DNA of 64,000 bases from Chlorobiaceae bacterium. Its GTDB lineage: Bacteria; Bacteroidota; Ignavibacteria; Ignavibacteriales; Ignavibacteriaceae. A program made the translations under genes and the position numbers. Location: the NCBI GenBank assembly GCA_013824085.1, contig PNNF01000012.1, positions 1 to 64,000 of the forward strand, read 5' to 3'. The notes beneath the pieces are model-generated. The model did not search any database and had not been told where the DNA came from. It saw nothing but the letters and a program-made list of their open reading frames with translations. Positions 1 to 64,000 of the stretch are shown here, in pieces (the stretch's first letter is position 1; the number at the start of each line of letters is the position of its first letter).

Positions 1-163
1 CAATTTACTCTCCCACTGTTCGATTTCAATTCCAAGATGTTAATTTGAAAGCCAACTCCGATGACTGAGCGGAGTCGAAGTCAGGAGTTTTTATTAAATA
101 ATGAAAAATTAAGATGCATTTGATAAACTCTTGCCAAAATAAAATTCTTAATTCTTCATTCTT
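1..163. repeat. Direct repeat, copy 1 (may continue past the window edge)
   Basis: This stretch recurs at 312-473 with a period of about 311 bases. The copies differ by about four changes, including one missing A. Each holds a hairpin-capable element (ACTCCG, nine-base loop, CGGAGT) within the sequence GACTGAGCGGAGTCGAAG at 63-80. Copy 1 ends in a T-rich tract built of TTCTTAA/TTCTTCA-like units. No reading frame of note is present. Because it begins at base 1, the repeat may extend out of the window. Confidence 0.9.
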
Positions 164-205
164 CATTCTTAAGTTTTATTTGATTTTTGGGTCTGGGCGA
201 CGTTG

Positions 206-225
206 AGACAAGGCGTGCCTTGTCT
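206..225. repeat. Short perfect inverted repeat between the direct repeats
   Basis: AGACAAGGC and GCCTTGTCT form a perfect nine-base stem with a two-base gap (GT). It is GC-richer than its surroundings and lies in the spacer between the two long direct repeats. No T-run follows it, so it does not look like an intrinsic terminator. Its role is unknown. Confidence 0.6.
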
Positions 226-287
226 TTACTAATATTAGGATTATGAGATTTAATAACTGAAGGAGCTTCGTCTAATGCAAAATGTGG

Positions 288-303
288 CTTCGACTTCGCT
301 CAG
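288..303. repeat. Inverted copy of the CTTCGACTCCGCTCAG motif
   Basis: CTTCGACTTCGCTCAG reads, on the opposite strand, as a near copy of the core motif at 63-80 and 374-391. The region therefore has three copies of a small dispersed motif in alternating orientation. Similar CTTCGACTnCGCTCAG elements are scattered in many Bacteroidota-group intergenic regions, which is general knowledge rather than something tested here. Confidence 0.6.
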
Positions 304-311
304 CCACCGCC

Positions 312-473
312 AAATTTACTCTCCCACTGTTCGATTTCAATTCCAAGATGTTAATTTGAAAGCCAACTCCGATGACTGAGCGGAGTCGAAGGCAGGAGTT
401 TTTATTAAATAATGAAAAATTAAGATGCATTTGATAAACTCTTGCCAAATAAAATTCTTAACTCTTCATTCTT
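312..473. repeat. Direct repeat, copy 2
   Basis: Second copy of the ~163 bp repeat, nearly identical to bases 1-163, with the core motif at 374-391. It ends a few bases before the stop codon of the phospholipase-D-like gene on the minus strand, so it lies directly in the 3' untranslated region of the surface operon. It could contribute to transcript ending or stability through its ACTCCG/CGGAGT hairpin. That is inference. Confidence 0.9.
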
Positions 474-486
474 AATTTTTAATTAA

Positions 487-2796
487 TCACTTCATCAAGA
501 TCATTTTCAGTGTCTGAAAACGACCTGCTCCTTTTAATCTATAGAAATATACTCCACTCGATAAATTCAAATCTGAAGAGTTAAAATGAAGGGCCGTTGT
601 TCCTGCTTGTAGATGACCTTCAAATATCGATGCGATTTTTTCGCCAAGTATATTTAATAATTCAATTTCTACTTGCTGCTCTTTGTCAATCTCAATTCTG
701 ATTGTCGTAGAAGGATTAAATGGATTTGGATAGTTTTGATGTAACTTATAATTTAAGTCTTGACTAAATTCACCACCAACACTTACAGTCGGAATTGTAA
801 ATGTTCTTGTACCACCTGCTTCATTGTAACGGCTTTTGAACTCTTGCATATATTGATTTGCAAGAAAAACATCTTCAATAATTAAAGTGTTTTCATCGTT
901 GTCGTTATTTGCTGCGTTTGACCAATTGTGTGAACCAGTAATTAATGTTGGTCGACTCTGTGCATTTGTTGCATCAACTATTGCATATTTATGATGAAGC
1001 GTTGGTCCCGCATTTGGGAATACTTCGGCGAATGTTCTTAAATTTGTAAATTGACTGAATGGATCATTCGACTGATGAATAATTCCTCTCTGATCTGTAA
1101 CACCAAGTTGAGATCTGTCAAACATTGCTTGTCTGATATCTGAACGAGTGAATGATAAAAGAGCAAAATAAATATTACTGTTCGATGTGTTAATCGCATC
1201 AATTATTCTTGCCGTTGTTTGATCGGATGGACTAAAATAGAGTTTAACTGATCTACCACCGACATTGAAAGAATGTGGTGTATTATCTCTCTTGTGTGGA
1301 CCAAATCGAGCCAGAGCAGAGTTAGGCACGTCTGTGCTGCTTCCCCACATCTCTTCGAATTCAATTTCATAAGCTTCTGCAATTGCTGGATCATTTATTT
1401 CGATTACATTATTTTCCCAACCTACTTCAAGTGAGGTTACGTTCCAAGAGCCAGTCCAAATCCAATCGTTGTTTGGATCTCCATCACGCGAATCAAAAAT
1501 AAAAAATTTGTTGTGCATTATTCCATCAAGACTCGATGGCCTTTTGCTTAACAATACTCCCGCATTTACAAGTTGCGTAACATTGTCCTGATTTGCTCTA
1601 CTGTCGTAAACAAATCTAATCCGCACACCACGATTGCGGGCTGCTATTAATGCCGTTGCAACATCATTCAATCCAAAAAAGCTATACAATGCCATATCAA
1701 TTGAGAACGAAGCAGCGTTTATTCTTTGAATCAATTTAGCCGCCAAAGAGACGTTTCCTTGTGCTGAGTTTCGTGGAATTGCAACTGAAGTATCTACAGG
1801 AAAATTGAAATAGACATTTATCGCTCCCGTCACAGGATTTAACGAAGCCGTCGTTACAGTCTGAATTGCACTTGTGCTGGTTCCAAATTGATTTGTTGAA
1901 GAGACTCGGAAAAAATATTGTGTTGAAGGATTGAGTCCCGAAATTAAAAATTTATGAAATGTCGTGTCCTCAATAATTCTGAGTGAATCAAGTTCAAGAT
2001 TTGAAGTTAATCCATATTTTATTTGCGCATCTCCAGCTCTCATTGTAGAAAATGAAACTATGAAAGAGGTAGAAGTTATATTTGAAACTGCAATTGGATC
2101 AAGAATAGCGGGCGGACCGTTGTAAATCAAGTCGCTAACGAATCTTGGTAAAATTTGATAACCAGTACTAAATGGAGCAGTTGTCTTAAATTGTCCAATA
2201 ATTCCAATCACATCAATTGGACCAGAAGGAATTGGAGTATTAATTAAAGAAGCTACGTCATTGTCAATACGAAGTTGCATTGTGCCTGAGGCATCGGTGA
2301 TATTATAATTTGTTCCGCTTGCAAAATTTCCAGTGCCAACAATTGTAACTGAGTTTAATCTTACTAATTTGCTCTCGTGAGCTTCAATCCCATTCCACAA
2401 CTGAGTATTAATATCAGCGATTGTAACAACTTGCGGAATTGAAATTTTATTTGAGTCTAATCTTTGAAAAGTTGAACCCGCTCTTCTAAAATCGAATTGG
2501 GTTAATCCGTTGAAGTGAGTTAAAACAGAAGTGATTTGGACTGAATCTCCAATCCGAACTCGATTAGAAAATAAATCACCAAAAACAGAAAGTCCGCCTG
2601 TGCTATCTTGCAACGAAGCCGGACCACTTAGTCCAAATTGATTTGCAGAAGTTACAACGCCACGAACAGTAAAAGTTCTTCCAGTATCTACAGGAACGCC
2701 GTTGGCATTATTGGTTCGTATTGAAGAAATTGGGACAACTGTTTGAGCAACTAACTGAGTAAACGAGAGAACTAAAAAAAAAATTAGATGTTTCAT
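487..2796 (-). CDS. Secreted phospholipase-D-fold protein with T9SS sorting domain
   Basis: 769 residues. A signal peptide covers about 1-18. Residues 20-225 look like an OB-fold region of the type found in extracellular nucleases, followed by a fibronectin-III-like domain (about 230-318). Two HxKxxxxD motifs follow, H428/K430/D435 and H601/K603/D608, each with a nearby GS-x-W/N element. Two HKD motifs define the phospholipase D superfamily, which includes nucleases and phospholipases. The C-terminus (about 685-769) is a T9SS type-A sorting domain starting at NYPNPFNP and ending in a basic tail. It should be exported across the outer membrane and held at the surface. Its ATG overlaps the stop of the upstream lipoprotein gene by four bases. 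A nuclease role is suggested by the OB-like domain but the substrate is not known. Confidence 0.88.
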   Translation of the reverse strand: MKHLIFFLVLSFTQLVAQTVVPISSIRTNNANGVPVDTGRTFTVRGVVTSANQFGLSGPASLQDSTGGLSVFGDLFSNRVRIGDSVQITSVLTHFNGLTQFDFRRAGSTFQRLDSNKISIPQVVTIADINTQLWNGIEAHESKLVRLNSVTIVGTGNFASGTNYNITDASGTMQLRIDNDVASLINTPIPSGPIDVIGIIGQFKTTAPFSTGYQILPRFVSDLIYNGPPAILDPIAVSNITSTSFIVSFSTMRAGDAQIKYGLTSNLELDSLRIIEDTTFHKFLISGLNPSTQYFFRVSSTNQFGTSTSAIQTVTTASLNPVTGAINVYFNFPVDTSVAIPRNSAQGNVSLAAKLIQRINAASFSIDMALYSFFGLNDVATALIAARNRGVRIRFVYDSRANQDNVTQLVNAGVLLSKRPSSLDGIMHNKFFIFDSRDGDPNNDWIWTGSWNVTSLEVGWENNVIEINDPAIAEAYEIEFEEMWGSSTDVPNSALARFGPHKRDNTPHSFNVGGRSVKLYFSPSDQTTARIIDAINTSNSNIYFALLSFTRSDIRQAMFDRSQLGVTDQRGIIHQSNDPFSQFTNLRTFAEVFPNAGPTLHHKYAIVDATNAQSRPTLITGSHNWSNAANNDNDENTLIIEDVFLANQYMQEFKSRYNEAGGTRTFTIPTVSVGGEFSQDLNYKLHQNYPNPFNPSTTIRIEIDKEQQVEIELLNILGEKIASIFEGHLQAGTTALHFNSSDLNLSSGVYFYRLKGAGRFQTLKMILMK

Positions 2797-3878
2797 CTTA
2801 TATCCGTTGAGAGAATAAATCTTAAAATTCTGTTATTCCCTGTATCTAAAACGTATAGAGTTCTATCAAAGAATGCGACGCCCTCTGGTGCTCTAAAAAC
2901 AGTAGGTCCGCCAAATGAATGTAACTCATCTCCGAATGGATTGAATTTATAAACGCTATCTCTTCCGGCATCTGCTACATAAATATTTCCCGCAGGATCA
3001 ATAGTAACTCCTTCAGGTCTTGAGAATTTATTTATTTCCATCATTGTTGAAGTAAGCGGAGCTTGTCTTATTGCATAAGATGGATTTTCAGCATTAAAAT
3101 TGAAAAATAGCCATTGTGTTTTGAAACTTGTGTTGCCTGTAAATGTCGCAATAAAATCGATATTTCTGCGTTTGAAAGAAGTAAGAGAACTTATTCCATT
3201 AGCAGTTAAAATTCCTGTACCAAGTGGTTCAATAGCGGGCATTCTACCCATTAGCGTATCGATTTTTGAGCCCGGACTTTTACGTTGAAATAATAGAATT
3301 GAATTGTCTGGATCAATGAAGCTTGTGTTGCTTGGTCCGGTTCTACTAACGTAAAATGAATTATCATAAAAAGCTGCGACACCCGTATATTTAATTCTTG
3401 GATTCAAACTTGCAGGATGTTTTAATGAAGGCAATAATCTTGTTAGCGGTGCAGTTTCAATATTGTGATTAGCTGCAACCATATCCAATTTAATTACTGC
3501 ACTTGTTGTTAATACGCTGTCAGCAGAAATTCTTATTGTATCCATTGCACAAATAATTAAATTCAATTGATAATCTTGAGCAATAGCAATCGGTTTAAGA
3601 ATTCGTCTTGTCCCTAAGATTTGTCCTGCGATATTCATCATAACAATTCTGTCATTGTCGGTGTCAGCGACGTAAATAAACGGCTCGTTGCCGATGCAAA
3701 TTGCACGAGGATTATTGAATCCAGTCCACGCAGGTTGAATCGGAATATAAACGGTATCACCAGCAACGTTGCCTGTGGTTGCTCTATTAAATTCAGTTAA
3801 ATCCAATTTTTCTGAACAACCAGAAACTGTTAAAAAGAGAGCAAGAACAAAAAAGATTTTTATTAAATTATTTTTCAT
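2793..3878 (-). CDS. NHL-repeat beta-propeller lipoprotein
   Basis: 361 residues from the ATG at 3878. A longer frame opens at 4019 but its first 47 residues are out-of-frame sequence of the upstream gene, whereas MKNNLIKIFF begins a clear lipoprotein signal with lipobox LTVSGC (Cys21). The mature part contains NHL-type blades, recognisable by YVADTDNDRI, YVADAGRDSV and YVLDTGNNRI, so it should fold as a beta-propeller anchored to a membrane by lipid. NHL propellers usually bind proteins, carbohydrate or nucleic acid. Nothing here fixes the ligand. One base separates it from the PorV-like gene and it overlaps the PLD gene by four bases, so co-translation in one operon is likely. Confidence 0.85.
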   Translation of the reverse strand: MKNNLIKIFFVLALFLTVSGCSEKLDLTEFNRATTGNVAGDTVYIPIQPAWTGFNNPRAICIGNEPFIYVADTDNDRIVMMNIAGQILGTRRILKPIAIAQDYQLNLIICAMDTIRISADSVLTTSAVIKLDMVAANHNIETAPLTRLLPSLKHPASLNPRIKYTGVAAFYDNSFYVSRTGPSNTSFIDPDNSILLFQRKSPGSKIDTLMGRMPAIEPLGTGILTANGISSLTSFKRRNIDFIATFTGNTSFKTQWLFFNFNAENPSYAIRQAPLTSTMMEINKFSRPEGVTIDPAGNIYVADAGRDSVYKFNPFGDELHSFGGPTVFRAPEGVAFFDRTLYVLDTGNNRILRFILSTDIR

Positions 3879-3879
3879 A

Positions 3880-4869
3880 TTATAAACCAAGTAGGATTGA
3901 AATTCTATGAGCTGAACCAAGTCGTGCAAAACCTGCATACGCATAATCAAGAGTAAAAGTAGCAATTGACAATGGAATTTTAACACCTGCACCAAAACTA
4001 AAGTCCTGTTCATCAACATTTAATTTGTAACCGCCACGCAAGAAGAGCGAAGAATTTAATTCAGGAATAGTATAATTATATTCTGCACCAAAGGAGACGT
4101 TTTCGCTATTATCGTTAGGATGATTCAATTGAATAGAAGTAGTAATTTTTTGAAACTCCTGATTTAACGGCTCGAAAGCAAAACCGATTCTGAACATAGT
4201 TGGTGGAGAAAAAGATTGCCATTCGGATTTTTTTCTTTTTCCGACTAAGACAACTTCCCCATCGGGAGCCATTTCGTTACCGAAATTTGTAATCGCAACT
4301 GCGAATCTACTGCTTCCCAATCCCGTCCAATAATAAGTTCCGAGATCTACCATAACACCACGCATTTTTAACTTGTCGAGAGTTTCTTCAACGTATCGAA
4401 TTGTTCCACCAAAGCTAAATCTGTCGGTCATTTTTCTCGCATAAGAAATTCCTACTGCAAGATCGCTGAAAGAGAAATATTCGCCTGTGCCGAAAGGAGC
4501 AAACTCTGTTGTAACTTTCATATCGGGCATGGTTACGGAAGTTATCGAAAGTCCAATAGCATCGCTGCTTGAAACGTGATAAACAGCGCCGATAAAATCG
4601 TGGTTAATGTCAACAACCCAACTATTATGAGAAAACATAATTTGGTTGTCAGAGAATTGCACTAAACCTGCAGGATTCCAGTAAAGCGCTGAAGCATCAT
4701 TAGCAACAGCCACGAACGATTCGCCCATTGCAGTTGCTCTGCCACCCACTCCAATCTTTAAGAATTGTGCAGTTGAAATTCCTGCTCTCTGTCCTCCAAG
4801 TGTTGGAAAGAGTTGAGAGTAAGAATGATTTGAAATAATTACTAATAGAATGATTATTATTTTTTTCAT
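3880..4869 (-). CDS. PorV/PorQ-family outer membrane beta-barrel protein
   Basis: 329 residues with a signal peptide ending near residue 19. The early motif GVGGRATAMGESFVAVANDASALYWNPAG and the alternating beta-strand pattern to the end are typical of the PorV/PorQ (UPF0164-like) family, related in fold to FadL transporters. PorV is the outer-membrane shuttle or attachment partner of the type IX secretion system; family members in Ignavibacteria are numerous and not all serve T9SS. It lies in a surface operon with T9SS cargo on both sides, consistent with a role in delivering or tethering those proteins. That assignment is inferred from context. One base separates it from each neighbour. Confidence 0.82.
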   Translation of the reverse strand: MKKIIIILLVIISNHSYSQLFPTLGGQRAGISTAQFLKIGVGGRATAMGESFVAVANDASALYWNPAGLVQFSDNQIMFSHNSWVVDINHDFIGAVYHVSSSDAIGLSITSVTMPDMKVTTEFAPFGTGEYFSFSDLAVGISYARKMTDRFSFGGTIRYVEETLDKLKMRGVMVDLGTYYWTGLGSSRFAVAITNFGNEMAPDGEVVLVGKRKKSEWQSFSPPTMFRIGFAFEPLNQEFQKITTSIQLNHPNDNSENVSFGAEYNYTIPELNSSLFLRGGYKLNVDEQDFSFGAGVKIPLSIATFTLDYAYAGFARLGSAHRISILLGL

Positions 4870-4870
4870 A

Positions 4871-7681
4871 TTAAAACTTAAAACTTAATCCGACTTTTAC
4901 ATTTCTTCTAGTTAAATAGCGAGCAGGGTTTTCTGGATACGGCGAAATTGGTGCTTGTAAATCTGGATACATTGGGTCATTCCAGCTACTTGGCACAGGA
5001 TCACCATACTCATAAGCTCTGCCTGTTACGGGGTTTATTATTGCTGAATTTTTTGTGTCGAGAAGATTATTAACTTCCACAAAAACTGAAATCTTCTTTC
5101 CTAAGAGAGATAAATATTTTTCAAAATTTAAGTCTATCCAAAACCAATTGTCACCAATTTCTGCAAATCTATTTTGTCTGGATGTTTCATAAAGTGGTCT
5201 TCCATCTGAAGCATAGCCAGCAAAATATGTTGGTGTATATCTTCTGCCAGATTGGAAGAAAAATCTGAGATAAAGATTATAGTCATCTAAGATACCTTCT
5301 CCGAATCCAAACAAAGCTTCATTCTTAGGAACAAAAAAGCTTGTGTTGATTGACGCAGTAATTGGTCTATCCCAAGGTGTAAATTCTTCTTTAATTGATT
5401 CATCAAGATCGCCTCTTAATACCAACACGCCTTCGTCTGCTGAAGAAGATTTACCTGTTACAATTGAGTAAGAGAAATTTGCTGAACCCGTAAACCATTT
5501 ACCAACTCGTTTCTTATACTCTAACTCCACACCTCTTGAGCGTGCATAATCTTGATTTACATAGGTGATAAATCGTTGTGCAGAAAATCTTGCTGAAGTT
5601 ACGCGAGCAGTTCTTGTTGAGACGTAATCAAAAATATCTTTGTAATATGCAGTAACAGTTAAAACATCATTTTCTGTAAATTGTGTTTTTATTCCTAATT
5701 CATAAGCGACAGTGGTTTCAGGATTTAAGTTTGGATTACCAAATTTCTGAAACGAAGATTGTGCACTAAATGGATTTAATTTTGCATATACAAATTGTGG
5801 CTTAGGCCATTTGCTAAAATGTCCATATGAGAAAAACAATGTTTGATAATCCGAAACTGGATGTGAAATTCCGAGTCTTGGGGATAACCTTGCTTTGTAT
5901 CTTCTATTCCCAAACCAATTAAAACTATCATTTTTATATCTCTCTCTTGTTTCATCGGGAATAGTAATAACTTCAGGATTCTCAACTGCATCATCAACAT
6001 ATTTACCGGGGAACCAGAAATCAACACGCATTCCGAAGTTCAGAATCATTCCACTAAAATTTATATTGTCTTGAGCATAAACTGAACCAAGAGCAGGATG
6101 AACTTTATAGAGATCATTATTTAAACCAAATTCGCCAATCCAAGGACGGAAAATTTCAACAAGTTGCATCTCTTGAAATTGTAGATTAAAACCCGCCTTA
6201 AATTTATTTTTTTCATCAAAGAAACTTGTTAAGTCACCACGAATAGAGAACTCTTCAACATAGTGATCTCTGTATGTAAACGGATTTCCTAAATCCCAAA
6301 ATCCATCACCAGGAATTACACCAACTGTGTCACGTCCCAAATTGTAGTAACCCAAAGGAAAGTTAGCAAAATCTTGTGGTTCGATATACTGATTCCACAA
6401 TCTGCCATTTGCATCAGCTCTTAAATTCGTAAAGAAATAATTTACTTTTAATTCATAAAAAGTTTTTGAGCTTAATGTGTGGGTCATTGAGAAAGAATGA
6501 TATTTATTGTTATGAGTAAATACATTCGCATTACTTAAGTTTTTTTGAAATTCATATTGATAACCGGGACTTGGCTCGATATACTCCAAATTAGATTGAA
6601 GAGATTGCGAGTTCTGATTAATATTTACCGATTGATTGTATGAATAACTAATCTTAATAGTTGGAGTAGTTTTCCAAGTTAATTTTGCTAAACCAAAGTA
6701 GCTATTCTCAGCACGAGGAGTAAATCTTGATCCAAAAAACGTTGATGAAATAATTGACGAAGCCGTTGGTTTAAAATAACCCTGCGTAATTCCATCAGTT
6801 AAACCCGCAAAAAAACTTGAGAAAAAAGTTATTGATCCGGGAACATTAATTCCAAGACTTGGTAAAATAATCTGAGTGAGAGGTTCAGGTCCACTAAAAT
6901 TTGCTTCAATCACATCAGTATTAAAAACATGATAAGAGCTGCTGCTTGCAATATTATCAGTTTTGTAGGATAAATAACCACTAAAATTGGAACTACCTTC
7001 ACGAGTTCTAACATTCACAACACCTGAAGTAGCTTGCCCAAATTCAGCATTGAATCCACCTGTAATGATTTCAATTTCTTCGATTGAGTTAGAAGAGAGT
7101 TGTAAACCAAAACCAGTTCCCGCAAGAGGATCTTGAACCGAAACGCCATCAAGTAAGAAAGCATTTTCGTAAGATCTTCCGCCTCTGATATGAATTGCAT
7201 TATCTGATTTAACCACACCCGCTTGTTGCACAACAATGTCGCTTACACTTTCTACAATAGATAATTCAATATCTTCGCGAGAAACTGTTCTTTTACTCTG
7301 CGTCTCTTCAACATCCATAAGTGGTCTTTGCCCAATAACCAAGACTTCTTGCCCAAGACTCAAAACCGTCTCTTCGAGTTTAACATCAAGTCTTCGACTT
7401 TTATCAGCTTGGATTTGAATTCCAGTGAAGTTTATTGGAGTATAGCCAATAAAAGAAACCTCAATAGTGTAGGTGCCGGGGTTAATATTTTCGATTTTAA
7501 AATCGCCATCGAAATTTGATGATGCGCCGTGATAAGTTCCTTTCAGAATTATGTTCACGCCAATCAAACCATCGTTATTTGCTTTGTCTGTAATTCTTCC
7601 AACAAGTGTCCCCTTCCCTTGCGAAAAAGTAACAGATGAAAAAGCGATAATAAATATAAAAAGAGTTAATATTTTATTCAT
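4871..7681 (-). CDS. TonB-dependent outer membrane receptor with N-terminal carboxypeptidase-regulatory-like domain
   Basis: 936 residues. After the signal peptide (about 1-20) comes a CarboxypepD_reg-like domain (about 25-105, GTLVGRITDKANNDGLIGVN onward), then a plug domain with SVSDIVVQQAGVV and IRGGRSYENAFLLDGV, then a long beta-barrel ending in an aromatic residue (VGLSFKF). The layout matches TonB-dependent receptors of Bacteroidota that import large substrates or act in surface assembly. No SusD homologue is present. Instead a lipoprotein gene precedes it with a four-base overlap (7678-7681), suggesting the two proteins work as a pair. The substrate cannot be read from sequence. Confidence 0.9.
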   Translation of the reverse strand: MNKILTLFIFIIAFSSVTFSQGKGTLVGRITDKANNDGLIGVNIILKGTYHGASSNFDGDFKIENINPGTYTIEVSFIGYTPINFTGIQIQADKSRRLDVKLEETVLSLGQEVLVIGQRPLMDVEETQSKRTVSREDIELSIVESVSDIVVQQAGVVKSDNAIHIRGGRSYENAFLLDGVSVQDPLAGTGFGLQLSSNSIEEIEIITGGFNAEFGQATSGVVNVRTREGSSNFSGYLSYKTDNIASSSSYHVFNTDVIEANFSGPEPLTQIILPSLGINVPGSITFFSSFFAGLTDGITQGYFKPTASSIISSTFFGSRFTPRAENSYFGLAKLTWKTTPTIKISYSYNQSVNINQNSQSLQSNLEYIEPSPGYQYEFQKNLSNANVFTHNNKYHSFSMTHTLSSKTFYELKVNYFFTNLRADANGRLWNQYIEPQDFANFPLGYYNLGRDTVGVIPGDGFWDLGNPFTYRDHYVEEFSIRGDLTSFFDEKNKFKAGFNLQFQEMQLVEIFRPWIGEFGLNNDLYKVHPALGSVYAQDNINFSGMILNFGMRVDFWFPGKYVDDAVENPEVITIPDETRERYKNDSFNWFGNRRYKARLSPRLGISHPVSDYQTLFFSYGHFSKWPKPQFVYAKLNPFSAQSSFQKFGNPNLNPETTVAYELGIKTQFTENDVLTVTAYYKDIFDYVSTRTARVTSARFSAQRFITYVNQDYARSRGVELEYKKRVGKWFTGSANFSYSIVTGKSSSADEGVLVLRGDLDESIKEEFTPWDRPITASINTSFFVPKNEALFGFGEGILDDYNLYLRFFFQSGRRYTPTYFAGYASDGRPLYETSRQNRFAEIGDNWFWIDLNFEKYLSLLGKKISVFVEVNNLLDTKNSAIINPVTGRAYEYGDPVPSSWNDPMYPDLQAPISPYPENPARYLTRRNVKVGLSFKF

Positions 7682-9237
7682 GGAGTCAATCCAAATTCGT
7701 CAATTAAAACTTTACTAAAAAATTGTTTAACATTACTCGGAGCAGCATTGGAATAAGAGAGAGGAATTCCCATAAACACAATGCGATTATCTATCGACTT
7801 AAATCCTACTATTGGTCTGCCTGCCATATCTAATTCATATAAACGTACTGATTGCACAGGATTAGGAAAATATCTTCTTACCAAACTAACGGGATTATTA
7901 AAATTCATATCTGTAGCAAGAGTTGGATATCCTTGAGCCACTGCTGGCACTCGAGTTCCAAATGGAAAAAATCCGTCATTCACAGGAACTCCAATACTAT
8001 CAAGCGGAAGAAAATCACTCAATCCTCTTGCATCAAAGAAAGATGGAAATAACATCGAGAACAATACTTGTCCACCTGAAGCAACGTAAGGTCTAACTGA
8101 AATTTGTGCTGCTTCTAAGTTTGGCGAGTTATCAGTGTACCAAAAAACTGCTTTAAATAATTTTAGGGTTTCTGTAAACATTGGTGAGATAAATCGCGGC
8201 ATAAGAAGACCAGCGGGATTACCAACTTTAATATCAAGTATGTCATACTTATCTCTGAAATTTAAACTATCTAAAATTCGATTGTAGAAATTTGCACTTA
8301 AATCAGATGGACGGAAATCATCAATAATTAGTAAATCACCTTTTGGTTTTTTTACGTAAAAAGTTTTGTTCACGTCACTTGGGAAACGAAGTACTTTACT
8401 ATTTGCACCAGCAAGATCTCGAGCAAAAATATAAAAAACATTTCCTGCGTTTAATTTTAAGTTTGGAAGTTTTATTGCAATCGGTTGATTGATAGTAGTT
8501 CCAACAAAGACATCGCAACTTACAGTTCCCGTTCCGGGCAATGCTCTAAAAGTAACAAACTTTGTATTTCCGGGTAATCGAATTTTTGTAGAAGTATCGT
8601 TAAGTGCAATAAAAATATCTACAATCGATTCATCACCATCAATATCAGTTGCAGTCCAACCGAATGAAGCAACGGTGAAAGTTGTATCGGGAATTTCAAT
8701 TCTTATGCTGCGCGAATCAGTAAGATAATTTACAATTGGAGGAGAATTTCTCAATGGAAGCGTCAGTGTAGCTGGAGTTGGATCAACATCACCAAGATCG
8801 ATGAATGACTCACCACCATCATATTTACCATTACCATTTTTATCTGTAAATGGTTCAGCTCCGAAATCAATTCCATTTCTAAAAACTCGTTCGTCATAAA
8901 TACCATTCCCAAAATTATCAACTGCTACAACTTTGAAGATGTAAGTCGTGTCATTCCCCGCCATGGGGAAAGCGATAACAGAATCATTCCTTTGTGTAAA
9001 AGTCCATTTTTGAGTTCCGTAAGTTATGAAATACCCAGTCACTAAGCCATCAGGGTCATCGCCCCACCAATTCAACATTAACTTACTCTGTTGCTTACTG
9101 ATTACTGAATCAGGAAATATTGCAACATTAGTAGAAGGCGGTTTGTTTGGTTCTAACACGCTTGTTACGTCCTCTTTACAAGAAAAAGAAACAAAAATCA
9201 ATAAAGTAAAGAGGATATTTATATATATATTTTTCAT
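7678..9237 (-). CDS. Lipoprotein with EF-hand-like calcium loop, partner of the TonB receptor
   Basis: 519 residues from the ATG at 9237. A GTG eight codons upstream is possible but MKNIYINILF gives a normal lipoprotein signal with lipobox FVSFSC (Cys20). Residues about 35-115 resemble a fibronectin-type domain. Residues 132-143 (DKNGNGKYDGGE) fit the 12-residue EF-hand loop pattern DxNxNGxYxxxE. The C-terminal half (from about 315, LLIIDDFRP) has the alternating strand-helix look of a glutamine-amidotransferase-like or flavodoxin-like fold, without recognisable catalytic residues. It is translationally coupled to the receptor gene downstream. Function unknown; it may be the surface-binding partner of the receptor. 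Confidence 0.75.
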   Translation of the reverse strand: MKNIYINILFTLLIFVSFSCKEDVTSVLEPNKPPSTNVAIFPDSVISKQQSKLMLNWWGDDPDGLVTGYFITYGTQKWTFTQRNDSVIAFPMAGNDTTYIFKVVAVDNFGNGIYDERVFRNGIDFGAEPFTDKNGNGKYDGGESFIDLGDVDPTPATLTLPLRNSPPIVNYLTDSRSIRIEIPDTTFTVASFGWTATDIDGDESIVDIFIALNDTSTKIRLPGNTKFVTFRALPGTGTVSCDVFVGTTINQPIAIKLPNLKLNAGNVFYIFARDLAGANSKVLRFPSDVNKTFYVKKPKGDLLIIDDFRPSDLSANFYNRILDSLNFRDKYDILDIKVGNPAGLLMPRFISPMFTETLKLFKAVFWYTDNSPNLEAAQISVRPYVASGGQVLFSMLFPSFFDARGLSDFLPLDSIGVPVNDGFFPFGTRVPAVAQGYPTLATDMNFNNPVSLVRRYFPNPVQSVRLYELDMAGRPIVGFKSIDNRIVFMGIPLSYSNAAPSNVKQFFSKVLIDEFGLTP

Positions 9238-9268
9238 CAAATTAATTCTTTTTAAGATCACTAAATAA

Positions 9269-11407
9269 TTATTTTAACAGCATCATTTTCTTTGTTTGAA
9301 CAAAATTTCCTACTCTAATCTGATACAAATAAACGCCCGAAGTTAAATCACGTGCATCAAAAATAACTTGATACTCACCAGCATTTTGATGAAGATTAAC
9401 AACCGATTTTACTTCTTGTCCGAGCATATTAAATATTTTAACCTGAACAAAACCATCTGTAGGAATTGAATATTTAATAGTTGTAGTTGGATTAAATGGA
9501 TTCGGATAATTCTGTGATAATGCAAAAGATTTTTGATTTAAGTCATCCTTCTTTACGCTAACAGGCACATAACCAATAAAGTCATCATCTTTGCGAGGAA
9601 CAATTTTATAATTATTGAATGAATAGAAAAGTACTCCTCTCATCTCATCGAGTCTATCGCCAGCACGCATTCTACGATTGTTCCGCACAGTATCCAAGCC
9701 CGCCAACCACAAATTGTGATAAACGTGGTTTCCTTCTTGAAGTTCAACTCTTGTGTTAATGTTTGAAGTATCAGCTACTACAATTTCACCAAAATTACTA
9801 TTGCCACCACCACCTGGTCCAGCAGAACCATCAGCATTTTCATTTATTACTCTAAGAGTTCTATAGCTGATTAAGACAGATTCCCACTGTTCAGCAGGTA
9901 GAGCATTGTTTCCTAAATTTGAAATATCGCGAGTAGAAATTACTCTTGGTGTTGGAAGCGGATTTCCTGAAGAATTAATTACAACTTGTGTAATCGAATC
10001 AAGTCGAGTATTGCTCGTACTTTCCATAACCAATCCACTAATAGTAACATTTTGTCCGCGTCTTAATCCATCAACCGTTGTACCAAAAACCCAAATTCCA
10101 CTCCACGGAGTATTACCATTTTGAATGTAGGTTCTGCGCCCAACCTGATTTCCATCGCCTTGCAAGTCTGAAGTATCAGCAGTTACAATTCCAGTTACAG
10201 TTACTCTTTGATTATTGTAAGGACTAAATCCACCACCATAAGGACTGAATTGAACATCTTGAATTGTGAGAGGTCTGTTTAATACAAGATAAAGGAAATT
10301 ATTTCTAACTGTATCTCCAGGACTTGTAGCAGTTAAACCAAGTGAATTCGAAGATTGAATAAAATAATCAACTAAAGCTGAGTCAGCATTAACTCCGGGA
10401 ATTACTGCAGAAAAAGTTGTATCATTTACTCTTGTCATATTAATAACTTGACGAGCGCCAGTTCCAACTCTATATCTTAAAGAAGTAGCTGCAATTGTTC
10501 CGCCGAGATTAATTTCTCTAATTGTCGCTGTAACAGTTACTGCTTGATTTCTACCAACTAAACCTAAATCTCTTCTAACATTTGAAATTGATGGAGGTGA
10601 TTGCCCAATAATTAAATCTTCTGGAAACATTGGACGGATAACATAAGTACCATCAGTATTTTGTCCAATAACTCCACGAATCATAACAATAGTAGAGCCA
10701 TCCAAAGGAGGATCCCAAGCTCTAACAGCGTAAGTTCTTTTTGAAAAATAAGCTGATTGTCCATGAACAAAAATTTTGTTTCCGAATTGATCAACGATTG
10801 AGAAAGGATTAGCAGCATTTGTACCAACGTTTCTATCAGTTGAAATCACATTTCTAATTACTACGTAAGCTCCTTCAAATTTTTCACCCGTCAAAATATT
10901 TGGAGTTGTTCCAGCAACAAAATCTGAAATGTTTACTTCAACAGGAGTTCTTCTAATATTTTTTGTCCCAACTTGAATAATTGGAATTGATTTAATCACG
11001 TTTATTTGGGTTTGTCTCCCAAATTCTTGAACAACACCAGTAACAATAAAAATTCTTGCAGTATCCATTCCTTCAATATTTGAAGAAGAAACTGTAGTAT
11101 CATCTTGAATAATATTAATTCCATTCCATTCAGTGGATGCGTAGCTAGTATCAGTCAAATAATTTTGCCATCTTGCACCTGCCCACATAATAACTCTTCT
11201 GTCAGTATTTCTATCAACAACAGTCCGAACATTAGCAACACCCAAAACTCTAACAGTATCTCCAGTTCGAGGAGAGCGATCAATATTTGCTCTCAAAGAA
11301 GAATCTGGAACAAATTGAAGATCTCTAACCATATAAAGTGGATATGATTGAGCTAAAATTCCAACTGTTGAAATTAAAAATAAAAGCAGTAATAATTTCG
11401 CTTTCAT
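9269..11407 (-). CDS. T9SS-exported multidomain protein with OB-like domains
   Basis: 712 residues, signal peptide about 1-19. The N-terminal part (DTVRVLGVANVRTV..., GIVQEFGRQTQINVIKS-like segments) and a second region near residues 385-480 (RVTVTGIVTAD, GQNVTISGLVME) resemble the OB-fold or DUF5689-type domains that occur in extracellular nucleases and T9SS cargo. Between them is an Ig-like region (about 270-370). The last 90 residues form a T9SS type-A sorting domain (NYPNPFNPTTTIKYSIP ... GVYLYQIRVG ... MMLLK). There are no HKD, EEP or other clear catalytic motifs, so it may bind rather than cut. It shares the OB-like theme with the PLD protein at the far end of the same operon. Confidence 0.8.
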   Translation of the reverse strand: MKAKLLLLLFLISTVGILAQSYPLYMVRDLQFVPDSSLRANIDRSPRTGDTVRVLGVANVRTVVDRNTDRRVIMWAGARWQNYLTDTSYASTEWNGINIIQDDTTVSSSNIEGMDTARIFIVTGVVQEFGRQTQINVIKSIPIIQVGTKNIRRTPVEVNISDFVAGTTPNILTGEKFEGAYVVIRNVISTDRNVGTNAANPFSIVDQFGNKIFVHGQSAYFSKRTYAVRAWDPPLDGSTIVMIRGVIGQNTDGTYVIRPMFPEDLIIGQSPPSISNVRRDLGLVGRNQAVTVTATIREINLGGTIAATSLRYRVGTGARQVINMTRVNDTTFSAVIPGVNADSALVDYFIQSSNSLGLTATSPGDTVRNNFLYLVLNRPLTIQDVQFSPYGGGFSPYNNQRVTVTGIVTADTSDLQGDGNQVGRRTYIQNGNTPWSGIWVFGTTVDGLRRGQNVTISGLVMESTSNTRLDSITQVVINSSGNPLPTPRVISTRDISNLGNNALPAEQWESVLISYRTLRVINENADGSAGPGGGGNSNFGEIVVADTSNINTRVELQEGNHVYHNLWLAGLDTVRNNRRMRAGDRLDEMRGVLFYSFNNYKIVPRKDDDFIGYVPVSVKKDDLNQKSFALSQNYPNPFNPTTTIKYSIPTDGFVQVKIFNMLGQEVKSVVNLHQNAGEYQVIFDARDLTSGVYLYQIRVGNFVQTKKMMLLK

Positions 11408-11418
11408 AAAAGTAATCC

Positions 11419-13491
11419 TTATTTAATAATTAAAAACTTTCCGGTTTTTATTTTACCGGTATTTTTGTCTCGCACAGTAAAAAGATAAAGACCAGTAGCA
11501 ATTGCTTGGTCGCCATCTGTAATTAAATCCCAAGGATGCTCTCCACCAGACATCTGTTGAATTCCATCTCTTGAGAAAGTCTGAAACCATCGTTGATCTG
11601 AACCGTTACTCGTAGGTGAATGCTCTATTCTTTTTACGATATCACCTGAAAGAGTATATATTGTAATTTCACAATGTGAAGGAAGATTATAAAAATAGAT
11701 TTTTCTTAATCTCTCGGATCTTCCGTCCCAATAAGCTTCGCCATAATAAGGATTAGGATAAACACCAACTTCTACATTCTCGTCTGAAGTTGCAGTTACT
11801 CCCGCAAATATTTTTGCTTGATTAAAAAGCTTTCCTGATTCCAAACTCTCTAATCCGTAGGTTTCATCTCCTTTATCAAAAGCAGTTACAGAGAAGACGT
11901 ATTGCCAACCATTTAACAAATTGTTGACTTCAAATTTGTACCAATAATTTGTAGTATCACCATCAAATTTAACTGGTTGAGCGAGTCGAATATTATTGAA
12001 TCCGGTATTTAGCCCCGCAGTATTTCCAGATGAATCGAATTCAGCCATTTCAAAAAGAGCTGCTTCAAGATTTTGAGTTTCAGTTAAATCGAAGCCCGCA
12101 TTAGTTCTATAAATTCTATAACCTTCAAAATCTTTTACTCCAAGAATTGGATCGACTGAACTTTCTGATCGTCTATCCCAATAGAGAGTAGCTTTGTTAC
12201 TTTCAATAACTACTTTTACTTTAGGATCATTCGGCGGCGTTGGGAGAATGTAACGTTGAATTTTTCCTGTTCCAAAAATATCTTCACCAAGGTCTAAAAT
12301 TCCATTTCTATTTCTATCATTTCCAAAATATGCACGAAGAGCCCACTCTGCACTGCTGAATAAATTATTTTTTTGTTCGCGAGTGTCAAGAGCTGCTGCA
12401 TCAGTTCCAAATTTTTTAGCGCATACAATAGCAAAAACAATATTTAGAGAATCGCCCGGTTTCAAATTTCTGAATGGTCCCACTGAAATTAATTTTGATC
12501 TATTCCCCGGAGTGCGGAGTAAAGCAGGAGTAATATTAGTTGGGAATCGATTGTTGCCTCCAAAAAAACCTTCCATTTTTCTATAACGTTCAACTTCGGT
12601 TGCAGGAGAAAAAAGATTTGGGTCAGTAGTATTTCGGAATTGCCAGCTTGTAAAATTTACGCTATCGGCTCTGCGTGAAGCACCAAGAAATTGCAGACCC
12701 ACATAACTATCAGTAAAACCGATATCACCAATTGCATCAAAAGTATAAGCTACTTTCATCGAGTCTGAAAATCCAACTCCCCTTTTATCAAAGAAAGGAG
12801 TTCCTGAACGAGGTGATGTAATATTTGTATTTCGCACTGGAGCATCAGCCCACAATCCAATATAAAAACTATCGATAAATTTGTTTGAGACGTTTCTAAT
12901 TGTATAATTCATTATCACAAAGTTGTTAGCAAAATTTAAGTTCCAAGCATAACTTTCGTGACGAACAGTAACACCAAGCGGAACGTGATCAATAATAATT
13001 TCTCCATTAAGCAATGTGCGAGCAGTATCAAAATAATCCATAACAAAATCTTGATGAGAAACAGCAAGTGGATTATAAAATTTTGATTGCAGCAATGATG
13101 ACCTTTGAGCTATTCCACTTCCTCTTGCATTGGTGAATTCAAATCCACCACCACGATTAGCAACAGAAGAGACATCGACAGAACCTGTAGAGACGTAAGG
13201 ACCAATCCTTCCGCTTCCAAGTGAGTCGTTACTAATGAACCCGCCAATCCAAAGTCCACCTGAAAAAATATGTTCAATTCCCGAACCTAATGGATATTCA
13301 CAACTTGGCTGCGCTGGCCAATTAGCAAAACCATTTCCAAACATTCCAAAATTTGTAATCGTTAACCCGATGTTGCCAATGTTTGTGAACTTTGTATTGT
13401 CATCATCCATTGGTTTTTGAAATAGCTCTTGGGCGTTGATGTTGATTGAGAAAACTGCGATAAGTAAAAAAGCGATAAAAGTATTTTTCAT
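11419..13491 (-). CDS. Large exported protein with calcium-loop motif and probable C-terminal T9SS-like domain
   Basis: 690 residues from the ATG at 13491. A frame opening at 13572 adds 27 residues that precede the obvious signal peptide (MKNTFIAFLL ... NINA), so the shorter start is preferred. Most of the protein is beta-rich and of a type common and uncharacterised in Ignavibacteria. Residues 392-403 (DRNRNGILDLGE) match the EF-hand loop pattern. A fibronectin-like domain follows (about 435-570, KVVIESNKATLYWDRR). The C-terminus has VGVYPNPYYGE and ends GLYLFTVRDKNTGKIKTGKFLIIK, which resembles a T9SS sorting domain with a divergent start motif. It is the first gene of the surface operon and begins 73 bases after lipA. 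Confidence 0.78.
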   Translation of the reverse strand: MKNTFIAFLLIAVFSININAQELFQKPMDDDNTKFTNIGNIGLTITNFGMFGNGFANWPAQPSCEYPLGSGIEHIFSGGLWIGGFISNDSLGSGRIGPYVSTGSVDVSSVANRGGGFEFTNARGSGIAQRSSLLQSKFYNPLAVSHQDFVMDYFDTARTLLNGEIIIDHVPLGVTVRHESYAWNLNFANNFVIMNYTIRNVSNKFIDSFYIGLWADAPVRNTNITSPRSGTPFFDKRGVGFSDSMKVAYTFDAIGDIGFTDSYVGLQFLGASRRADSVNFTSWQFRNTTDPNLFSPATEVERYRKMEGFFGGNNRFPTNITPALLRTPGNRSKLISVGPFRNLKPGDSLNIVFAIVCAKKFGTDAAALDTREQKNNLFSSAEWALRAYFGNDRNRNGILDLGEDIFGTGKIQRYILPTPPNDPKVKVVIESNKATLYWDRRSESSVDPILGVKDFEGYRIYRTNAGFDLTETQNLEAALFEMAEFDSSGNTAGLNTGFNNIRLAQPVKFDGDTTNYWYKFEVNNLLNGWQYVFSVTAFDKGDETYGLESLESGKLFNQAKIFAGVTATSDENVEVGVYPNPYYGEAYWDGRSERLRKIYFYNLPSHCEITIYTLSGDIVKRIEHSPTSNGSDQRWFQTFSRDGIQQMSGGEHPWDLITDGDQAIATGLYLFTVRDKNTGKIKTGKFLIIK

Positions 13492-13564
13492 TGTATATAT
13501 CATAAAATGTATAATTTGAATATTAAGTTTACGGAACTTCGTAGAATTAAAAAAATTAATCAAG

Positions 13565-14476
13565 CTAATCATTTATCAATATTTTTGCTTGCTCATCTGC
13601 GTGATAAGAACTACGCACTAATGGAGAAGACTCGACAATTTTGAATCCGAACTTTAATCCTTCTTCTTTGAAAAATCGGAATTCATCTAATGTAACGAAT
13701 CTATCAACGGGTAAATGTTGTTTTGTAGGTTGAAGGTATTGTCCAATAGTCAAAAAATCACATCCTTTCGAAACTAAATCTTTCATAAGCTCAACTACTT
13801 CTTCAGTTTTTTCTCCAATGCCAACCATAATTCCACTCTTTGTTTTCAAGCCTTTCTGATGAAACCAATTTATCAATTCAAGACTTCGCTCATACTTAGC
13901 TTGTGGACGCACAGCGTGATATAAGTTTTTAACGGTTTCTAAATTATGATTTAAAATATCAGGAGGATTTTTTAGAATAATTTCAAACGCAGTTTCTTCT
14001 CCCTTAAAATCGGGAATTAAAATTTCAATAGTAGTTTCTGGCATTGATGAACGAATCAATTTAACTGTCTCTGCAAAGATTGACGCTCCACCATCTTTAA
14101 GTTCATCTCTATTTACGGAAGTAATAACAACATGTTTTAAGTTTAATTTTTCGACAGCATCAGCAACGCGACGAGGTTCATCTAAATCAAGCTCAGTCGG
14201 CAATCCAACTTTGATGTTGCAAAATCCACAACTACGAGTACAAGTATCACCAAGAATCATAAAAGTTGCAGTTCTTCTATTCCAACACTCACCAAGATTT
14301 GGACAACGTGCTTCTTCACAAACAGTATTCAATTTATTTGTGCGCATTAAATTTTTTACATCAGTAAAATTCTCTCCGTGTGGAAGTCGAACTTTTAACC
14401 AATCCGGTCTGCGTCCTAAATCAACATTTTTCTTTTCTGACTCTTCCTTAAAAGCTCTTTGATGAGAATTTATCAT
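13565..14476 (-). CDS. lipA: Lipoyl synthase
   Basis: 303 residues. This radical-SAM enzyme inserts two sulfur atoms into octanoyl groups attached to lipoyl domains. Both iron-sulfur clusters are visible: the auxiliary cluster motif CEEARCPNLGECW (C53, C58, C64) and the radical-SAM motif CTRSCGFC (C79, C83, C86). The conserved C-terminal RSSYHADE, whose Arg-Ser-Ser motif supplies a serine ligand to the auxiliary cluster, is also present. The length is typical. Its start codon shares one base with the stop of the E2 gene (TAATG), so it is translationally coupled to the very protein it modifies. Confidence 0.97.
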   Translation of the reverse strand: MINSHQRAFKEESEKKNVDLGRRPDWLKVRLPHGENFTDVKNLMRTNKLNTVCEEARCPNLGECWNRRTATFMILGDTCTRSCGFCNIKVGLPTELDLDEPRRVADAVEKLNLKHVVITSVNRDELKDGGASIFAETVKLIRSSMPETTIEILIPDFKGEETAFEIILKNPPDILNHNLETVKNLYHAVRPQAKYERSLELINWFHQKGLKTKSGIMVGIGEKTEEVVELMKDLVSKGCDFLTIGQYLQPTKQHLPVDRFVTLDEFRFFKEEGLKFGFKIVESSPLVRSSYHADEQAKILIND

Positions 14477-16179
14477 TAATTAATTCCACTAAAATTTTCT
14501 AATTGATCTTTAATAAATTTAAGAAATCTGCCACCAACCATTCCGTCAATAACTCTATGATCGTGAGCTAACGAGAGATACATCAATGGTTTTATTGCGA
14601 TTGAATCAGTGCCATCTATTTCGACAACGACAGGACGCTTAATCACTGCACCAACTCCAAGTATTGCAACTTCAGGTTGATTAATTATCGGCGTTCCGAA
14701 TAAAGTTCCGAATACTCCATAATTTGTAATCGTAAAAGTCCCGCCCGTAATATCATCAGGAATTAATTTTTTAGTTCTTGCTCTCTCTGCTAAATCATTT
14801 ATTGATTTTGCAATTCCGATAATATTTTTTTCATGAGCGTTTTTAATATTTGGAACAATTAATCCATTTGGTTCGAGAGCAACAGCAACACCAAGATTAA
14901 CAAATCGTTTTTGCAAAATTGTTGTTCCTTCAATCACTGAATTTACGAGTGGAAATTCTTTTAGCGCCTTCACTACTGCGTGTGAAACGAATGACATATA
15001 AGTAAGTTTTACGCCTTCATTCTTTAAGAAGGTATCTTTATTTTTTTGGATAAAATTATAAATCTTTGAAACATCAACTTCTAACAATGCAGTTACATGA
15101 ACAGAAGTATCACGGCTTTTAATCATGTGCTGCATAATTTTCTGACGAATGTTATCCATCGGAATTCGTTCAACTAATCCACTTGAATATGCTGGTTCAA
15201 ATTTTTGAGGAGTAAAAAGTTTTTCTGTTATTTTTGCTGCAACGGGAATTACCTCTTTGACTTGAGGTTGAATCTCTTTTTGTGCTTTATTTCTTTTTAA
15301 AAGATAATTCAAAATATCATTCTTTGTTACTCTTCCTTCAAGTCCGCTACCATCAATTTTTTCGAGTTCTTCAAAACTTACTTTTTCTGATTTAGCAATG
15401 TTCATTACGAGTGGTGAATAAAATCGGTTTGATACTTTTGATTCTGAAGTTGACTCCATAGAAATTTCTTTTGGCTCATCTAACAGAGTCTGTTTTGCAA
15501 TCATATCGTGCATAGCATCAGTTTTCAAATCGACAATATGTTGCGTAGAAATTTCTGCTAAATGAACTGCGTGTGTGTCTGATGTGGACAATCTCGCTAC
15601 GATCACTCCAACTGCGACTGTCTCCTGCTCATTAACTAAAATTTCTGTTAATATTCCCTCATTCGGCGAAGGGACTTCAGTATCAACTTTATCAGTGCTT
15701 ATTTCAAAAATAGTTTCATCTTTTTTTACTTTGTCACCAACTTTTTTGTTCCATTTTATTATCGTTCCTTCCATCACCGACTCACCCATTTTCGGCATTG
15801 GAATATCAATCGAAGTTTCAGGAATATTTTTCACAGAATTATTTTGAATTGGTTCAGCGGCAATAATTTCAATCTTTTTTTCTTCCACTTTTGTTGGAGT
15901 TTCTTTTTGTGGAGTCAATTTTGCAGCTCTAACTGAACCGGGTTCGTCATCAATAAAGGCAACAGTTTTCCCAACTTCAATTGTATCGCCTTCATTAAAT
16001 AAAATTTCTACTAAAATTCCTTCAACAGGTGAAGGGACTTCTGTATCAACTTTGTCTGTGCTAATCTCAAAAATTGTTTCATCTTTTTTTACAGTGTCGC
16101 CTGGCTTTTTATACCATTTAATAATTGTGCCTTCCATTATGGACTCACCCATTTTCGGCATCGGTATTTCAATTTTCAT
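14476..16179 (-). CDS. 2-oxoacid dehydrogenase E2 (dihydrolipoyl acyltransferase), two lipoyl domains
   Basis: 567 residues. Two lipoyl domains (about 1-77 and 122-200) each carry the STDKVDTEVPSP motif with the lysine that becomes lipoylated. A peripheral subunit-binding domain follows (about 250-295, FYSPLVMNIAKSEKV ... GLEGRVTKNDIL). The catalytic acyltransferase domain (about 335-567) has the active-site sequence DHRVIDG with His541. This is the core of a pyruvate, branched-chain or related 2-oxoacid dehydrogenase. The two-lipoyl layout is common in this phylum. Together with the E1 fusion next to it, a branched-chain-like enzyme is somewhat favoured, but the acyl substrate cannot be assigned from sequence alone. 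Confidence 0.93.
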   Translation of the reverse strand: MKIEIPMPKMGESIMEGTIIKWYKKPGDTVKKDETIFEISTDKVDTEVPSPVEGILVEILFNEGDTIEVGKTVAFIDDEPGSVRAAKLTPQKETPTKVEEKKIEIIAAEPIQNNSVKNIPETSIDIPMPKMGESVMEGTIIKWNKKVGDKVKKDETIFEISTDKVDTEVPSPNEGILTEILVNEQETVAVGVIVARLSTSDTHAVHLAEISTQHIVDLKTDAMHDMIAKQTLLDEPKEISMESTSESKVSNRFYSPLVMNIAKSEKVSFEELEKIDGSGLEGRVTKNDILNYLLKRNKAQKEIQPQVKEVIPVAAKITEKLFTPQKFEPAYSSGLVERIPMDNIRQKIMQHMIKSRDTSVHVTALLEVDVSKIYNFIQKNKDTFLKNEGVKLTYMSFVSHAVVKALKEFPLVNSVIEGTTILQKRFVNLGVAVALEPNGLIVPNIKNAHEKNIIGIAKSINDLAERARTKKLIPDDITGGTFTITNYGVFGTLFGTPIINQPEVAILGVGAVIKRPVVVEIDGTDSIAIKPLMYLSLAHDHRVIDGMVGGRFLKFIKDQLENFSGIN

Positions 16180-16204
16180 TTCTAAATTTCCTCAAAATAA
16201 AATG

Positions 16205-18310
16205 TTAATATTTTAATAAATCTTTTATTCCTTGATAAATCACTTCTCGCGAAGGCAGCACAGCATACTCAAGCACTGGAGCATACGGAATATGTGCGTC
16301 TTTTGCTGCTATACGTTTTATTGGTGCGTCCAAATATTGAAAACAACTATCTGAAATTCGTGCTGCAATCTCTGCGCCAAATCCGCCTGTTAAAGTATCT
16401 TCGTGAATAATAACCACTTTGTTAGTTTTTTTCACCGAATTAAAAATTGTTTCTTCATCAAGTGGAATGATTGTACGAAGATCAATCACCTCAATAGAAT
16501 AGCCTTCATCAGCAAGTTTTTTTGCGGCGAAAACTGAATCCCACATTGAAGCACCATAAGAAACGACAGTTAAATCTTTTCCTTCTTTTACAATTTTTGC
16601 TTTACCAAATGGAATTAAATATTCGTTGTCGGGCTCAGGAGACATTGCATAACTTTGTCGATAAAGTCCTTTGTGCTCACAAAACAGAACGGGATCATTA
16701 AGTCTCATTGCAGTTTTCAATAGACCTTTTGCATCAGCAGCATTAGAAGGATAAGCGATATAAATTCCGGGTACGTGAGCAAAGATAGATTCAATATTTT
16801 GTGAATGATAAAGTCCACCGTGAATATATCCACCAACTGCAACTCGTGTTACAAGCGGCGTGAACCATTCGTTGTTAGAGCGATATCTAAAAGTTGCAAG
16901 CTCATCTTTCATCTGCATGAATGCTGGCCAAATGTAATCGCCAAATTGAATCTCTACAACGGGACGAAGTCCTGCGAGCGCCATTCCTGTTGCAACGCCC
17001 ATTATACTTGCTTCGGCGAGTGGAGAATTAAAAACTCTCTCTCTTCCAAATTTTGTTGAAAGTCCTTTTGTAGCTGTAAACACGCCTCCCTTTCCATCTG
17101 CAATGTCTTCACCAAAAATATAAATTTTAGGATTCTCTTCTAACTCTTCGTGCAATGCGTGATTGATTGCATCAACCATCACAATTGATTTTCCAGTTGG
17201 TTCGGATTTTTCGTAATCAAAAGTTTTTGAAAGTCCACTCTCATCAAAGACATATTTATCAGCGGTTGAAGCTTCTGGTGACGCTTGTGCGAATGCGTAA
17301 TCAACACTCTTGTCAATCTCATCTGCTACAGAATTTTTCAATTCTTCAATTTCTTCCATCGTCAAAATATTTTCGCTAATTAATTTTTCACTCAATTTTT
17401 TTATTGGATCGCGTTTAATATCATCTTGAATTTCAGAATCTACTCGATATTTTTTTTGGTCATCTGAAGATGAATGAGAAAGGAGACGAACAACATCAGA
17501 CTCAATCAGTACTGGTCCGTTTCCATTTTTGATATAATCAATAGCTTCTTTTGCAGCTTGATAAGATTGAATGAAATCAGTTCCATCAATTTTTAATCGT
17601 AATAAATTTCCGTAACCTTTCATCATTTCAGCAATCGAATTTCCTTCGCCTCCACTCTGTTGCCAAACTGGAACTGAGATTGCATATTTATTATTTTGAA
17701 TATGAAAAAGCACGGGAAGTTTTTCGCGGCTCGCCCAATTTACTGCTTCGTGAAATTCTCCTTGCGATGTTGTTCCTTCACCTGAACTGACGTAAGAAAT
17801 ATTTTTTATTCCATTACGAACTGATGCAAGAGCAGTTCCAACAGCTTGTAAAAATTGAGTTCCCGTTGGTGAAGATTGTGTTGGAAAATTTGAAGTGCGT
17901 TTCATCCCCCAATGACAAGGAAGCTGTCTGCCACCACAAGCAGGATCACTTGCTTTTGCAAAACAAGCTAAGAAAAAATCTGTTGGAGTCATGCCAACCG
18001 ATAAACTCAATGCCATATCACGATAATATGGAAAGAGCCAATCAACTTGCGGATTTATTTGCATTCCAATCGCAACTTGAACTCCTTCATGTCCAGAGCC
18101 AGCAATGTGAAAAAAAGATTTTCCCTGCTTTAGTAAGTTCATTGCTTTGTTGTCAATACTACGCGCAAGTATCATCAAACGAAGCGCCTTAACAAATTCC
18201 TCTTTACTCAAGAGAGAATTATTACTTCCATTGTTCTTCAATTCATTTGCAATCGATTTTTTTTCAATCGATGCTTTCGTCTCTTTTTTTTCTGATACTC
18301 GTTTTGTCAT
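16205..18310 (-). CDS. 2-oxoacid dehydrogenase E1, alpha and beta subunits fused
   Basis: 701 residues. Residues about 35-345 are the thiamine-diphosphate-binding alpha part, with HIAGSGHEGVQVA, FPYYRDMAL, a TPP motif reading GEGTTSQGEFHEA ... NNKYAIS, and SHSSSDDQ, a sequence typical of branched-chain 2-oxoacid dehydrogenases. Residues about 372-701 are the transketolase-like beta part (FGEDIADGKGGVFTATKGL, PLAEASIMGVATGMA, ITVV-type core). Such single-chain E1 proteins are common in Bacteroidota. The usual GDG of the TPP motif is GEG here. A lysine/serine-rich tail of about 30 residues precedes the alpha domain. The gene sits between lipB and E2, consistent with one complex. Confidence 0.92.
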   Translation of the reverse strand: MTKRVSEKKETKASIEKKSIANELKNNGSNNSLLSKEEFVKALRLMILARSIDNKAMNLLKQGKSFFHIAGSGHEGVQVAIGMQINPQVDWLFPYYRDMALSLSVGMTPTDFFLACFAKASDPACGGRQLPCHWGMKRTSNFPTQSSPTGTQFLQAVGTALASVRNGIKNISYVSSGEGTTSQGEFHEAVNWASREKLPVLFHIQNNKYAISVPVWQQSGGEGNSIAEMMKGYGNLLRLKIDGTDFIQSYQAAKEAIDYIKNGNGPVLIESDVVRLLSHSSSDDQKKYRVDSEIQDDIKRDPIKKLSEKLISENILTMEEIEELKNSVADEIDKSVDYAFAQASPEASTADKYVFDESGLSKTFDYEKSEPTGKSIVMVDAINHALHEELEENPKIYIFGEDIADGKGGVFTATKGLSTKFGRERVFNSPLAEASIMGVATGMALAGLRPVVEIQFGDYIWPAFMQMKDELATFRYRSNNEWFTPLVTRVAVGGYIHGGLYHSQNIESIFAHVPGIYIAYPSNAADAKGLLKTAMRLNDPVLFCEHKGLYRQSYAMSPEPDNEYLIPFGKAKIVKEGKDLTVVSYGASMWDSVFAAKKLADEGYSIEVIDLRTIIPLDEETIFNSVKKTNKVVIIHEDTLTGGFGAEIAARISDSCFQYLDAPIKRIAAKDAHIPYAPVLEYAVLPSREVIYQGIKDLLKY

Positions 18311-18338
18311 TCTTCACCTTTGGTTAAAAAATGTTCAG

Positions 18339-19025
18339 TTAAAAATTTTGATAATTATTTTTTTTAATCTCTGTGTAGTTAAAAACTTCTACAAAGTGTT
18401 TAACAAATTTTTCTTTCAAATCATTCATAGAAAATTTTTGCCCAATTTCTTTTTCTATAGATGTTACTGCTTTATCTTTTATTCCACACGGAATTATTCC
18501 ATCATAAAAGGAAAGGTCAGTGTTGCAATTCAATGCGAAGCCGTGCATTGTAATCCACCGCGAAACTTTAATTCCTATCGCAGCAATTTTTCTTTCATTA
18601 ATCCAAACACCAGTAAATTTATCATTCCGTTCGCCAGTAATTCCAAACTCAGCAATTGTCTTGATAATAGCTTCTTCAAGTGCTCTCAAATATTTATGTG
18701 TGTCTTGTTGCCAGTCAGTTAAATTAATAATTGGATAACCGACTAACTGCCCAGGTCCGTGATAAGTAATATCGCCGCCTCTATCGATTTCAAAAATAGA
18801 GATACTTTTTTTAGATAAAAAATCTTCAGAGCCAATTAAATTATTTTTATTTGCAGTTTTGCCCAGCGTATAAGTATGAGGATGCTCGAGCAAAAGTAGA
18901 GTATCATCAATTAAATTATTTTTTCTTTCGTTCAATAATTCTTTTTGAAAATCCCAAGTTTTTTTATAATCAACAAATCCTAAATCAGAATAAGACAAAG
19001 ATCTAAATATGGATTGCTTCACCAT
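18339..19025 (-). CDS. lipB: Octanoyl-[acyl-carrier-protein]:protein N-octanoyltransferase
   Basis: 228 residues. LipB moves octanoate from acyl carrier protein to lipoyl domains, the step before LipA. The family motifs are clear: RGGDITYHGPGQLVGYPI in the first half, and HGFALNCNTDL followed by IPCGIKDKAVTS, which holds the catalytic cysteine and the conserved lysine. The ATG at 19025 lies inside the end of lpd (overlap 23 bases), and no better start is available without losing the conserved N-terminal strand. The neighbours are E3 upstream and E1 downstream, so the lipoate attachment enzyme is made with its targets. Confidence 0.96.
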   Translation of the reverse strand: MVKQSIFRSLSYSDLGFVDYKKTWDFQKELLNERKNNLIDDTLLLLEHPHTYTLGKTANKNNLIGSEDFLSKKSISIFEIDRGGDITYHGPGQLVGYPIINLTDWQQDTHKYLRALEEAIIKTIAEFGITGERNDKFTGVWINERKIAAIGIKVSRWITMHGFALNCNTDLSFYDGIIPCGIKDKAVTSIEKEIGQKFSMNDLKEKFVKHFVEVFNYTEIKKNNYQNF

Positions 19026-20406
19026 ATGCCTGAGCTGCTGCTTCCATTACTGATTCCGAAAGCGTTGGATGAGCATGAATAGTTTTTATTATGGACTCTG
19101 CAGTTGCTTCAAGTGATTTTGCAATTCCAATTTCAGCAATCAATTCAGTAGCTTCACTCCCAATTATATGTGCACCGAGCAATTCACCATACTTTGCATC
19201 GAAAATTAATTTTACGAATCCTTCTCTTTCGCCAATCGCAAAAGCTTTGCCACTTGCCATAAAAGGAAATCTTCCGATCTTTAATTCGTAACCTTTTTCT
19301 TTTGCTTTCTCTTCAGTTAAGCCGATGCTTGCAACTTGTGGTTGACAATAAGTGCAGCCCGGAATATTATCATAATTTATCGGATGAACATTTAAGCCCT
19401 TAATCGATTCGACACAATGAATTCCTTCTGCAGATGCAACATGAGCCAACCACGGCGCACCAATTACATCGCCAATCGCAAAAATATTTTCTACATTTGT
19501 TTGATAATTTTTCTTATCAACTTTTATATGATTTTTAAAAACTTCTACACCAATATTCTCAAGTCCAATTCCTTCCACGTTTCCAGTAACACCAATTGCA
19601 TTCAGAACTTTATCAAATTTTAATTCTTTTTTTTCTCCATTTTGAATTAGAGTAAGATGAACTTTGTTCCCTTTCACTACTGCTTTTTCAACTGTAGTTT
19701 TAGTGAAAATTTCCATTCCTCTTTTCTTAAAACTTTTTTCCAATGTTTGACTCATCTCTTTATCCTCAATAGGAAGAATGTTATCGAGCATCTCTATGAT
19801 TGTAACTTTTGCACCAAAGATTGAATAGAAGTAAGCGAACTCAATACCAATTGCACCCGCGCCAATAACAGCAAATTCTTTCGGCACTTCATCCAAACTC
19901 ATTGCTTCTTTACTTGTGATAATAAATTTTTGGTCAACAGGAATTGGTGGAATTGTTCTTGTGCGAGCACCCGTGGCAATAATAATTTTATCAGCAGTGA
20001 TAGAATCAATTTGCTTTCCTGCATCATCAAAAATATCAAGTTGATTTTTATTTGCAAATTTTCCGAATCCACGTATTCGATCAATCTTATTTTTTTTGAT
20101 CAACATCTCAACATTTTTTGTAATGCGAGATGAGATATCTCTGCTTCTTTTTATTACTTTAGAAAAATCGAAACTGAGTCCATCGACTTTAATTCCAAAT
20201 TCATCGGCATTATGTTTTATGTTGTCATAAAATTCTGCATTCTTCAGAAGAGATTTCGTTGGGATACAGCCCCAGTTGAGGCAGATTCCACCGAGGTTAT
20301 CTTTATCAACGACTACAGTCTTAAAACCAAGTTGACTCGCTCTAATTGCGGTTACATATCCTGCAGGTCCGCCACCTAAAATAGCAATTTCATATTTTTT
20401 TGACAT
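19003..20406 (-). CDS. lpdA: Dihydrolipoyl dehydrogenase (E3)
   Basis: 467 residues. A flavoprotein that reoxidises dihydrolipoamide and passes electrons to NAD+. The FAD-binding GGGPAG motif is at residues 11-16, the redox-active disulfide GGICLNWGCIPTKS uses C42 and C47, an NAD-binding GAGAIGIEFA segment is mid-protein, and the C-terminal HAHPTLSE carries the catalytic His-Glu pair. It is the first gene of the lipoylation and 2-oxoacid dehydrogenase operon. It can also serve the glycine cleavage system, whose GcvP lies at the right edge of the window. A 331-base non-coding gap upstream probably holds the operon promoter. Confidence 0.97.
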   Translation of the reverse strand: MSKKYEIAILGGGPAGYVTAIRASQLGFKTVVVDKDNLGGICLNWGCIPTKSLLKNAEFYDNIKHNADEFGIKVDGLSFDFSKVIKRSRDISSRITKNVEMLIKKNKIDRIRGFGKFANKNQLDIFDDAGKQIDSITADKIIIATGARTRTIPPIPVDQKFIITSKEAMSLDEVPKEFAVIGAGAIGIEFAYFYSIFGAKVTIIEMLDNILPIEDKEMSQTLEKSFKKRGMEIFTKTTVEKAVVKGNKVHLTLIQNGEKKELKFDKVLNAIGVTGNVEGIGLENIGVEVFKNHIKVDKKNYQTNVENIFAIGDVIGAPWLAHVASAEGIHCVESIKGLNVHPINYDNIPGCTYCQPQVASIGLTEEKAKEKGYELKIGRFPFMASGKAFAIGEREGFVKLIFDAKYGELLGAHIIGSEATELIAEIGIAKSLEATAESIIKTIHAHPTLSESVMEAAAQAYGEAIHI

Positions 20407-20737
20407 TGGAATAATTTTCTGTTTTTAAATTTTGTTTACTAATATAATTAGGTTAATTAAGAAACTAAAACTTTTTAGCGACTCGATTTAGAGAATAAAA
20501 TTGATCACAAAGTTTTTATCTCCTGTTACAATGATTTAAACATCATCAAATAAAATATTTTCATCAGGATTTATTTTCAATTTTAAGAAGCTTGTGATAC
20601 GAGTCCGATGTCTGATTAAATATACGCAACGATTTAAATCTTAATCGAACATCAGGAATGGATTGACCTCAAATTCTATGAATGTAAAGAGGTTGAGTGA
20701 TATTTTTTTTAAGAAATTATTCTGAACAAAAAACAAT
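20407..20737. other. Non-coding gap between histidine kinase and lpd
   Basis: 331 bases with no credible reading frame. It must contain the end of the kinase transcript and, on the minus strand, the likely promoter of the lpd operon, though no clear TAnnTTTG box was found. A ten-base palindrome GATTTAAATC lies at 20631-20640 and weak inverted sequence surrounds it. Nothing there is strong enough to name. Confidence 0.6.
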
Positions 20738-22690
20738 TCAAGAAACTATTGGAACTGTAAAATAAATACTCGTTCCTTCCCCTTCTTTACTTTCGATCCA
20801 AATTTTTCCTCCGAGTGTATCAACAAAATCTTTCACCATTATCAATCCTAAACCCGAACCAATTTCTTTATTAGTTCCTAATTTTGAAAAAGTATTATCA
20901 ATCTTAAATAATTTATTCTTTTCAGTTTCGCTTAATCCAACTCCAAAATCTGAAATTTCAATAAGCGCAAATTTTTTATCATCTACAATTATTAATGAAG
21001 TAGAGATAATTATTTTATTATGTTCGTAGGAAAATTTAACAGCGTTTGTCAGAAGATTATTTATAATTGATGACAACAATTGCTGATGACCTAAAACGGT
21101 AAATGATCCAGAAAGATTTTTTTCTAATATTAAAGATTTTTTCTCAAGTAATAAATTTGAACTTTTAGCACATCCGTCTATCACGTCATTCAGATTTAAT
21201 TCATCAGCCTTAAATTCGTTACGACCTAAATGAAAGCGAGAATACTCAAGCAGTTTATTCATCATATCAAGAATTGAAATTGAAGTTTCATTTAGTCTTG
21301 TTAATAATTCTATTACTTCTTCTTTCGATAATTCAAATATTTCGTCGAGCAGAATTTTTTGATAACCAAGCATTGCACTAAATGGACTTTTTAAATCATG
21401 AGAAATGATCGCTAATAATCTATCCTTTGAGTTATTCATCTCTTTTAGTTCAAGAATATATTTTTCCTTCTCTTCATCCCGAATTCTTCTTTCAATTGCG
21501 TTTGCGGTTGAATATGAAATTGTCTCTAAAAGAATTTTGTCATTTACATTGTAAGCACTAATATTTTTATAATCTTGAAGGACGATAGCTCCGATAATTT
21601 CACTTTTAATTTTAAGTGGCACACCCAGCCAAACTTTTGAAGGCTCTCCAATTAATTCAATCTCACCTTCATTCAGTAATTTTATATTCTCTTCTTTATC
21701 AATTAACAGTGCTTGCTGCTTTCTAATTAAAAATTCCGTCAGCCCTTTCCCAAATTTTCTTGGTTCAGCTATATTTTCAAATTCATCAACGAAGTAGGGA
21801 AATTTTAAGTAACCAGATTTTTTATCTACTACTGAAACAAAAAAATTTTTCGCGGGAATAATTTCAGAAATAGTTTTGTGAACGAATTTATAAAACTCAT
21901 TAATATCTTCAATCGAGTCCGAAGCTTCACTAATTTTATAAATTGCAAATTTAGCTTTTTCAGATTTTTCTTTTTCTGATACATCACGAACAATTACTTG
22001 GATGGCTTTTTCCCCATTGAAACTTATCGAAATTGCCTGCCCCTCAACTAAAATACTTTCACTTTTTGAATTCAAAATTTCTTCATGGAAATCGAATATT
22101 TTTTTTTCACCACTAAGAATATTTCTAACAACATTCCCAATTTCTTTAACTTTTTTCTTAGGTAAATATCTGACTATATTTTTTCCAATTACTGAACTTT
22201 GATTTTTTAATGCTAATATTTGTGCAATTATCTTATTCACATAAACAAATTTATTATTTTGAATGACTGCAATTCCAATGGGAGAATAATCTAAAATGTT
22301 TTGTAAGCTCGATCGAACTTCGCGGTATGAATTTTCTATATCTCTTTTGTCGGTAATATCAACTAATACTCCAGCTTGGCCTATTATTTGACCATCGGCA
22401 GATTTAATTTTTTTTGCTTTATCGTTAACCCATCTTTTTTCTCCCGACTTTGTAACAATCATATAGATAGAGTTGACATCTAACTTTTCATTTTTCGCAT
22501 CAACAAGTTTTTCAATTTTTTTTATGATTCGGTTAAAACTTATCTGGTTAATTTCTTCTTGAGTATATCCAAAATATATTGAGTCTGCTGGAGAAACGAA
22601 TTTATAGTTATAAGTTTTGTAATCTAAATAGTAAAAATAATTTTCAGTGAAAATTTGAAAGTCTTTTAATATTTCATCAAAGGGCTGCAA
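20738..22690 (-). CDS. PAS/PAS/GAF sensor histidine kinase, orphan
   Basis: 650 residues, starting at a TTG (22690) because no ATG occurs before residue 77 and a stop lies two codons upstream. Order of domains: PAS-like (about 15-115, ending VLVDITDKRDIENSY), second PAS (about 125-240, ending VRDVSEKEK), GAF (about 245-400), HisKA with phospho-acceptor His431 in AIISHDLKSPF, and HATPase with N-box LTNAVKFSY, G1 DFGVGLSE and G2 GSGLGLIMV. There is no signal peptide or membrane segment, so it should be a cytoplasmic sensor. No response regulator gene is adjacent, so its partner is elsewhere. The signal is unknown; two PAS domains and a GAF suggest a small ligand or redox cue. Confidence 0.9.
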   Translation of the reverse strand: MQPFDEILKDFQIFTENYFYYLDYKTYNYKFVSPADSIYFGYTQEEINQISFNRIIKKIEKLVDAKNEKLDVNSIYMIVTKSGEKRWVNDKAKKIKSADGQIIGQAGVLVDITDKRDIENSYREVRSSLQNILDYSPIGIAVIQNNKFVYVNKIIAQILALKNQSSVIGKNIVRYLPKKKVKEIGNVVRNILSGEKKIFDFHEEILNSKSESILVEGQAISISFNGEKAIQVIVRDVSEKEKSEKAKFAIYKISEASDSIEDINEFYKFVHKTISEIIPAKNFFVSVVDKKSGYLKFPYFVDEFENIAEPRKFGKGLTEFLIRKQQALLIDKEENIKLLNEGEIELIGEPSKVWLGVPLKIKSEIIGAIVLQDYKNISAYNVNDKILLETISYSTANAIERRIRDEEKEKYILELKEMNNSKDRLLAIISHDLKSPFSAMLGYQKILLDEIFELSKEEVIELLTRLNETSISILDMMNKLLEYSRFHLGRNEFKADELNLNDVIDGCAKSSNLLLEKKSLILEKNLSGSFTVLGHQQLLSSIINNLLTNAVKFSYEHNKIIISTSLIIVDDKKFALIEISDFGVGLSETEKNKLFKIDNTFSKLGTNKEIGSGLGLIMVKDFVDTLGGKIWIESKEGEGTSIYFTVPIVS

Positions 22691-22820
22691 TTTTTACTTC
22701 TCGCTAATAATTTCAGAAATTAGAAAAATTTAATCTTATTAAAGTAGAAAAAAATAATTTGATTGAGAAAGTAATTAATTTTATTTTAATACAGACTAAA
22801 TCTTAATAATATATATAAAA

Positions 22821-23261
22821 TTGAAAAATCAACAAGCATCAGATATTTTTAGAGACTACCTAACAAAGGCAAAGTATAGAATCACCAAAGAGCGATTTGA
22901 AATTATGGACGCTGCCTTAATTTTTGTTGGTCACTTTTCCGCAGAGCAACTTTACATTGCCCTTAAGAATGATAACTCAACTGTCTCTCGAGCTACTGTT
23001 TACAATACATTAGAACTGTTAGCAGAATGTAACCTTCTCTCAAAAAGAAATTTTGGAGAGAACATAAAAAAATACGAGAGCAATTACAAAAGACAAAAAC
23101 ACGATCATATTATCTGCATAAAGTGTGGTAAGATCGTTGAATTTGAATCGCCTCAAATTGCAAAATGGTATGATGAGATTAGCAAAAAATTTGATTTCGA
23201 TCCTGTTAGTTATTCCTTTAACATCTTCGCAAGATGTAAAAACAACAAAAAATGTAATTAG
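22821..23261 (+). CDS. fur: Fur-family ferric uptake regulator
   Basis: 146 residues from a TTG at 22821, the only start that keeps the N-terminal helix; no ATG lies upstream in frame. The winged-helix part includes KYRITKERFEIMDAAL and the recognition segment STVSRATVYNTLELL. The metal-binding part has HDHIICIKCGKIVEF, with a structural CxxC, and a C-terminal pair CKNNKKC with five residues between the cysteines rather than two to four. Fur proteins repress iron genes when loaded with Fe2+, though Zur or PerR activity cannot be excluded. It is followed three bases later by feoA, so it probably controls the Fe(II) transporter encoded with it. No convincing Fur box was found upstream. Confidence 0.88.
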   Translation: MKNQQASDIFRDYLTKAKYRITKERFEIMDAALIFVGHFSAEQLYIALKNDNSTVSRATVYNTLELLAECNLLSKRNFGENIKKYESNYKRQKHDHIICIKCGKIVEFESPQIAKWYDEISKKFDFDPVSYSFNIFARCKNNKKCN

Positions 23262-23263
23262 CT

Positions 23264-23485
23264 ATGAATAAAAAAACTCTCGACAAAGCAAAAAAAGGGA
23301 CATATTTAACAATATCAACTTTACCTTCTGGATTAGTAAAAATTCAATTAATTAGATTGGGAATATCTGAAGGCGATATTGTTTTCTGCCTCGAAAGACT
23401 TCCCGGTGGTACAATTATTATTCAAAAAAATAGGCAAGAAATTGCGATTGGTTACGATTTAGCAAAGCAGATTTTAATAGGTTAA
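23264..23485 (+). CDS. feoA: Ferrous iron transport protein A
   Basis: 73 residues, a single SH3-like FeoA domain (IQLIRLGISEGDIVFCLERLPGGTIII). FeoA is a small cytoplasmic helper that interacts with the FeoB transporter. The gene starts two bases after the fur stop and ends seven bases before feoB, so the three are one operon. Length and sequence are ordinary for the family. Confidence 0.92.
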   Translation: MNKKTLDKAKKGTYLTISTLPSGLVKIQLIRLGISEGDIVFCLERLPGGTIIIQKNRQEIAIGYDLAKQILIG

Positions 23486-23492
23486 TATTTTT

Positions 23493-25535
23493 ATGAGTAA
23501 AAGTCTAACAGATATAGTCGAGCACAAAGACAAGCATCCACACTTAAATATTGACAAAGATCTTCAATCGCAATCGAAAATGAAGAAGATCGTATTAGTT
23601 GGGAATCCTAATGTTGGGAAATCTATTTTTTTTAATTTCTTAAGTGGAATTTATGTAGATGTTTCAAATTTCCCCGGAACTACTCTTTCTATAACAAAAG
23701 GTGTTTATAAAAATTTTACTGTTTACGATACGCCCGGTATTTATGGCGTTTCATCCTTTAACGATGAGGAAAAAGTTGCACGCGACATAATCCTTGACGC
23801 CGATATTATTCTCAATGTCGTCAACTCTCTCCATCTTGAAAGAGATATTTTCCTTACTCAACAATTAATTGAGATGGGAAAAAAAGTTAGTGTAATTTTA
23901 AATTTTTCGGATGAAGTAAAAAAACGAAAAATAATAATCGACACAAAAAAACTTTCTGATATTCTCGGTGTCGAAGTAATTGAAACTTCAGCGGTCAGTA
24001 AAAAAGGATTTGATAAAATAGAATTTGCAATCGAGAATGCAAGAATTGGAAAACAGCCCCACGACTTGCACGAACTACTTCACAAAACATTGAACAGAGT
24101 TGGCTCGCAAGCAGAAGCTCTACTCGTGCTTGAAGGCGATGAAATTATTGCAGAGAAACATGGCGTTAATCCTGGTTCACCTGATGATAGAGAAAAAATT
24201 TATATCGATAGACGAAATCGTGTAAACGAGCTTATAAGCGATGTGCAATATGAAGATACTTCCAAGGGAAAATTTTTTAATCTACTCGGCAGACTTAGTC
24301 TAAATCCAATGACAGGATTGCCAATTTTAGCATTCATATTAGTTTTACTTTATTTTTTCATTGGAGATTTAGTCGCTCAAAGAACAGTCTCATTCACTGA
24401 AGGAATAATTGGTAAAGGTTATGTCGAATACAATATAAAATCTTTCATCGCAGATTATACTCAAACAAAAATTAATGTCGATGTGCTTGATGATGAAGGC
24501 AACATTGTAGATTCAAAATCATTTGAGTTTATTCCTAACAAAAAATCAGACCCAGCTCTTGCAAAAGAATTTTCTATTTTCTCGAAAAGTATCGGAGCAG
24601 AATCTCATTTTCATTTTTCAAATCCGATTGTAAGATTACTCTTCGGTGAGTTTGGCGCAATATCAATGACGCTTACATATTTACTCTTCCTACTGCTTCC
24701 GTTAGTAATTGCATTTTACTTTGCAATGGCAATGCTTGAAGACAGTGGTTATTTACCACGCTTAGCAACTATGCTTGATCGTTCAATGAACAGTATTGGG
24801 TTGAATGGAAGAGCTGTTATTCCGATTATGCTTGGATTTGGATGCGTAACAATGGCGACAATCACAACTCGACTTTTAGGTTCAGAACGAGAAAAAACAA
24901 TTACGACTGCAATACTACAATTTGTAATTCCTTGCTCAGCACAATTGGCGGTAATCGCAGTGTTAATCAGTGCTGCGGGCTTTACTCCATTGATGATTTA
25001 TGTAATAGTAATTTTCACAGTCTTAATTTTGTTATCTACAATTCTAAATAAATTATTGCCCGGCACAAGCTCTCCGTTGTTGATTGATCTACCAATAATG
25101 AGATTTCCTCAATTCGATAATGTCTTTAAGAAAACTTTTTTTAGAACTTATGGATTTATGAAAGAAGCTTCAATCTGGTTTTTTGTTGGAGCATTAGTAG
25201 TTGGAATTATGGACATCACAGGCTTGTTAGTAGTTTTTCAAAATCTACTTGCACCAATAACGACGCATTGGTTACAACTTCCCAAAGAAGCTGCAACCGC
25301 TTTTGTGATGGGAATTGTTAGAAGAGATTTTGGTGCTGCAGGTTTATTTTCGCTCGTGCTAACTCCAATGCAGATTACAGTCGCGATTATTACTATCACT
25401 CTTTTCGTCCCTTGCATCGCAAGTTTAATGATAATGCTAAAAGAAAGAGGACTCAAAGAAGGAATGATAATCTGGGCAGGAACTTGGATTTTTGCTTTCT
25501 TGATAGGTGGTATTGTTTCACAAATAATAATTTAA
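23493..25535 (+). CDS. feoB: Ferrous iron transporter B
   Basis: 680 residues. An N-terminal G domain has G1 GNPNVGKS (37-44), G3 DTPG (79-82) and G4 NFSD (137-140), followed by a helical GDI-like region. The C-terminal part has the two Gate regions and about eight to ten membrane helices (GDLVAQRT onward; MLEDSGYLPRLATMLDRSMNSIGLNGRAVIP; GFGCVTMATITTR; IVRRDFGAAGLF). This is the membrane permease for Fe(II). Between the first membrane helix and the Gate is a hydrophilic loop of roughly 65 residues (about 320-385) that is probably exposed outside the membrane. It is cotranscribed with Fur and FeoA, as expected for iron-responsive control. Confidence 0.96.
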   Translation: MSKSLTDIVEHKDKHPHLNIDKDLQSQSKMKKIVLVGNPNVGKSIFFNFLSGIYVDVSNFPGTTLSITKGVYKNFTVYDTPGIYGVSSFNDEEKVARDIILDADIILNVVNSLHLERDIFLTQQLIEMGKKVSVILNFSDEVKKRKIIIDTKKLSDILGVEVIETSAVSKKGFDKIEFAIENARIGKQPHDLHELLHKTLNRVGSQAEALLVLEGDEIIAEKHGVNPGSPDDREKIYIDRRNRVNELISDVQYEDTSKGKFFNLLGRLSLNPMTGLPILAFILVLLYFFIGDLVAQRTVSFTEGIIGKGYVEYNIKSFIADYTQTKINVDVLDDEGNIVDSKSFEFIPNKKSDPALAKEFSIFSKSIGAESHFHFSNPIVRLLFGEFGAISMTLTYLLFLLLPLVIAFYFAMAMLEDSGYLPRLATMLDRSMNSIGLNGRAVIPIMLGFGCVTMATITTRLLGSEREKTITTAILQFVIPCSAQLAVIAVLISAAGFTPLMIYVIVIFTVLILLSTILNKLLPGTSSPLLIDLPIMRFPQFDNVFKKTFFRTYGFMKEASIWFFVGALVVGIMDITGLLVVFQNLLAPITTHWLQLPKEAATAFVMGIVRRDFGAAGLFSLVLTPMQITVAIITITLFVPCIASLMIMLKERGLKEGMIIWAGTWIFAFLIGGIVSQIII

Positions 25536-25550
25536 TTTAAATTCGCATCT

Positions 25551-26270
25551 ATGGAAAATTTAATTGATAATTATCCTTTAGTTTGGAAGAAGAAAAATTT
25601 TTCGATAAAAATATTTTGTTCTATTCCGAATATTGCAACTGGAATTCTTTTGTCAGCTTCTAATAAATATTTTTTAGTTGATCCGGGTGATGGAATGTTG
25701 CGCGATTTAGATATCGAATTATCTCAAAAAAAAATTAAATCGATTAATAATATTTTTATTACACATGGACATCACGACCACGTTGGTGGCGTCTGGTCTC
25801 TACTTACATATTTGAAAGTCGTGAGAAAAAAATCTGCTTTAAATATTCATTATCCCACTGGCTGCGTTGAGATTGAAAGTATTATTAAAGCATTCTGTTC
25901 GGTTTATGATTTAACAATTCCCTATAAAATTAACTTGAAGCCAATCTCTACAAATAAAAAGTTTGTAGCCGACACGATGAGCGTAATTCCATTTGAAGTT
26001 ATTCATCATGAACATAAGATGAGTGGAACCAAAACTCAAAGAGTTCCCGCACTTGGTTACAAATTTATTTATGAAGGAAAGTCTATTTGTTACGGTGGCG
26101 ATACCGCTTATTGCGATTCACTTGCTGAGATGGCGAAGGATTCTGATTTGGCAATCATTGAAGCAGGAAATAAAAATGAAAAAGAGAGTGAAATGCACAT
26201 GAGCCAATTGCAAGCCGCAGCAGTTGGAAATTTAGCAAAAAAATATTTTTTAGTTCACGTCCCCAAATAA
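25551..26270 (+). CDS. Metallo-beta-lactamase-fold hydrolase
   Basis: 239 residues. The zinc motif HGHHDH (72-77) fits HxHxDH, a second-site aspartate lies in CYGGDTAYCDS, and a final histidine is found five residues from the end (LVHVPK). The spacing resembles the RNase Z / arylsulfatase-like subgroup, but the chain is shorter than RNase Z (about 300 residues) and stops right at the last metal ligand. It has no signal peptide. It begins 15 bases after feoB and may be in the same transcript. The substrate is not known; a link with iron is only by position. Confidence 0.8.
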   Translation: MENLIDNYPLVWKKKNFSIKIFCSIPNIATGILLSASNKYFLVDPGDGMLRDLDIELSQKKIKSINNIFITHGHHDHVGGVWSLLTYLKVVRKKSALNIHYPTGCVEIESIIKAFCSVYDLTIPYKINLKPISTNKKFVADTMSVIPFEVIHHEHKMSGTKTQRVPALGYKFIYEGKSICYGGDTAYCDSLAEMAKDSDLAIIEAGNKNEKESEMHMSQLQAAAVGNLAKKYFLVHVPK

Positions 26271-26293
26271 ATAAATTTTCAAAAAAATTTATT
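26270..26293 (+). terminator. Possible A/T-rich terminator after the fur-feoAB operon
   Basis: AATAAATTTT and AAAATTTATT form a perfect ten-base stem with a CAAA loop, followed by a T-rich tract. The stem has no G-C pairs, so it would be weak. It falls right at the stop of the metallo-hydrolase gene. Confidence 0.35.
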
Positions 26294-26334
26294 GTTTTAT
26301 TATTTTTGTTCTTAACTATTATAAAAGGCAACCA

Positions 26335-27372
26335 ATGACAAAAATTTTTATACTTCTTTTTACTCTATCAGTTTTAATCTCTGCTCAAGAAAAAAATAGT
26401 TTTCTTTTTGATGGAGAAAAAAGACTCAAGAACGTTAAGATGCTTACCAATGGCGGAGAAAATGCTGAAGCTTATTTTTCTTTCGACCAAAAAAAATTAG
26501 TCCTTCAAATAACAAAAGATGAATTAAAGTGTGATCAAATTTTTACTATGAACGTTGATGGTTCAGATCTAAAAATGGTTTCGTCAGGAAAAGGCAGAAA
26601 AACTTGTGGTTATTTTTTACCGGGTGATACGTCAATAGTTTATTCATCAACTTACTTGCACGATGCAGGATGTCCCGTTCCACCAGATCGATCTAAAGGT
26701 TACGTCTGGAAACTTTACGATTCTTTCGATATTTATTCTTCAGCACTTGATGGCTCAAACTTAACTCAATTAACTACTGCTCACGGCTATGACGCAGAAG
26801 CAACAGTCTCTCCCAAAGGTGACAGAATTGTATTCACAAGCACTCGCGATGGAGATCCCGAAATTTATTCGATGAATATAGATGGCTCTGACCAACGACG
26901 TTTAACTTTTGAAAAAGGTTATGATGGCGGTCCGTTTTATTCTCCCGACGGAAGTAAAATTGTTTTTAGAGCAAGCAGACCAAAAACAGAAAAAGAATTT
27001 GCTGATTATAACGAGCTTGTAAAATATGGTTTAGTTCGTCCAACAACTTTAGATATTTTTGTTATGGATAGCGATGGAAAAAATATTGTTCAAGTTACAG
27101 ATTTTGGAAAAGCCTGTTTCGCTCCTTACTTTCATCCAAATGGAAAGACAATAATTTTTGCTGCAAATCTTCAAAGTGAGAATCCAAGAAATTTTGATTT
27201 ATACACTATCAATATTGATGGCTCAAACCTTGAACGAATTACTTTTAATGAAACGTTTGATGGCTTCCCAATGTTCTCGCACGATGGCAAATATCTTGTG
27301 TTCGCTTCAAATCGATTTAATGCTAAACAAGGTGACACTAATATTTTTATGGCTGAATGGGTTGAAGACTAA
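26335..27372 (+). CDS. TolB-like WD40/PD40 beta-propeller protein, exported
   Basis: 345 residues with a signal peptide (about 1-18, ending ISAQ). At least five PD40-type blades are visible, each with a pattern like IFTMNVDGSDL, YSSALDGSNL, YSMNIDGSDQRRLT, FVMDSDGKNIVQVTD and YTINIDGSNLERIT. This is the TolB C-terminal propeller family. Free-standing propellers of this type in Bacteroidota are periplasmic or surface proteins of unknown partner. There is no TolB N-terminal domain, so it is not the Tol-Pal component itself. The M28 peptidase gene follows after 33 bases and is probably cotranscribed. Confidence 0.82.
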   Translation: MTKIFILLFTLSVLISAQEKNSFLFDGEKRLKNVKMLTNGGENAEAYFSFDQKKLVLQITKDELKCDQIFTMNVDGSDLKMVSSGKGRKTCGYFLPGDTSIVYSSTYLHDAGCPVPPDRSKGYVWKLYDSFDIYSSALDGSNLTQLTTAHGYDAEATVSPKGDRIVFTSTRDGDPEIYSMNIDGSDQRRLTFEKGYDGGPFYSPDGSKIVFRASRPKTEKEFADYNELVKYGLVRPTTLDIFVMDSDGKNIVQVTDFGKACFAPYFHPNGKTIIFAANLQSENPRNFDLYTINIDGSNLERITFNETFDGFPMFSHDGKYLVFASNRFNAKQGDTNIFMAEWVED

Positions 27373-27405
27373 GCTAAAATTTTTTTTAATTATCGTGAGT
27401 AAAAA

Positions 27406-29208
27406 ATGAAACAGCGACTACTACTAATTCTATTTTTTTCGTTTTGTTCAATTGCATTAACTCAAGTAACTGAACAGCAGAGAAATAAATCTATTACTAC
27501 TGAAGAAATAAAAGCTCACATAGAATTTCTTGCGTCGGACAAAATGATGGGGAGATTGCCGGGAACTGAACAAGAGAGAATCACAGCCGATTACCTAAAA
27601 AATGAATTCATTTCTTACGGACTAAAAGCATTTCCGAATACAGATTATCTGCAAGACTTTAAGTTCAACAAAGGCGTTGACATTGATAAAAATAGTTCAT
27701 TTGAAATTACACTTAATGATAAAAAACAGACACTCGAGTTAAACAAAGATTTTGTCGTTCTCCCCTTCTCTGGAACTAATGATTTTGCCGCTGAAGTTGT
27801 TTTTGTTGGTTATGGAATCTCAGCTCCAAAATTAAATTGGGATGATTATGAAGGAATAGATGTTACTGACAAATTTGTAATTGCACTCAGAAATAATCCT
27901 GAGTATGATAATCCTCGTTCAACATTTGAGTCGCAATCGAGTCTTCGCACAAAAGCTTCTATTGCACAAAGTAAAGGTGCAAAAGGAATTATTTTCATCA
28001 ACGGACCTTTCCCACAATTGGACGAAGATAAATTTCCGGAAATTAGATACGACCGCGCTCCAGGTAATTTGAATTTTTCAGTTGTCTTTGCAAAGCGTGA
28101 ATCGATTGAAAAACTTTTTTCTAATCAAGGGTTAACTATTGAAACAGTTCAACAGAAAATGAAAGAGACGATGGTGCCAAATTCATTTTTGCTAAAGAAC
28201 ACAGAAATAAAAATTAAAACTGATGTCAAAGAAATAAATGCAACAGCAATAAATGTTTTTGGATATTTGGAAGGAAACGATCCGTTACTTAAAAATGAAT
28301 TTATCGTAATTGGCGCACACTTCGATCATCTCGGGATGGGCGATTACGGCTCATTGCACAGAGGACCAGAAAAATTAATTCACAATGGCGCTGACGATAA
28401 TGCTTCGGGTACGAGTGGAATATTAGAGTTAGCACAAAAATTTTCTGCAATGAAAAATGAATTAAAGAGAAGTATTATCTTTATCGGTTTTTCTGCTGAA
28501 GAACTTGGACTGCTTGGCTCAGATTATTTTGTAAAAAATCCTCCTATCCCTGTGGAACAGATGGTAATGATGGTGAACCTTGATATGATTGGTCGGCTGA
28601 ATGCTGAAAATAATTTAATCGTTTACGGAACTGGCACTTCACCTGAATTTAAAAATATTTTAAACGAAAAAAATAAATTTAATTTTAATTTAACATTTCA
28701 CGATGCAGGATTTGGCCCAAGCGATCACTCCTCATTTTATGCAAAAAATATCCCCGTACTTTTCTTTTTCACAGGAACTCATTCTGATTATCATCGCCCT
28801 TCTGATGATTTCGACAAAATTAATTTTCAAGGACAGCAAAATATTTTAACATACGTTTTTGAAGTTGTTAATCAGATCAATTCCAATAATGAAAAGCCTG
28901 TTTATGTAAACGTTCCAAGAAAAGAGAATGAAAGATCGGGAGCTTTGAGAGTATATGTTGGAACAATTCCAGATTTTAGTCATCAAGGCGAGGGCTTTAA
29001 GATATCAGGCGTTAATGAAGGTAGCCCCGCTAAGAAAGCAGGCATTCAAGCCGATGATGTTATAATCAGTTTTGGCGAGAGAAAAGTAAATAACATTTAT
29101 GATTATATGGCTGCAATGCAAAATTATGTTCCGGGAGATGTGGTAGAAGTTATTGTCAAAAGAAACAATGAAGAAGTTAAACTAAAATTGGAATTAGCCG
29201 GCAGATAG
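27406..29208 (+). CDS. Secreted M28-family zinc aminopeptidase with PA and PDZ domains
   Basis: 600 residues with a signal peptide (about 1-20). A PA-like domain inserts at about 110-240. The M28 catalytic core has the two-zinc ligands in order: H305 (GAHFDHLG), D330 (HNGADDNASG), E365/E366 (SAEELGLLGS), D393 (NLDMIGR) and H463 (HSDYHRPSDDFDKI). A PDZ domain occupies about 515-600 (GVNEGSPAKKAGIQADDVIIS). Such enzymes trim N-terminal residues from peptides in the periplasm or outside the cell. All ligands are intact, so it should be active. It pairs with the TolB-like propeller upstream, probably in peptide use. Confidence 0.94.
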   Translation: MKQRLLLILFFSFCSIALTQVTEQQRNKSITTEEIKAHIEFLASDKMMGRLPGTEQERITADYLKNEFISYGLKAFPNTDYLQDFKFNKGVDIDKNSSFEITLNDKKQTLELNKDFVVLPFSGTNDFAAEVVFVGYGISAPKLNWDDYEGIDVTDKFVIALRNNPEYDNPRSTFESQSSLRTKASIAQSKGAKGIIFINGPFPQLDEDKFPEIRYDRAPGNLNFSVVFAKRESIEKLFSNQGLTIETVQQKMKETMVPNSFLLKNTEIKIKTDVKEINATAINVFGYLEGNDPLLKNEFIVIGAHFDHLGMGDYGSLHRGPEKLIHNGADDNASGTSGILELAQKFSAMKNELKRSIIFIGFSAEELGLLGSDYFVKNPPIPVEQMVMMVNLDMIGRLNAENNLIVYGTGTSPEFKNILNEKNKFNFNLTFHDAGFGPSDHSSFYAKNIPVLFFFTGTHSDYHRPSDDFDKINFQGQQNILTYVFEVVNQINSNNEKPVYVNVPRKENERSGALRVYVGTIPDFSHQGEGFKISGVNEGSPAKKAGIQADDVIISFGERKVNNIYDYMAAMQNYVPGDVVEVIVKRNNEEVKLKLELAGR

Positions 29209-29259
29209 ATTTTAAAAATAATCTGCTTCTGATTTTTTGAAAATATTTTTTTTAAAACT

Positions 29260-29306
29260 AATAGAGCAATCATCCTCTAATAATTTTTTCTAATGATTGC
29301 TTTATT
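29260..29306 (+). terminator. Intrinsic terminator after the M28 peptidase gene
   Basis: AATAGAGCAATCAT (29260-29273) pairs with ATGATTGCTTTATT (29293-29306), a 14-base stem with one G-U pair and a 19-base loop, followed by a T-rich tract (CTAATTTTTATTATTTTT). It separates the peptidase gene from the next lipoprotein gene. A TATTTTTG box overlapping the tail could start the next transcript. Confidence 0.6.
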
Positions 29307-29393
29307 CTAATTTTTATTATTTTTGATTAATTGATAAATAATTTACAAGCAAATAATTGCCGATGTGAATAACTAATACATTGAGCTAGATAA

Positions 29394-30116
29394 ATGAAAC
29401 ACAAAATTATATTTCTTCTGGTTTGCATTATTCCTCTTCTTTCAACTGGATGCCTTCGCACATATTATCCCGCTTTGAATCATACAAATTCTACTCCAAT
29501 CTTTTTTGAAACTTCTGATACTACTCAGGAAAGTTCAAACTACTATGCTGCGGATGTAACAATTGCAAAAGGTAGTTATGAAGGTGAAAATGTTCAATTG
29601 CTGAAAGGTAGCTACACAATTGTAAACACAAAAAAACATTCAAATTTCAATAGCCGATTATTTGGTTATGCGGGAAATTATAAAGTCGTTGGCTTAAATA
29701 AATTTGACGGAACGAAGAGTGTATTCGGGCTGGGTGCAGATTTTAGTATGAACTTAAATTTTAAAATTCACAGACTAAAATTTGGATTAGGAATAACAGC
29801 TGGACTTACAAGTGAGTTTGGCGAATATTATCTCTTTAGAAAAAATGCTGATGAAGAAGGACTAATCCATCAAACGCAGAGTTTAGTTTTTATTTCACTC
29901 TCTCTCTTCCCTGTTGTCGCATACCAAATTACAGATTCATCAATTCTATCTGCACAAATAAATTTAGGACTTCCCGGATTTTTATCTCCAACTCTTCTCT
30001 TGAATAGTGGCGACTACATCTACTCATTCTCTTTTATTCCTTACTTTGGCGGAGATGACAACATTCAGATCGGCAGACTTGTATTTGGTATTGGAATGAA
30101 TCTAAATTTATTTTGA
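29394..30116 (+). CDS. Uncharacterised lipoprotein with predicted beta-barrel-like body
   Basis: 240 residues. A lipoprotein signal has lipobox LLSTGC (Cys20) followed by LRTYYPALNHT. The rest is rich in alternating hydrophobic strands with glycine and aromatic residues (FGLGADFSMNLNFKIHRLKFGLGITAGL; FGIGMNLNLF at the end), as in small outer-membrane barrels. I do not recognise the family. It stands alone between a terminator and a long non-coding gap, so it probably has its own promoter. Function unknown. Confidence 0.75.
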   Translation: MKHKIIFLLVCIIPLLSTGCLRTYYPALNHTNSTPIFFETSDTTQESSNYYAADVTIAKGSYEGENVQLLKGSYTIVNTKKHSNFNSRLFGYAGNYKVVGLNKFDGTKSVFGLGADFSMNLNFKIHRLKFGLGITAGLTSEFGEYYLFRKNADEEGLIHQTQSLVFISLSLFPVVAYQITDSSILSAQINLGLPGFLSPTLLLNSGDYIYSFSFIPYFGGDDNIQIGRLVFGIGMNLNLF

Positions 30117-30432
30117 TTCATAATTAATGAAGAACGGAAAATATTTTCTTCAAAAAATATCTAACTACAATTTTTTCTCTACGAAAAAATAATATATTTC
30201 TAAATCCTTCGGATTAAACTTCTCATTGCTGTTGTGCAATGCAAAACATCTCGATTCTTAAGCACGTGAGACTCATCCTAAGACTGATTTCAGAGTCAGG
30301 TAGCTTATCTTACTAAGAGATTTTTAAAAGTCTCCTGCTTTCTCTAATAAAGTTATATTAAACGATTCTTGAAATATTTTTCTTACAATCATAAATTCTT
30401 TTCCTAATTTTCGGAAATAAAATGAGAATGAA
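30117..30432 (+). other. Non-coding, hairpin-rich leader upstream of AMP nucleosidase
   Basis: 316 bases with no real reading frame. Several short stems follow one another: AATCC/GGATT with a TTC loop (30203-30215), CATTGC/GCAATG with a six-base loop (30224-30241), GACTC/GAGTC further on, GAGA/TCTC with flanking AU pairs, and TTTCC/GGAAA just before the start codon. The region may be a long 5' leader of amn. No known riboswitch class was recognised. A four-codon reading frame (30422-30436) ends across the amn start codon. Confidence 0.4.
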
Positions 30433-31206
30433 ATGAAAACAAAATTAGAGATAGCGAAAAACTGGTTACCGCGTTACACAGGCACAAAAATTGACGATTT
30501 TGGAGATTATCTTTTGCTAACAAATTTTCAAAATTATGTTGTGAAGTTTGCAGAAAAATTTAATTGTGATATTCAAGGAAGTAGCCGTCCAATGCAGACC
30601 GCTACAAATTCGTCTGGCTTAACGATAATAAATTTTGGAATAGGTTCAGCCAACGCAGCAACAATTATGGATCTACTTGTCGCCAGAAATCCTAAAGGAG
30701 TTTTGTTCCTCGGCAAATGTGGAGGATTAAAAGAGTCAACTGAAATTGGGCATTTTATACTTCCAACAGCAGCTATCAGAGGCGAAGGAACAAGCAACGA
30801 TTATTTACCAACTGAAGTTCCCGCACTTCCCTCTTTTAAGATTCATAAATTCATCTCTGAAAAATTAATAAAAAAGAATTTGGAATATAGAACGGGTGTA
30901 ATTTACACCACTAACAGACGTGTTTGGGAGTGGGACGAAGATTTTAAGAATTACTTACGCAGGCTTTATACATTAGGCATCGATATGGAAACTGCAACAC
31001 TCTTTATAGTTGGACTTGTAAATTCAATTCCGCGCGGTGCATTGTTATTGGTCTCTGATATTCCGATGTTGCCTGAAGGAGTGAAGACTGAAGAGTCAGA
31101 TGTTATTGTTACGCAAAAATTTTCTAAACTACATTTGGAAATCGGAATTGAAGCAATGACAGAGATTGGAGAAAAAGGGGAACAGATAAAACATTTCAAG
31201 TATTGA
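30433..31206 (+). CDS. amn: AMP nucleosidase
   Basis: 257 residues. It belongs to the nucleoside phosphorylase-fold family that splits AMP into adenine and ribose 5-phosphate, in the short form found in Bacteroidota, which lacks the extra N-terminal regulatory domain of the Escherichia coli enzyme. Motifs seen: INFGIGSANAATIMDLL, FLGKCGGLK, GHFILPTAAIRGEGTSNDYLP and the nucleobase/ribose-binding segment GIDMETATLF. It stands alone with a strong terminator right behind it and a long structured gap in front, so expression may be controlled through the leader. It fits with the other purine salvage genes in the window. Confidence 0.94.
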   Translation: MKTKLEIAKNWLPRYTGTKIDDFGDYLLLTNFQNYVVKFAEKFNCDIQGSSRPMQTATNSSGLTIINFGIGSANAATIMDLLVARNPKGVLFLGKCGGLKESTEIGHFILPTAAIRGEGTSNDYLPTEVPALPSFKIHKFISEKLIKKNLEYRTGVIYTTNRRVWEWDEDFKNYLRRLYTLGIDMETATLFIVGLVNSIPRGALLLVSDIPMLPEGVKTEESDVIVTQKFSKLHLEIGIEAMTEIGEKGEQIKHFKY

Positions 31207-31226
31207 GCAATTCAATTTAAAATGAA

Positions 31227-31257
31227 AAACCCGCTCGGTATGCGGGTTTATTTTTTT
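31227..31257 (+). terminator. Strong intrinsic terminator, amn (works from both sides)
   Basis: AAACCCGC (31227-31234) and GCGGGTTT (31242-31249) form a perfect eight-base, GC-rich stem with a seven-base loop, followed by ATTTTTTT. This is a textbook intrinsic terminator for amn. On the minus strand the same stem lies just after tRNA-Phe and can end that transcript too, although the following T-run is shorter. Confidence 0.9.
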
Positions 31258-31258
31258 G

Positions 31259-31331
31259 TGGGCAGGGAGGGAATTGAACCCCCGACACATGGATTTTCAG
31301 TCCATTGCTCTACCGACTGAGCTACCTGCCC
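31259..31331 (-). tRNA. tRNA-Phe (anticodon GAA)
   Basis: A 73-base cloverleaf on the minus strand. The acceptor stem GGGCAGG pairs with CCTGCCC, the D arm reads GCTCAGTCGGTAGAGC, the anticodon stem ATGGA/TCCAT encloses CTGAAAA (anticodon GAA), the variable loop is GTGTC and the T arm is GGGGGTTCAATTCCCTC. The discriminator base is A. CCA is not encoded, so it must be added afterwards. The anticodon and the ACTGAAAATCC core are characteristic of phenylalanine tRNAs. Confidence 0.97.
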
Positions 31332-31348
31332 CAACAAAAAATAGAATA

Positions 31349-31379
31349 CAAACTTAAGGAATTGAAAAGAGATTTCAAA
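31349..31379 (-). promoter_or_regulatory. Promoter of tRNA-Phe, exact Bacteroidota consensus
   Basis: On the minus strand the sequence reads TTTG, 19 bases, TAAGTTTG. This matches the Bacteroidota primary sigma consensus (TTTG, 19-21 bases, TAnnTTTG) without a mismatch. The -7 box ends 17 bases before the tRNA 5' end, giving a leader of about ten bases. Confidence 0.85.
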
Positions 31380-31400
31380 TTAATTTTAAATATTTATTTC

Positions 31401-31691
31401 TCAACTTACAACTTCTGTATGAAGAGCAATTTCTTGCAGAATTGTAGAAACCTTAAAACATTTTGTTAGCTCTCCAAAAAAAACTGTTGCTCTCCCTTTT
31501 ACGTGAACTTCAAACGCAAAATTTCTTGCCTCTTCAAAAGTGCATCTGGTTGCTTTTATTAATTGAGTTATCACTTCGTCAAACGTGTGCCAATCATCAT
31601 TGTAAAGGACAACTTTAGAAAGTGTAGCTTCTTCAGTAGTCGCTTCTACTTCAATTTTTATTTTAGTATTTCTATCAATTTTTATTTCCAT
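31401..31691 (-). CDS. clpS: ATP-dependent Clp protease adaptor
   Basis: 96 residues from the ATG at 31691; a TTG two codons upstream is less likely. ClpS delivers N-degron proteins to the ClpA or ClpC unfoldase. The family core is plain: KVVLYNDDWHTFDEVITQLIKATRCTFEEARNFAFEVHVKGRATVFFGE, including the D-D-H substrate-pocket residues. The N-terminal tail (about 25 residues, lysine/glutamate rich) is the usual flexible extension. It stands alone, convergent with nothing, and lies between tRNA-Phe and the divergent etfB gene. Confidence 0.94.
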   Translation of the reverse strand: MEIKIDRNTKIKIEVEATTEEATLSKVVLYNDDWHTFDEVITQLIKATRCTFEEARNFAFEVHVKGRATVFFGELTKCFKVSTILQEIALHTEVVS

Positions 31692-31765
31692 ACACAAAGA
31701 TAATTTACTTGTTCAAGGATTGAAAATATTTTTTCATTTGTTAGAAAATAAATTCGAGTTTCATC

Positions 31766-31773
31766 TAACTTTG
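31766..31773 (+). promoter_or_regulatory. Possible -7 box for etfBA
   Basis: TAACTTTG matches TAnnTTTG. The nearest upstream TTTG (31737-31740) is 25 bases away, longer than the usual 19-21, so only half of the promoter is well supported. It would give a leader of about 58 bases. Confidence 0.35.
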
Positions 31774-31828
31774 TTTGATTAATCAGCTCACAATTCCTAT
31801 TTTCAAATAATTAATTTCAGAATTTTAC

Positions 31829-31833
31829 GGAGG
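31829..31833 (+). promoter_or_regulatory. Ribosome binding site that fixes the GTG start of etfB
   Basis: GGAGG sits four bases before the GTG at 31838 and there is no nearby in-frame ATG, so the GTG is very likely the true start. The site also shows that this organism uses Shine-Dalgarno pairing for some genes. Confidence 0.75.
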
Positions 31834-31837
31834 CACT

Positions 31838-32584
31838 GTGAAAATAGTAGTTTGTGTAAGTCATGTTCCTGACACTGCTACAAAAATAAAAATTTCTGCT
31901 GATGAAAAAAATATAGATTCAGCGGGTGTTAGTTATGTTATTAATCCTTACGATGAGTTTGCAATTGAAGAGGCATTAAAAACAAAAGAAAAAATTGGCG
32001 GAGAAGTTTACGTCGTAACTATAGGAAACGAAGCCGCAAAAGAATCTTTAAGAAAAGCTTTAGCGATGGGCGCAGATGAAGCTATCCATTTAAAGTATGA
32101 CGGATATTTGGATTCCTTAAACGTTGCAAAAAATTTGGCTGAAGAGATAAAAAGCTTAAACAGTCAACTCGTCTTCATGGGAAAACAATCGATTGATTTT
32201 GATAACTGTGTCGTTCCTCAAATGACCGCAGAATTACTTGACTATAACTCTATTTCAGTCTGTGTCTCTTTCAGTCTTGATGGAAACAAAGTTACTTGTG
32301 AAAGAGAAATTGAAGGTGGAAAAGAAGTTGTTGAATCACAACTGCCAATAATTGTAGGTGCTCAAAAGGGCTTGAATGAGCCTCGCTACGCTTCTTTAAA
32401 AGGAATTATGGCAGCGAAGAAAAAAACTATTCAAGAAAAAAATTGCACTTTTACAAATAATTCAGTCGAATTAATAAAAATTAAAAAACCTGCCTCTAAA
32501 AATCCGGGAAGAATTTTAGGAACTGATGTATCTGTAGTTCCTGAACTGGTCAGATTATTAAGAGAAGAAGCAAAGGCAATTTAA
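31838..32584 (+). CDS. etfB: Electron transfer flavoprotein, beta subunit
   Basis: 248 residues, GTG start with GGAGG four bases upstream. With EtfA it forms a FAD-containing heterodimer that carries electrons from acyl-CoA dehydrogenases and similar enzymes to the respiratory chain. Motifs: VCVSHVPDTATKIKI at the start, INPYDEFAIEEAL, ALAMGADEAIHL, and the signature-like REIEGGKEVVESQLPIIVGAQKGLNEPRYASLKGIMAAKKK. Length is typical. etfA follows after nine bases. No electron-bifurcating partner such as Bcd or a Fix protein is adjacent. Confidence 0.96.
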   Translation: MKIVVCVSHVPDTATKIKISADEKNIDSAGVSYVINPYDEFAIEEALKTKEKIGGEVYVVTIGNEAAKESLRKALAMGADEAIHLKYDGYLDSLNVAKNLAEEIKSLNSQLVFMGKQSIDFDNCVVPQMTAELLDYNSISVCVSFSLDGNKVTCEREIEGGKEVVESQLPIIVGAQKGLNEPRYASLKGIMAAKKKTIQEKNCTFTNNSVELIKIKKPASKNPGRILGTDVSVVPELVRLLREEAKAI

Positions 32585-32593
32585 AGGAGAAGT

Positions 32594-33562
32594 ATGTCAA
32601 ACAAAATTTTAGTTTTTTTAGAACAAAGAAACGGACAAATAAAAAAATCGTCTTTTGAAGTTGCATCCAAAGGGCTTGAACTTGCTACAAAATTAAATTA
32701 TGAAATTTCATTTGTTACTATTGGTTCAGAAATAAGCAACTCAAGTGACTTAAAAGAATTTGGAGTTAGTGAATTAGTTCACTTGAAGAATTCCAATTTG
32801 AGTGAATATTCTTCATCGGCTTACACTCAATTATTGAAAAATTTTGCACTTGAAAATAAGGCTACAATATTGCTCTTTTCAAACACAGCTATGGGAAAAG
32901 ATTTATCACCAAGATTAGCAGTAAAATTAAATGCTGGAGTGATGTCAGACTTGATAGCCCTTGAGATTTCTGGAACTGAGCTAATTGGAACAAGGCCTAT
33001 TTACGCAGGTAAAGCGTTGGAAGAAATAAAATTAGTTTCTGATTTCAAAGTTTTAACTCTTCGTCCAAATGTTTTTAAGGCGGAAAAAAGAGAAACTGCT
33101 TCATTTAGTGTAAATCTGAAAGAAATTGCAGAAGTTGATCTAAGCACAAAAGTTGTAGAAATAAAAAAATCTTCTGGAAAAATTGATGTTGCTGAAGCCG
33201 ATATAATTGTCTCCGGAGGACGTGGTCTAAAAGGTCCAGAAAATTTTCCATTAGTGGAGCAATTAGCCGAAGTATTGGGAGCAGCAGTGGGAGCATCTCG
33301 AGCAGTAGTTGATGCTGGTTGGAGATCTCATTCGGAGCAAGTTGGACAAACAGGAAAAACTGTCTCACCAACTCTCTATTTTGCACTCGGAATTTCGGGA
33401 GCAATTCAGCATTTGGCGGGAATGTCCACATCCAAATATATCGTTGCTATAAATAAAGATAAAGATGCTCCGATATTTTCAATTGCTGATTATGGTATAG
33501 TTGGTGATGTTTTAGAGATATTACCTGTATTAACTGAAGAGATAAAAAAGATTAAATCATAA
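32594..33562 (+). CDS. etfA: Electron transfer flavoprotein, alpha subunit
   Basis: 322 residues, preceded by AAAGGAG. The C-terminal FAD-binding domain is clear: GGRGLKGPENFPLVEQLAEVLGAAVGASRAVVDAGW, then QVGQTGKTVSPTLYFALGISGAIQHLAGM, then IVAINKDKDAPIFSIADYGIVGD. The N-terminal domain is the usual nucleotide-fold. It is the partner of EtfB just upstream. The pair is followed by a bifunctional-nuclease gene 14 bases later, probably in one transcript. Confidence 0.97.
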   Translation: MSNKILVFLEQRNGQIKKSSFEVASKGLELATKLNYEISFVTIGSEISNSSDLKEFGVSELVHLKNSNLSEYSSSAYTQLLKNFALENKATILLFSNTAMGKDLSPRLAVKLNAGVMSDLIALEISGTELIGTRPIYAGKALEEIKLVSDFKVLTLRPNVFKAEKRETASFSVNLKEIAEVDLSTKVVEIKKSSGKIDVAEADIIVSGGRGLKGPENFPLVEQLAEVLGAAVGASRAVVDAGWRSHSEQVGQTGKTVSPTLYFALGISGAIQHLAGMSTSKYIVAINKDKDAPIFSIADYGIVGDVLEILPVLTEEIKKIKS

Positions 33563-33576
33563 GGAGTTACTGAGTT

Positions 33577-34185
33577 TTGAATAAAGTTGAATGCGAAATT
33601 ATGGGTATCTCTGCTAATCCCGCAACAGGCGGAGCATTTGCACTTTTATTAAAGGAAGTCGATGGCAATCGTAGGCTTCCAATTATTATTGGTCAGCCGG
33701 AAGCAAATGCTATCGCAATTCAAATTGAAGGTTATAAACCACCTAGACCGCTAACTCACGATTTATTGAAAAATGTGATAGATAATTTGGGAGCAACTGT
33801 TGTTGAAGTGGTTATTACTGAATTAAGAGACAATACATTTTATGCGAAAGTTTTAGTTGATGTCTCTTCTTTAACCAACGAAATAGACGCCAGACCAAGT
33901 GACGCAATTGCTTTAGCTTTGAGAGCAAACGCTCCAATTTTTGTGAGCGATTTAGTTTTAGAAATAGCCGGGTTTACTCCTTCAAAAGAAGCAGATCCGT
34001 TTGTTGACGAAAATTTATTAGATGAGAAAGAAGAAAAAGAGCAAAAAGATCCTGAAGGGTTCAAGACCAAAGAGAGCAAAATTGCAAAATTACAAAATTT
34101 GCTTAGGGAAGCTCTTGAGAATGAAGATTATGAGAGAGCAGCCAACTTAAGAGACGAAATAAAAAAATTAACGGATATTAATTAG
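33577..34185 (+). CDS. Bifunctional nuclease (DUF151) domain protein with UvrB/C-like C-terminal motif
   Basis: 202 residues from a TTG at 33577, supported by AAGGAG at 33561-33566. Residues about 1-130 form the BFN/DUF151 domain (VECEIMGISANPATGGAFALLLKEVDGNRRLPIIIGQPEANAIAIQ; DARPSDAIALALRANAPIFV). Residues about 162-200 (KESKIAKLQNLLREALENEDYERAANLRDEI) match the UvrB/UvrC interaction motif, a two-helix hairpin. The acidic stretch between them is a linker. Proteins with this layout are widespread in Bacteroidota and Chlorobiota; a nuclease activity was reported for plant homologues, but the bacterial role is unclear. Its stop codon overlaps the convergent DUF2851 gene by four bases. Confidence 0.9.
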   Translation: MNKVECEIMGISANPATGGAFALLLKEVDGNRRLPIIIGQPEANAIAIQIEGYKPPRPLTHDLLKNVIDNLGATVVEVVITELRDNTFYAKVLVDVSSLTNEIDARPSDAIALALRANAPIFVSDLVLEIAGFTPSKEADPFVDENLLDEKEEKEQKDPEGFKTKESKIAKLQNLLREALENEDYERAANLRDEIKKLTDIN

Positions 34186-35666
34186 ATAAAAACTTTTTGT
34201 CCAATCTTGCATTCGGAACATTTATCTTTTGTGCAAAAAGATCTAAATAGTTCAATCATTCCTTGATAATAAACTGTTCTTTTAGATGCATCAATTAAAT
34301 TTAGTGATTCGGAAATTTCTTTCACTAAGTTGTTCTCAGTATTTAGGATAACATCGGATAATACTCTCAATATTTTTTGTGAACAATGCTTCTTCCCTGT
34401 TAACTCAAAATAGACATAAACGAATGGAAGAATTACATTAGCCAAAATCTCATCTGCTCTACTGCTTCCAATAAAATATTTTATATCTTCTGCAGCCGGT
34501 TTGTCGAACACAAAATGTTTCACCCAATATCCATCAGCCGGAATAACAAAAAGATTTCTAACCGAATTGATCAATACTTTGTGATTATGAATTTCAATAA
34601 ACTTTTTTAACATCACATTGATAAGATCATGCTTTATTATTTTATGCAAAATTCTTGCACCACCAGCAATTCTTATTGTTGGGAAATTTTGTGGACGCAA
34701 TCTAAAAAAATGCCAATCAGTTTCTTCAAATTTTACACCATCATACTTGGGTCTTATCTCACCCCAACGTTGTGCCAAATATCGTGAATATTCTGATGTC
34801 TCTTCATCTTTCAAATTACTTAAGTCGGGTATCAAGCCGCCAACATTGAACAATATCGATTCTATAGTTCGAACATAATTTTCATCTTCTCGAAACGATT
34901 TAAGAAATTGTACATTCACTGATTGAGATAATTTCAACATTATAGTTTTATTTTGTGAATATCCTAAAGCTTCGAAAATATCTTCATAGAAAAGTTGTTC
35001 AAGTATTTCTTTCTTATTCAAATCCTGAAAAGTAATTTTTCTTTCGAGGTACGATTGAGGAAGGTCGTAACGAACATCCGGCTCTTTTATTTTAAGCTCG
35101 CTTAGATAAATTAACTCACGAATTCTGTGGATCATCTTCTCACATTTTTTCTTGAATCGAGCAATCCCTAATTCGTGTAAAAAATCGAGTTTAAATTTTT
35201 CATCAGTTAATTCTGAGAGTTGATGACATGGAATTTTATTCGTTTTAAATTTATGACTTCCATCATCAGCCATTGTCAATTTTTGTTTTTCTACTTCGCT
35301 CAAAAAATCGAATAAAGAGACACTTACAATTCTTCTACCATCTTGCGTATAAACATAATTGTGTCTTGAGTCGCCTTTAAGAACAACGTGAAGAATCACT
35401 TTATTGAAACGCTTGTTAATATTATGTCCGTGAGATTTCCAATCTGAATTACAATTCTCGATTTCAACATCACCGATAAAAGTAAAATTACCTATCTTGA
35501 TACGTGCATTGAGAAAATCGGGTCCGCCTAATTCCGTATTTTCATCCCCGACAAAATTTACTTCTACTTTTTGTTCATCCGAAGTTTCTAGTGCTCTGTT
35601 AAATTTTTGATTTTTCCATAGTTCGCGAAGAAATTTTTCTTGAATCCTTGATTCAGTCGTATTCAT
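34182..35666 (-). CDS. DUF2851 family protein
   Basis: 494 residues. The N-terminal part (LRELWKNQKFNRALETSDEQKVEV ... ELGGPDFLNARIKIGNFTFIGDVEIENCNSDWKSHGHN) and the C-terminal cysteine cluster FCTKDKCSECKIGQKV identify DUF2851, a family almost confined to the Bacteroidota/Chlorobiota group. The early GPDF ... GDVEI ... W region looks like the PD-(D/E)XK nuclease-like core that some database models suggest for related families, but this is not established. No signal peptide. The cysteines could bind a metal. The gene is alone and convergent with the BFN protein. Confidence 0.85.
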   Translation of the reverse strand: MNTTESRIQEKFLRELWKNQKFNRALETSDEQKVEVNFVGDENTELGGPDFLNARIKIGNFTFIGDVEIENCNSDWKSHGHNINKRFNKVILHVVLKGDSRHNYVYTQDGRRIVSVSLFDFLSEVEKQKLTMADDGSHKFKTNKIPCHQLSELTDEKFKLDFLHELGIARFKKKCEKMIHRIRELIYLSELKIKEPDVRYDLPQSYLERKITFQDLNKKEILEQLFYEDIFEALGYSQNKTIMLKLSQSVNVQFLKSFREDENYVRTIESILFNVGGLIPDLSNLKDEETSEYSRYLAQRWGEIRPKYDGVKFEETDWHFFRLRPQNFPTIRIAGGARILHKIIKHDLINVMLKKFIEIHNHKVLINSVRNLFVIPADGYWVKHFVFDKPAAEDIKYFIGSSRADEILANVILPFVYVYFELTGKKHCSQKILRVLSDVILNTENNLVKEISESLNLIDASKRTVYYQGMIELFRSFCTKDKCSECKIGQKVFI

Positions 35667-35979
35667 ATTTCACTCCCAAGTTTTTTTGATTGATCTCTTA
35701 TGATCTAATTTTCTAATGCCTAAATATGAACTTCACACAGTGAGAGTTTATTTTTTTTTCATAAATTTTGCTTTCGTGAATATTTTGGTTGGATGTCTTG
35801 ATTGAAAGAGGTTTTGAGTGCGATTTTACTACATATCTTTTGCATCTAAAATCTTAAAATTGTCTTACGAAACTTACAAATTTAAGTTGTATAAACAAAT
35901 TGTTCTGAATGAGAAGTTAAATCCTGTCTATTTATTCTATAGAAATTTCATAAATAGGACTCAATAGAAATGTCAGTAG
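35667..35979. other. Non-coding gap between pyrF and DUF2851
   Basis: 313 bases, no reading frame of note. It must hold the 3' end of the pyrF operon and the promoter of the DUF2851 gene, both on the minus strand. CTATTTAT and ATAAATAG (35928-35957) pair around a 14-base loop shortly after pyrF. The stem is AT-rich and no T-run follows on the minus strand, so terminator function is doubtful. Confidence 0.55.
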
Positions 35980-36783
35980 CTAATTTTTATCCAGAGTTAA
36001 ATTTAGATTATTAAGTTCTTCTAAAGCACCAGCAGCGAAGCTTATTGATTTGTCTTTATAAATTATCGAACGACTCGCATTGATGAGAAAAGAATTAAAA
36101 TTGTTTTTAGAAAAAAATTCTGCGATCTCTTCTAAACTTCCTCCTTGAGACCCCACACCGGGAATGAGTAGATGAGTATTTTTTATCTGTTCAAAATTTT
36201 CTATTAATTCATTTAATTGAGTAGCACCGAAGACAATTCCAAGATTTTTATTCTTATTCCATTCAGTTAATTTTTCAATAATTTTTTGAAATAATTTTTT
36301 ACCACCAACTAATATTAACTTTTCAAAATCCTGTGCACCTGAATTTGAAGTCAATCCGAGCACGTAAGTTATTTTTGAGGAGTATTCTAAAAATGGATTG
36401 ACCGAGTCAAAACCCATTAGTGGATTGACAGTAGTTGAATCGAAATTAAAATAATCGAACATAGATTTCGCATACATAGAAGAGGTATTTCCAATGTCTC
36501 CTCTTTTTCCATCGCCAATAGTGAAGGCTCTTCCATCAATAAACTCAAGCGATTTTAATAACGAAGTAATACCTTTGATTCCATTGCTTTCATAAAATGC
36601 TAAATTAAATTTATAAGCTCCCGCAGAATTAATTGTTGCATTTATAATTTCTTTGTTGAATTCATAAACTGGGTCATCAAACTCAAGCAGATGTTTTGGA
36701 ATTAATTCTATGTCAGTATCAAGACCAACACAGATATGTCTTTTTTGTTCGTAAGCGGAAAGAAGTTTTTCTATAGAATTCAT
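35980..36783 (-). CDS. pyrF: Orotidine 5'-phosphate decarboxylase (type 2)
   Basis: 267 residues. The enzyme makes UMP from OMP, the last step of pyrimidine ring synthesis. Its catalytic motif DGKRGDIGNTS has D91, K93 and D96 in the usual D-x-K-x-x-D spacing. The N-terminal ICVGLDTDIELIP and the later LIPGVGSQGG are also typical of the longer, type-2 subfamily. It is the last gene of the purN-mre operon, one base after dcd. Confidence 0.95.
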   Translation of the reverse strand: MNSIEKLLSAYEQKRHICVGLDTDIELIPKHLLEFDDPVYEFNKEIINATINSAGAYKFNLAFYESNGIKGITSLLKSLEFIDGRAFTIGDGKRGDIGNTSSMYAKSMFDYFNFDSTTVNPLMGFDSVNPFLEYSSKITYVLGLTSNSGAQDFEKLILVGGKKLFQKIIEKLTEWNKNKNLGIVFGATQLNELIENFEQIKNTHLLIPGVGSQGGSLEEIAEFFSKNNFNSFLINASRSIIYKDKSISFAAGALEELNNLNLTLDKN

Positions 36784-36784
36784 A

Positions 36785-37321
36785 TTACTTAAAATTTTTG
36801 TACATCATTGATTCAACTGGATAAATTGTTTTCTTATTATACTTAGCACTTTTTTTCTTATCGTATGGATTATTAATCTCACCAGAAATTTCAAAATAAA
36901 TTAATTGTCCAATCGGCATTCCACTATAAATTCTAACTGGTTGCTTAACAGAAATTTCAAGAGTCCACGTATTGCAAAAGCCCGCGTCCCCTTTTCCTGC
37001 AGTTGAATGAATGTCGATTCCTAATCTACCAACACTCGATTTTCCTTCAAGAAACGGAACGAAATTATGTGTCTCGGTATATTCTTCAGTAACTCCAAGA
37101 TACAATTTGGAAGGCAACAAAATAAATCCTTCATCAGGAATTTCAAATTGAATTACTCTGTTATGTTTGCTCGCATCAAGTATATCGCTTTCATAATGAG
37201 CTAAGTATTTCCCAAGATGAACATCATAACTGTTAGTTCCAAGATTCTCAATTGAGAATGGTTTAATCACAATATTTTTTTTATTTATTTCTTCAAGAAT
37301 TTTTGAGTCAGATAAAATCAA
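36785..37321 (-). CDS. dcd: dCTP deaminase
   Basis: 178 residues, starting at a TTG (37321) with AAGGAG four bases upstream. The enzyme turns dCTP into dUTP for thymidylate synthesis. The family signature EGKSSVGRLGIDIHSTAGKGDAGFCNTWTLEI includes the nucleotide-binding R99 and the catalytic glutamate E122 in TLEI. The chain is slightly shorter than the E. coli enzyme. It lies eight bases after rodA and one base before pyrF, joining pyrimidine metabolism to the cell-wall genes. Confidence 0.95.
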   Translation of the reverse strand: MILSDSKILEEINKKNIVIKPFSIENLGTNSYDVHLGKYLAHYESDILDASKHNRVIQFEIPDEGFILLPSKLYLGVTEEYTETHNFVPFLEGKSSVGRLGIDIHSTAGKGDAGFCNTWTLEISVKQPVRIYSGMPIGQLIYFEISGEINNPYDKKKSAKYNKKTIYPVESMMYKNFK

Positions 37322-37329
37322 AATACTCC

Positions 37330-38556
37330 TTACGTATAATTTTTTGAACGATAAATATTTAATACGACTCCGAGCATTGTCATATTTACCAACAATGACG
37401 TACCACCATAACTAACAAATGGTAACGGAATTCCAATCACTGGAAAAATTCCAATTGTCATTCCAATATTAATTGTAAAATGTAGAAAATAAATTGTTAA
37501 TATCCCGATAATAACAAGACCCAAAAAATCATCTTTTGCATAATTTGCAATTCTTAAAATTCTTATGAAGAGGAAAAGAAACAGACCGAGCACAATAACG
37601 CTTCCAACAAATCCAAACTCTTCTCCAATTACACAATAAATAAAATCAGTCCATTGCTCAGGAATATATTGCAGCTGCGTTTGATTCCCACTTAAATATC
37701 CTTTTCCAAAAAGTCCGCCCGAACCGATTGCAACTTTAGCTTGAATAGCATTGTAGCCAGCACCAAGTGGGTCTGCCATAGGATCAACGAATGATCTAAT
37801 TCTGTCTTGTTGATGCGGAGACAAGATTCTAAAAAAATAATCGACAAAAAAACCTGACGCAATATTTAATCCTAACAAAGAACCACTTAAAAAAATATCT
37901 CTCTTAAAAAGAAATAATAAAACGATAACTGTAACAATTGCAAGAATTAGATAAACAACTCCAAAGAGTGAAGCAACTGCAACGAATGCGGGAGACAAGA
38001 CAATGAACAATCCGAATAAACTAATTCCCTTCCAAAACATTAATGACAATATTATTCCAAGAAAAATAAAGGAACTTCCTAAGTCGGGTTCGAGTAGTAT
38101 TAACGCTACTGGAATTAACCCAAGTATTAGAGTAAATCCGATATGTTTAAGATTTTCAAGATCAATATTTTTTCGACTGAGATATAATGCAAGTACTAAG
38201 ACTGTCGCAAACTTTGTTACTTCAGATGGTTGAAAACTAAAGACTCCGAGATTTATCCAACTCTTTGCACCGCCTGCCGTCTTACCAAAAAAAAGAACGA
38301 CAACTAAAAGTAGAATTGAAAAAACATAAAGTGGAATTGCACTTACTCTAAAAATTGTTGTCGGAAGTGAATAGACAATAAAAAAACTTACTAACGCAAG
38401 TCCCCAAGAAAAAAGTTGTTTTTCAAAATTTCCTTTTGCTTGAATTGTATTTTGAGTTGCACTATAAATTGCAGCTAACCCAATAACCACTAAGATTGAA
38501 ACCGTAGCAAAAATATAGAGATCAAATTTGTCGTTTAATTTATAATCAATTCGCAT
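37330..38556 (-). CDS. rodA: Peptidoglycan glycosyltransferase, rod-shape protein RodA
   Basis: 408 residues from the ATG at 38556; a TTG six codons earlier is less likely. About ten membrane helices, with the SEDS family motifs [81 protein letters not shown] and [19 protein letters not shown]. RodA polymerises glycan strands during cell elongation together with PBP2. It overlaps mrdA by 11 bases, so both halves of the elongation synthase are made together. Confidence 0.97.
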
Positions 38557-40342
38557 TTGGCGAGACCTTTTCAATTGATTTTTCTGCGACCGTAGGAGGA
38601 AACAAATTTAGCTTTCTTCTCACATAATTTTCAATCATCTTTTTTGCTATAGGAGCTGCGTGAGTTCCACCGAAACCAGCATTCTCAACAAGCACACAAA
38701 TTGCAATCTTAGGATTCTCGTAAGGCGCAAACCCAATGAACCAAGCGTGATCTTCGCCATGAGGATTTTGTGCAGTTCCCGTCTTGCCTGCAATTGCAAT
38801 ATCTGGAATGTGTAAATGTCGCGCAGTTCCATTTCCGTTCACAACCAAATACATCCCTTTTTTTACAAGATCAAAAACTGATTGTTTTATCTCAACATCT
38901 TCTTCGGGAAATGTGAATGGAATAAGATTTTTATTTTCATTCAGATATCCTTTTGCTAAATGTGGAACATATGATTGTCCATTATTTGCAACGAGTGCAG
39001 TGAAGTGTGCTAATTGCAATGGCGTCGTGCTTACTTCACCTTGTCCAACTCCAAGACTCACAAGAATTCCTCGAGGCCAATTATCTCCATAAATTCTTCT
39101 ATAATATTCTTCATTTGGAATAAGTCCTGCTGACTCTTCAGAAATATCAATTTTTAGTTTTCTTCCAAAACCAAATTTCTTAGAATATTTGTAAAGATTG
39201 TCTGCACCAATTTTTAAAATCAGTTGATAAAAATAAGTGTTACAAGATTTTTCAATTGCTGTTACAACGTTGATAGATCCGTGCTTACCTAAACAACGAA
39301 AAAATCTTCCGAATGTAAATCCACCACCACAGAAGTAAGATGATTTATCATCAATAATACCAAGCTCAAGACCAATGATGGCTGTCATTATTTTAAATGT
39401 TGAACCCGGCGGATGAGCCGACATAGTTGCACGATTAAATTGTGGTTTTTTCGGATCATTCATCAACTCGTGTAAAAATGCTCTTGGAGTAACGTAAGAG
39501 AACATATTAAGATCATAGTTTGGTGAGCTAACCATCGCAAGTATCTCACCTGTAGTTGGCTCAATAGCAACAATAGCGCCAGTTCTATCTCCTAATTCTT
39601 CTTCAGCAATTTTTTGAATAATGCCATCAATCGATAAAACTAAATCTTTCCCTTTTAATGCCTCAGTATCTTTTTTTCCATCTTTATATTTTCCAACTTC
39701 ACGTCTTCGTGAGTCAACCAAAATTAAATTCTCACCTTTGGTTCCTCGAATCTGTTTCTCATAACTTCTTTCCAAACCATTAAAACCAATGATATCTCCG
39801 GGCACGTAATAATCATCAGTATCGCGCTCAAGTTGTCTTTGCGATATTTCTTTCGAATATCCAAAAACATGAGATGACATAACTCCAAAAGGATAAGCGC
39901 GTTGCATTTCGATAATATAATCAACGCCGGCTAAGTCTTGCCAATTTTCTTCAATCCATGCAATCACCTTAAACTCAACTCCTCTCTTAACACGAAGCGG
40001 AAGATATTTAGAATAAATTCTGTTTCTTTGCATTAAGTTTTGAATAAATCCTGAATCTAACTCAAGCACATTTTCAAGAATCTCATTATTTTTTTTGTCG
40101 TAATCCGCTGGAGTAATGCGAACTGTATAAGCGGGAACATTTTCAACGAGGAGGTTAAATTCTCTATCAAAAAAAACACCACGCAATGGAGTTTGCTGAA
40201 TAACTTTAATGCTGTTGTCGGAAGATTTTTCTTCAAAATATTCTTGTTCAATTACTTGAAGTTGAAATAATCGAATCACGTAAACTGCAAAGACAATAAT
40301 TAGTAAAACATAGATGACATGTTTTCTATCCATGTTTATCAT
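38546..40342 (-). CDS. mrdA: Penicillin-binding protein 2 (elongation transpeptidase)
   Basis: 598 residues. One N-terminal membrane helix (about 8-28) is followed by the PBP dimerisation domain and the transpeptidase. Catalytic motifs are intact: S314TFK, S366CN and K520TG. PBP2 cross-links peptidoglycan in the elongasome with RodA and MreBCD. The ATG at 40342 shares a base with the mreD stop; a second ATG three codons later is possible. The order mreB-mreC-mreD-mrdA-rodA is the standard one. Confidence 0.97.
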
Positions 40343-40830
40343 TAGTCAAAATTCCGTTTAGGATAAAAGAAAACAATCAGACTCGCAACTACAGCAGTAT
40401 AAATGGCTGGTAAAATTCCTTGTTCAAAAATTATCATTATGATATTCTTACTTATATCGAAACTCGAGATCAGAGTAAATGCAACTGAATCAATCAAAGC
40501 ACACAGCAACACAATCAACAAAAATAGATATGAGTTGAAATAATGCGATTTTTTATTTTCGTTATAAAAATATCCCGCAACAAATCCACTTAATGTCTTT
40601 GCAAACATCATACTTCCTAAAATATTTCCTGTAATTAAATCTGTAAAAAGTCCGAGAATGAACCCAAGAATAGTACCGTAAATTTGTCCCGTTTGCAATG
40701 TATAAAAAACGAGCAAAATCAGAATCAAATCAGGAACTACACTATTGATTGAAAGCAGCGGAACTATCAAAAGTTGAATTGCCAACAGCGGGAAAAAAAT
40801 TATGAGTGGATGAAAATGTTTTGCTATCAT
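40342..40830 (-). CDS. mreD: Rod shape-determining protein MreD
   Basis: 162 residues with about five membrane helices (PLIIFFPLLAIQLLIVPLL; LILILLVFYTLQTG; ILGFILGLFTDLITGNILGSMMFAKTLSGFVAGYF; LFLLIVLLCALIDSVAF; GILPAIYTAVVASLIVFF). MreD is an inner-membrane element of the elongasome. The GLFTDLITG ... G ... K segment is typical of the family. Overlaps mreC by four bases and touches mrdA. Confidence 0.92.
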   Translation of the reverse strand: MIAKHFHPLIIFFPLLAIQLLIVPLLSINSVVPDLILILLVFYTLQTGQIYGTILGFILGLFTDLITGNILGSMMFAKTLSGFVAGYFYNENKKSHYFNSYLFLLIVLLCALIDSVAFTLISSFDISKNIIMIIFEQGILPAIYTAVVASLIVFFYPKRNFD

Positions 40831-41663
40831 TCGAATCTATTAAAAAAATTTAGTTCTTTGTTATTTTTGATTTCTCTCTCTTGCAAATTCAACACAAATA
40901 GATTTTGAATTTTTACAAAATCAACAAACGGGTCAATTATCAAATCGTTAAAAATTCCTTTTTCGGGATCAACAATTTCTGTAACAATTCCAATTGGCAG
41001 TGGCAACATAACAAGAGAACTAAGCTCAGAAACAATAAATCGATCGCCCACTTTTACATCAGCAGTTTTAGGAAGATTAGTGATCGTTAAAAATTCTCCG
41101 TTCCAACGTAAAATTCCGTGCGCACGACTTCGCTGATTTAGCACAGCAATTCTGAGATTCATATTTTGTAATGTTTGCACTATGGAAAAATCTTCTGAAC
41201 AATTTTCAACAATGCCAACTAATCCTTCGCTTGTAATTACAGGCATTCCGGGCTTTATACCTGCTTCTGTGCCAATGTTGATAGTTACTGTTCCTTGAGA
41301 GGAAGAGAAAGATTTAGAAATTACTTGAGCATAAATTAAAGAATGAGTTGAAGTGTCGCGAACTCCAAGCAATTTTTTTAGTTCTTCATTTGCGATTCCA
41401 AACTCGCGCAAACGATTTACTTCCAACATCAATCGAGCATTCTGATCTCTTAATTTTTGATTTTGATCTTTTAAGTCGCCAATGTTCAAAACGTCTGAAG
41501 CGAATGATGTTACAAGAGCAAATGTACCAAAGAAAAAAGCTCTTATATTTTTTGTTGATTCATGATCGTTTACTGAAATAAATGAAAGACTACTAATCAG
41601 AAGAAAAATTAAAACTATATACTCTTTATATTCACCAAAAAAGTATTTAAAAAACCTAAACAT
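40827..41663 (-). CDS. mreC: Rod shape-determining protein MreC
   Basis: 278 residues. An N-terminal membrane helix (about 13-30) is followed by a coiled coil (about 62-95, DLKDQNQKLRDQNARLMLEVNRLRE) and the beta-barrel periplasmic domain with VTINIGTEAGIKPGMPVITSEGLVGIV and KVGDRFIVSELSSL. MreC links MreB inside the cell to PBP2 in the periplasm. The gene shares a single base with the end of mreB (position 41663) and overlaps mreD by four bases. Confidence 0.95.
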   Translation of the reverse strand: MFRFFKYFFGEYKEYIVLIFLLISSLSFISVNDHESTKNIRAFFFGTFALVTSFASDVLNIGDLKDQNQKLRDQNARLMLEVNRLREFGIANEELKKLLGVRDTSTHSLIYAQVISKSFSSSQGTVTINIGTEAGIKPGMPVITSEGLVGIVENCSEDFSIVQTLQNMNLRIAVLNQRSRAHGILRWNGEFLTITNLPKTADVKVGDRFIVSELSSLVMLPLPIGIVTEIVDPEKGIFNDLIIDPFVDFVKIQNLFVLNLQEREIKNNKELNFFNRFE

Positions 41664-42688
41664 TAATATCTTCTATTTCTTATTAAAACCCTTGAGTAGT
41701 GATTCAAGTTATCAATTACTTTTCCCGCACCGCGTGCAACAGCAGTAAGTGGATCATCGGAGACGTGAACGGGTAAATTAGTTTCCATTCTAATTCGTTC
41801 ATCAAGTCCCTTTAATAAAGCTCCGCCTCCAGTTAGCATCACTCCTCTATCAAGAATATCTGCAGAAAGTTCTGGAGGAGTTCTTTCAAGAGTTTGTTTC
41901 ACTGCATTCAAAATTTGAACGACTGATTCGTTAAGTGCTTCTCTAATTTCGACTGATGAGACTTCAGTTGTTTTTGGTACGCCTCCAACTAAATCTCTAC
42001 CTTTAACTTGAATTGTTAATTCTTCTTTCAGCGGAACTGCAGAACCAACTTCACATTTAATAGCTTCACTCGTTCTTTCACCAATTAAGACGTTATGATT
42101 TTTTTTGAAGTACTGTTGAATTGCGTAATTCATTTCATCGCCTGCAATTCTTATCGATTCTTCATTCACAATTCCCGCCAATGCAATAACTGCAATCTCC
42201 GTTGTTCCACCGCCGATATCAATAATCATACTTCCAACGGGAGCTTCCACATCAATTCCAATTCCAATTGCGGCTGCCATAGGTTCTGCTATCAAATGAA
42301 CTTCTTTAGCTCCAGCGTGTTCAGCAGAATCTCTCACAGCTCTTTTCTCTACTTCAGTAATTCCACTTGGAACAGCAATGACAACTCTGCGGCTTGTCAT
42401 AAATCCCGAGTTTGCCCTTTTAATAAAAGCTCTAATCATTCCCTCAGCAATTTCAAAATCTGCAATAACTCCATCGCGCATCGGTCGAGTTACACGAATT
42501 TCTTTATGTTCTTTTCCTTGCATCTCTTTGGCTTTGTTGCCAAGTGCAATAATTTTTTTAGAGTTTTTGTCGAATGCGACAATTGAAGGTTCGTTAAGAA
42601 CAATTCCTTTTCCTTTTACCCAAATTAAAGTATTTGCTGTTCCTAAGTCAATTGCAATATCAGCACCGAAAAAATCAAAAATTCCCAT
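41663..42688 (-). CDS. mreB: Rod shape-determining actin MreB
   Basis: 341 residues. The actin-fold ATP-binding motifs are present: DLGTANTLIWVKGKGIVLNEPSIVAF near the start, IDIGGGTTEIAVIAL and GVMLTGGGALLKGLDERI later. MreB filaments guide the elongation machinery under the membrane and give rod shape. It is preceded by AGAGGAAGT, a Shine-Dalgarno-like site. The gene begins nine bases after purH, so purine synthesis and shape genes are in the same transcript. Confidence 0.98.
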   Translation of the reverse strand: MGIFDFFGADIAIDLGTANTLIWVKGKGIVLNEPSIVAFDKNSKKIIALGNKAKEMQGKEHKEIRVTRPMRDGVIADFEIAEGMIRAFIKRANSGFMTSRRVVIAVPSGITEVEKRAVRDSAEHAGAKEVHLIAEPMAAAIGIGIDVEAPVGSMIIDIGGGTTEIAVIALAGIVNEESIRIAGDEMNYAIQQYFKKNHNVLIGERTSEAIKCEVGSAVPLKEELTIQVKGRDLVGGVPKTTEVSSVEIREALNESVVQILNAVKQTLERTPPELSADILDRGVMLTGGGALLKGLDERIRMETNLPVHVSDDPLTAVARGAGKVIDNLNHYSRVLIRNRRY

Positions 42689-42697
42689 TACTTCCTC

Positions 42698-44215
42698 TTA
42701 GTGTTTAAAGTGTCTAATTCCGGTAAAAACCATTGTAATATTATTTTTATTTGCTGCCTCAATTACTTCGTTATCTCTAACGGAGCCACCGGGTTGAATG
42801 ACAGCAGAAATTCCATTTTTTATTAATTCTAATAATCCATCAGCGAAAGGAAAAAAAGCATCTGAAGCAGCGACAGAGTTATCAAGGTCGAAACCAAACT
42901 CCTTGGCTTTCATCGCACCAATTTTCGCTGAATCAATTCTCGATACTTGTCCTGCACCAATTCCAATTGTTGAATTGTCTTTTGCAAAAACGATAGTATT
43001 TGATTTTACATTCTTGCAAACAATCCATGCAAATCTTAAATCAGCTAATTCCTTTTCTGTAGGTTTTTTATCTGTAACAATTTTTAAGTTATCAAAATCT
43101 TTGTCGATATAATCTGCATCTTGAACCAATACTCCGCCCGGAATACTTCTGAAATTAATTTTATTTTTCTTTACTGATTCAATTTGTTTTATTATTCTTC
43201 TCTCTTTTTTCTTCTTCAACAAATTGAGTGCGGAGTCTGTAAATGCTGGAGCAATTACAACTTCAAGAAAAATTTCATTCAGCTTTTCAGCGAGCTTTTC
43301 ATCTACTTCAGAATTAAATGCAACAATTCCACCGAAGGCAGAAACGGGATCGCAAGCCAATGCTTTAGTGTATGAATCATAATTGTTACTCATTGAACTA
43401 ACGCCACACGGATTATTATGCTTTATAATTGCACAAGAATTTTTTTCAAGCTCCTCAATTAATTCAACAGAAGCAACAATATCAAGGACATTATTATAGC
43501 TGATTTCTTTTCCATGAATCAGTTCAAAATATTCCGAAAATTTTCCAAATATTTTTCCTGATTGATGTGGGTTTTCTCCGTATCGTAATTTTTTTTCTAA
43601 AGAAGTGTTTATTCTAAAAGTGTTCTGATCGTAATTATATTTTTTTTCTAAAGTTTCAATTATCGTTGTATCATATTTGGCAGTGTGCGAAAATGCAGCA
43701 AGTGCTAATTCTCTCTTATAAGCTTCATTAATATTATTCTGATTCAAATTAAAAATAAATTTTTCATATTGATTCGGATCAGTCAAAACAGAAACATATT
43801 TACAATTTTTTGCTGCAGCTCTTACCAAACTTGGACCGCCAATATCAATGTTCTCAATCAATTCATCTTCACTAATATTTTCAATTAAAGAAACTTTTTC
43901 AAATGGATAAAGATTAACGCAAACAATATCAATCGGCTCAATCTCATTATTCTTTGCTTCAATTAAATCTTTTTGATTTTCTCTACGCAATAAAATTCCA
44001 CCAAATATTTTTGGATTGAGTGTCTTAACTCTTCCATCAAATATTTCAGGAAAATTGGTAAAGTTTTCTATTTCAATACACTGACAGGAATTATCTTTTA
44101 GTAGTTGAGCGGTTTTCCCTGTAGCAAGCAAATTGTAGTTATTACTCAAAAGTTCTTTAGCGAACTCAATTATATTTGTTTTATCTGAGACACTAATTAA
44201 TGCAAATTTTTTCAA
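42698..44215 (-). CDS. purH: Bifunctional IMP cyclohydrolase / AICAR formyltransferase
   Basis: 505 residues from a TTG at 44215; no in-frame ATG precedes the conserved ALISVSDKTNIIEFA. The enzyme performs the last two steps of IMP synthesis. The N-terminal methylglyoxal-synthase-like domain (about 1-130, GTAQ-type KTAQLL, GRVKTLNPKIFGGIL) is the cyclohydrolase. The rest is the formyltransferase, with LRYGENPHQSGK, KHNNPCGVS and DAFFPFADGLLELI. It lies six bases after purN, which works in the same pathway. Confidence 0.97.
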   Translation of the reverse strand: MKKFALISVSDKTNIIEFAKELLSNNYNLLATGKTAQLLKDNSCQCIEIENFTNFPEIFDGRVKTLNPKIFGGILLRRENQKDLIEAKNNEIEPIDIVCVNLYPFEKVSLIENISEDELIENIDIGGPSLVRAAAKNCKYVSVLTDPNQYEKFIFNLNQNNINEAYKRELALAAFSHTAKYDTTIIETLEKKYNYDQNTFRINTSLEKKLRYGENPHQSGKIFGKFSEYFELIHGKEISYNNVLDIVASVELIEELEKNSCAIIKHNNPCGVSSMSNNYDSYTKALACDPVSAFGGIVAFNSEVDEKLAEKLNEIFLEVVIAPAFTDSALNLLKKKKERRIIKQIESVKKNKINFRSIPGGVLVQDADYIDKDFDNLKIVTDKKPTEKELADLRFAWIVCKNVKSNTIVFAKDNSTIGIGAGQVSRIDSAKIGAMKAKEFGFDLDNSVAASDAFFPFADGLLELIKNGISAVIQPGGSVRDNEVIEAANKNNITMVFTGIRHFKH

Positions 44216-44221
44216 TTTATT

Positions 44222-44833
44222 TCAGTCTAGTATTTTTACTCGTTTATTAATAATCACAATTTTATTTTCAGCAATTTTTTTTACAGTAAATGGAAGCAGC
44301 TTGTGCTCAATGTTCAGAACTCTTTCAGCAATCTCTTCATAAGAATCAACATCTGAAATATCGACTGCTTCTTGAGAAATGATTAATCCATTATCATAAA
44401 TCGAATCAACAAAATGAACTGTAGCTCCAGAAATTTTAGCAGAAGAATTAAAAACTGCTTTATGAACATTCATCCCAAACATTCCTTTCCCACCAAATGA
44501 TGGAAGCAGCGCCGGATGAATATTAATTATCTTGCCTTCAAATGAAGAAATAAATTCTGCCGGAATAAGTTTTAAGAATCCTGCAAGAACAATTAATGAA
44601 ATTTTTTTTTCTAAAAAGATTTCTAATAAGTCAGTGAACAAAAGAGAATTAGAACTCACTTCATTAGATACAGTAAAACAGTCTATCGATTTTTTTTTAG
44701 CAATCTCGAATGCTAAGCAGTCAGATTTGTTACTTACAACAGCAACAATATTTATCAAGGATTTCAATTCTTCGGCATCAATTAATGCTTTAAGATTTGA
44801 ACCACGCCCTGATACAAAAACTGCTAAATTCAT
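44222..44833 (-). CDS. purN: Phosphoribosylglycinamide formyltransferase
   Basis: 203 residues. It formylates GAR using 10-formyltetrahydrofolate. Motifs: VSGRGSNLKALIDAEE (phosphate binding), AGFLKLIPAEFISSFEGKIINIHPALLPSFGG with the catalytic Asn-His, and SGATVHFVDSIYDNG with the catalytic Asp. It appears to be the first gene of the nine-gene purN-purH-mreBCD-mrdA-rodA-dcd-pyrF run, with a candidate promoter just upstream. Confidence 0.96.
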   Translation of the reverse strand: MNLAVFVSGRGSNLKALIDAEELKSLINIVAVVSNKSDCLAFEIAKKKSIDCFTVSNEVSSNSLLFTDLLEIFLEKKISLIVLAGFLKLIPAEFISSFEGKIINIHPALLPSFGGKGMFGMNVHKAVFNSSAKISGATVHFVDSIYDNGLIISQEAVDISDVDSYEEIAERVLNIEHKLLPFTVKKIAENKIVIINKRVKILD

Positions 44834-44847
44834 TTTTTCTTAATTTT

Positions 44848-44878
44848 AAAAATTAGTTATTAATGAGAAAAGATACAA
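44848..44878 (-). promoter_or_regulatory. Candidate promoter of the purN-mre-pyrF operon
   Basis: On the minus strand: TTG, 20 bases, TAATTTTT. This resembles the Bacteroidota consensus with one mismatch in the -7 box and a shortened -33 box. It sits in the only gap (55 bases) before the nine-gene run. The region is AT-rich, so chance matches are likely. Confidence 0.35.
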
Positions 44879-44888
44879 TCTATTTTAG

Positions 44889-46385
44889 TTAATTAAATGA
44901 TATTTTATTTCGCAAAGATCTAACTAAACTTGAAACTTTTAGAGCGAAATCAAAGTCGTTCGCTTTTTCAGCTTTTTTTAAATATTCAATGGCCTCAGAA
45001 TATTTTTTTTTCTCAATACTATTTTTTGCGAGGAAATAAAAAGCCAATGGAGTAACCCATTTTTCATTTTCAAATTTCATCTCTGTAACTAACTCAGCAA
45101 AATAGAAAGATTGATCATATTTATTTAGGTCAAAACTAGCATCTGCTAAAAAAAGTAGAGCAACATTCAGATATTTATTGTTAGCATCATTTTTAATAAA
45201 AGCAGAGAGTGAATCGTAAGCTTTTTGGCTCTGGTTATTTTCAATTTGATTTTGAACTCGAATTAAAAATTTATCATTCTCCGATAAATTTTCTGTCAAG
45301 AACTCCGTCCCTCTTCTTGCTGCGTAAATGTCATCGTCAAGTCCAAGATTTCCTTTGCCAGAATTCTTAAAATAAATTTTTGAATTATTCTCATCGCCTA
45401 ACATTGCATAGCAAATACCCATCCTCAATGAAGCAATACCAGTGTAGTCATTTGATTTAGTTGAATTCAAAAATATTTTATAATATTCTATTGCTTCGAG
45501 AAAATTGTTTCTTCTAAAATTGACATCACCAAGTAAAAAATTTGAGTAGGAAATAATCTGAGAAAAATTTTCATTTTTATCATTTGAAATTTTTACTAAT
45601 TTTTTTTCAGCGGATCGTAAATCTCTCAACTTCATATTTGTAACGGCAAGTGAATAAGCAAACAAAATATTTGCGGGGAATTTTTGATTGAGATTTTTTA
45701 ACAGTTGTTCAGCTTTTTGATTTTCAGAAAAAAATTCGGAATAAATTTGCGACAAATAATATTCAGCTTCAACTTTTACTAAATCACCTTTTTGTGCAGC
45801 AATTACTAAATATTCGATTCCTTCTTTATTGTCAGCACTGTAACCAATCATATTTAATGCCCACTTGAACGTTGATGGAACTTGACTTAAAGCAAACTTA
45901 AAAAGTCCCAGCCCAAGATATGCATCGTAAAATTTTGGATTTAATTTTATTAGATCATTTAAATAAGAATTTGAATTCTTACTCGACCAAATCATCTCAA
46001 GAAATTTTTCTGATTTTCCAAAAGCGATAGATCGATAACCATTGTTTGCACCTAAGACAAAAAGTGCTGTCTGATCGTTTTCATTTTTTTCCAAACTCTT
46101 TTCAGCCATTGAAATTGCAAAATCAGAATAACGAATAAAAGCTTTGTAATCATTTTCATCATTGCTTCCCAAAAATTTCCAAAGATAGATAGATGAGAAG
46201 TAATGATAACCACGCGGGTCTGCGGGATGTTTTTTTATTATGTTATCAAAAAGTTCTGCTGCTTTGTCCATTTCAAAATTATAGACATGACGTAATCCAA
46301 TCCTTATTTGATTTTGAACTTGCTCGACTGCGTATAACTGTACAGAAAGGAATGTAAGTGCAATAAGGAAAAAATATTTTTTCAT
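44889..46385 (-). CDS. Exported tetratricopeptide-repeat protein
   Basis: 498 residues with a signal peptide (about 1-19, VQLYAVEQ). Nearly the whole chain is helical repeats of the TPR type: AAELFDNIIKKHPADPRGYHYFSSIY near the start, AIEYYKIFLNSTKSNDYTGIASLRMGICYAMLGDENNSKIYF in the middle, and EAIEYLKKAEKAN at the end. It should be a periplasmic or outer-membrane-facing scaffold protein. The gene starts three bases after pyrG and is cotranscribed with it, although no functional link is obvious. Not further recognised. Confidence 0.85.
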   Translation of the reverse strand: MKKYFFLIALTFLSVQLYAVEQVQNQIRIGLRHVYNFEMDKAAELFDNIIKKHPADPRGYHYFSSIYLWKFLGSNDENDYKAFIRYSDFAISMAEKSLEKNENDQTALFVLGANNGYRSIAFGKSEKFLEMIWSSKNSNSYLNDLIKLNPKFYDAYLGLGLFKFALSQVPSTFKWALNMIGYSADNKEGIEYLVIAAQKGDLVKVEAEYYLSQIYSEFFSENQKAEQLLKNLNQKFPANILFAYSLAVTNMKLRDLRSAEKKLVKISNDKNENFSQIISYSNFLLGDVNFRRNNFLEAIEYYKIFLNSTKSNDYTGIASLRMGICYAMLGDENNSKIYFKNSGKGNLGLDDDIYAARRGTEFLTENLSENDKFLIRVQNQIENNQSQKAYDSLSAFIKNDANNKYLNVALLFLADASFDLNKYDQSFYFAELVTEMKFENEKWVTPLAFYFLAKNSIEKKKYSEAIEYLKKAEKANDFDFALKVSSLVRSLRNKISFN

Positions 46386-46388
46386 AAT

Positions 46389-48014
46389 TTATTTTAAGAC
46401 GCTCTCCGAATAATTTAATGAGGCTTTAACAAAATCTCTAAAGAGTGGATGTGCTTTTGTTGCACGTGATTTTAATTCAGGATGGAATTGACAACCGACA
46501 AACCAAGGATGAGAAGATAACTCCAACATCTCGACCAATTCTCTATCAGGCGATAGTCCGCTAAAAATCATTCCATTGCTTGTCAATTCATTTCTGAATT
46601 TATTATTAACTTCGTATCTATGTCGATGTCGTTCAGTAATATAATTTGTTTTATATGCTTCGTGTGCTTTAGTATTTTTTTCTATGTAACAAGGATAAGC
46701 TCCAAGTCGCATCGTTCCACCTAAATTTTTCACATCTTTTTGGTTCGGCATAATATCAATCACATTAAATCGATTCTTCTTGAACTCAGTGCTTGAAGCA
46801 TTTTTGATTCCACAAACATTTCGAGCAAACTCAATAACTGCGCATTGCAATCCTAAACAGATTCCAAAAAATGGAATATTATTTTCTCTTGCAAATTTGA
46901 TTGTATTTATTTTACCTTCAATTCCTCTTTCACCAAATCCACCGGGAACTAAGATACCGCTGCAACCTTTGAACAACTCAGAAAGATTTTCAAACTCACA
47001 AGCTTCTGAATTGACCCATCTTATTTTTACTTTTGCATTATTCTCAGAACCCGCATGAACAAAGGCTTCTATTATCGACTTGTATGCATCCAAATGTTCG
47101 GAATATTTACCACAAACAGCAATTTCAACTTCTTTTTCAGGATTATTAATACGATATAAAAAATTTTCCCACTCATCTAATTTTAATTTACGATCCGGCA
47201 ATCCAAGTCTTTTAAGAACCGTTTGATCAAATTTTTCTTTATAAAAAACCATAGGCACTTCATAAATACTTTTGCAATCATAAGCTGAAATAACAGCCTT
47301 CGGTTCTACATTACAAAAAAGAGAAATTTTTTCTCTAATCTCAATAGGTAATTTTTCTTCGGAGCGACAAATTAAAATATCGGGTTGAATTCCTAACTCT
47401 AAAAGATTTTTTACTGAATGTTGAGTTGGTTTAGTTTTTAATTCTTGCGCTGATCGAATATAAGGCACTAATGTTACGTGCATCGTTAAAGCATTTTTTC
47501 TTCCAACTTGAAGTATCATCTGTCTCATAGCTTCGATGAATGGAAGACTTTCAATATCGCCAACAGTCCCGCCAATCTCAGTAATGATAATATCATAATC
47601 GTCAAGCTCAGCAAGGCGACTCATTCTCATTTTAATTTCGTCAGTGATGTGTGGTATGACCTGCACAGTTGCACCTAAGAAATCTCCACGGCGTTCTTTT
47701 GAAATTACTTCAAAGTAAACTTGTCCCGTAGTAGTGTTATTGGATTTGGTCATATTGACATCTAAGAATCTTTCATAGTGTCCTAGATCCAAATCTGCTT
47801 CGGCGCCGTCATCAGTAACATAAACCTCGCCATGCTGATAAGGACTCATTGTGCCGGGGTCAACATTTATGTAAGGGTCGAATTTTTGAATAGTAACTTT
47901 GAAACCACGAAGTTTTAGAAGAAGCCCCAATGATGAAGCTGCAATTCCTTTACCAAGCGAAGAAACTACTCCACCTGTAATGAAAATATATTTTACTTTA
48001 TTTTTAACCGACAT
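46389..48014 (-). CDS. pyrG: CTP synthase
   Basis: 541 residues. It aminates UTP to CTP using glutamine. The amidoligase half begins [20 protein letters not shown], with [36 protein letters not shown]. The glutamine amidotransferase half has GGFGERG, the nucleophile in [12 protein letters not shown] and the histidine of QFHPELKSR. All catalytic parts are intact and the length is typical. A Bacteroidota-type promoter precedes it, and a TPR protein gene follows three bases later. Confidence 0.98.
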
Positions 48015-48030
48015 GAAAAGTTTTTGCTTT

Positions 48031-48060
48031 CAAATATAAGTGCAAGAATTGAAATATCAA
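48031..48060 (-). promoter_or_regulatory. Promoter of pyrG
   Basis: On the minus strand: TTG, 19 bases, TATATTTG, an exact TAnnTTTG box with correct spacing. It lies between the gltA terminator and the pyrG start, leaving a leader of roughly ten bases, so pyrG is very likely transcribed from here. Confidence 0.65.
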
Positions 48061-48069
48061 TTATTATTC

Positions 48070-48099
48070 AAAAAAAAAGCTGTCCGCAGACAGCTTTTA
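48070..48099 (-). terminator. Intrinsic terminator after citrate synthase
   Basis: AAAAGCTGTC and GACAGCTTTT (48075-48098) make a perfect ten-base stem around a four-base CGCA loop. On the minus strand it is followed by a run of eight T, so it should end the gltA transcript before pyrG. Confidence 0.88.
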
Positions 48100-48113
48100 A
48101 GCTAAATTTATTA

Positions 48114-49397
48114 CTAAGAATTGTTAGCCACTAAATTTTTGACGAATTCAGTAGTTACAGATTTTGGTCTAATAAGTGGAAGCATCATTCCACGATTCAT
48201 TACAGCTTGCGATGCAAAACCAAGTGCTCTTGATAATGCAAAGATGTTTGTGTAATATAAAAATTCTCTTACACCATAATGATACAAAAGTGCTCCTGAT
48301 ATAGCGTCGATATTTGGCCAAGGATCTTTTATTTTTTCTATAGTCTTCAAAATATCGGGAACAGTTTCAAATACTAATTTTACTGATTGAAAGATTGGTT
48401 CATCTGCACAATATTTATTTCCATACTTCATGAATGCTTCAAAGCGTGGATCAACAATTCTTAAAATTGCATGACCATAACCCGGAATAACTTTTCCTGC
48501 TTTTAGAGTTTCAGTTACGAATTGAATCAAATCTTCTTTAGTTGGAACGCCATTATATTTTTGATTTAATTTTATAATCCAATCGATACATTCTTGATTT
48601 GCTCTTCCGTGAAGCGGGCCTGCTAATCCATTAAATCCAGCGGACATCGAGTAATAAAGATCTGAGAGAGCTGAATTAACAGTAGCTGAGGTTAATGAAC
48701 TAACGTTACCACCTTCATGATCACAATGACAAACGAGGAATAATCTAAACAAATTATATATTTCTGTATTCTTATGATCGAGTCCCATCATATAAAGAAA
48801 ATCTGAAGTAAAATCCATATCAGGATCTGGTTGGATCAACTCGCCTTTATTAAATCTAAGTCGATAAATTGCTGCAGAGATACCCGGAAGTTTTGCAACA
48901 ATGTTCATCGAATCATCAAGAGTATGTTTCCAATATTCGTCTTTCTTACAACCCTTCTCGTAGTTCTTTGCGAAGACTGATTCTTTTTGCATCGACAATA
49001 ATGCTGCACTCAACATTGCCATTGGATGTGAATCTGAAGGCATCGCTTTCAAAACATCCCAAACATAATTAGGAACATTTTTTCTGGATTTTAATTCTGT
49101 TTGAAATTCGGTTAGTTCGGTTGGGGTTGGTAATTCTCCTGTAAGTAAAAGATAAAATATTTCCTCTGGTAAATACTCAGTTAAATCTTTTAGGAAATAA
49201 TTTCGAATTATTAATCCTTGGTCATCGGGTACGACCGATGTATCACAGCTTAACGACTTGATTCCTCGCATACCGCCATAGAGCTGGGAAACTGTTACGT
49301 CGGAAACTTTTATGTTTCCACTCGTCTTTACTAATTGTTGGACTTCTTGTTTCCATCCATCAATTTTTTGGGTGAGTTTTGTAATGAGTCCTGTCAT
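48114..49397 (-). CDS. gltA: Citrate synthase, mitochondrial (eukaryotic-like) type
   Basis: 427 residues, AAGGAG site before the ATG. It condenses acetyl-CoA and oxaloacetate at the start of the TCA cycle. The sequence follows the mitochondrial pattern rather than the usual bacterial hexameric one: HCDHEGGNVSSLTSATVNSALSDLYYS, NGLAGPLHGRANQE, GYGHAILRIVDPR and NIDAISGALLYHYGV. The catalytic His, His and Asp are in HGRANQE, GYGHAIL and NIDA. A similar enzyme was described in Geobacter and occurs in some relatives of this phylum. It has its own candidate promoter and a strong terminator, so it is a single-gene unit. Confidence 0.93.
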   Translation of the reverse strand: MTGLITKLTQKIDGWKQEVQQLVKTSGNIKVSDVTVSQLYGGMRGIKSLSCDTSVVPDDQGLIIRNYFLKDLTEYLPEEIFYLLLTGELPTPTELTEFQTELKSRKNVPNYVWDVLKAMPSDSHPMAMLSAALLSMQKESVFAKNYEKGCKKDEYWKHTLDDSMNIVAKLPGISAAIYRLRFNKGELIQPDPDMDFTSDFLYMMGLDHKNTEIYNLFRLFLVCHCDHEGGNVSSLTSATVNSALSDLYYSMSAGFNGLAGPLHGRANQECIDWIIKLNQKYNGVPTKEDLIQFVTETLKAGKVIPGYGHAILRIVDPRFEAFMKYGNKYCADEPIFQSVKLVFETVPDILKTIEKIKDPWPNIDAISGALLYHYGVREFLYYTNIFALSRALGFASQAVMNRGMMLPLIRPKSVTTEFVKNLVANNS

Positions 49398-49440
49398 AGA
49401 TCTCCTTTTTGAAGAATTGATAAATATCTTTTTATGATAA

Positions 49441-49471
49441 CTAAATTACTTTTTTTATCTATTTCATACAA
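49441..49471 (-). promoter_or_regulatory. Candidate promoter of citrate synthase
   Basis: On the minus strand: TTG, 20 bases, TAATTTAG, one mismatch from TAnnTTTG. It is 44 bases before the ATG in the only upstream gap. An AAGGAG ribosome site lies between. Confidence 0.4.
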
Positions 49472-49515
49472 TAAGAGTTAAAATATTTTTGAATTATTTT
49501 TTAAAATATTCAATC

Positions 49516-51654
49516 TCAATTCCAACCGAGCGAAAAACTAATTACAAAATTTCTTGGCATCCCAGGTTCTAAGAAGACTGGCGCACCTCCTACAAAATCT
49601 GGATTAATAAAAGCTGATGCTGCATATTTTTTGTCGAAGATATTATTCAAACCAAAAAATCCTTTAACATAAATTTTTTCAGTCAAATATATTTCTTTAT
49701 TTGTTCCAAAAGAAAAACTTAGAATATTATAATTAGGAACAGTAATAGTGTTTGCATCATCAACAAAATATTCACCAACACCTGACAATGACATTTGAAT
49801 AAAAAGATGATTAAAAAAAGTTGGAGTATATTTTAGTTCTAAATTGTAAAACAGATCAGGAATCCCCGCAACTTTATTTTCAGAATAATCTGCGAATCTG
49901 TTTATCTTCGTTTTGTCGTAATGAACTGAATCAACTTTATAATCTTCATATCGATTATTTGAATATGTTACTGCAGTGCGAAGCGTTAAGCCTTCATCAA
50001 ACATTAACGTTGCACCAAACTCTGCACCGATTCTACTTGTTTCTCCCGCAGTAAAATAAAATCTTCCACCTTGATATGGAATAATATCGTTCTTAACAGA
50101 AATTGAATAGAGTGATAATTCATAATTAACTGCGTGTAAAAATAAATTATCAAAATTGATTGCGTGCTTTGTTCCCAATTCTAAAGTAGTTGAAGTAATC
50201 GGTTCGAGCAATGGATTCAATGCGAAAACAGTGTCTTGACCAAATGTGTTTGCGGGATCTGTTTCATTTCCAGCGGGAACTTCTACTCCGCCGCCAAAAT
50301 TTAAAAATAACATATGTCTCTCTGCAAAGCGATAGGTGAAGCCAAACTTAGGAGTAATTTTTGTAAATGATTTACTCTGTAGTTTTACTATTGGTGCCAT
50401 GAAACTTTCGTTTGAATAAGTTATGTTATCATATCTTGCACCCGCGAGAAAAGTAATTTGATTATTAAGAATTAATTCATTCTGAACAAAAGAGCCGAAT
50501 GTATTTGCACCTTCTCTTTTATTAGTCCTGAGCGTTGTGCCTCTTCCTCCAGTTGGAGTTAGTGAATAAAATAAAATTGCTCCATCTTGATATGCTTGGT
50601 CTATTCCAAACAAAAATTTATTTTCTAAATTACTCGTAATGTTCATTAAGTTTTTATATAGAAAATTTCCGCCGACATGATAACGAGTGAAATCTCTAAA
50701 TGTATTTCTCTCCGATCTTTGTAAAAATTTCGGATTAACAAAAACCATTGATGATATTGAGTTTGACTCATCAAAATTATAATCAAATGTTAGTCCCATT
50801 CTCCCGAGTCGATTGAATCTTCTTTCACTTCGCATTTTATAAGTTGGGTTCGCCATTGTAATTGATGAATCAAATTGCTTTTGTGATAATGGACCGGGAA
50901 TATGAAACAGATTTTCCGTTGCAGCTAAATAAACACCAAGATTAGATTTATTACTCAACGCAGAATTAATTCCGAAATTAATTATTCCTCTTTTGCTTCG
51001 TGAATTTTCTCGCCATCCATCAAAATATGTTTGCGAAAAACTTCCAAATATTTTTGATTCATTAAAAGTTGTGCCTGCTTCAAAAGTATATTTGTTTAAT
51101 CCATAACTTCCAAATAATGATTGAACATTAGTGAATGGATTATCTGTGGTTGGAATTAGCGAGACATTTAAAATTCCTCCTGAAGCATTTCCCCAAATTG
51201 CAGAGGCGTTAGAGCGAATTATTTCCATTGATTTAGCAAGTGAAAGATCGATTAAATCAAATGCTGTTCGTCCATCTGGTTCTGTTTCGGGAATACCATT
51301 AGTCATAACTCTTATTCCTCGTGAGGTGCCTGCGTTTGATCTGTCGCCTGCTCCACGTGCACCAAATCCGCGTATAACAATTCTAACATCTTGATTTCCA
51401 TATCGCGATTGTGCTAACACTCCTGGCACTGATGAGAGGACTTCATTCAATCCATAGCCAATAATTGGATTTACTTTATCAAAATTAATTATCGTTATCG
51501 ACATAGGAATTTCAAAAATATTTTCCGCATATCTCATAGCAGTTATCGTTACAGGAGAAAATTGTATCTTTACAGTATCAGATTCTTGCTGTTGTGCAAA
51601 ATTTTGAAATGAAATAATGAACAAGAAAAAAACTAATGTCATTTTTTTTAACAT
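49516..51654 (-). CDS. TonB-dependent outer membrane receptor (siderophore/metal type)
   Basis: 712 residues with a signal peptide (about 1-20). A TonB-box-like segment VKIQFSPVTITAMR leads into the plug (about 45-165, EVLSSVPGVLAQSRYGNQDVRIVIRGFGARGAGDRSNAGTSRGIRVMTNGIPETEPDGRT). The barrel follows and ends FVISFSLGWN. There is no CarboxypepD_reg domain, unlike the receptor at 4871-7681. The plug most resembles FecA-like ferric-citrate or siderophore receptors, so iron or another metal complex is a reasonable guess. It is divergent from a glycosyltransferase gene and not near the Fur-Feo operon. A TATATTTG box at 51735-51742 could be its -7 element. Confidence 0.88.
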   Translation of the reverse strand: MLKKMTLVFFLFIISFQNFAQQQESDTVKIQFSPVTITAMRYAENIFEIPMSITIINFDKVNPIIGYGLNEVLSSVPGVLAQSRYGNQDVRIVIRGFGARGAGDRSNAGTSRGIRVMTNGIPETEPDGRTAFDLIDLSLAKSMEIIRSNASAIWGNASGGILNVSLIPTTDNPFTNVQSLFGSYGLNKYTFEAGTTFNESKIFGSFSQTYFDGWRENSRSKRGIINFGINSALSNKSNLGVYLAATENLFHIPGPLSQKQFDSSITMANPTYKMRSERRFNRLGRMGLTFDYNFDESNSISSMVFVNPKFLQRSERNTFRDFTRYHVGGNFLYKNLMNITSNLENKFLFGIDQAYQDGAILFYSLTPTGGRGTTLRTNKREGANTFGSFVQNELILNNQITFLAGARYDNITYSNESFMAPIVKLQSKSFTKITPKFGFTYRFAERHMLFLNFGGGVEVPAGNETDPANTFGQDTVFALNPLLEPITSTTLELGTKHAINFDNLFLHAVNYELSLYSISVKNDIIPYQGGRFYFTAGETSRIGAEFGATLMFDEGLTLRTAVTYSNNRYEDYKVDSVHYDKTKINRFADYSENKVAGIPDLFYNLELKYTPTFFNHLFIQMSLSGVGEYFVDDANTITVPNYNILSFSFGTNKEIYLTEKIYVKGFFGLNNIFDKKYAASAFINPDFVGGAPVFLEPGMPRNFVISFSLGWN

Positions 51655-51820
51655 ACTAAATCCTCAATAAAATCAGATTGGAATTGACGTAGAATATTTA
51701 ATAATTATATCGTTACTCTGTATAATTTTAATTGCAAATATAATTCATTCTGAAAGTATTAAAAAAGTCTTTTCGGAATCAAGATTTGTTGCTGATAATT
51801 TTTCTAAGGTTTCTGTTGTT

Positions 51821-52765
51821 GTGGCTATGAAGAATGAAGAAGATAATTTAGGAAAATTGATCACTTCCCTTTCTGAACAAAATTATCCATCAGAATTATT
51901 TGAAATTATTTTGGTTGATGATTCTTCAACTGACAATACTTTTTCAAGAGCAAAAAAAATAATTGAAGGAAAAAATAATTTTAGAATTATTAGTGCTTCA
52001 AAAAAAATTATGCAAGGAAAAAGAGGAGCATTGCAAGTAGGAATAAATTCTGCAAAGCATAATTTTATTTTGATAACTGATGCAGATTGCACTCACTCGA
52101 AAAATTGGATTCAATCAATGGCAACGGCTTTATCAGAAAATGATTTTGTTTTTGGTATCGCTCCTTTCATTCAAAAAAAATCGCTTACAAATTTAATTTC
52201 TTGTTATGAAAATTTTCGTGCGTTCTTTTTGATGTTCTCTTTGTGTCAACTTGGATTTCCTTATTCATCAACCGCAAGAAGTTTAGGTTTTAGGAAAGAG
52301 ACGTTTAACAAAATAAATGGATATGATGGGACTGATAAAACTATTAGTGGCGATGATGATTTATTACTCCAAAAATTTGTAATGAATAAAAAGAAAATTT
52401 CAGAGGTTACAAATTCTTTTGTCTATTCAGAAACGAAAGAAAGTTTTAAGGATTATATAAATCAAAGAGGAAGACACACCAAGAGCTCATTCCATTATAG
52501 TTTAGCGACAAAATCAATTTTGGCTTTATGGCATTTGATAAATCTCTTATCAGTTTTTTCAATATTATTTTTCGCATTGAGTATCAATTTCATTTTTCCG
52601 TTTCTTCTAAAAATTATTTTTGACATCTATTCAACTATTAAGCATCAGAATAAGTTTGGCTATAATTTCAAAATCTATGAAATATTTTTCTTACAAATTA
52701 TTTACGAATTGATGTTGGTTGTGAATTTATTTTCTTCAATATTAATCACTCCCAAATGGAAATAA
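51821..52765 (+). CDS. Family 2 glycosyltransferase, membrane-anchored; N-terminus probably longer
   Basis: 314 residues if read from the GTG at 51821. GT2 motifs: KNEEDNLGKLITSL, VDDSSTDNT, the metal-binding LITDADC, GDDDLLLQKF and the QRGRHTKSS acceptor-side motif. Two or three membrane helices lie at the C-terminus (about 235-310). The GTG start would cut off the first beta strand of the fold. In the same frame, with no stop back to 51671, the codons encode a hydrophobic helix (YLIIISLLCIILIANII) and the strand VSVVVAMKNEE, exactly as in full-length relatives, but no ATG, GTG or TTG occurs there. It likely makes an envelope glycan or glycolipid. Confidence 0.82.
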   Translation: MAMKNEEDNLGKLITSLSEQNYPSELFEIILVDDSSTDNTFSRAKKIIEGKNNFRIISASKKIMQGKRGALQVGINSAKHNFILITDADCTHSKNWIQSMATALSENDFVFGIAPFIQKKSLTNLISCYENFRAFFLMFSLCQLGFPYSSTARSLGFRKETFNKINGYDGTDKTISGDDDLLLQKFVMNKKKISEVTNSFVYSETKESFKDYINQRGRHTKSSFHYSLATKSILALWHLINLLSVFSILFFALSINFIFPFLLKIIFDIYSTIKHQNKFGYNFKIYEIFFLQIIYELMLVVNLFSSILITPKWK

Positions 52766-52835
52766 TTTTGGTTAATGAATTATAATCAACTAATTTTCAA
52801 AACTATATTTAAAAACTTTTATTTAAGATTGATTA

Positions 52836-53228
52836 ATGGATTACACACTTTTAGCGGCTCAAGCCATTCAGGCAAAAAAAATATCACTCCCCACTTATTC
52901 AAATTTTCACGTAGGCGCAGCATTACTAACAGCAGATGATAAAATCTACTTAGGTGCAAATATTGAAACGAGTTCATATAGTTTAACTATTTGTGCTGAA
53001 CGAACTGCGATATTCAAGGCGATACTTGAAGGCGAAAGAAAATTTAAAGCGATAGCAATTGCAAGTGATGCAGAAGATTTCATTGCTCCTTGTGGGGCGT
53101 GTCGTCAAATAATTTCTGATCTCTGCGGTGAGATAGATATAATTATGACTAATCAAAAAGACGAATTAAAAATATTAAAAACTTCTCAACTACTCCCATT
53201 CGCATTTAGTGACAAGGACTTACAATAG
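52836..53228 (+). CDS. cdd: Cytidine deaminase
   Basis: 130 residues. The zinc enzyme turns cytidine and deoxycytidine into uridine forms. The zinc-binding and proton-shuttle motif is TICAERTAI, and the second metal segment is PCGACRQ. NFHVGAALLTADDKIYLGANIE is the substrate-binding stretch. It is the first gene of a nucleoside salvage operon, stopping right before the tdk start codon. Confidence 0.95.
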   Translation: MDYTLLAAQAIQAKKISLPTYSNFHVGAALLTADDKIYLGANIETSSYSLTICAERTAIFKAILEGERKFKAIAIASDAEDFIAPCGACRQIISDLCGEIDIIMTNQKDELKILKTSQLLPFAFSDKDLQ

Positions 53229-53822
53229 ATGGAACCAGTGATCAACTTACAGCCAAGAGAAACCGGTTGGATTGAAGTAATTACCGGTTGTATGTTCAGT
53301 GGAAAGACTGAAGAATTAATACGCAGATTAAAGCGCGCAAAAATTGCTAAACAAGTTGTGATTGTGTTTAAACCGAAAATTGATAATAGATTTTCTGAGA
53401 ATGAAATTGTTTCCCACAGCGAGTTTAGTCACACTTCAATTAATGTTGAAACTCCCGAAGAGATTTATGAAAAATCGATTGGCGCTCAAGTAATTGGAAT
53501 TGATGAAGCACAATTTTTTTCAAAAGAAATTATTTCAATTTGTAACAAACTTGCTGATAATGGAAAACGCGTTATCATTGCTGGTTTAGATCAAGATTAC
53601 AGAGGAGAGCCGTTTGAACCAATGCCACAGCTACTGGCAATAGCGGAGTTCATTACAAAGACTTTAGCAATTTGTGTTGTGTGCGGTAATCCTGCAGATA
53701 AAACGCAGAGAAAAATTGTACTTGAAGAGAAAGTAGTTGTTGGTGCTTCAGAAATTTATGAAGCTCGCTGTCGTAAGTGTCATTACATTCCAAGTGAAAC
53801 AGATGATAAAATTAATAATTAA
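53229..53822 (+). CDS. tdk: Thymidine kinase
   Basis: 197 residues. The P-loop GCMFSGKTEEL and the catalytic glutamate in IDEAQFF are present. A structural zinc site is formed by CVVC and CRKC near the C-terminus. A lasso segment between them binds thymidine. This is the type II enzyme typical of bacteria. The start codon follows the cdd stop directly. Confidence 0.97.
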   Translation: MEPVINLQPRETGWIEVITGCMFSGKTEELIRRLKRAKIAKQVVIVFKPKIDNRFSENEIVSHSEFSHTSINVETPEEIYEKSIGAQVIGIDEAQFFSKEIISICNKLADNGKRVIIAGLDQDYRGEPFEPMPQLLAIAEFITKTLAICVVCGNPADKTQRKIVLEEKVVVGASEIYEARCRKCHYIPSETDDKINN

Positions 53823-53853
53823 ATTTTTTCCTAAATATATCAGATAGGTTATT

Positions 53854-55206
53854 ATGGATTTCTTTGAAAATCTTTACAGAGGACTAATTGGTGTTGCAGT
53901 TATAATTGGGATTGCATTTCTATTTTCGAATAACAAAAAGAGAATAAATTGGAGATTAGTTTTTACTGGTTTGGGAATCCAATTTACTTTTGCAGTTTTT
54001 ATTATTTATAGTGAAACTCTCAGAAGTTGGTTTTATCCTCTCGGCATTCCAAAAGATATGATTAACTGGCTTGGCGCTGCGGTTGTTAGCTTACTAAGTT
54101 TTACAACTCAAGGTGCACAATTTGTGTTTGGCAGACTTGCAGAAAATAGTGGAACAGAGAGTCTCGGCTTCTTTTTTGCATTCCAAGTATTGCCTACAAT
54201 TATTTTCGTATCTGCTTTAACTTCAGTTCTTTACTACTTAGGAATTTTGCAAGTCGTGGTCAGAGCAATGGCATTTGTGATGTCAAAACTTTTAGGAACG
54301 AGTGGCGCTGAATCTTTATCAAACACTGCAAATATTTTTGTTGGACAGAGTGAAGCTCCATTAGTTATTCGTCCTTACATTGGAAAAATGACGCAGTCAG
54401 AGTTGCTAACGATTATGGTCGGAGGAATGGCTACAATTGCAGGTGGAGTAATGGCAAGTTATATTCAGATGTTGGGACAATCATTTGCTGATGCACATCA
54501 AATCGGGTTACAAGAAGCACAAATAAAATTCGCAGTGCAATTGTTGGCTGCAAGTGTAATGGCTGCTCCTGCTTCAATTGTTATTGCAAAAATTATTTAT
54601 CCTGAAACAGGTGAACCCGAAACAAAAGGAAAAGTAAAAATTCAAGTTGATAAAAATGCTACGAACGTGATTGAAGCTGCGGCAACTGGCGCAAGTGATG
54701 GCTTAAAATTGGCTATGAATGTAGCTGGAATGTTGCTCGCTTTTATTGCATTAATCTCGCTATTAAATTATGTCCTTACAGGAATTGGTGATGTAACAGG
54801 TATCAATTCTATTTTGATGGCAAATTTTAATCAGCCACTTACGATGCAATTTTTATTTGGTTCAGTACTACAATATTTAGCTTTTGCAATTGGAGTTCCC
54901 TGGCAAGATGCAATGCACTTTGGAAGTTTGATTGGGACAAAAGTTGTACTAAATGAATTTGTTGCTTATGTAGATTTAACAACCATGATAAAAAATAATA
55001 TGCTTACTGATAAAGGAATTATGATGGCTACATATGCTCTCTGTGGCTTCGCAAATTTTTCTTCTATCGCAATTCAAATTGGTGGAATTAGTCCACTGGC
55101 TCCTGAACGAAAAAAAGATATTTCCGCACTCGGACTAAGAGCTGTGCTTGGTGGAACTCTTGCTACATTAATGACCGCAACAATTGGAGGAATTCTTTTT
55201 CATTGA
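53854..55206 (+). CDS. Concentrative nucleoside transporter (CNT/NupC family)
   Basis: 450 residues and about ten membrane segments. The CNT signatures are present: NIFVGQSEAPLVIRPYIGKMTQSELLTIMVGGMATIAGGVMASY in the middle and VVLNEFVAYVDL ... SPLAPERKKDISALGLRAVLGGTLAT near the end. Bacterial members use a proton or sodium gradient to import nucleosides. It follows tdk after 31 bases and precedes purine nucleoside phosphorylase, so uptake and use are encoded together. Confidence 0.94.
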   Translation: MDFFENLYRGLIGVAVIIGIAFLFSNNKKRINWRLVFTGLGIQFTFAVFIIYSETLRSWFYPLGIPKDMINWLGAAVVSLLSFTTQGAQFVFGRLAENSGTESLGFFFAFQVLPTIIFVSALTSVLYYLGILQVVVRAMAFVMSKLLGTSGAESLSNTANIFVGQSEAPLVIRPYIGKMTQSELLTIMVGGMATIAGGVMASYIQMLGQSFADAHQIGLQEAQIKFAVQLLAASVMAAPASIVIAKIIYPETGEPETKGKVKIQVDKNATNVIEAAATGASDGLKLAMNVAGMLLAFIALISLLNYVLTGIGDVTGINSILMANFNQPLTMQFLFGSVLQYLAFAIGVPWQDAMHFGSLIGTKVVLNEFVAYVDLTTMIKNNMLTDKGIMMATYALCGFANFSSIAIQIGGISPLAPERKKDISALGLRAVLGGTLATLMTATIGGILFH

Positions 55207-55208
55207 GT

Positions 55209-56036
55209 ATGATTGATATATCAAAAATTTATTCGATTCTTTTAAGTGAAGTAAAAAGAGAAGCTCCATTTACACCAAAGCTCGGAATTGTGCTTGGTAG
55301 TGGATTGGGAGATTTTGCAAAGTCACTTCAAATTATAAAAACTATTGATACTGAAAAACTTTCAGATTATCCAAAGTCAACAGTTGAAGGACACAGCGGA
55401 AAAATTCATTTCGCAAAATATTCAGACCTCCCCATTCTACTTTTTCAAGGTAGAGTTCATTTCTATGAAGGTTATAAAATTGAGGAATGTCTTTTACCAA
55501 TTGAAATTGTGAAGAGCTTAAATTGTAAATATCTTTTATTAACAAACGCTGCGGGTGGAATTAATCCTTTCTTTTCTCCTGGTGATTTGATGCTAAATAA
55601 ATCTTTCAATTCGATCTTTATAAAAAAAGAAATAACAAAAGTTATCGGGGCTGCTTCATCAACAACAAAAGAAAACTTCAAAAAATTTCCTTCAGAGGAA
55701 TTGAATCAGATAATAAAAAAATCTGCTCTCGAAGAAAAAGTTGATTTGAAAGAAGGAACTTATTTTTTTACTTCAGGACCAAGTTATGAAACTCCTTCTG
55801 AAATAAAGATGATTAGCAAAGTCGGTGGAGATGCTGTTGGAATGTCAACAGTTCACGAAGCTATTTATGCTGCTTATCGTGGAATTAATGTCTCAGCAAT
55901 TTCATGCATTACTAATCTTGCAGCTGGAATTAGTGATACAAAACTATCGCACGAAGAAGTAACTCAAACTGCAGAAAAAGTAAAAAATAAATTTGAAAGA
56001 TTGATTAAGCGTATCATCGCGACAATTGAATATTAG
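55209..56036 (+). CDS. punA: Purine nucleoside phosphorylase
   Basis: 275 residues from the ATG at 55209; a TTG two codons earlier overlaps the transporter stop and is also possible. It cleaves purine nucleosides with phosphate. Motifs: LGIVLGSGLGDFA, FQGRVHFYEGY, LTNAAGGINPFFSPGDLML and GPSYETPSEIKMISKVGGDAVGMSTVHEA. This is the trimeric, mammalian-like PNP family. It ends the cdd-tdk-transporter-punA operon. Confidence 0.95.
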   Translation: MIDISKIYSILLSEVKREAPFTPKLGIVLGSGLGDFAKSLQIIKTIDTEKLSDYPKSTVEGHSGKIHFAKYSDLPILLFQGRVHFYEGYKIEECLLPIEIVKSLNCKYLLLTNAAGGINPFFSPGDLMLNKSFNSIFIKKEITKVIGAASSTTKENFKKFPSEELNQIIKKSALEEKVDLKEGTYFFTSGPSYETPSEIKMISKVGGDAVGMSTVHEAIYAAYRGINVSAISCITNLAAGISDTKLSHEEVTQTAEKVKNKFERLIKRIIATIEY

Positions 56037-56377
56037 TTGATAACCATTAAAGATATGATAAGAAAACTCAAAATTTTTCTAATCTCAAAATCACATTAGG
56101 ATTTTTTCACACTTAAGTTGAACAGAAAAATCTGTATCAAACTTATAAACATTTTTCTATTTTAAAAGTTGTTAGCCGCTAATTACGGAAAAAAAATGAT
56201 TGAAATTTAACAGTTCAGCCTCACTTTTTCATTAATTCATTTTTAGTAAGTGTAAGAAAATTAATTCGCTCTCAACAATTGAGAATAACAGAATATAAAG
56301 AGAAGATTTTTTTATCTTCTCTTTTTGCATTTAAGATTTTACAATTTTAGAAAAAATGTTTGGATGTGAATTAGTTT
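56037..56377. other. Non-coding gap between convergent punA and GNAT genes
   Basis: 341 bases without a reading frame of note. It contains a small TCTCAA/TTGAGA hairpin at 56270-56284 and the strong terminator at 56297-56324. The remaining AT-rich sequence shows nothing clear. Confidence 0.6.
56297..56324 (+). terminator. Terminator between punA and the GNAT gene, works both ways
   Basis: AAAGAGAAGAT and ATCTTCTCTTT form a perfect 11-base stem with a six-T loop, followed by two further T and then GCATTT. The genes on either side converge on it, and the stem is symmetrical, so it can end both transcripts. Confidence 0.7.
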
Positions 56378-57001
56378 TTAAAACTTCAATTCATAAACGT
56401 AGGTATCGCCTGACTTCTCTGAATACTCCATCTGTACAGGTGAAAAAAATTTCCCTTTAACCTTAAAACCAAAATGTTCGTAAAATCCCACATTGCATTC
56501 CTTGTCAGTATCCAAAGTTATTCTTGTAACATTTTGTTTTTTGCAAAAGTTAATGAAAGAGTTCATCATCAACTTTCCATATCCTTTTCCTTGAGTATTA
56601 GTTTCGACTGCAAATAGATGAACTTCATTATCACGTGTTGGTTCAATCTTCACTCTTTCTTTTTCATGCACAATCAAATATTTCAAGAAGTATATTTTTT
56701 TTCTTAAGCTAACACCTTTAACTGAAAACAACTGCAGCAAAGACTTTAATCCACCCAATATTCCACTATACTCGTTTTTGTGAACAGGATTCTTCCCACA
56801 TTTACCGAATAAAAAACCTTTTACAATTCCATCTTCAACAACTACGACGTTATAATTACTTGCAGCCAAGCTTCCACCGGTGTAAATTTTTTTGAAGAAT
56901 TCTGATAATTCTCTTGGCTTGAATTTATTATCAAAATTCCAGACATCGTTCACAATCTCCACGCATGCTAAAAAATCACTTTCTTTATATTCCTTAATCA
57001 T
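56378..57001 (-). CDS. GNAT-family N-acetyltransferase
   Basis: 207 residues with a CCTCC (GGAGG on the gene strand) site at 57006-57010. The acetyl-CoA-binding motif TQGKGYGKLMMNSFINFCKKQN and the following RITLDTDKECNVGFYEHFGFKVKGKFF are typical. Residues about 75-115 contain a lysine-rich stretch unusual for small GNATs. The substrate is not known. It is a lone gene, divergent from a T9SS surface protein across a 511-base gap. Confidence 0.88.
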   Translation of the reverse strand: MIKEYKESDFLACVEIVNDVWNFDNKFKPRELSEFFKKIYTGGSLAASNYNVVVVEDGIVKGFLFGKCGKNPVHKNEYSGILGGLKSLLQLFSVKGVSLRKKIYFLKYLIVHEKERVKIEPTRDNEVHLFAVETNTQGKGYGKLMMNSFINFCKKQNVTRITLDTDKECNVGFYEHFGFKVKGKFFSPVQMEYSEKSGDTYVYELKF

Positions 57002-57512
57002 TCGACCTCCATATTAAAAGACTTTATCTGTTAATCAACGAATCAGTTTCCAGAGCATCTCATCCTTTAGAAATACTATAAAATTATTTTTCATAAAAAA
57101 CTTCATATTTCAAACCGCTCCACAAAATAATTTTTGAATACAACTTGAAACTAACTCTTCAAAGAGTGTTTATTGAGACTCGGCTAAAAAATAACTTTAT
57201 GTTTCGTTGTTCCAAATCAATGGAAATATTTTCAAACATACAAGTCTTGAATTATGTGACTTTTTGAATTGTAATAACTTTTTGGGGAAAAAAGAGTAAG
57301 TTATAATCAAATAATTTTTCAATCTTCTCAAAGTCATTTTAGATAATTAGTTTTATTTCTTTATTTTATTCAATATTCATTTAGAGTTTTTGAGAAAATA
57401 AAAATCATCAATTCATTTTTAAAGTAATTAGATAAAATAATTAATCGGAAAAAATTAGTTTTACTTAACGAGATTAAAGTTCACAAAATTTAAATAACAA
57501 ATTGAAACTATT
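57002..57512. other. Long divergent non-coding region
   Basis: 511 bases, very AT-rich, no credible reading frame. It must contain promoters for both the GNAT gene (minus) and the large T9SS protein (plus). A TATGTTTG box (minus strand) lies at 57233-57240 without a good -33 partner. An inverted repeat ATAACTT/AAGTTAT flanks a GGGG-containing centre at 57274-57304. Nothing else is recognised. Confidence 0.55.
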
Positions 57513-60089
57513 ATGAAAAAATTTTTATACTCTTTATTTGCAGTCATTTCCTTTGCAACACTTCTCTATTTCATTTTTTTATCTCCAAAAGATGATGTTT
57601 ATAAATATGAGAAATCAGAAACTTATGCTGGTGCGATGGATGCACTAAATTATTGGGCAACGTCACGTGCATATCCTAATAAAGTTATTCCTGAAGATGC
57701 ATACATGAAAGCTTATGAATATTCGGAAAAAAAATTTAGTAGTCTTCAAAAAAATCCTTCTTCGGAAAGATGGAAACAGATTGGACCACACAACATTGGC
57801 GGTAGAACAATTTCAATTTCTTTTAATCCACAAAATCCAAATACAATTTATGCTGGCTCTGCAAGTGGCGGGCTTTGGCGAAGCTATACCGCAGGCAAAG
57901 GTGTGGTCGCTTGGGAATATATTAAAACTGGATTCCCTGTAAACGCTGTTGGAGCAATTGCAATTCCTCAAAATGATTCGAACACAATTTACATCGGAAC
58001 AGGCGAAGTTTATGGATATCAAACTTCAACTGGTGGACTAAACATTAGAACTACTCGTGGAAGCTATGGAATTGGAATATTAAAATCTACAGACGCTGGA
58101 TTAACTTGGACTAAGAGTCTGGATTGGGCTTACAATCAAAGGCGCGGCGTGCAAGCATTAAAAATCAATCCGCTAAATCCGAATACAATTTATGCCGGAA
58201 CAACCGAAGGAGTTTTTAAATCTTTCGATGCAGGAAATTCTTGGACGCAAATTCATAACGTAATTATGGTTACTGATATTGTTATTAATCCACAGGATAC
58301 AAATCTTGTTTACGCAGCTTGTGGAAATCTTGGAAGTCAAGGAACAGGACTTTATCGTTCTACAAATGCAGGACAGACTTGGAGCAGAATGACAAATGGA
58401 TTGCCTGCAAGTTGGGGCGGCAAAGCGAAGATGATGATTTATGAAGCTTCACCAAATGTTATTTTTGCAAGCATTGGAAATGGTAGTGTTTCAAATGGTG
58501 GGACGTGGCTTTGCAGAACTACTAACAATGGCGAGAGTTGGACTGTAATCAACACTACAGATTATTCAACTTACCAAGGATGGTTCTCACATTTTGTTGG
58601 TGTAAATCCGATTGACTCAAGTAAAATTATTTGTGGCGGAATTGATGTTTGGAAATCCACAAATGGCGGAAGAACTTTGACTCGCAAATCATCTTGGTCA
58701 GCTTGGTTTTTTGGTGTTACTCCAATTGGTGGACCTGAAGGACCTTCAAATTATTCTCACGCTGATCATCACGCAATTATTTATCATCCACAAAATCCTG
58801 AAATAATTTATTTCGGAAATGATGGCGGAGTTTTCCGAACTCTCGATGGCGGCGAAACTTTTGAAGGATGCAATGGCTCTTATCAAACAACACAATTTTA
58901 TAATGGCTTCTCTACTTCACAAGTTGATACGATAACTTCTTTGGGAGGTTTTCAAGATAATGCAACTGCAATTTTTGAAGGAAGATTAAATTGGAGAAGA
59001 GTGATTGGAGGCGATGGAACTTGGACCGGAATAAGTTATACTACAAGTGATACTATGTTTGGAACATCACAAAATCTTTCTTTAAATCGTTCAGTAAACA
59101 GAGGATTAAATTGGAGTGGGATACCTGTCCCAAGCTCAACAGTTACGGCTTTCGTTGCTCCATTTGCTGTTGCACCTTCAACATCAAGAATTCTTTATGC
59201 GGGAAGAGATAGAATTTTTCGTTCAACAAATGCGGGTACGAGTTGGACAGCAACAAATAATAACACAACAATAAATGGCGATCCTATGCTCTCAATGGCG
59301 ATTGCTTTTGACAATCCGAATATTGTTTATGTTGCAACTGCTCCGCTTACAAGAAGAGCTGAAGTTTTTAGAACATCAAATGGCGGAACTTCTTGGCAAA
59401 ATATTACGGGGAATCTTCCTAATCGTTATCCCGTGGATTTATGCGTCGATCCAAAAAATTCTTCAATCGCATATATTACTTTTTCAGGATTTGGTACTTC
59501 ACATTTATTTAAAACTATTGATGGCGGAACTAACTGGATTGATATTGGTGCGTCATTACCTGACGTTCCGACAAGTGCAGTGATTGTCGATCCACATTTT
59601 TCAAATCATATTTATGTTGGAAATGATCTTGGTGTTTATGCCTCTACAAATGGCGGCGCAACGTGGCAATCTTTTAATGAAGGATTCGATGGAGCTGCAT
59701 TAATAATGGATTTATCAATTTCTCCGATCAATAGAAAATTAAGAGCAGCAACACACGGAAGAGGCGCTTACGAAATTAGTTTATTAGAACCAACAGTTAA
59801 TATTGCTGATGATGAAATTACTGAGAAAAGTTTTCAGCTAAATCAAAATTATCCTAACCCGTTCAATAATTCAACCATGATTTCGTGGCAATTAGATGAA
59901 AGAAGTTTTGTAACATTAAAAGTCTATAATAGTTTGGGAAAAGAAGTTGCAACTATTTTAAGTCAATTTATGAATTCAGGAAATCATGAAATTAATTTTG
60001 ATGCGAAAGATTTATCGAGCGGAGTTTATTATTATAGTTTAAGGACTGAAAAAAATCAACTGACGCGAAAATTTCTTTTAATAAAATAA
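57513..60089 (+). CDS. T9SS-exported Asp-box (BNR/sortilin-like) beta-propeller protein
   Basis: 858 residues with a signal or anchor at about 5-25. About nine Asp-box repeats are visible, such as STDAGLTWTK, SFDAGNSWTQ, STNAGQTWSR, TTNNGESWTV, STNAGTSWTA, TSNGGTSWQN and STNGGATWQS, often followed by a PxxPNTIYAG-type strand. This is the VPS10/sortilin-like propeller class, also seen in cellulose- and xyloglucan-acting enzymes and in adhesins. The C-terminus (about 775-858, NYPNPFNNSTMISW ... GVYYYSLRTE ... KFLLIK) is a T9SS sorting domain. No catalytic motif is recognised, so binding or adhesion is as likely as hydrolysis. It overlaps the convergent rsmE gene by 12 bases. Confidence 0.87.
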   Translation: MKKFLYSLFAVISFATLLYFIFLSPKDDVYKYEKSETYAGAMDALNYWATSRAYPNKVIPEDAYMKAYEYSEKKFSSLQKNPSSERWKQIGPHNIGGRTISISFNPQNPNTIYAGSASGGLWRSYTAGKGVVAWEYIKTGFPVNAVGAIAIPQNDSNTIYIGTGEVYGYQTSTGGLNIRTTRGSYGIGILKSTDAGLTWTKSLDWAYNQRRGVQALKINPLNPNTIYAGTTEGVFKSFDAGNSWTQIHNVIMVTDIVINPQDTNLVYAACGNLGSQGTGLYRSTNAGQTWSRMTNGLPASWGGKAKMMIYEASPNVIFASIGNGSVSNGGTWLCRTTNNGESWTVINTTDYSTYQGWFSHFVGVNPIDSSKIICGGIDVWKSTNGGRTLTRKSSWSAWFFGVTPIGGPEGPSNYSHADHHAIIYHPQNPEIIYFGNDGGVFRTLDGGETFEGCNGSYQTTQFYNGFSTSQVDTITSLGGFQDNATAIFEGRLNWRRVIGGDGTWTGISYTTSDTMFGTSQNLSLNRSVNRGLNWSGIPVPSSTVTAFVAPFAVAPSTSRILYAGRDRIFRSTNAGTSWTATNNNTTINGDPMLSMAIAFDNPNIVYVATAPLTRRAEVFRTSNGGTSWQNITGNLPNRYPVDLCVDPKNSSIAYITFSGFGTSHLFKTIDGGTNWIDIGASLPDVPTSAVIVDPHFSNHIYVGNDLGVYASTNGGATWQSFNEGFDGAALIMDLSISPINRKLRAATHGRGAYEISLLEPTVNIADDEITEKSFQLNQNYPNPFNNSTMISWQLDERSFVTLKVYNSLGKEVATILSQFMNSGNHEINFDAKDLSSGVYYYSLRTEKNQLTRKFLLIK

Positions 60090-60785
60090 ATGATGAAGAA
60101 TAACCGCAGCAGCTATTGAAGCAGTTTCACTTCTTAGTCGATTTTTTGCTAAAGAATAAGTATCGTTTTCGGTAAATAATTTTTCTTCTGTCTTGCTAAA
60201 TCCACCTTCAGGACCAAAGAAGAAATAATATTTTTCCTCTTTATTTATCGGTTTATCCTTAAATGTTTTTGGTGAATTTTGATCGAAAAGGATTTTATCT
60301 CCGTAACGTTCATAAATATTTTTCAGGTTCGGCGCAATCTCAATATTCGGAAGAAAACTTCTTACTGACTGCTTCATAGCAACGAGAGAAATTTTACTTA
60401 ATCTTTCTATTCTAATGTTTTTGTGAATTGCTCTATCAGAATTGAAAATAATAAAATTAGTAACTCCAAGTTCAACAGCTTTTTCAAAAGCGAATTCTAA
60501 TCTTTCTTGATTCTTCAATTGTGCCAAACAGAAATAGATATTTTTGAATTTATTTTCGTAAGAAAAATTTTTTACAATTTTTAATTTGAGCGATGAGTCA
60601 TTGTCTTCGATTAAAACTGAATCAACAATTTTTCCATTGCCGTCTGTAACGAAAATGTTGTCCCCTTTAACGTGTCTCATAACATTGATGACATGATGAG
60701 CTTCATCATTTTCAATTGTTACTTCATCATCAGAAAAATTTGATGGATGAGAATAATAAAGTTCTATTTTAGAAAGATATGCCAA
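60078..60785 (-). CDS. rsmE: 16S rRNA (uracil-1498-N3)-methyltransferase
   Basis: 235 residues from a TTG at 60785; no ATG is available before the conserved IELYYS start. RsmE methylates U1498 of 16S rRNA and has a SPOUT knot. Motifs: HHVINVMRHVKGDNIFVTDGNGK in the PUA-like N-terminal domain and FFFGPEGGFSKTE with LAKNRLRSETASIAAAVILHHL in the knot. It overlaps the BamA-like gene upstream by 17 bases and is the end of the gcvP transcript. Confidence 0.94.
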   Translation of the reverse strand: MAYLSKIELYYSHPSNFSDDEVTIENDEAHHVINVMRHVKGDNIFVTDGNGKIVDSVLIEDNDSSLKLKIVKNFSYENKFKNIYFCLAQLKNQERLEFAFEKAVELGVTNFIIFNSDRAIHKNIRIERLSKISLVAMKQSVRSFLPNIEIAPNLKNIYERYGDKILFDQNSPKTFKDKPINKEEKYYFFFGPEGGFSKTEEKLFTENDTYSLAKNRLRSETASIAAAVILHHLFY

Positions 60786-62094
60786 GGTCTAATATTATTT
60801 CTTTTATTCCAAGATTATTAATTGCGTATTCTATTCTTGCGATATTGTATGGTAAAGTTAATATAGTTAAACCAATTCCAAAACCAGAGTTTAAATTAGA
60901 AAAATTTATTGGAATATTCCGCATTCTTGAAAGTCCAACATCAAAAAAAGAATGTGCATAGATTGCAGTTCTAAACGATGTTAACGATTTTGGAATTACG
61001 GGCAACTCCATACTAAAAAAATATTCCTTGATTATAGGAAAATTAATTTCTACTGAACTAAAATAAGAACTATTCCCCTCTTGTTGCAAGGAAAAATGTC
61101 CACGAATTCTTTCATTCAATCCGATAAACGATTGGTCATAAAATGGAACATCATCGCCAATAGCTTGTCGAGTCATCACTCTAAATTTTGCTGAGAGGTC
61201 TGAACTCAAAGGAAAATATTTCCGGTAATCAAAGAAAAATATTTGATAATTAATGTTATCAAAGCCAAATCCTTTGTTAGTTAAATCAGAAATAAAAATT
61301 TCGCCATTCGTTGGAAACTGAATTAAGTCTCTCGTATCATAAGTATAGCGTAGCCCCAAATAAAATACTCTATCAATTCTATCATCGCTTGCATTTATCT
61401 TTGGAAAATATTTTGGCGTTTCGATGTAATTAAATCCTGATGTTAAAGCAAGTCGGTTGAAAAGATCAAATCGTTTGCCAAGATTAAATCTGAAGCTGTA
61501 AATTTTTTGCTTAAAATCTTCTCCATAAATTTCCTCTGCTATTAAACTTCTGTTTTCAGCATTTACAGTCTCGAGCAAAAAATCACTAAAAATATTTTCT
61601 GATTTAAACAAATATGGAACTCGATATGAAATTCTTAATGAAGGATCAAATCCGAGAGTAAAAATTAATTTTATCTCTTCATTCATTCCTCTAAAATTAT
61701 TTAAGTCGAGACGAAGTCCATAACTAATTTTACTATAATCTCTATCAGCAAAAAAGAGTTGTGGAATCAGCCAGATATACCAACTCTCCTTCACGTTAAT
61801 TACAAGAATATTCAGAGTATCATTTTTTTCTTGTAACAGATTTACGTCAGTAAATATTTTCAGACTAAAAATTCTTTCACGATTAAAAAATAGACGCGCA
61901 GAATCAAGACTCTCCCCAATTCTAAAATCAATTTCGTTAAGAATTACATTCTCTTTTGTTATCTCATTTCCAACAATTTTTATGGAATCGACACGAAATG
62001 GAAATTGAGTAATAGTTAATAGCGAGTCGTTAACATTGAACGAAAGCAGTTCAACAGAAAATAAAAATAAAAAAAAAATAAAATGAGTTCTCAT
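60769..62094 (-). CDS. BamA/TamA-like outer membrane protein (POTRA plus barrel)
   Basis: 441 residues with a signal peptide (about 1-18). One POTRA-like domain (about 34-112, FRVDSIKIVGNEITKENVILNEIDFRIGESLDS ... TLNILVINVKES) is followed by a 16-strand-type barrel of the Omp85 family, with FQ-type IRGHFSLQQEG in the RGF/IRGF position and an aromatic end (LDLGISF). A single POTRA and the short length argue against being the essential BamA itself. Such proteins in this phylum may insert or export a specific partner. The gene precedes rsmE and follows a CoA-binding protein gene. Confidence 0.85.
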   Translation of the reverse strand: MRTHFIFFLFLFSVELLSFNVNDSLLTITQFPFRVDSIKIVGNEITKENVILNEIDFRIGESLDSARLFFNRERIFSLKIFTDVNLLQEKNDTLNILVINVKESWYIWLIPQLFFADRDYSKISYGLRLDLNNFRGMNEEIKLIFTLGFDPSLRISYRVPYLFKSENIFSDFLLETVNAENRSLIAEEIYGEDFKQKIYSFRFNLGKRFDLFNRLALTSGFNYIETPKYFPKINASDDRIDRVFYLGLRYTYDTRDLIQFPTNGEIFISDLTNKGFGFDNINYQIFFFDYRKYFPLSSDLSAKFRVMTRQAIGDDVPFYDQSFIGLNERIRGHFSLQQEGNSSYFSSVEINFPIIKEYFFSMELPVIPKSLTSFRTAIYAHSFFDVGLSRMRNIPINFSNLNSGFGIGLTILTLPYNIARIEYAINNLGIKEIILDLGISF

Positions 62095-62111
62095 TTAGTA
62101 ATTTACTCTTC

Positions 62112-62516
62112 TTATTCTCGATTTGAAATTGAAATTCTATATTCAACAGCAATGCATTTGTCTTGAATAACTTCAACTCCCTTTTCAATCAATAATTTAA
62201 CTGCATTATCATTTCTAACTCCTAATTGAAGCCATAAATATTTTGGAGATAATTTTTCAACTGATGGAATTATTTCAGGAATTTTTTCAGATGCTAAGAA
62301 GACATTTACCAAATCAATTTTATGTGGAATTTCATCAAGCGATTTATAAACTTTAATTCCGAAAACATCTTTCAATGTTGGATGAACTCCAACAACGTTA
62401 TAGCCTTTATCCAGAAGGAATTTCGCAATGCTTCCGCTATCTCTATTTGGTTTGTCAGAAATTCCAATAACAGCAATAGTTTTCGTATCGCTTAAAATTT
62501 CTTTAACTGATTTCAT
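62112..62516 (-). CDS. CoA-binding domain protein (YccU family)
   Basis: 134 residues. The Rossmann-type CoA-binding fold shows [33 protein letters not shown] near the start and [35 protein letters not shown] at the end. These stand-alone proteins resemble the ATP/CoA-binding half of succinyl-CoA synthetase and their role is not settled. It overlaps the gcvP stop by four bases, so translation is probably coupled. Confidence 0.9.
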
Positions 62517-64000
62517 TTAGTCTCGCTTGTCAATTGAACTTCTGAATCAGAATAAGCAGAAATAGGAACGCAACTGCAAACAAGATTTCTATCTCCATAA
62601 GCACTATTCACTCTTGCAACGCTAGGCCAAAATTTATTTCCTCTGACAGTCTCAGTTGGGAACGCAGCTTTTTCTCGCGAATATTTGTGTTGCCAATTAT
62701 CACTAATCACCATTTGAGCCGTGTGTGGAGCGTTCTTCAAGACATTGTCAGTTGTGTCATAAACTCCTGATTCAATTTCAAGAATTTCATTTTTAATTGA
62801 GATCATCGAATCACAAAATCTATCCAATTCTATTTTCGATTCACTTTCTGTTGGCTCTACCATTAAAGTACCAACAACAGGAAAAGAAACTGTTGGTGCA
62901 TGAAAGCCATAATCCATCAGTCTTTTTGCAATATCCTCAACTTCAATGTTTGCAGATTTTTTAAATTCTCTCATATCAAAAATTAATTCGTGAGCTACTC
63001 TTCCATTAACTCCCGTGTAAAGAACTTTAAAATGTTTTTCAAGTCTTGCTTTTAAATAATTTGCATTAAGAATCGCAACTCTTGTAACTTCAGTTAATCC
63101 TTCACCTGCAAGCATTTTGATATACGCTAATGAGATTAATAAAATATTGCTACTTCCATAAGGAGCTGCAGAAATTGCATTAATAGCTTTTTCTCCACCA
63201 ACTTTTACAACTGAATGTCCGGGTAAAAATGGTCTTAAGTGTTCAGCACAACAGATTGGACCCATTCCAGGACCGCCGCCACCGTGTGGAATTGCAAAAG
63301 TTTTATGTAGATTTAAATGACAAACATCAGCGCCAATAATTTTCGGACTTGTTAATCCAACTTGAGCATTCATGTTTGCGCCATCCATATAAACTTGTCC
63401 ACCAAATGAATGAACAATTTCACAAATCTCCATGATGTTATCTTCAAAAACACCATGCGTTGAAGGATAAGTAACCATAAGCGAGGAGAGATCATCTTTA
63501 TAAAGTTCAGCTTTTTTCTTCAAGTCAATAAAATCAACGTTGCCGTTCTCATCACAATTAACCACAACTACTTTCATCCCCGCCATTACAGCACTTGCAG
63601 GATTTGTTCCATGTGCAGAGCAAGGAATCAAAACTACATTTCGATTATGTTCGCCGCGACTGATATGATATGCGCGAATCACCATCAACCCAGCATACTC
63701 GCCTTGTGCACCAGAATTTGGTTGAAGTGAAACGCCGGAAAATCCTGTAACAAGTGTTAAATAATTTTCTAATTCTTCAATAATTTTTTTGTATCCCAAC
63801 ACTTGGTCTTCGGGAGCGAATGGATGTATCAAAGCAAATTCAGGAATTGTAATCGGTAACATTGACGCGGTTGAATTTAACTTCATAGTGCAAGAGCCCA
63901 ATGGAATCATTGAGGCAGTGAGTGATAAATCTTTATTCTCTAATTTTTTTGAGTAACGTAGCAATTCTGTTTCAGAGTGATATGAATTAAAAATAGGATG
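62513..64000 (-). CDS. gcvP: Glycine dehydrogenase (decarboxylating), P-protein, C-terminal part (cut by window edge)
   Basis: At least 496 residues of the C-terminal half are present and the frame is still open at base 64000. A local TTG at 63964 is not the start: the preceding codons encode [12 protein letters not shown], the sequence that comes before LLRY in full-length P-proteins. PLP-enzyme motifs: [42 protein letters not shown], and the PLP lysine in [20 protein letters not shown]. The P-protein decarboxylates glycine and hands the aminomethyl group to lipoylated GcvH, so it depends on LipA/LipB and Lpd encoded elsewhere in this window. Whether the gene is one- or two-subunit type is not visible here. 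Confidence 0.95.

Follow-up and report, generated by a model that had tools for sequence, protein, structure and literature searches.

A GT2 glycosyltransferase gene without a recognizable standard start codon beside a divergent TonB-receptor-like gene in Ignavibacteria

Initiation at codons other than ATG, GTG and TTG is best known from infC, the gene for IF3, which can start at AUU, AUC or AUA. Additional cases are described in Staphylococcus aureus where, in the sections of PMC13009471 that deal with these genes, cvfC1 is assigned an AUU start, and ccpN and citZ are assigned AUA starts, that of citZ being lineage-specific; the same sections put the yield from a lineage-specific rare start at about 10% of that from AUG in poor medium. 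In Streptomyces, the start of sigR is reported to be GTC (PMC5472188, in the part that concerns this gene). For Ignavibacteria, a published survey gives, in its entry for this group, a Shine-Dalgarno (SD) use of 32% (PMC10783764). Among open-license PMC papers, no description of non-standard starts in Ignavibacteria was found, and the titles and abstracts of such papers mention no rare start of trmH.

The gene analyzed here lies in a window of 64,000 nt, the whole stretch of DNA that was examined, and its frame is open over 364 sense codons followed by a stop (Table 1). All three standard start codons, ATG, GTG and TTG, are absent between the in-frame TAA that bounds the frame upstream and the homologous N-terminus of the protein. 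The initial annotation had described a frame without stops or standard starts from 51671 to the GTG at 51821, and this description is borne out: the first ATG, GTG or TTG is codon 51, and the next one is the ATG at 51827. Start-free stretches of 50 codons are commonplace, accounting for 14.8% (1885 of 12751) of those inside 30 window genes; as judged from the alignments, the unusual feature is that the startless stretch covers the homologous N-terminus, rather than the bare absence of starts from 50 codons. In the frame of the GT2 gene, the stretch 51671-51820 has a codon log-odds of +19.3 bits; in each of the other five frames, the value is below 0. Given that homology to the relatives begins at about residue 9 (residues 5-12 in most), that codon usage is coding in this single frame, and that a helix and the first strand of the fold are modeled here, the first 50 codons can be considered genuine, if predicted, protein-coding sequence. 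In the 64-kb window, no other gene-like frame whose 5' part is clearly coding lacks a start.

The predicted protein matches PF00535 with a score of 91 bits for the full frame and 84.8 bits for the form that begins at the GTG (curated cut-off 23.3), and PF13641 and other families match the frame as well; no NCBIfam equivalog reaches the cut-off. The residues of the GT2 motifs are retained (D84, D88, D137, D139, D228-D230, Q265 and R268). An AlphaFold2 model built with 24 sequences shows the N-terminal helix and strand 1 listed in Table 1 and three long helices close to the C-terminus, in agreement with the helix and first strand that had been read from the upstream stretch. Strand 1 is part of the product only if initiation occurs upstream of 51809. 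The earlier statement that a start at the GTG removes this strand requires an amendment: most of residues 47-53 would be lost, but V51, A52 and M53 would be retained. Among solved structures, hyaluronan synthases have the closest fold (7sp7, TM-score by query 0.72). Altogether, the gene is predicted to encode a complete, membrane-anchored GT2 glycosyltransferase and to lack a standard start. Gene callers that consider only ATG, GTG and TTG would annotate it without most of its first strand.

Table 1. Coordinates of features of the glycosyltransferase locus and of related startless genes (SD duplex energies in kcal/mol; SD, Shine-Dalgarno)
Feature	Position	Strand	Remarks
Citrate-synthase-like gene	48114..49397	-	directly divergent from GT2 in L026, L027
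Imperfect 27-nt inverted repeat flanking the TonB gene	49499-49525 (left); 51678..51704 (right)	+ (right)	right arm covers the position where GT2 would be expected to start
Divergent TonB-dependent receptor-like gene	49516..51654	-	ATG ~30 nt away from where GT2 would be expected to start
In-frame stop TAA	51668..51670	+	bounds the GT2 frame upstream
GT2 glycosyltransferase open frame	51671..52765	+	PF00535, E 1.1e-25
Predicted N-terminal helix, residues 2-35	51674..51775	+	AlphaFold2 model, mean pLDDT 90.5
ATT, residue 3, candidate rare start	51677..51679	+	1/87 starts aligned; no SD, duplex +2.1
ATT, residue 5, candidate rare start, preferred by position	51683..51685	+	16/87 starts aligned; no SD, duplex +0.4
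GTA, residue 7, candidate rare start, best upstream pairing	51689..51691	+	6/87 starts aligned; SD duplex -3.3
Predicted GT2-fold strand 1, residues 47-53	51809..51829	+	AlphaFold2 model
GTG, earliest standard start codon of the GT2 frame	51821..51823	+	codon 51, within strand 1; SD duplex -3.3
Cytidine-deaminase-like gene	52836..53228	+	conserved downstream neighbor, 33/48 orthologous loci
Startless trmH-like genes	L266 = own genome C2:38953-39555; L284; L295; L323	+ (L266)	

Homologs were collected in a scan of the order, in which 107 of 164 genomes had a match at E <= 1e-50, and 104 of these 107 loci were obtained; the named relatives are mostly metagenome-assembled genomes (MAGs) of Ignavibacteriales, Ignavibacteriaceae and Melioribacteraceae, which makes an origin of the window, itself part of a MAG, in Ignavibacteria very probable. 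No other genome of the same genus was found; a single-protein scan of the named genomes for close relatives gave no match, and a second scan gave identities of 27-50% only. Among the 104 rows, ATG is present before strand 1 in 84, GTG or TTG only in 14, and none of the three in the window; the remainder consists of four loci cut by contig ends (two with ATG, one with TTG, one with none) and one without the N-terminal block. A second set of 80 loci contained 77 with this block, 65 of which were duplicates and 12 new. A standard start before strand 1 is thus found in all other complete members (98/98 and 12/12, or 110/110), and the startless condition is unique to the window (0/110). None of the 110 starts at the AMKNEE position, which supports the earlier proposal that the enzyme extends upstream of the GTG; homologs with such a start, named in the initial annotation as a refutation, are thus absent from this set.

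The 98 aligned members comprise 87 long forms (72 with ATG, 14 with TTG and 1 with GTG) and 11 short forms that lack the helix and start 2-22 residues ahead of strand 1; no start falls within or past this strand. In 68 of the 87 long forms, the start aligns with residues 5-9 of the window protein, where the window codons are ATT, GAC, GTA, GAA and TAT. In the loci L020 and L098 (genomes G054 and G148), stops are found in the helix-coding stretch upstream of the short-form ATG, as though decay had removed the N-terminal helix and left only the short form.

The near-cognate ATT codons at residues 3 and 5 lie around the homologous start positions, but none of the candidate rare codons is preceded by a strong SD, the best being that of the GTA at 51689 (-3.3 kcal/mol); for the following three ATA or ATT codons of the frame, upstream pairing is between -0.3 and +0.2. 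Pairing of -4 or better is found for 13 of 44 window genes, compared with 9% of random sites. Without a good SD, initiation from the candidate codons is expected to be weak. No structured RNA family of Rfam was detected within 51400-52000, and a promoter scan revealed no clear site near the gene; promoter-like hits numbered 9, against 3.5 +/- 1.7 in shuffled sequences, with the excess on both strands.

Rare starts are apparent elsewhere in the clade. In infC of the same genome (L031), the region around the N-terminus contains no standard start; the frame opens with GAGGTC ATA ATC GCA, and an SD of -6.5 kcal/mol precedes the ATC. A standard start is missing from infC in 26 of 30 Ignavibacteria-family genomes (L031, L059-L087). 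With the codon chosen by energy, a choice that falls on one shared alignment position in nearly every frame, the best rare codon of these genes is ATC in 19, ATT in 6 and ATA in 1, behind an AGAGG-type SD with pairing from -4.3 to -12.1 and, with a single exception, of -5.8 or lower. When 462 kb of the source genome (the window and 20 further stretches) were scanned for gene-like frames with the first start deep inside, infC, the GT2 gene and two frames that we take to encode a TrmH-like methyltransferase and an ECF-sigma-like protein were recovered. Among 55 trmH frames, four lack a standard start (own genome, G007, G032 and G026); in all four, ATC or ATT occupies one common alignment position behind an SD of -5.2 to -6.3, where these genes probably start. 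Rare starts in this clade thus probably extend beyond infC and, as far as can be read from sequence, the clear cases nearly always come with a strong SD. The rare start (ATT or ATA) that had been suggested for the GT2 gene is in line with the use of ATC and ATT elsewhere in the clade; what does not fit is the lack of the SD that accompanies those starts.

The ECF-sigma-like gene (L296; C1:91393-91917 of the same genome, minus strand) has no ATG, GTG or TTG in its first 35 codons; its ATA and ATT candidates are weakly paired (best -2.4 and -3.5), and many relatives have an ATG nearby. In another frame of this genome (C2:30250-31293, plus strand; L254:10250 region), which is prfB-like, no start is present near the 5' end, and a small ATG-led frame lies just ahead of it; this frame was set aside as a rare-start gene because it looks like prfB, presumably with the programmed frameshift of RF2. 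Three further frames from the scan were also set aside because, by our reading of the sequence, they are antisense to likely genes. It is unlikely that Ignavibacteria tolerate AUC, AUU and AUA (perhaps also GUA) as a regular class of low-expression starts well beyond infC, which would include trmH, the ECF-sigma-like gene and the GT2 gene of the window, the latter two without a strong SD, and would imply that annotation restricted to ATG, GTG and TTG truncates or misses genes phylum-wide.

The upstream neighborhood of the gene differs from those of its relatives. The neighbor genes are presumably citrate-synthase-like, cytidine-deaminase-like, thymidine-kinase-like, NupC-like and helicase-like, as we name them here. 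Downstream, genes of the thymidine-kinase-like and NupC-like families often accompany the cytidine-deaminase-like gene. Upstream, several relatives have a codirectional helicase-like gene that touches or overlaps the GT2 gene, and overlaps of 4 or 25 nt between the two are frequent; in the window, by contrast, the TonB-receptor-like gene sits between citrate synthase and GT2. Since none of 48 orthologous GT2 loci has a TonB-receptor gene beside GT2 and none of 19 loci of the TonB gene has citrate synthase or GT2 beside it (flanks of up to 1.5 kb, less at contig ends), the upstream junction appears to be new in the lineage of the window, with the TonB-receptor gene as the putative newcomer. Homology of the GT2 protein begins just inside this junction. 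A promoter-proximal change that removed the start, also raised in the initial annotation, has gained support from the fact that the divergent TonB-receptor gene adjoins GT2 in no other sampled genome.

No remnant of the ancestral start was recovered. The helicase-like gene of the same genome is on a separate contig, followed by a convergent gene, and has no left-behind GT2 start next to it; at the end of the TonB gene that faces citrate synthase, no sequence aligns with L026 or L027. The inverted repeat that flanks the TonB gene was considered as the terminal repeat of an inserted element. Its arms are 81% identical, a level matched in 22 of 1000 ungapped and 102 of 1000 gapped shuffles, that is, near chance, and its 22-nt core has only two hits in 462 kb, as the two arms themselves would give; it is kept only as a lead.

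The tentatively preferred explanation, to which we would give somewhat less than an even chance, is that this lineage lost the standard start at the TonB junction and that a non-standard codon, with ATT 51683 and GTA 51689 as the likeliest candidates, continues to give small amounts of the full-length enzyme. Under this scenario, the TonB-receptor gene would have arrived upstream in divergent orientation, and the standard start would have been lost upon its insertion; the initiator tRNA would then read a non-standard codon within 51677-51691, as in infC, and weak initiation at one of the two codons would maintain a low level of the enzyme. That 15 of the 87 long forms already start at a codon other than ATG was counted in favor of this explanation. 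The role of the insertion as its cause is circumstantial, given that the inverted repeat is near chance and that, in L008, the GT2 start is kept despite a divergent gene 13 nt away. Two further observations weigh against a rare start, namely that no relative shares the absence and that the duplexes of the three candidates (+2.1, +0.4 and -3.3) fall short of those of the startless infC and trmH genes.

The same observations lend some weight to a rather less likely alternative, in which the loss of the start is real and recent and the gene is no longer usefully translated, so that decay is beginning and the intact appearance reflects a young loss: no candidate has an SD, although the startless infC and trmH genes of the clade carry one, the loss is unshared, and the upstream neighbor is new. 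Such decay is at odds with the state of the frame, which is unbroken over 364 codons. At the 45 alignment positions where conservation among 98 relatives reaches 90% or more, the window differs only once (S200 instead of A), compared with 0 to 13 differences in other members. The sequence error considered at the outset, either a wrong consensus or a mixture of strains in the MAG that conceals a standard start of the true sequence, is improbable. The genome is a draft of 75 contigs, every relative has a start, and no SD backs a rare one, all of which would fit an error; but broken genes are not evident elsewhere in the frame list of the 64 kb, and for an error to hit a start codon is, we reason, unlikely a priori.

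Quite improbable, too, is initiation of the true product at GTG 51821 (or ATG 51827), which would leave out the helix and the greater part of strand 1. A TAAGG-type site (duplex -3.3) does lie upstream of this GTG, a promoter-like site at 51698-51726 could give a transcript that begins after the upstream candidates, and 11 of 98 relatives do without the helix. Nevertheless, all 11 begin before strand 1 and none inside it, the 50 codons ahead of the GTG show both coding character and homology, the Pfam and NCBIfam scores persist yet drop without these residues, and the promoter-like hits are weak; the short product is therefore unlikely to be the enzyme. The least likely explanation, with a very small probability, is translation coupled to a 17-codon frame (ATG 51617 to TAA 51668), after which ribosomes would restart at ATT 51677 or 51683. 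This frame ends 6 nt ahead of ATT 51677, and overlap with an upstream gene, frequent for GT2 in the relatives, may make weak starts tolerable; the frame, however, is antisense to the signal peptide of the TonB protein, so that a transcript antisense to the start of the TonB gene would be required, and it may well have arisen by chance.

The use of rare starts in this phylum is indicated by infC and trmH. If the rare start of the GT2 gene is real, a metabolic membrane enzyme joins a very short list of such genes; if the start was lost instead, the locus would be a clean case of an arriving neighbor gene taking a start codon. As it stands, the GT2 gene would be a weakly supported new case of an already known phenomenon, a gene without a standard start.

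With the GT2 membrane glycosyltransferases (PF00535; 7sp7), the predicted protein shares the sequence family, the fold and the conserved acidic and QxxRH motifs; it is shorter than the hyaluronan synthase of 7sp7. With the infC genes that start at AUU, AUC or AUA, one of which is present in the same genome, it shares a conserved protein without ATG, GTG or TTG at the N-terminus, but the rare starts of infC are conserved in the family and come with a strong SD, and the GT2 gene has neither. The cvfC1, ccpN and citZ genes of S. aureus are likewise genes other than infC that are read from AUU or AUA, with reduced yield, and citZ resembles GT2 in being lineage-specific; in the relevant sections of PMC13009471, however, initiation was measured, and extended SD motifs are described at the sites of cvfC1, ccpN and infC. 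The sigR gene of Streptomyces, in the part of PMC5472188 that describes it, differs in its strong ribosome-binding site, its conservation throughout Streptomyces and the proof of its start by Edman sequencing and mutation; as proposed for the GT2 gene, its start lies outside ATG, GTG and TTG and was hidden by the wrong annotation of a GTG.
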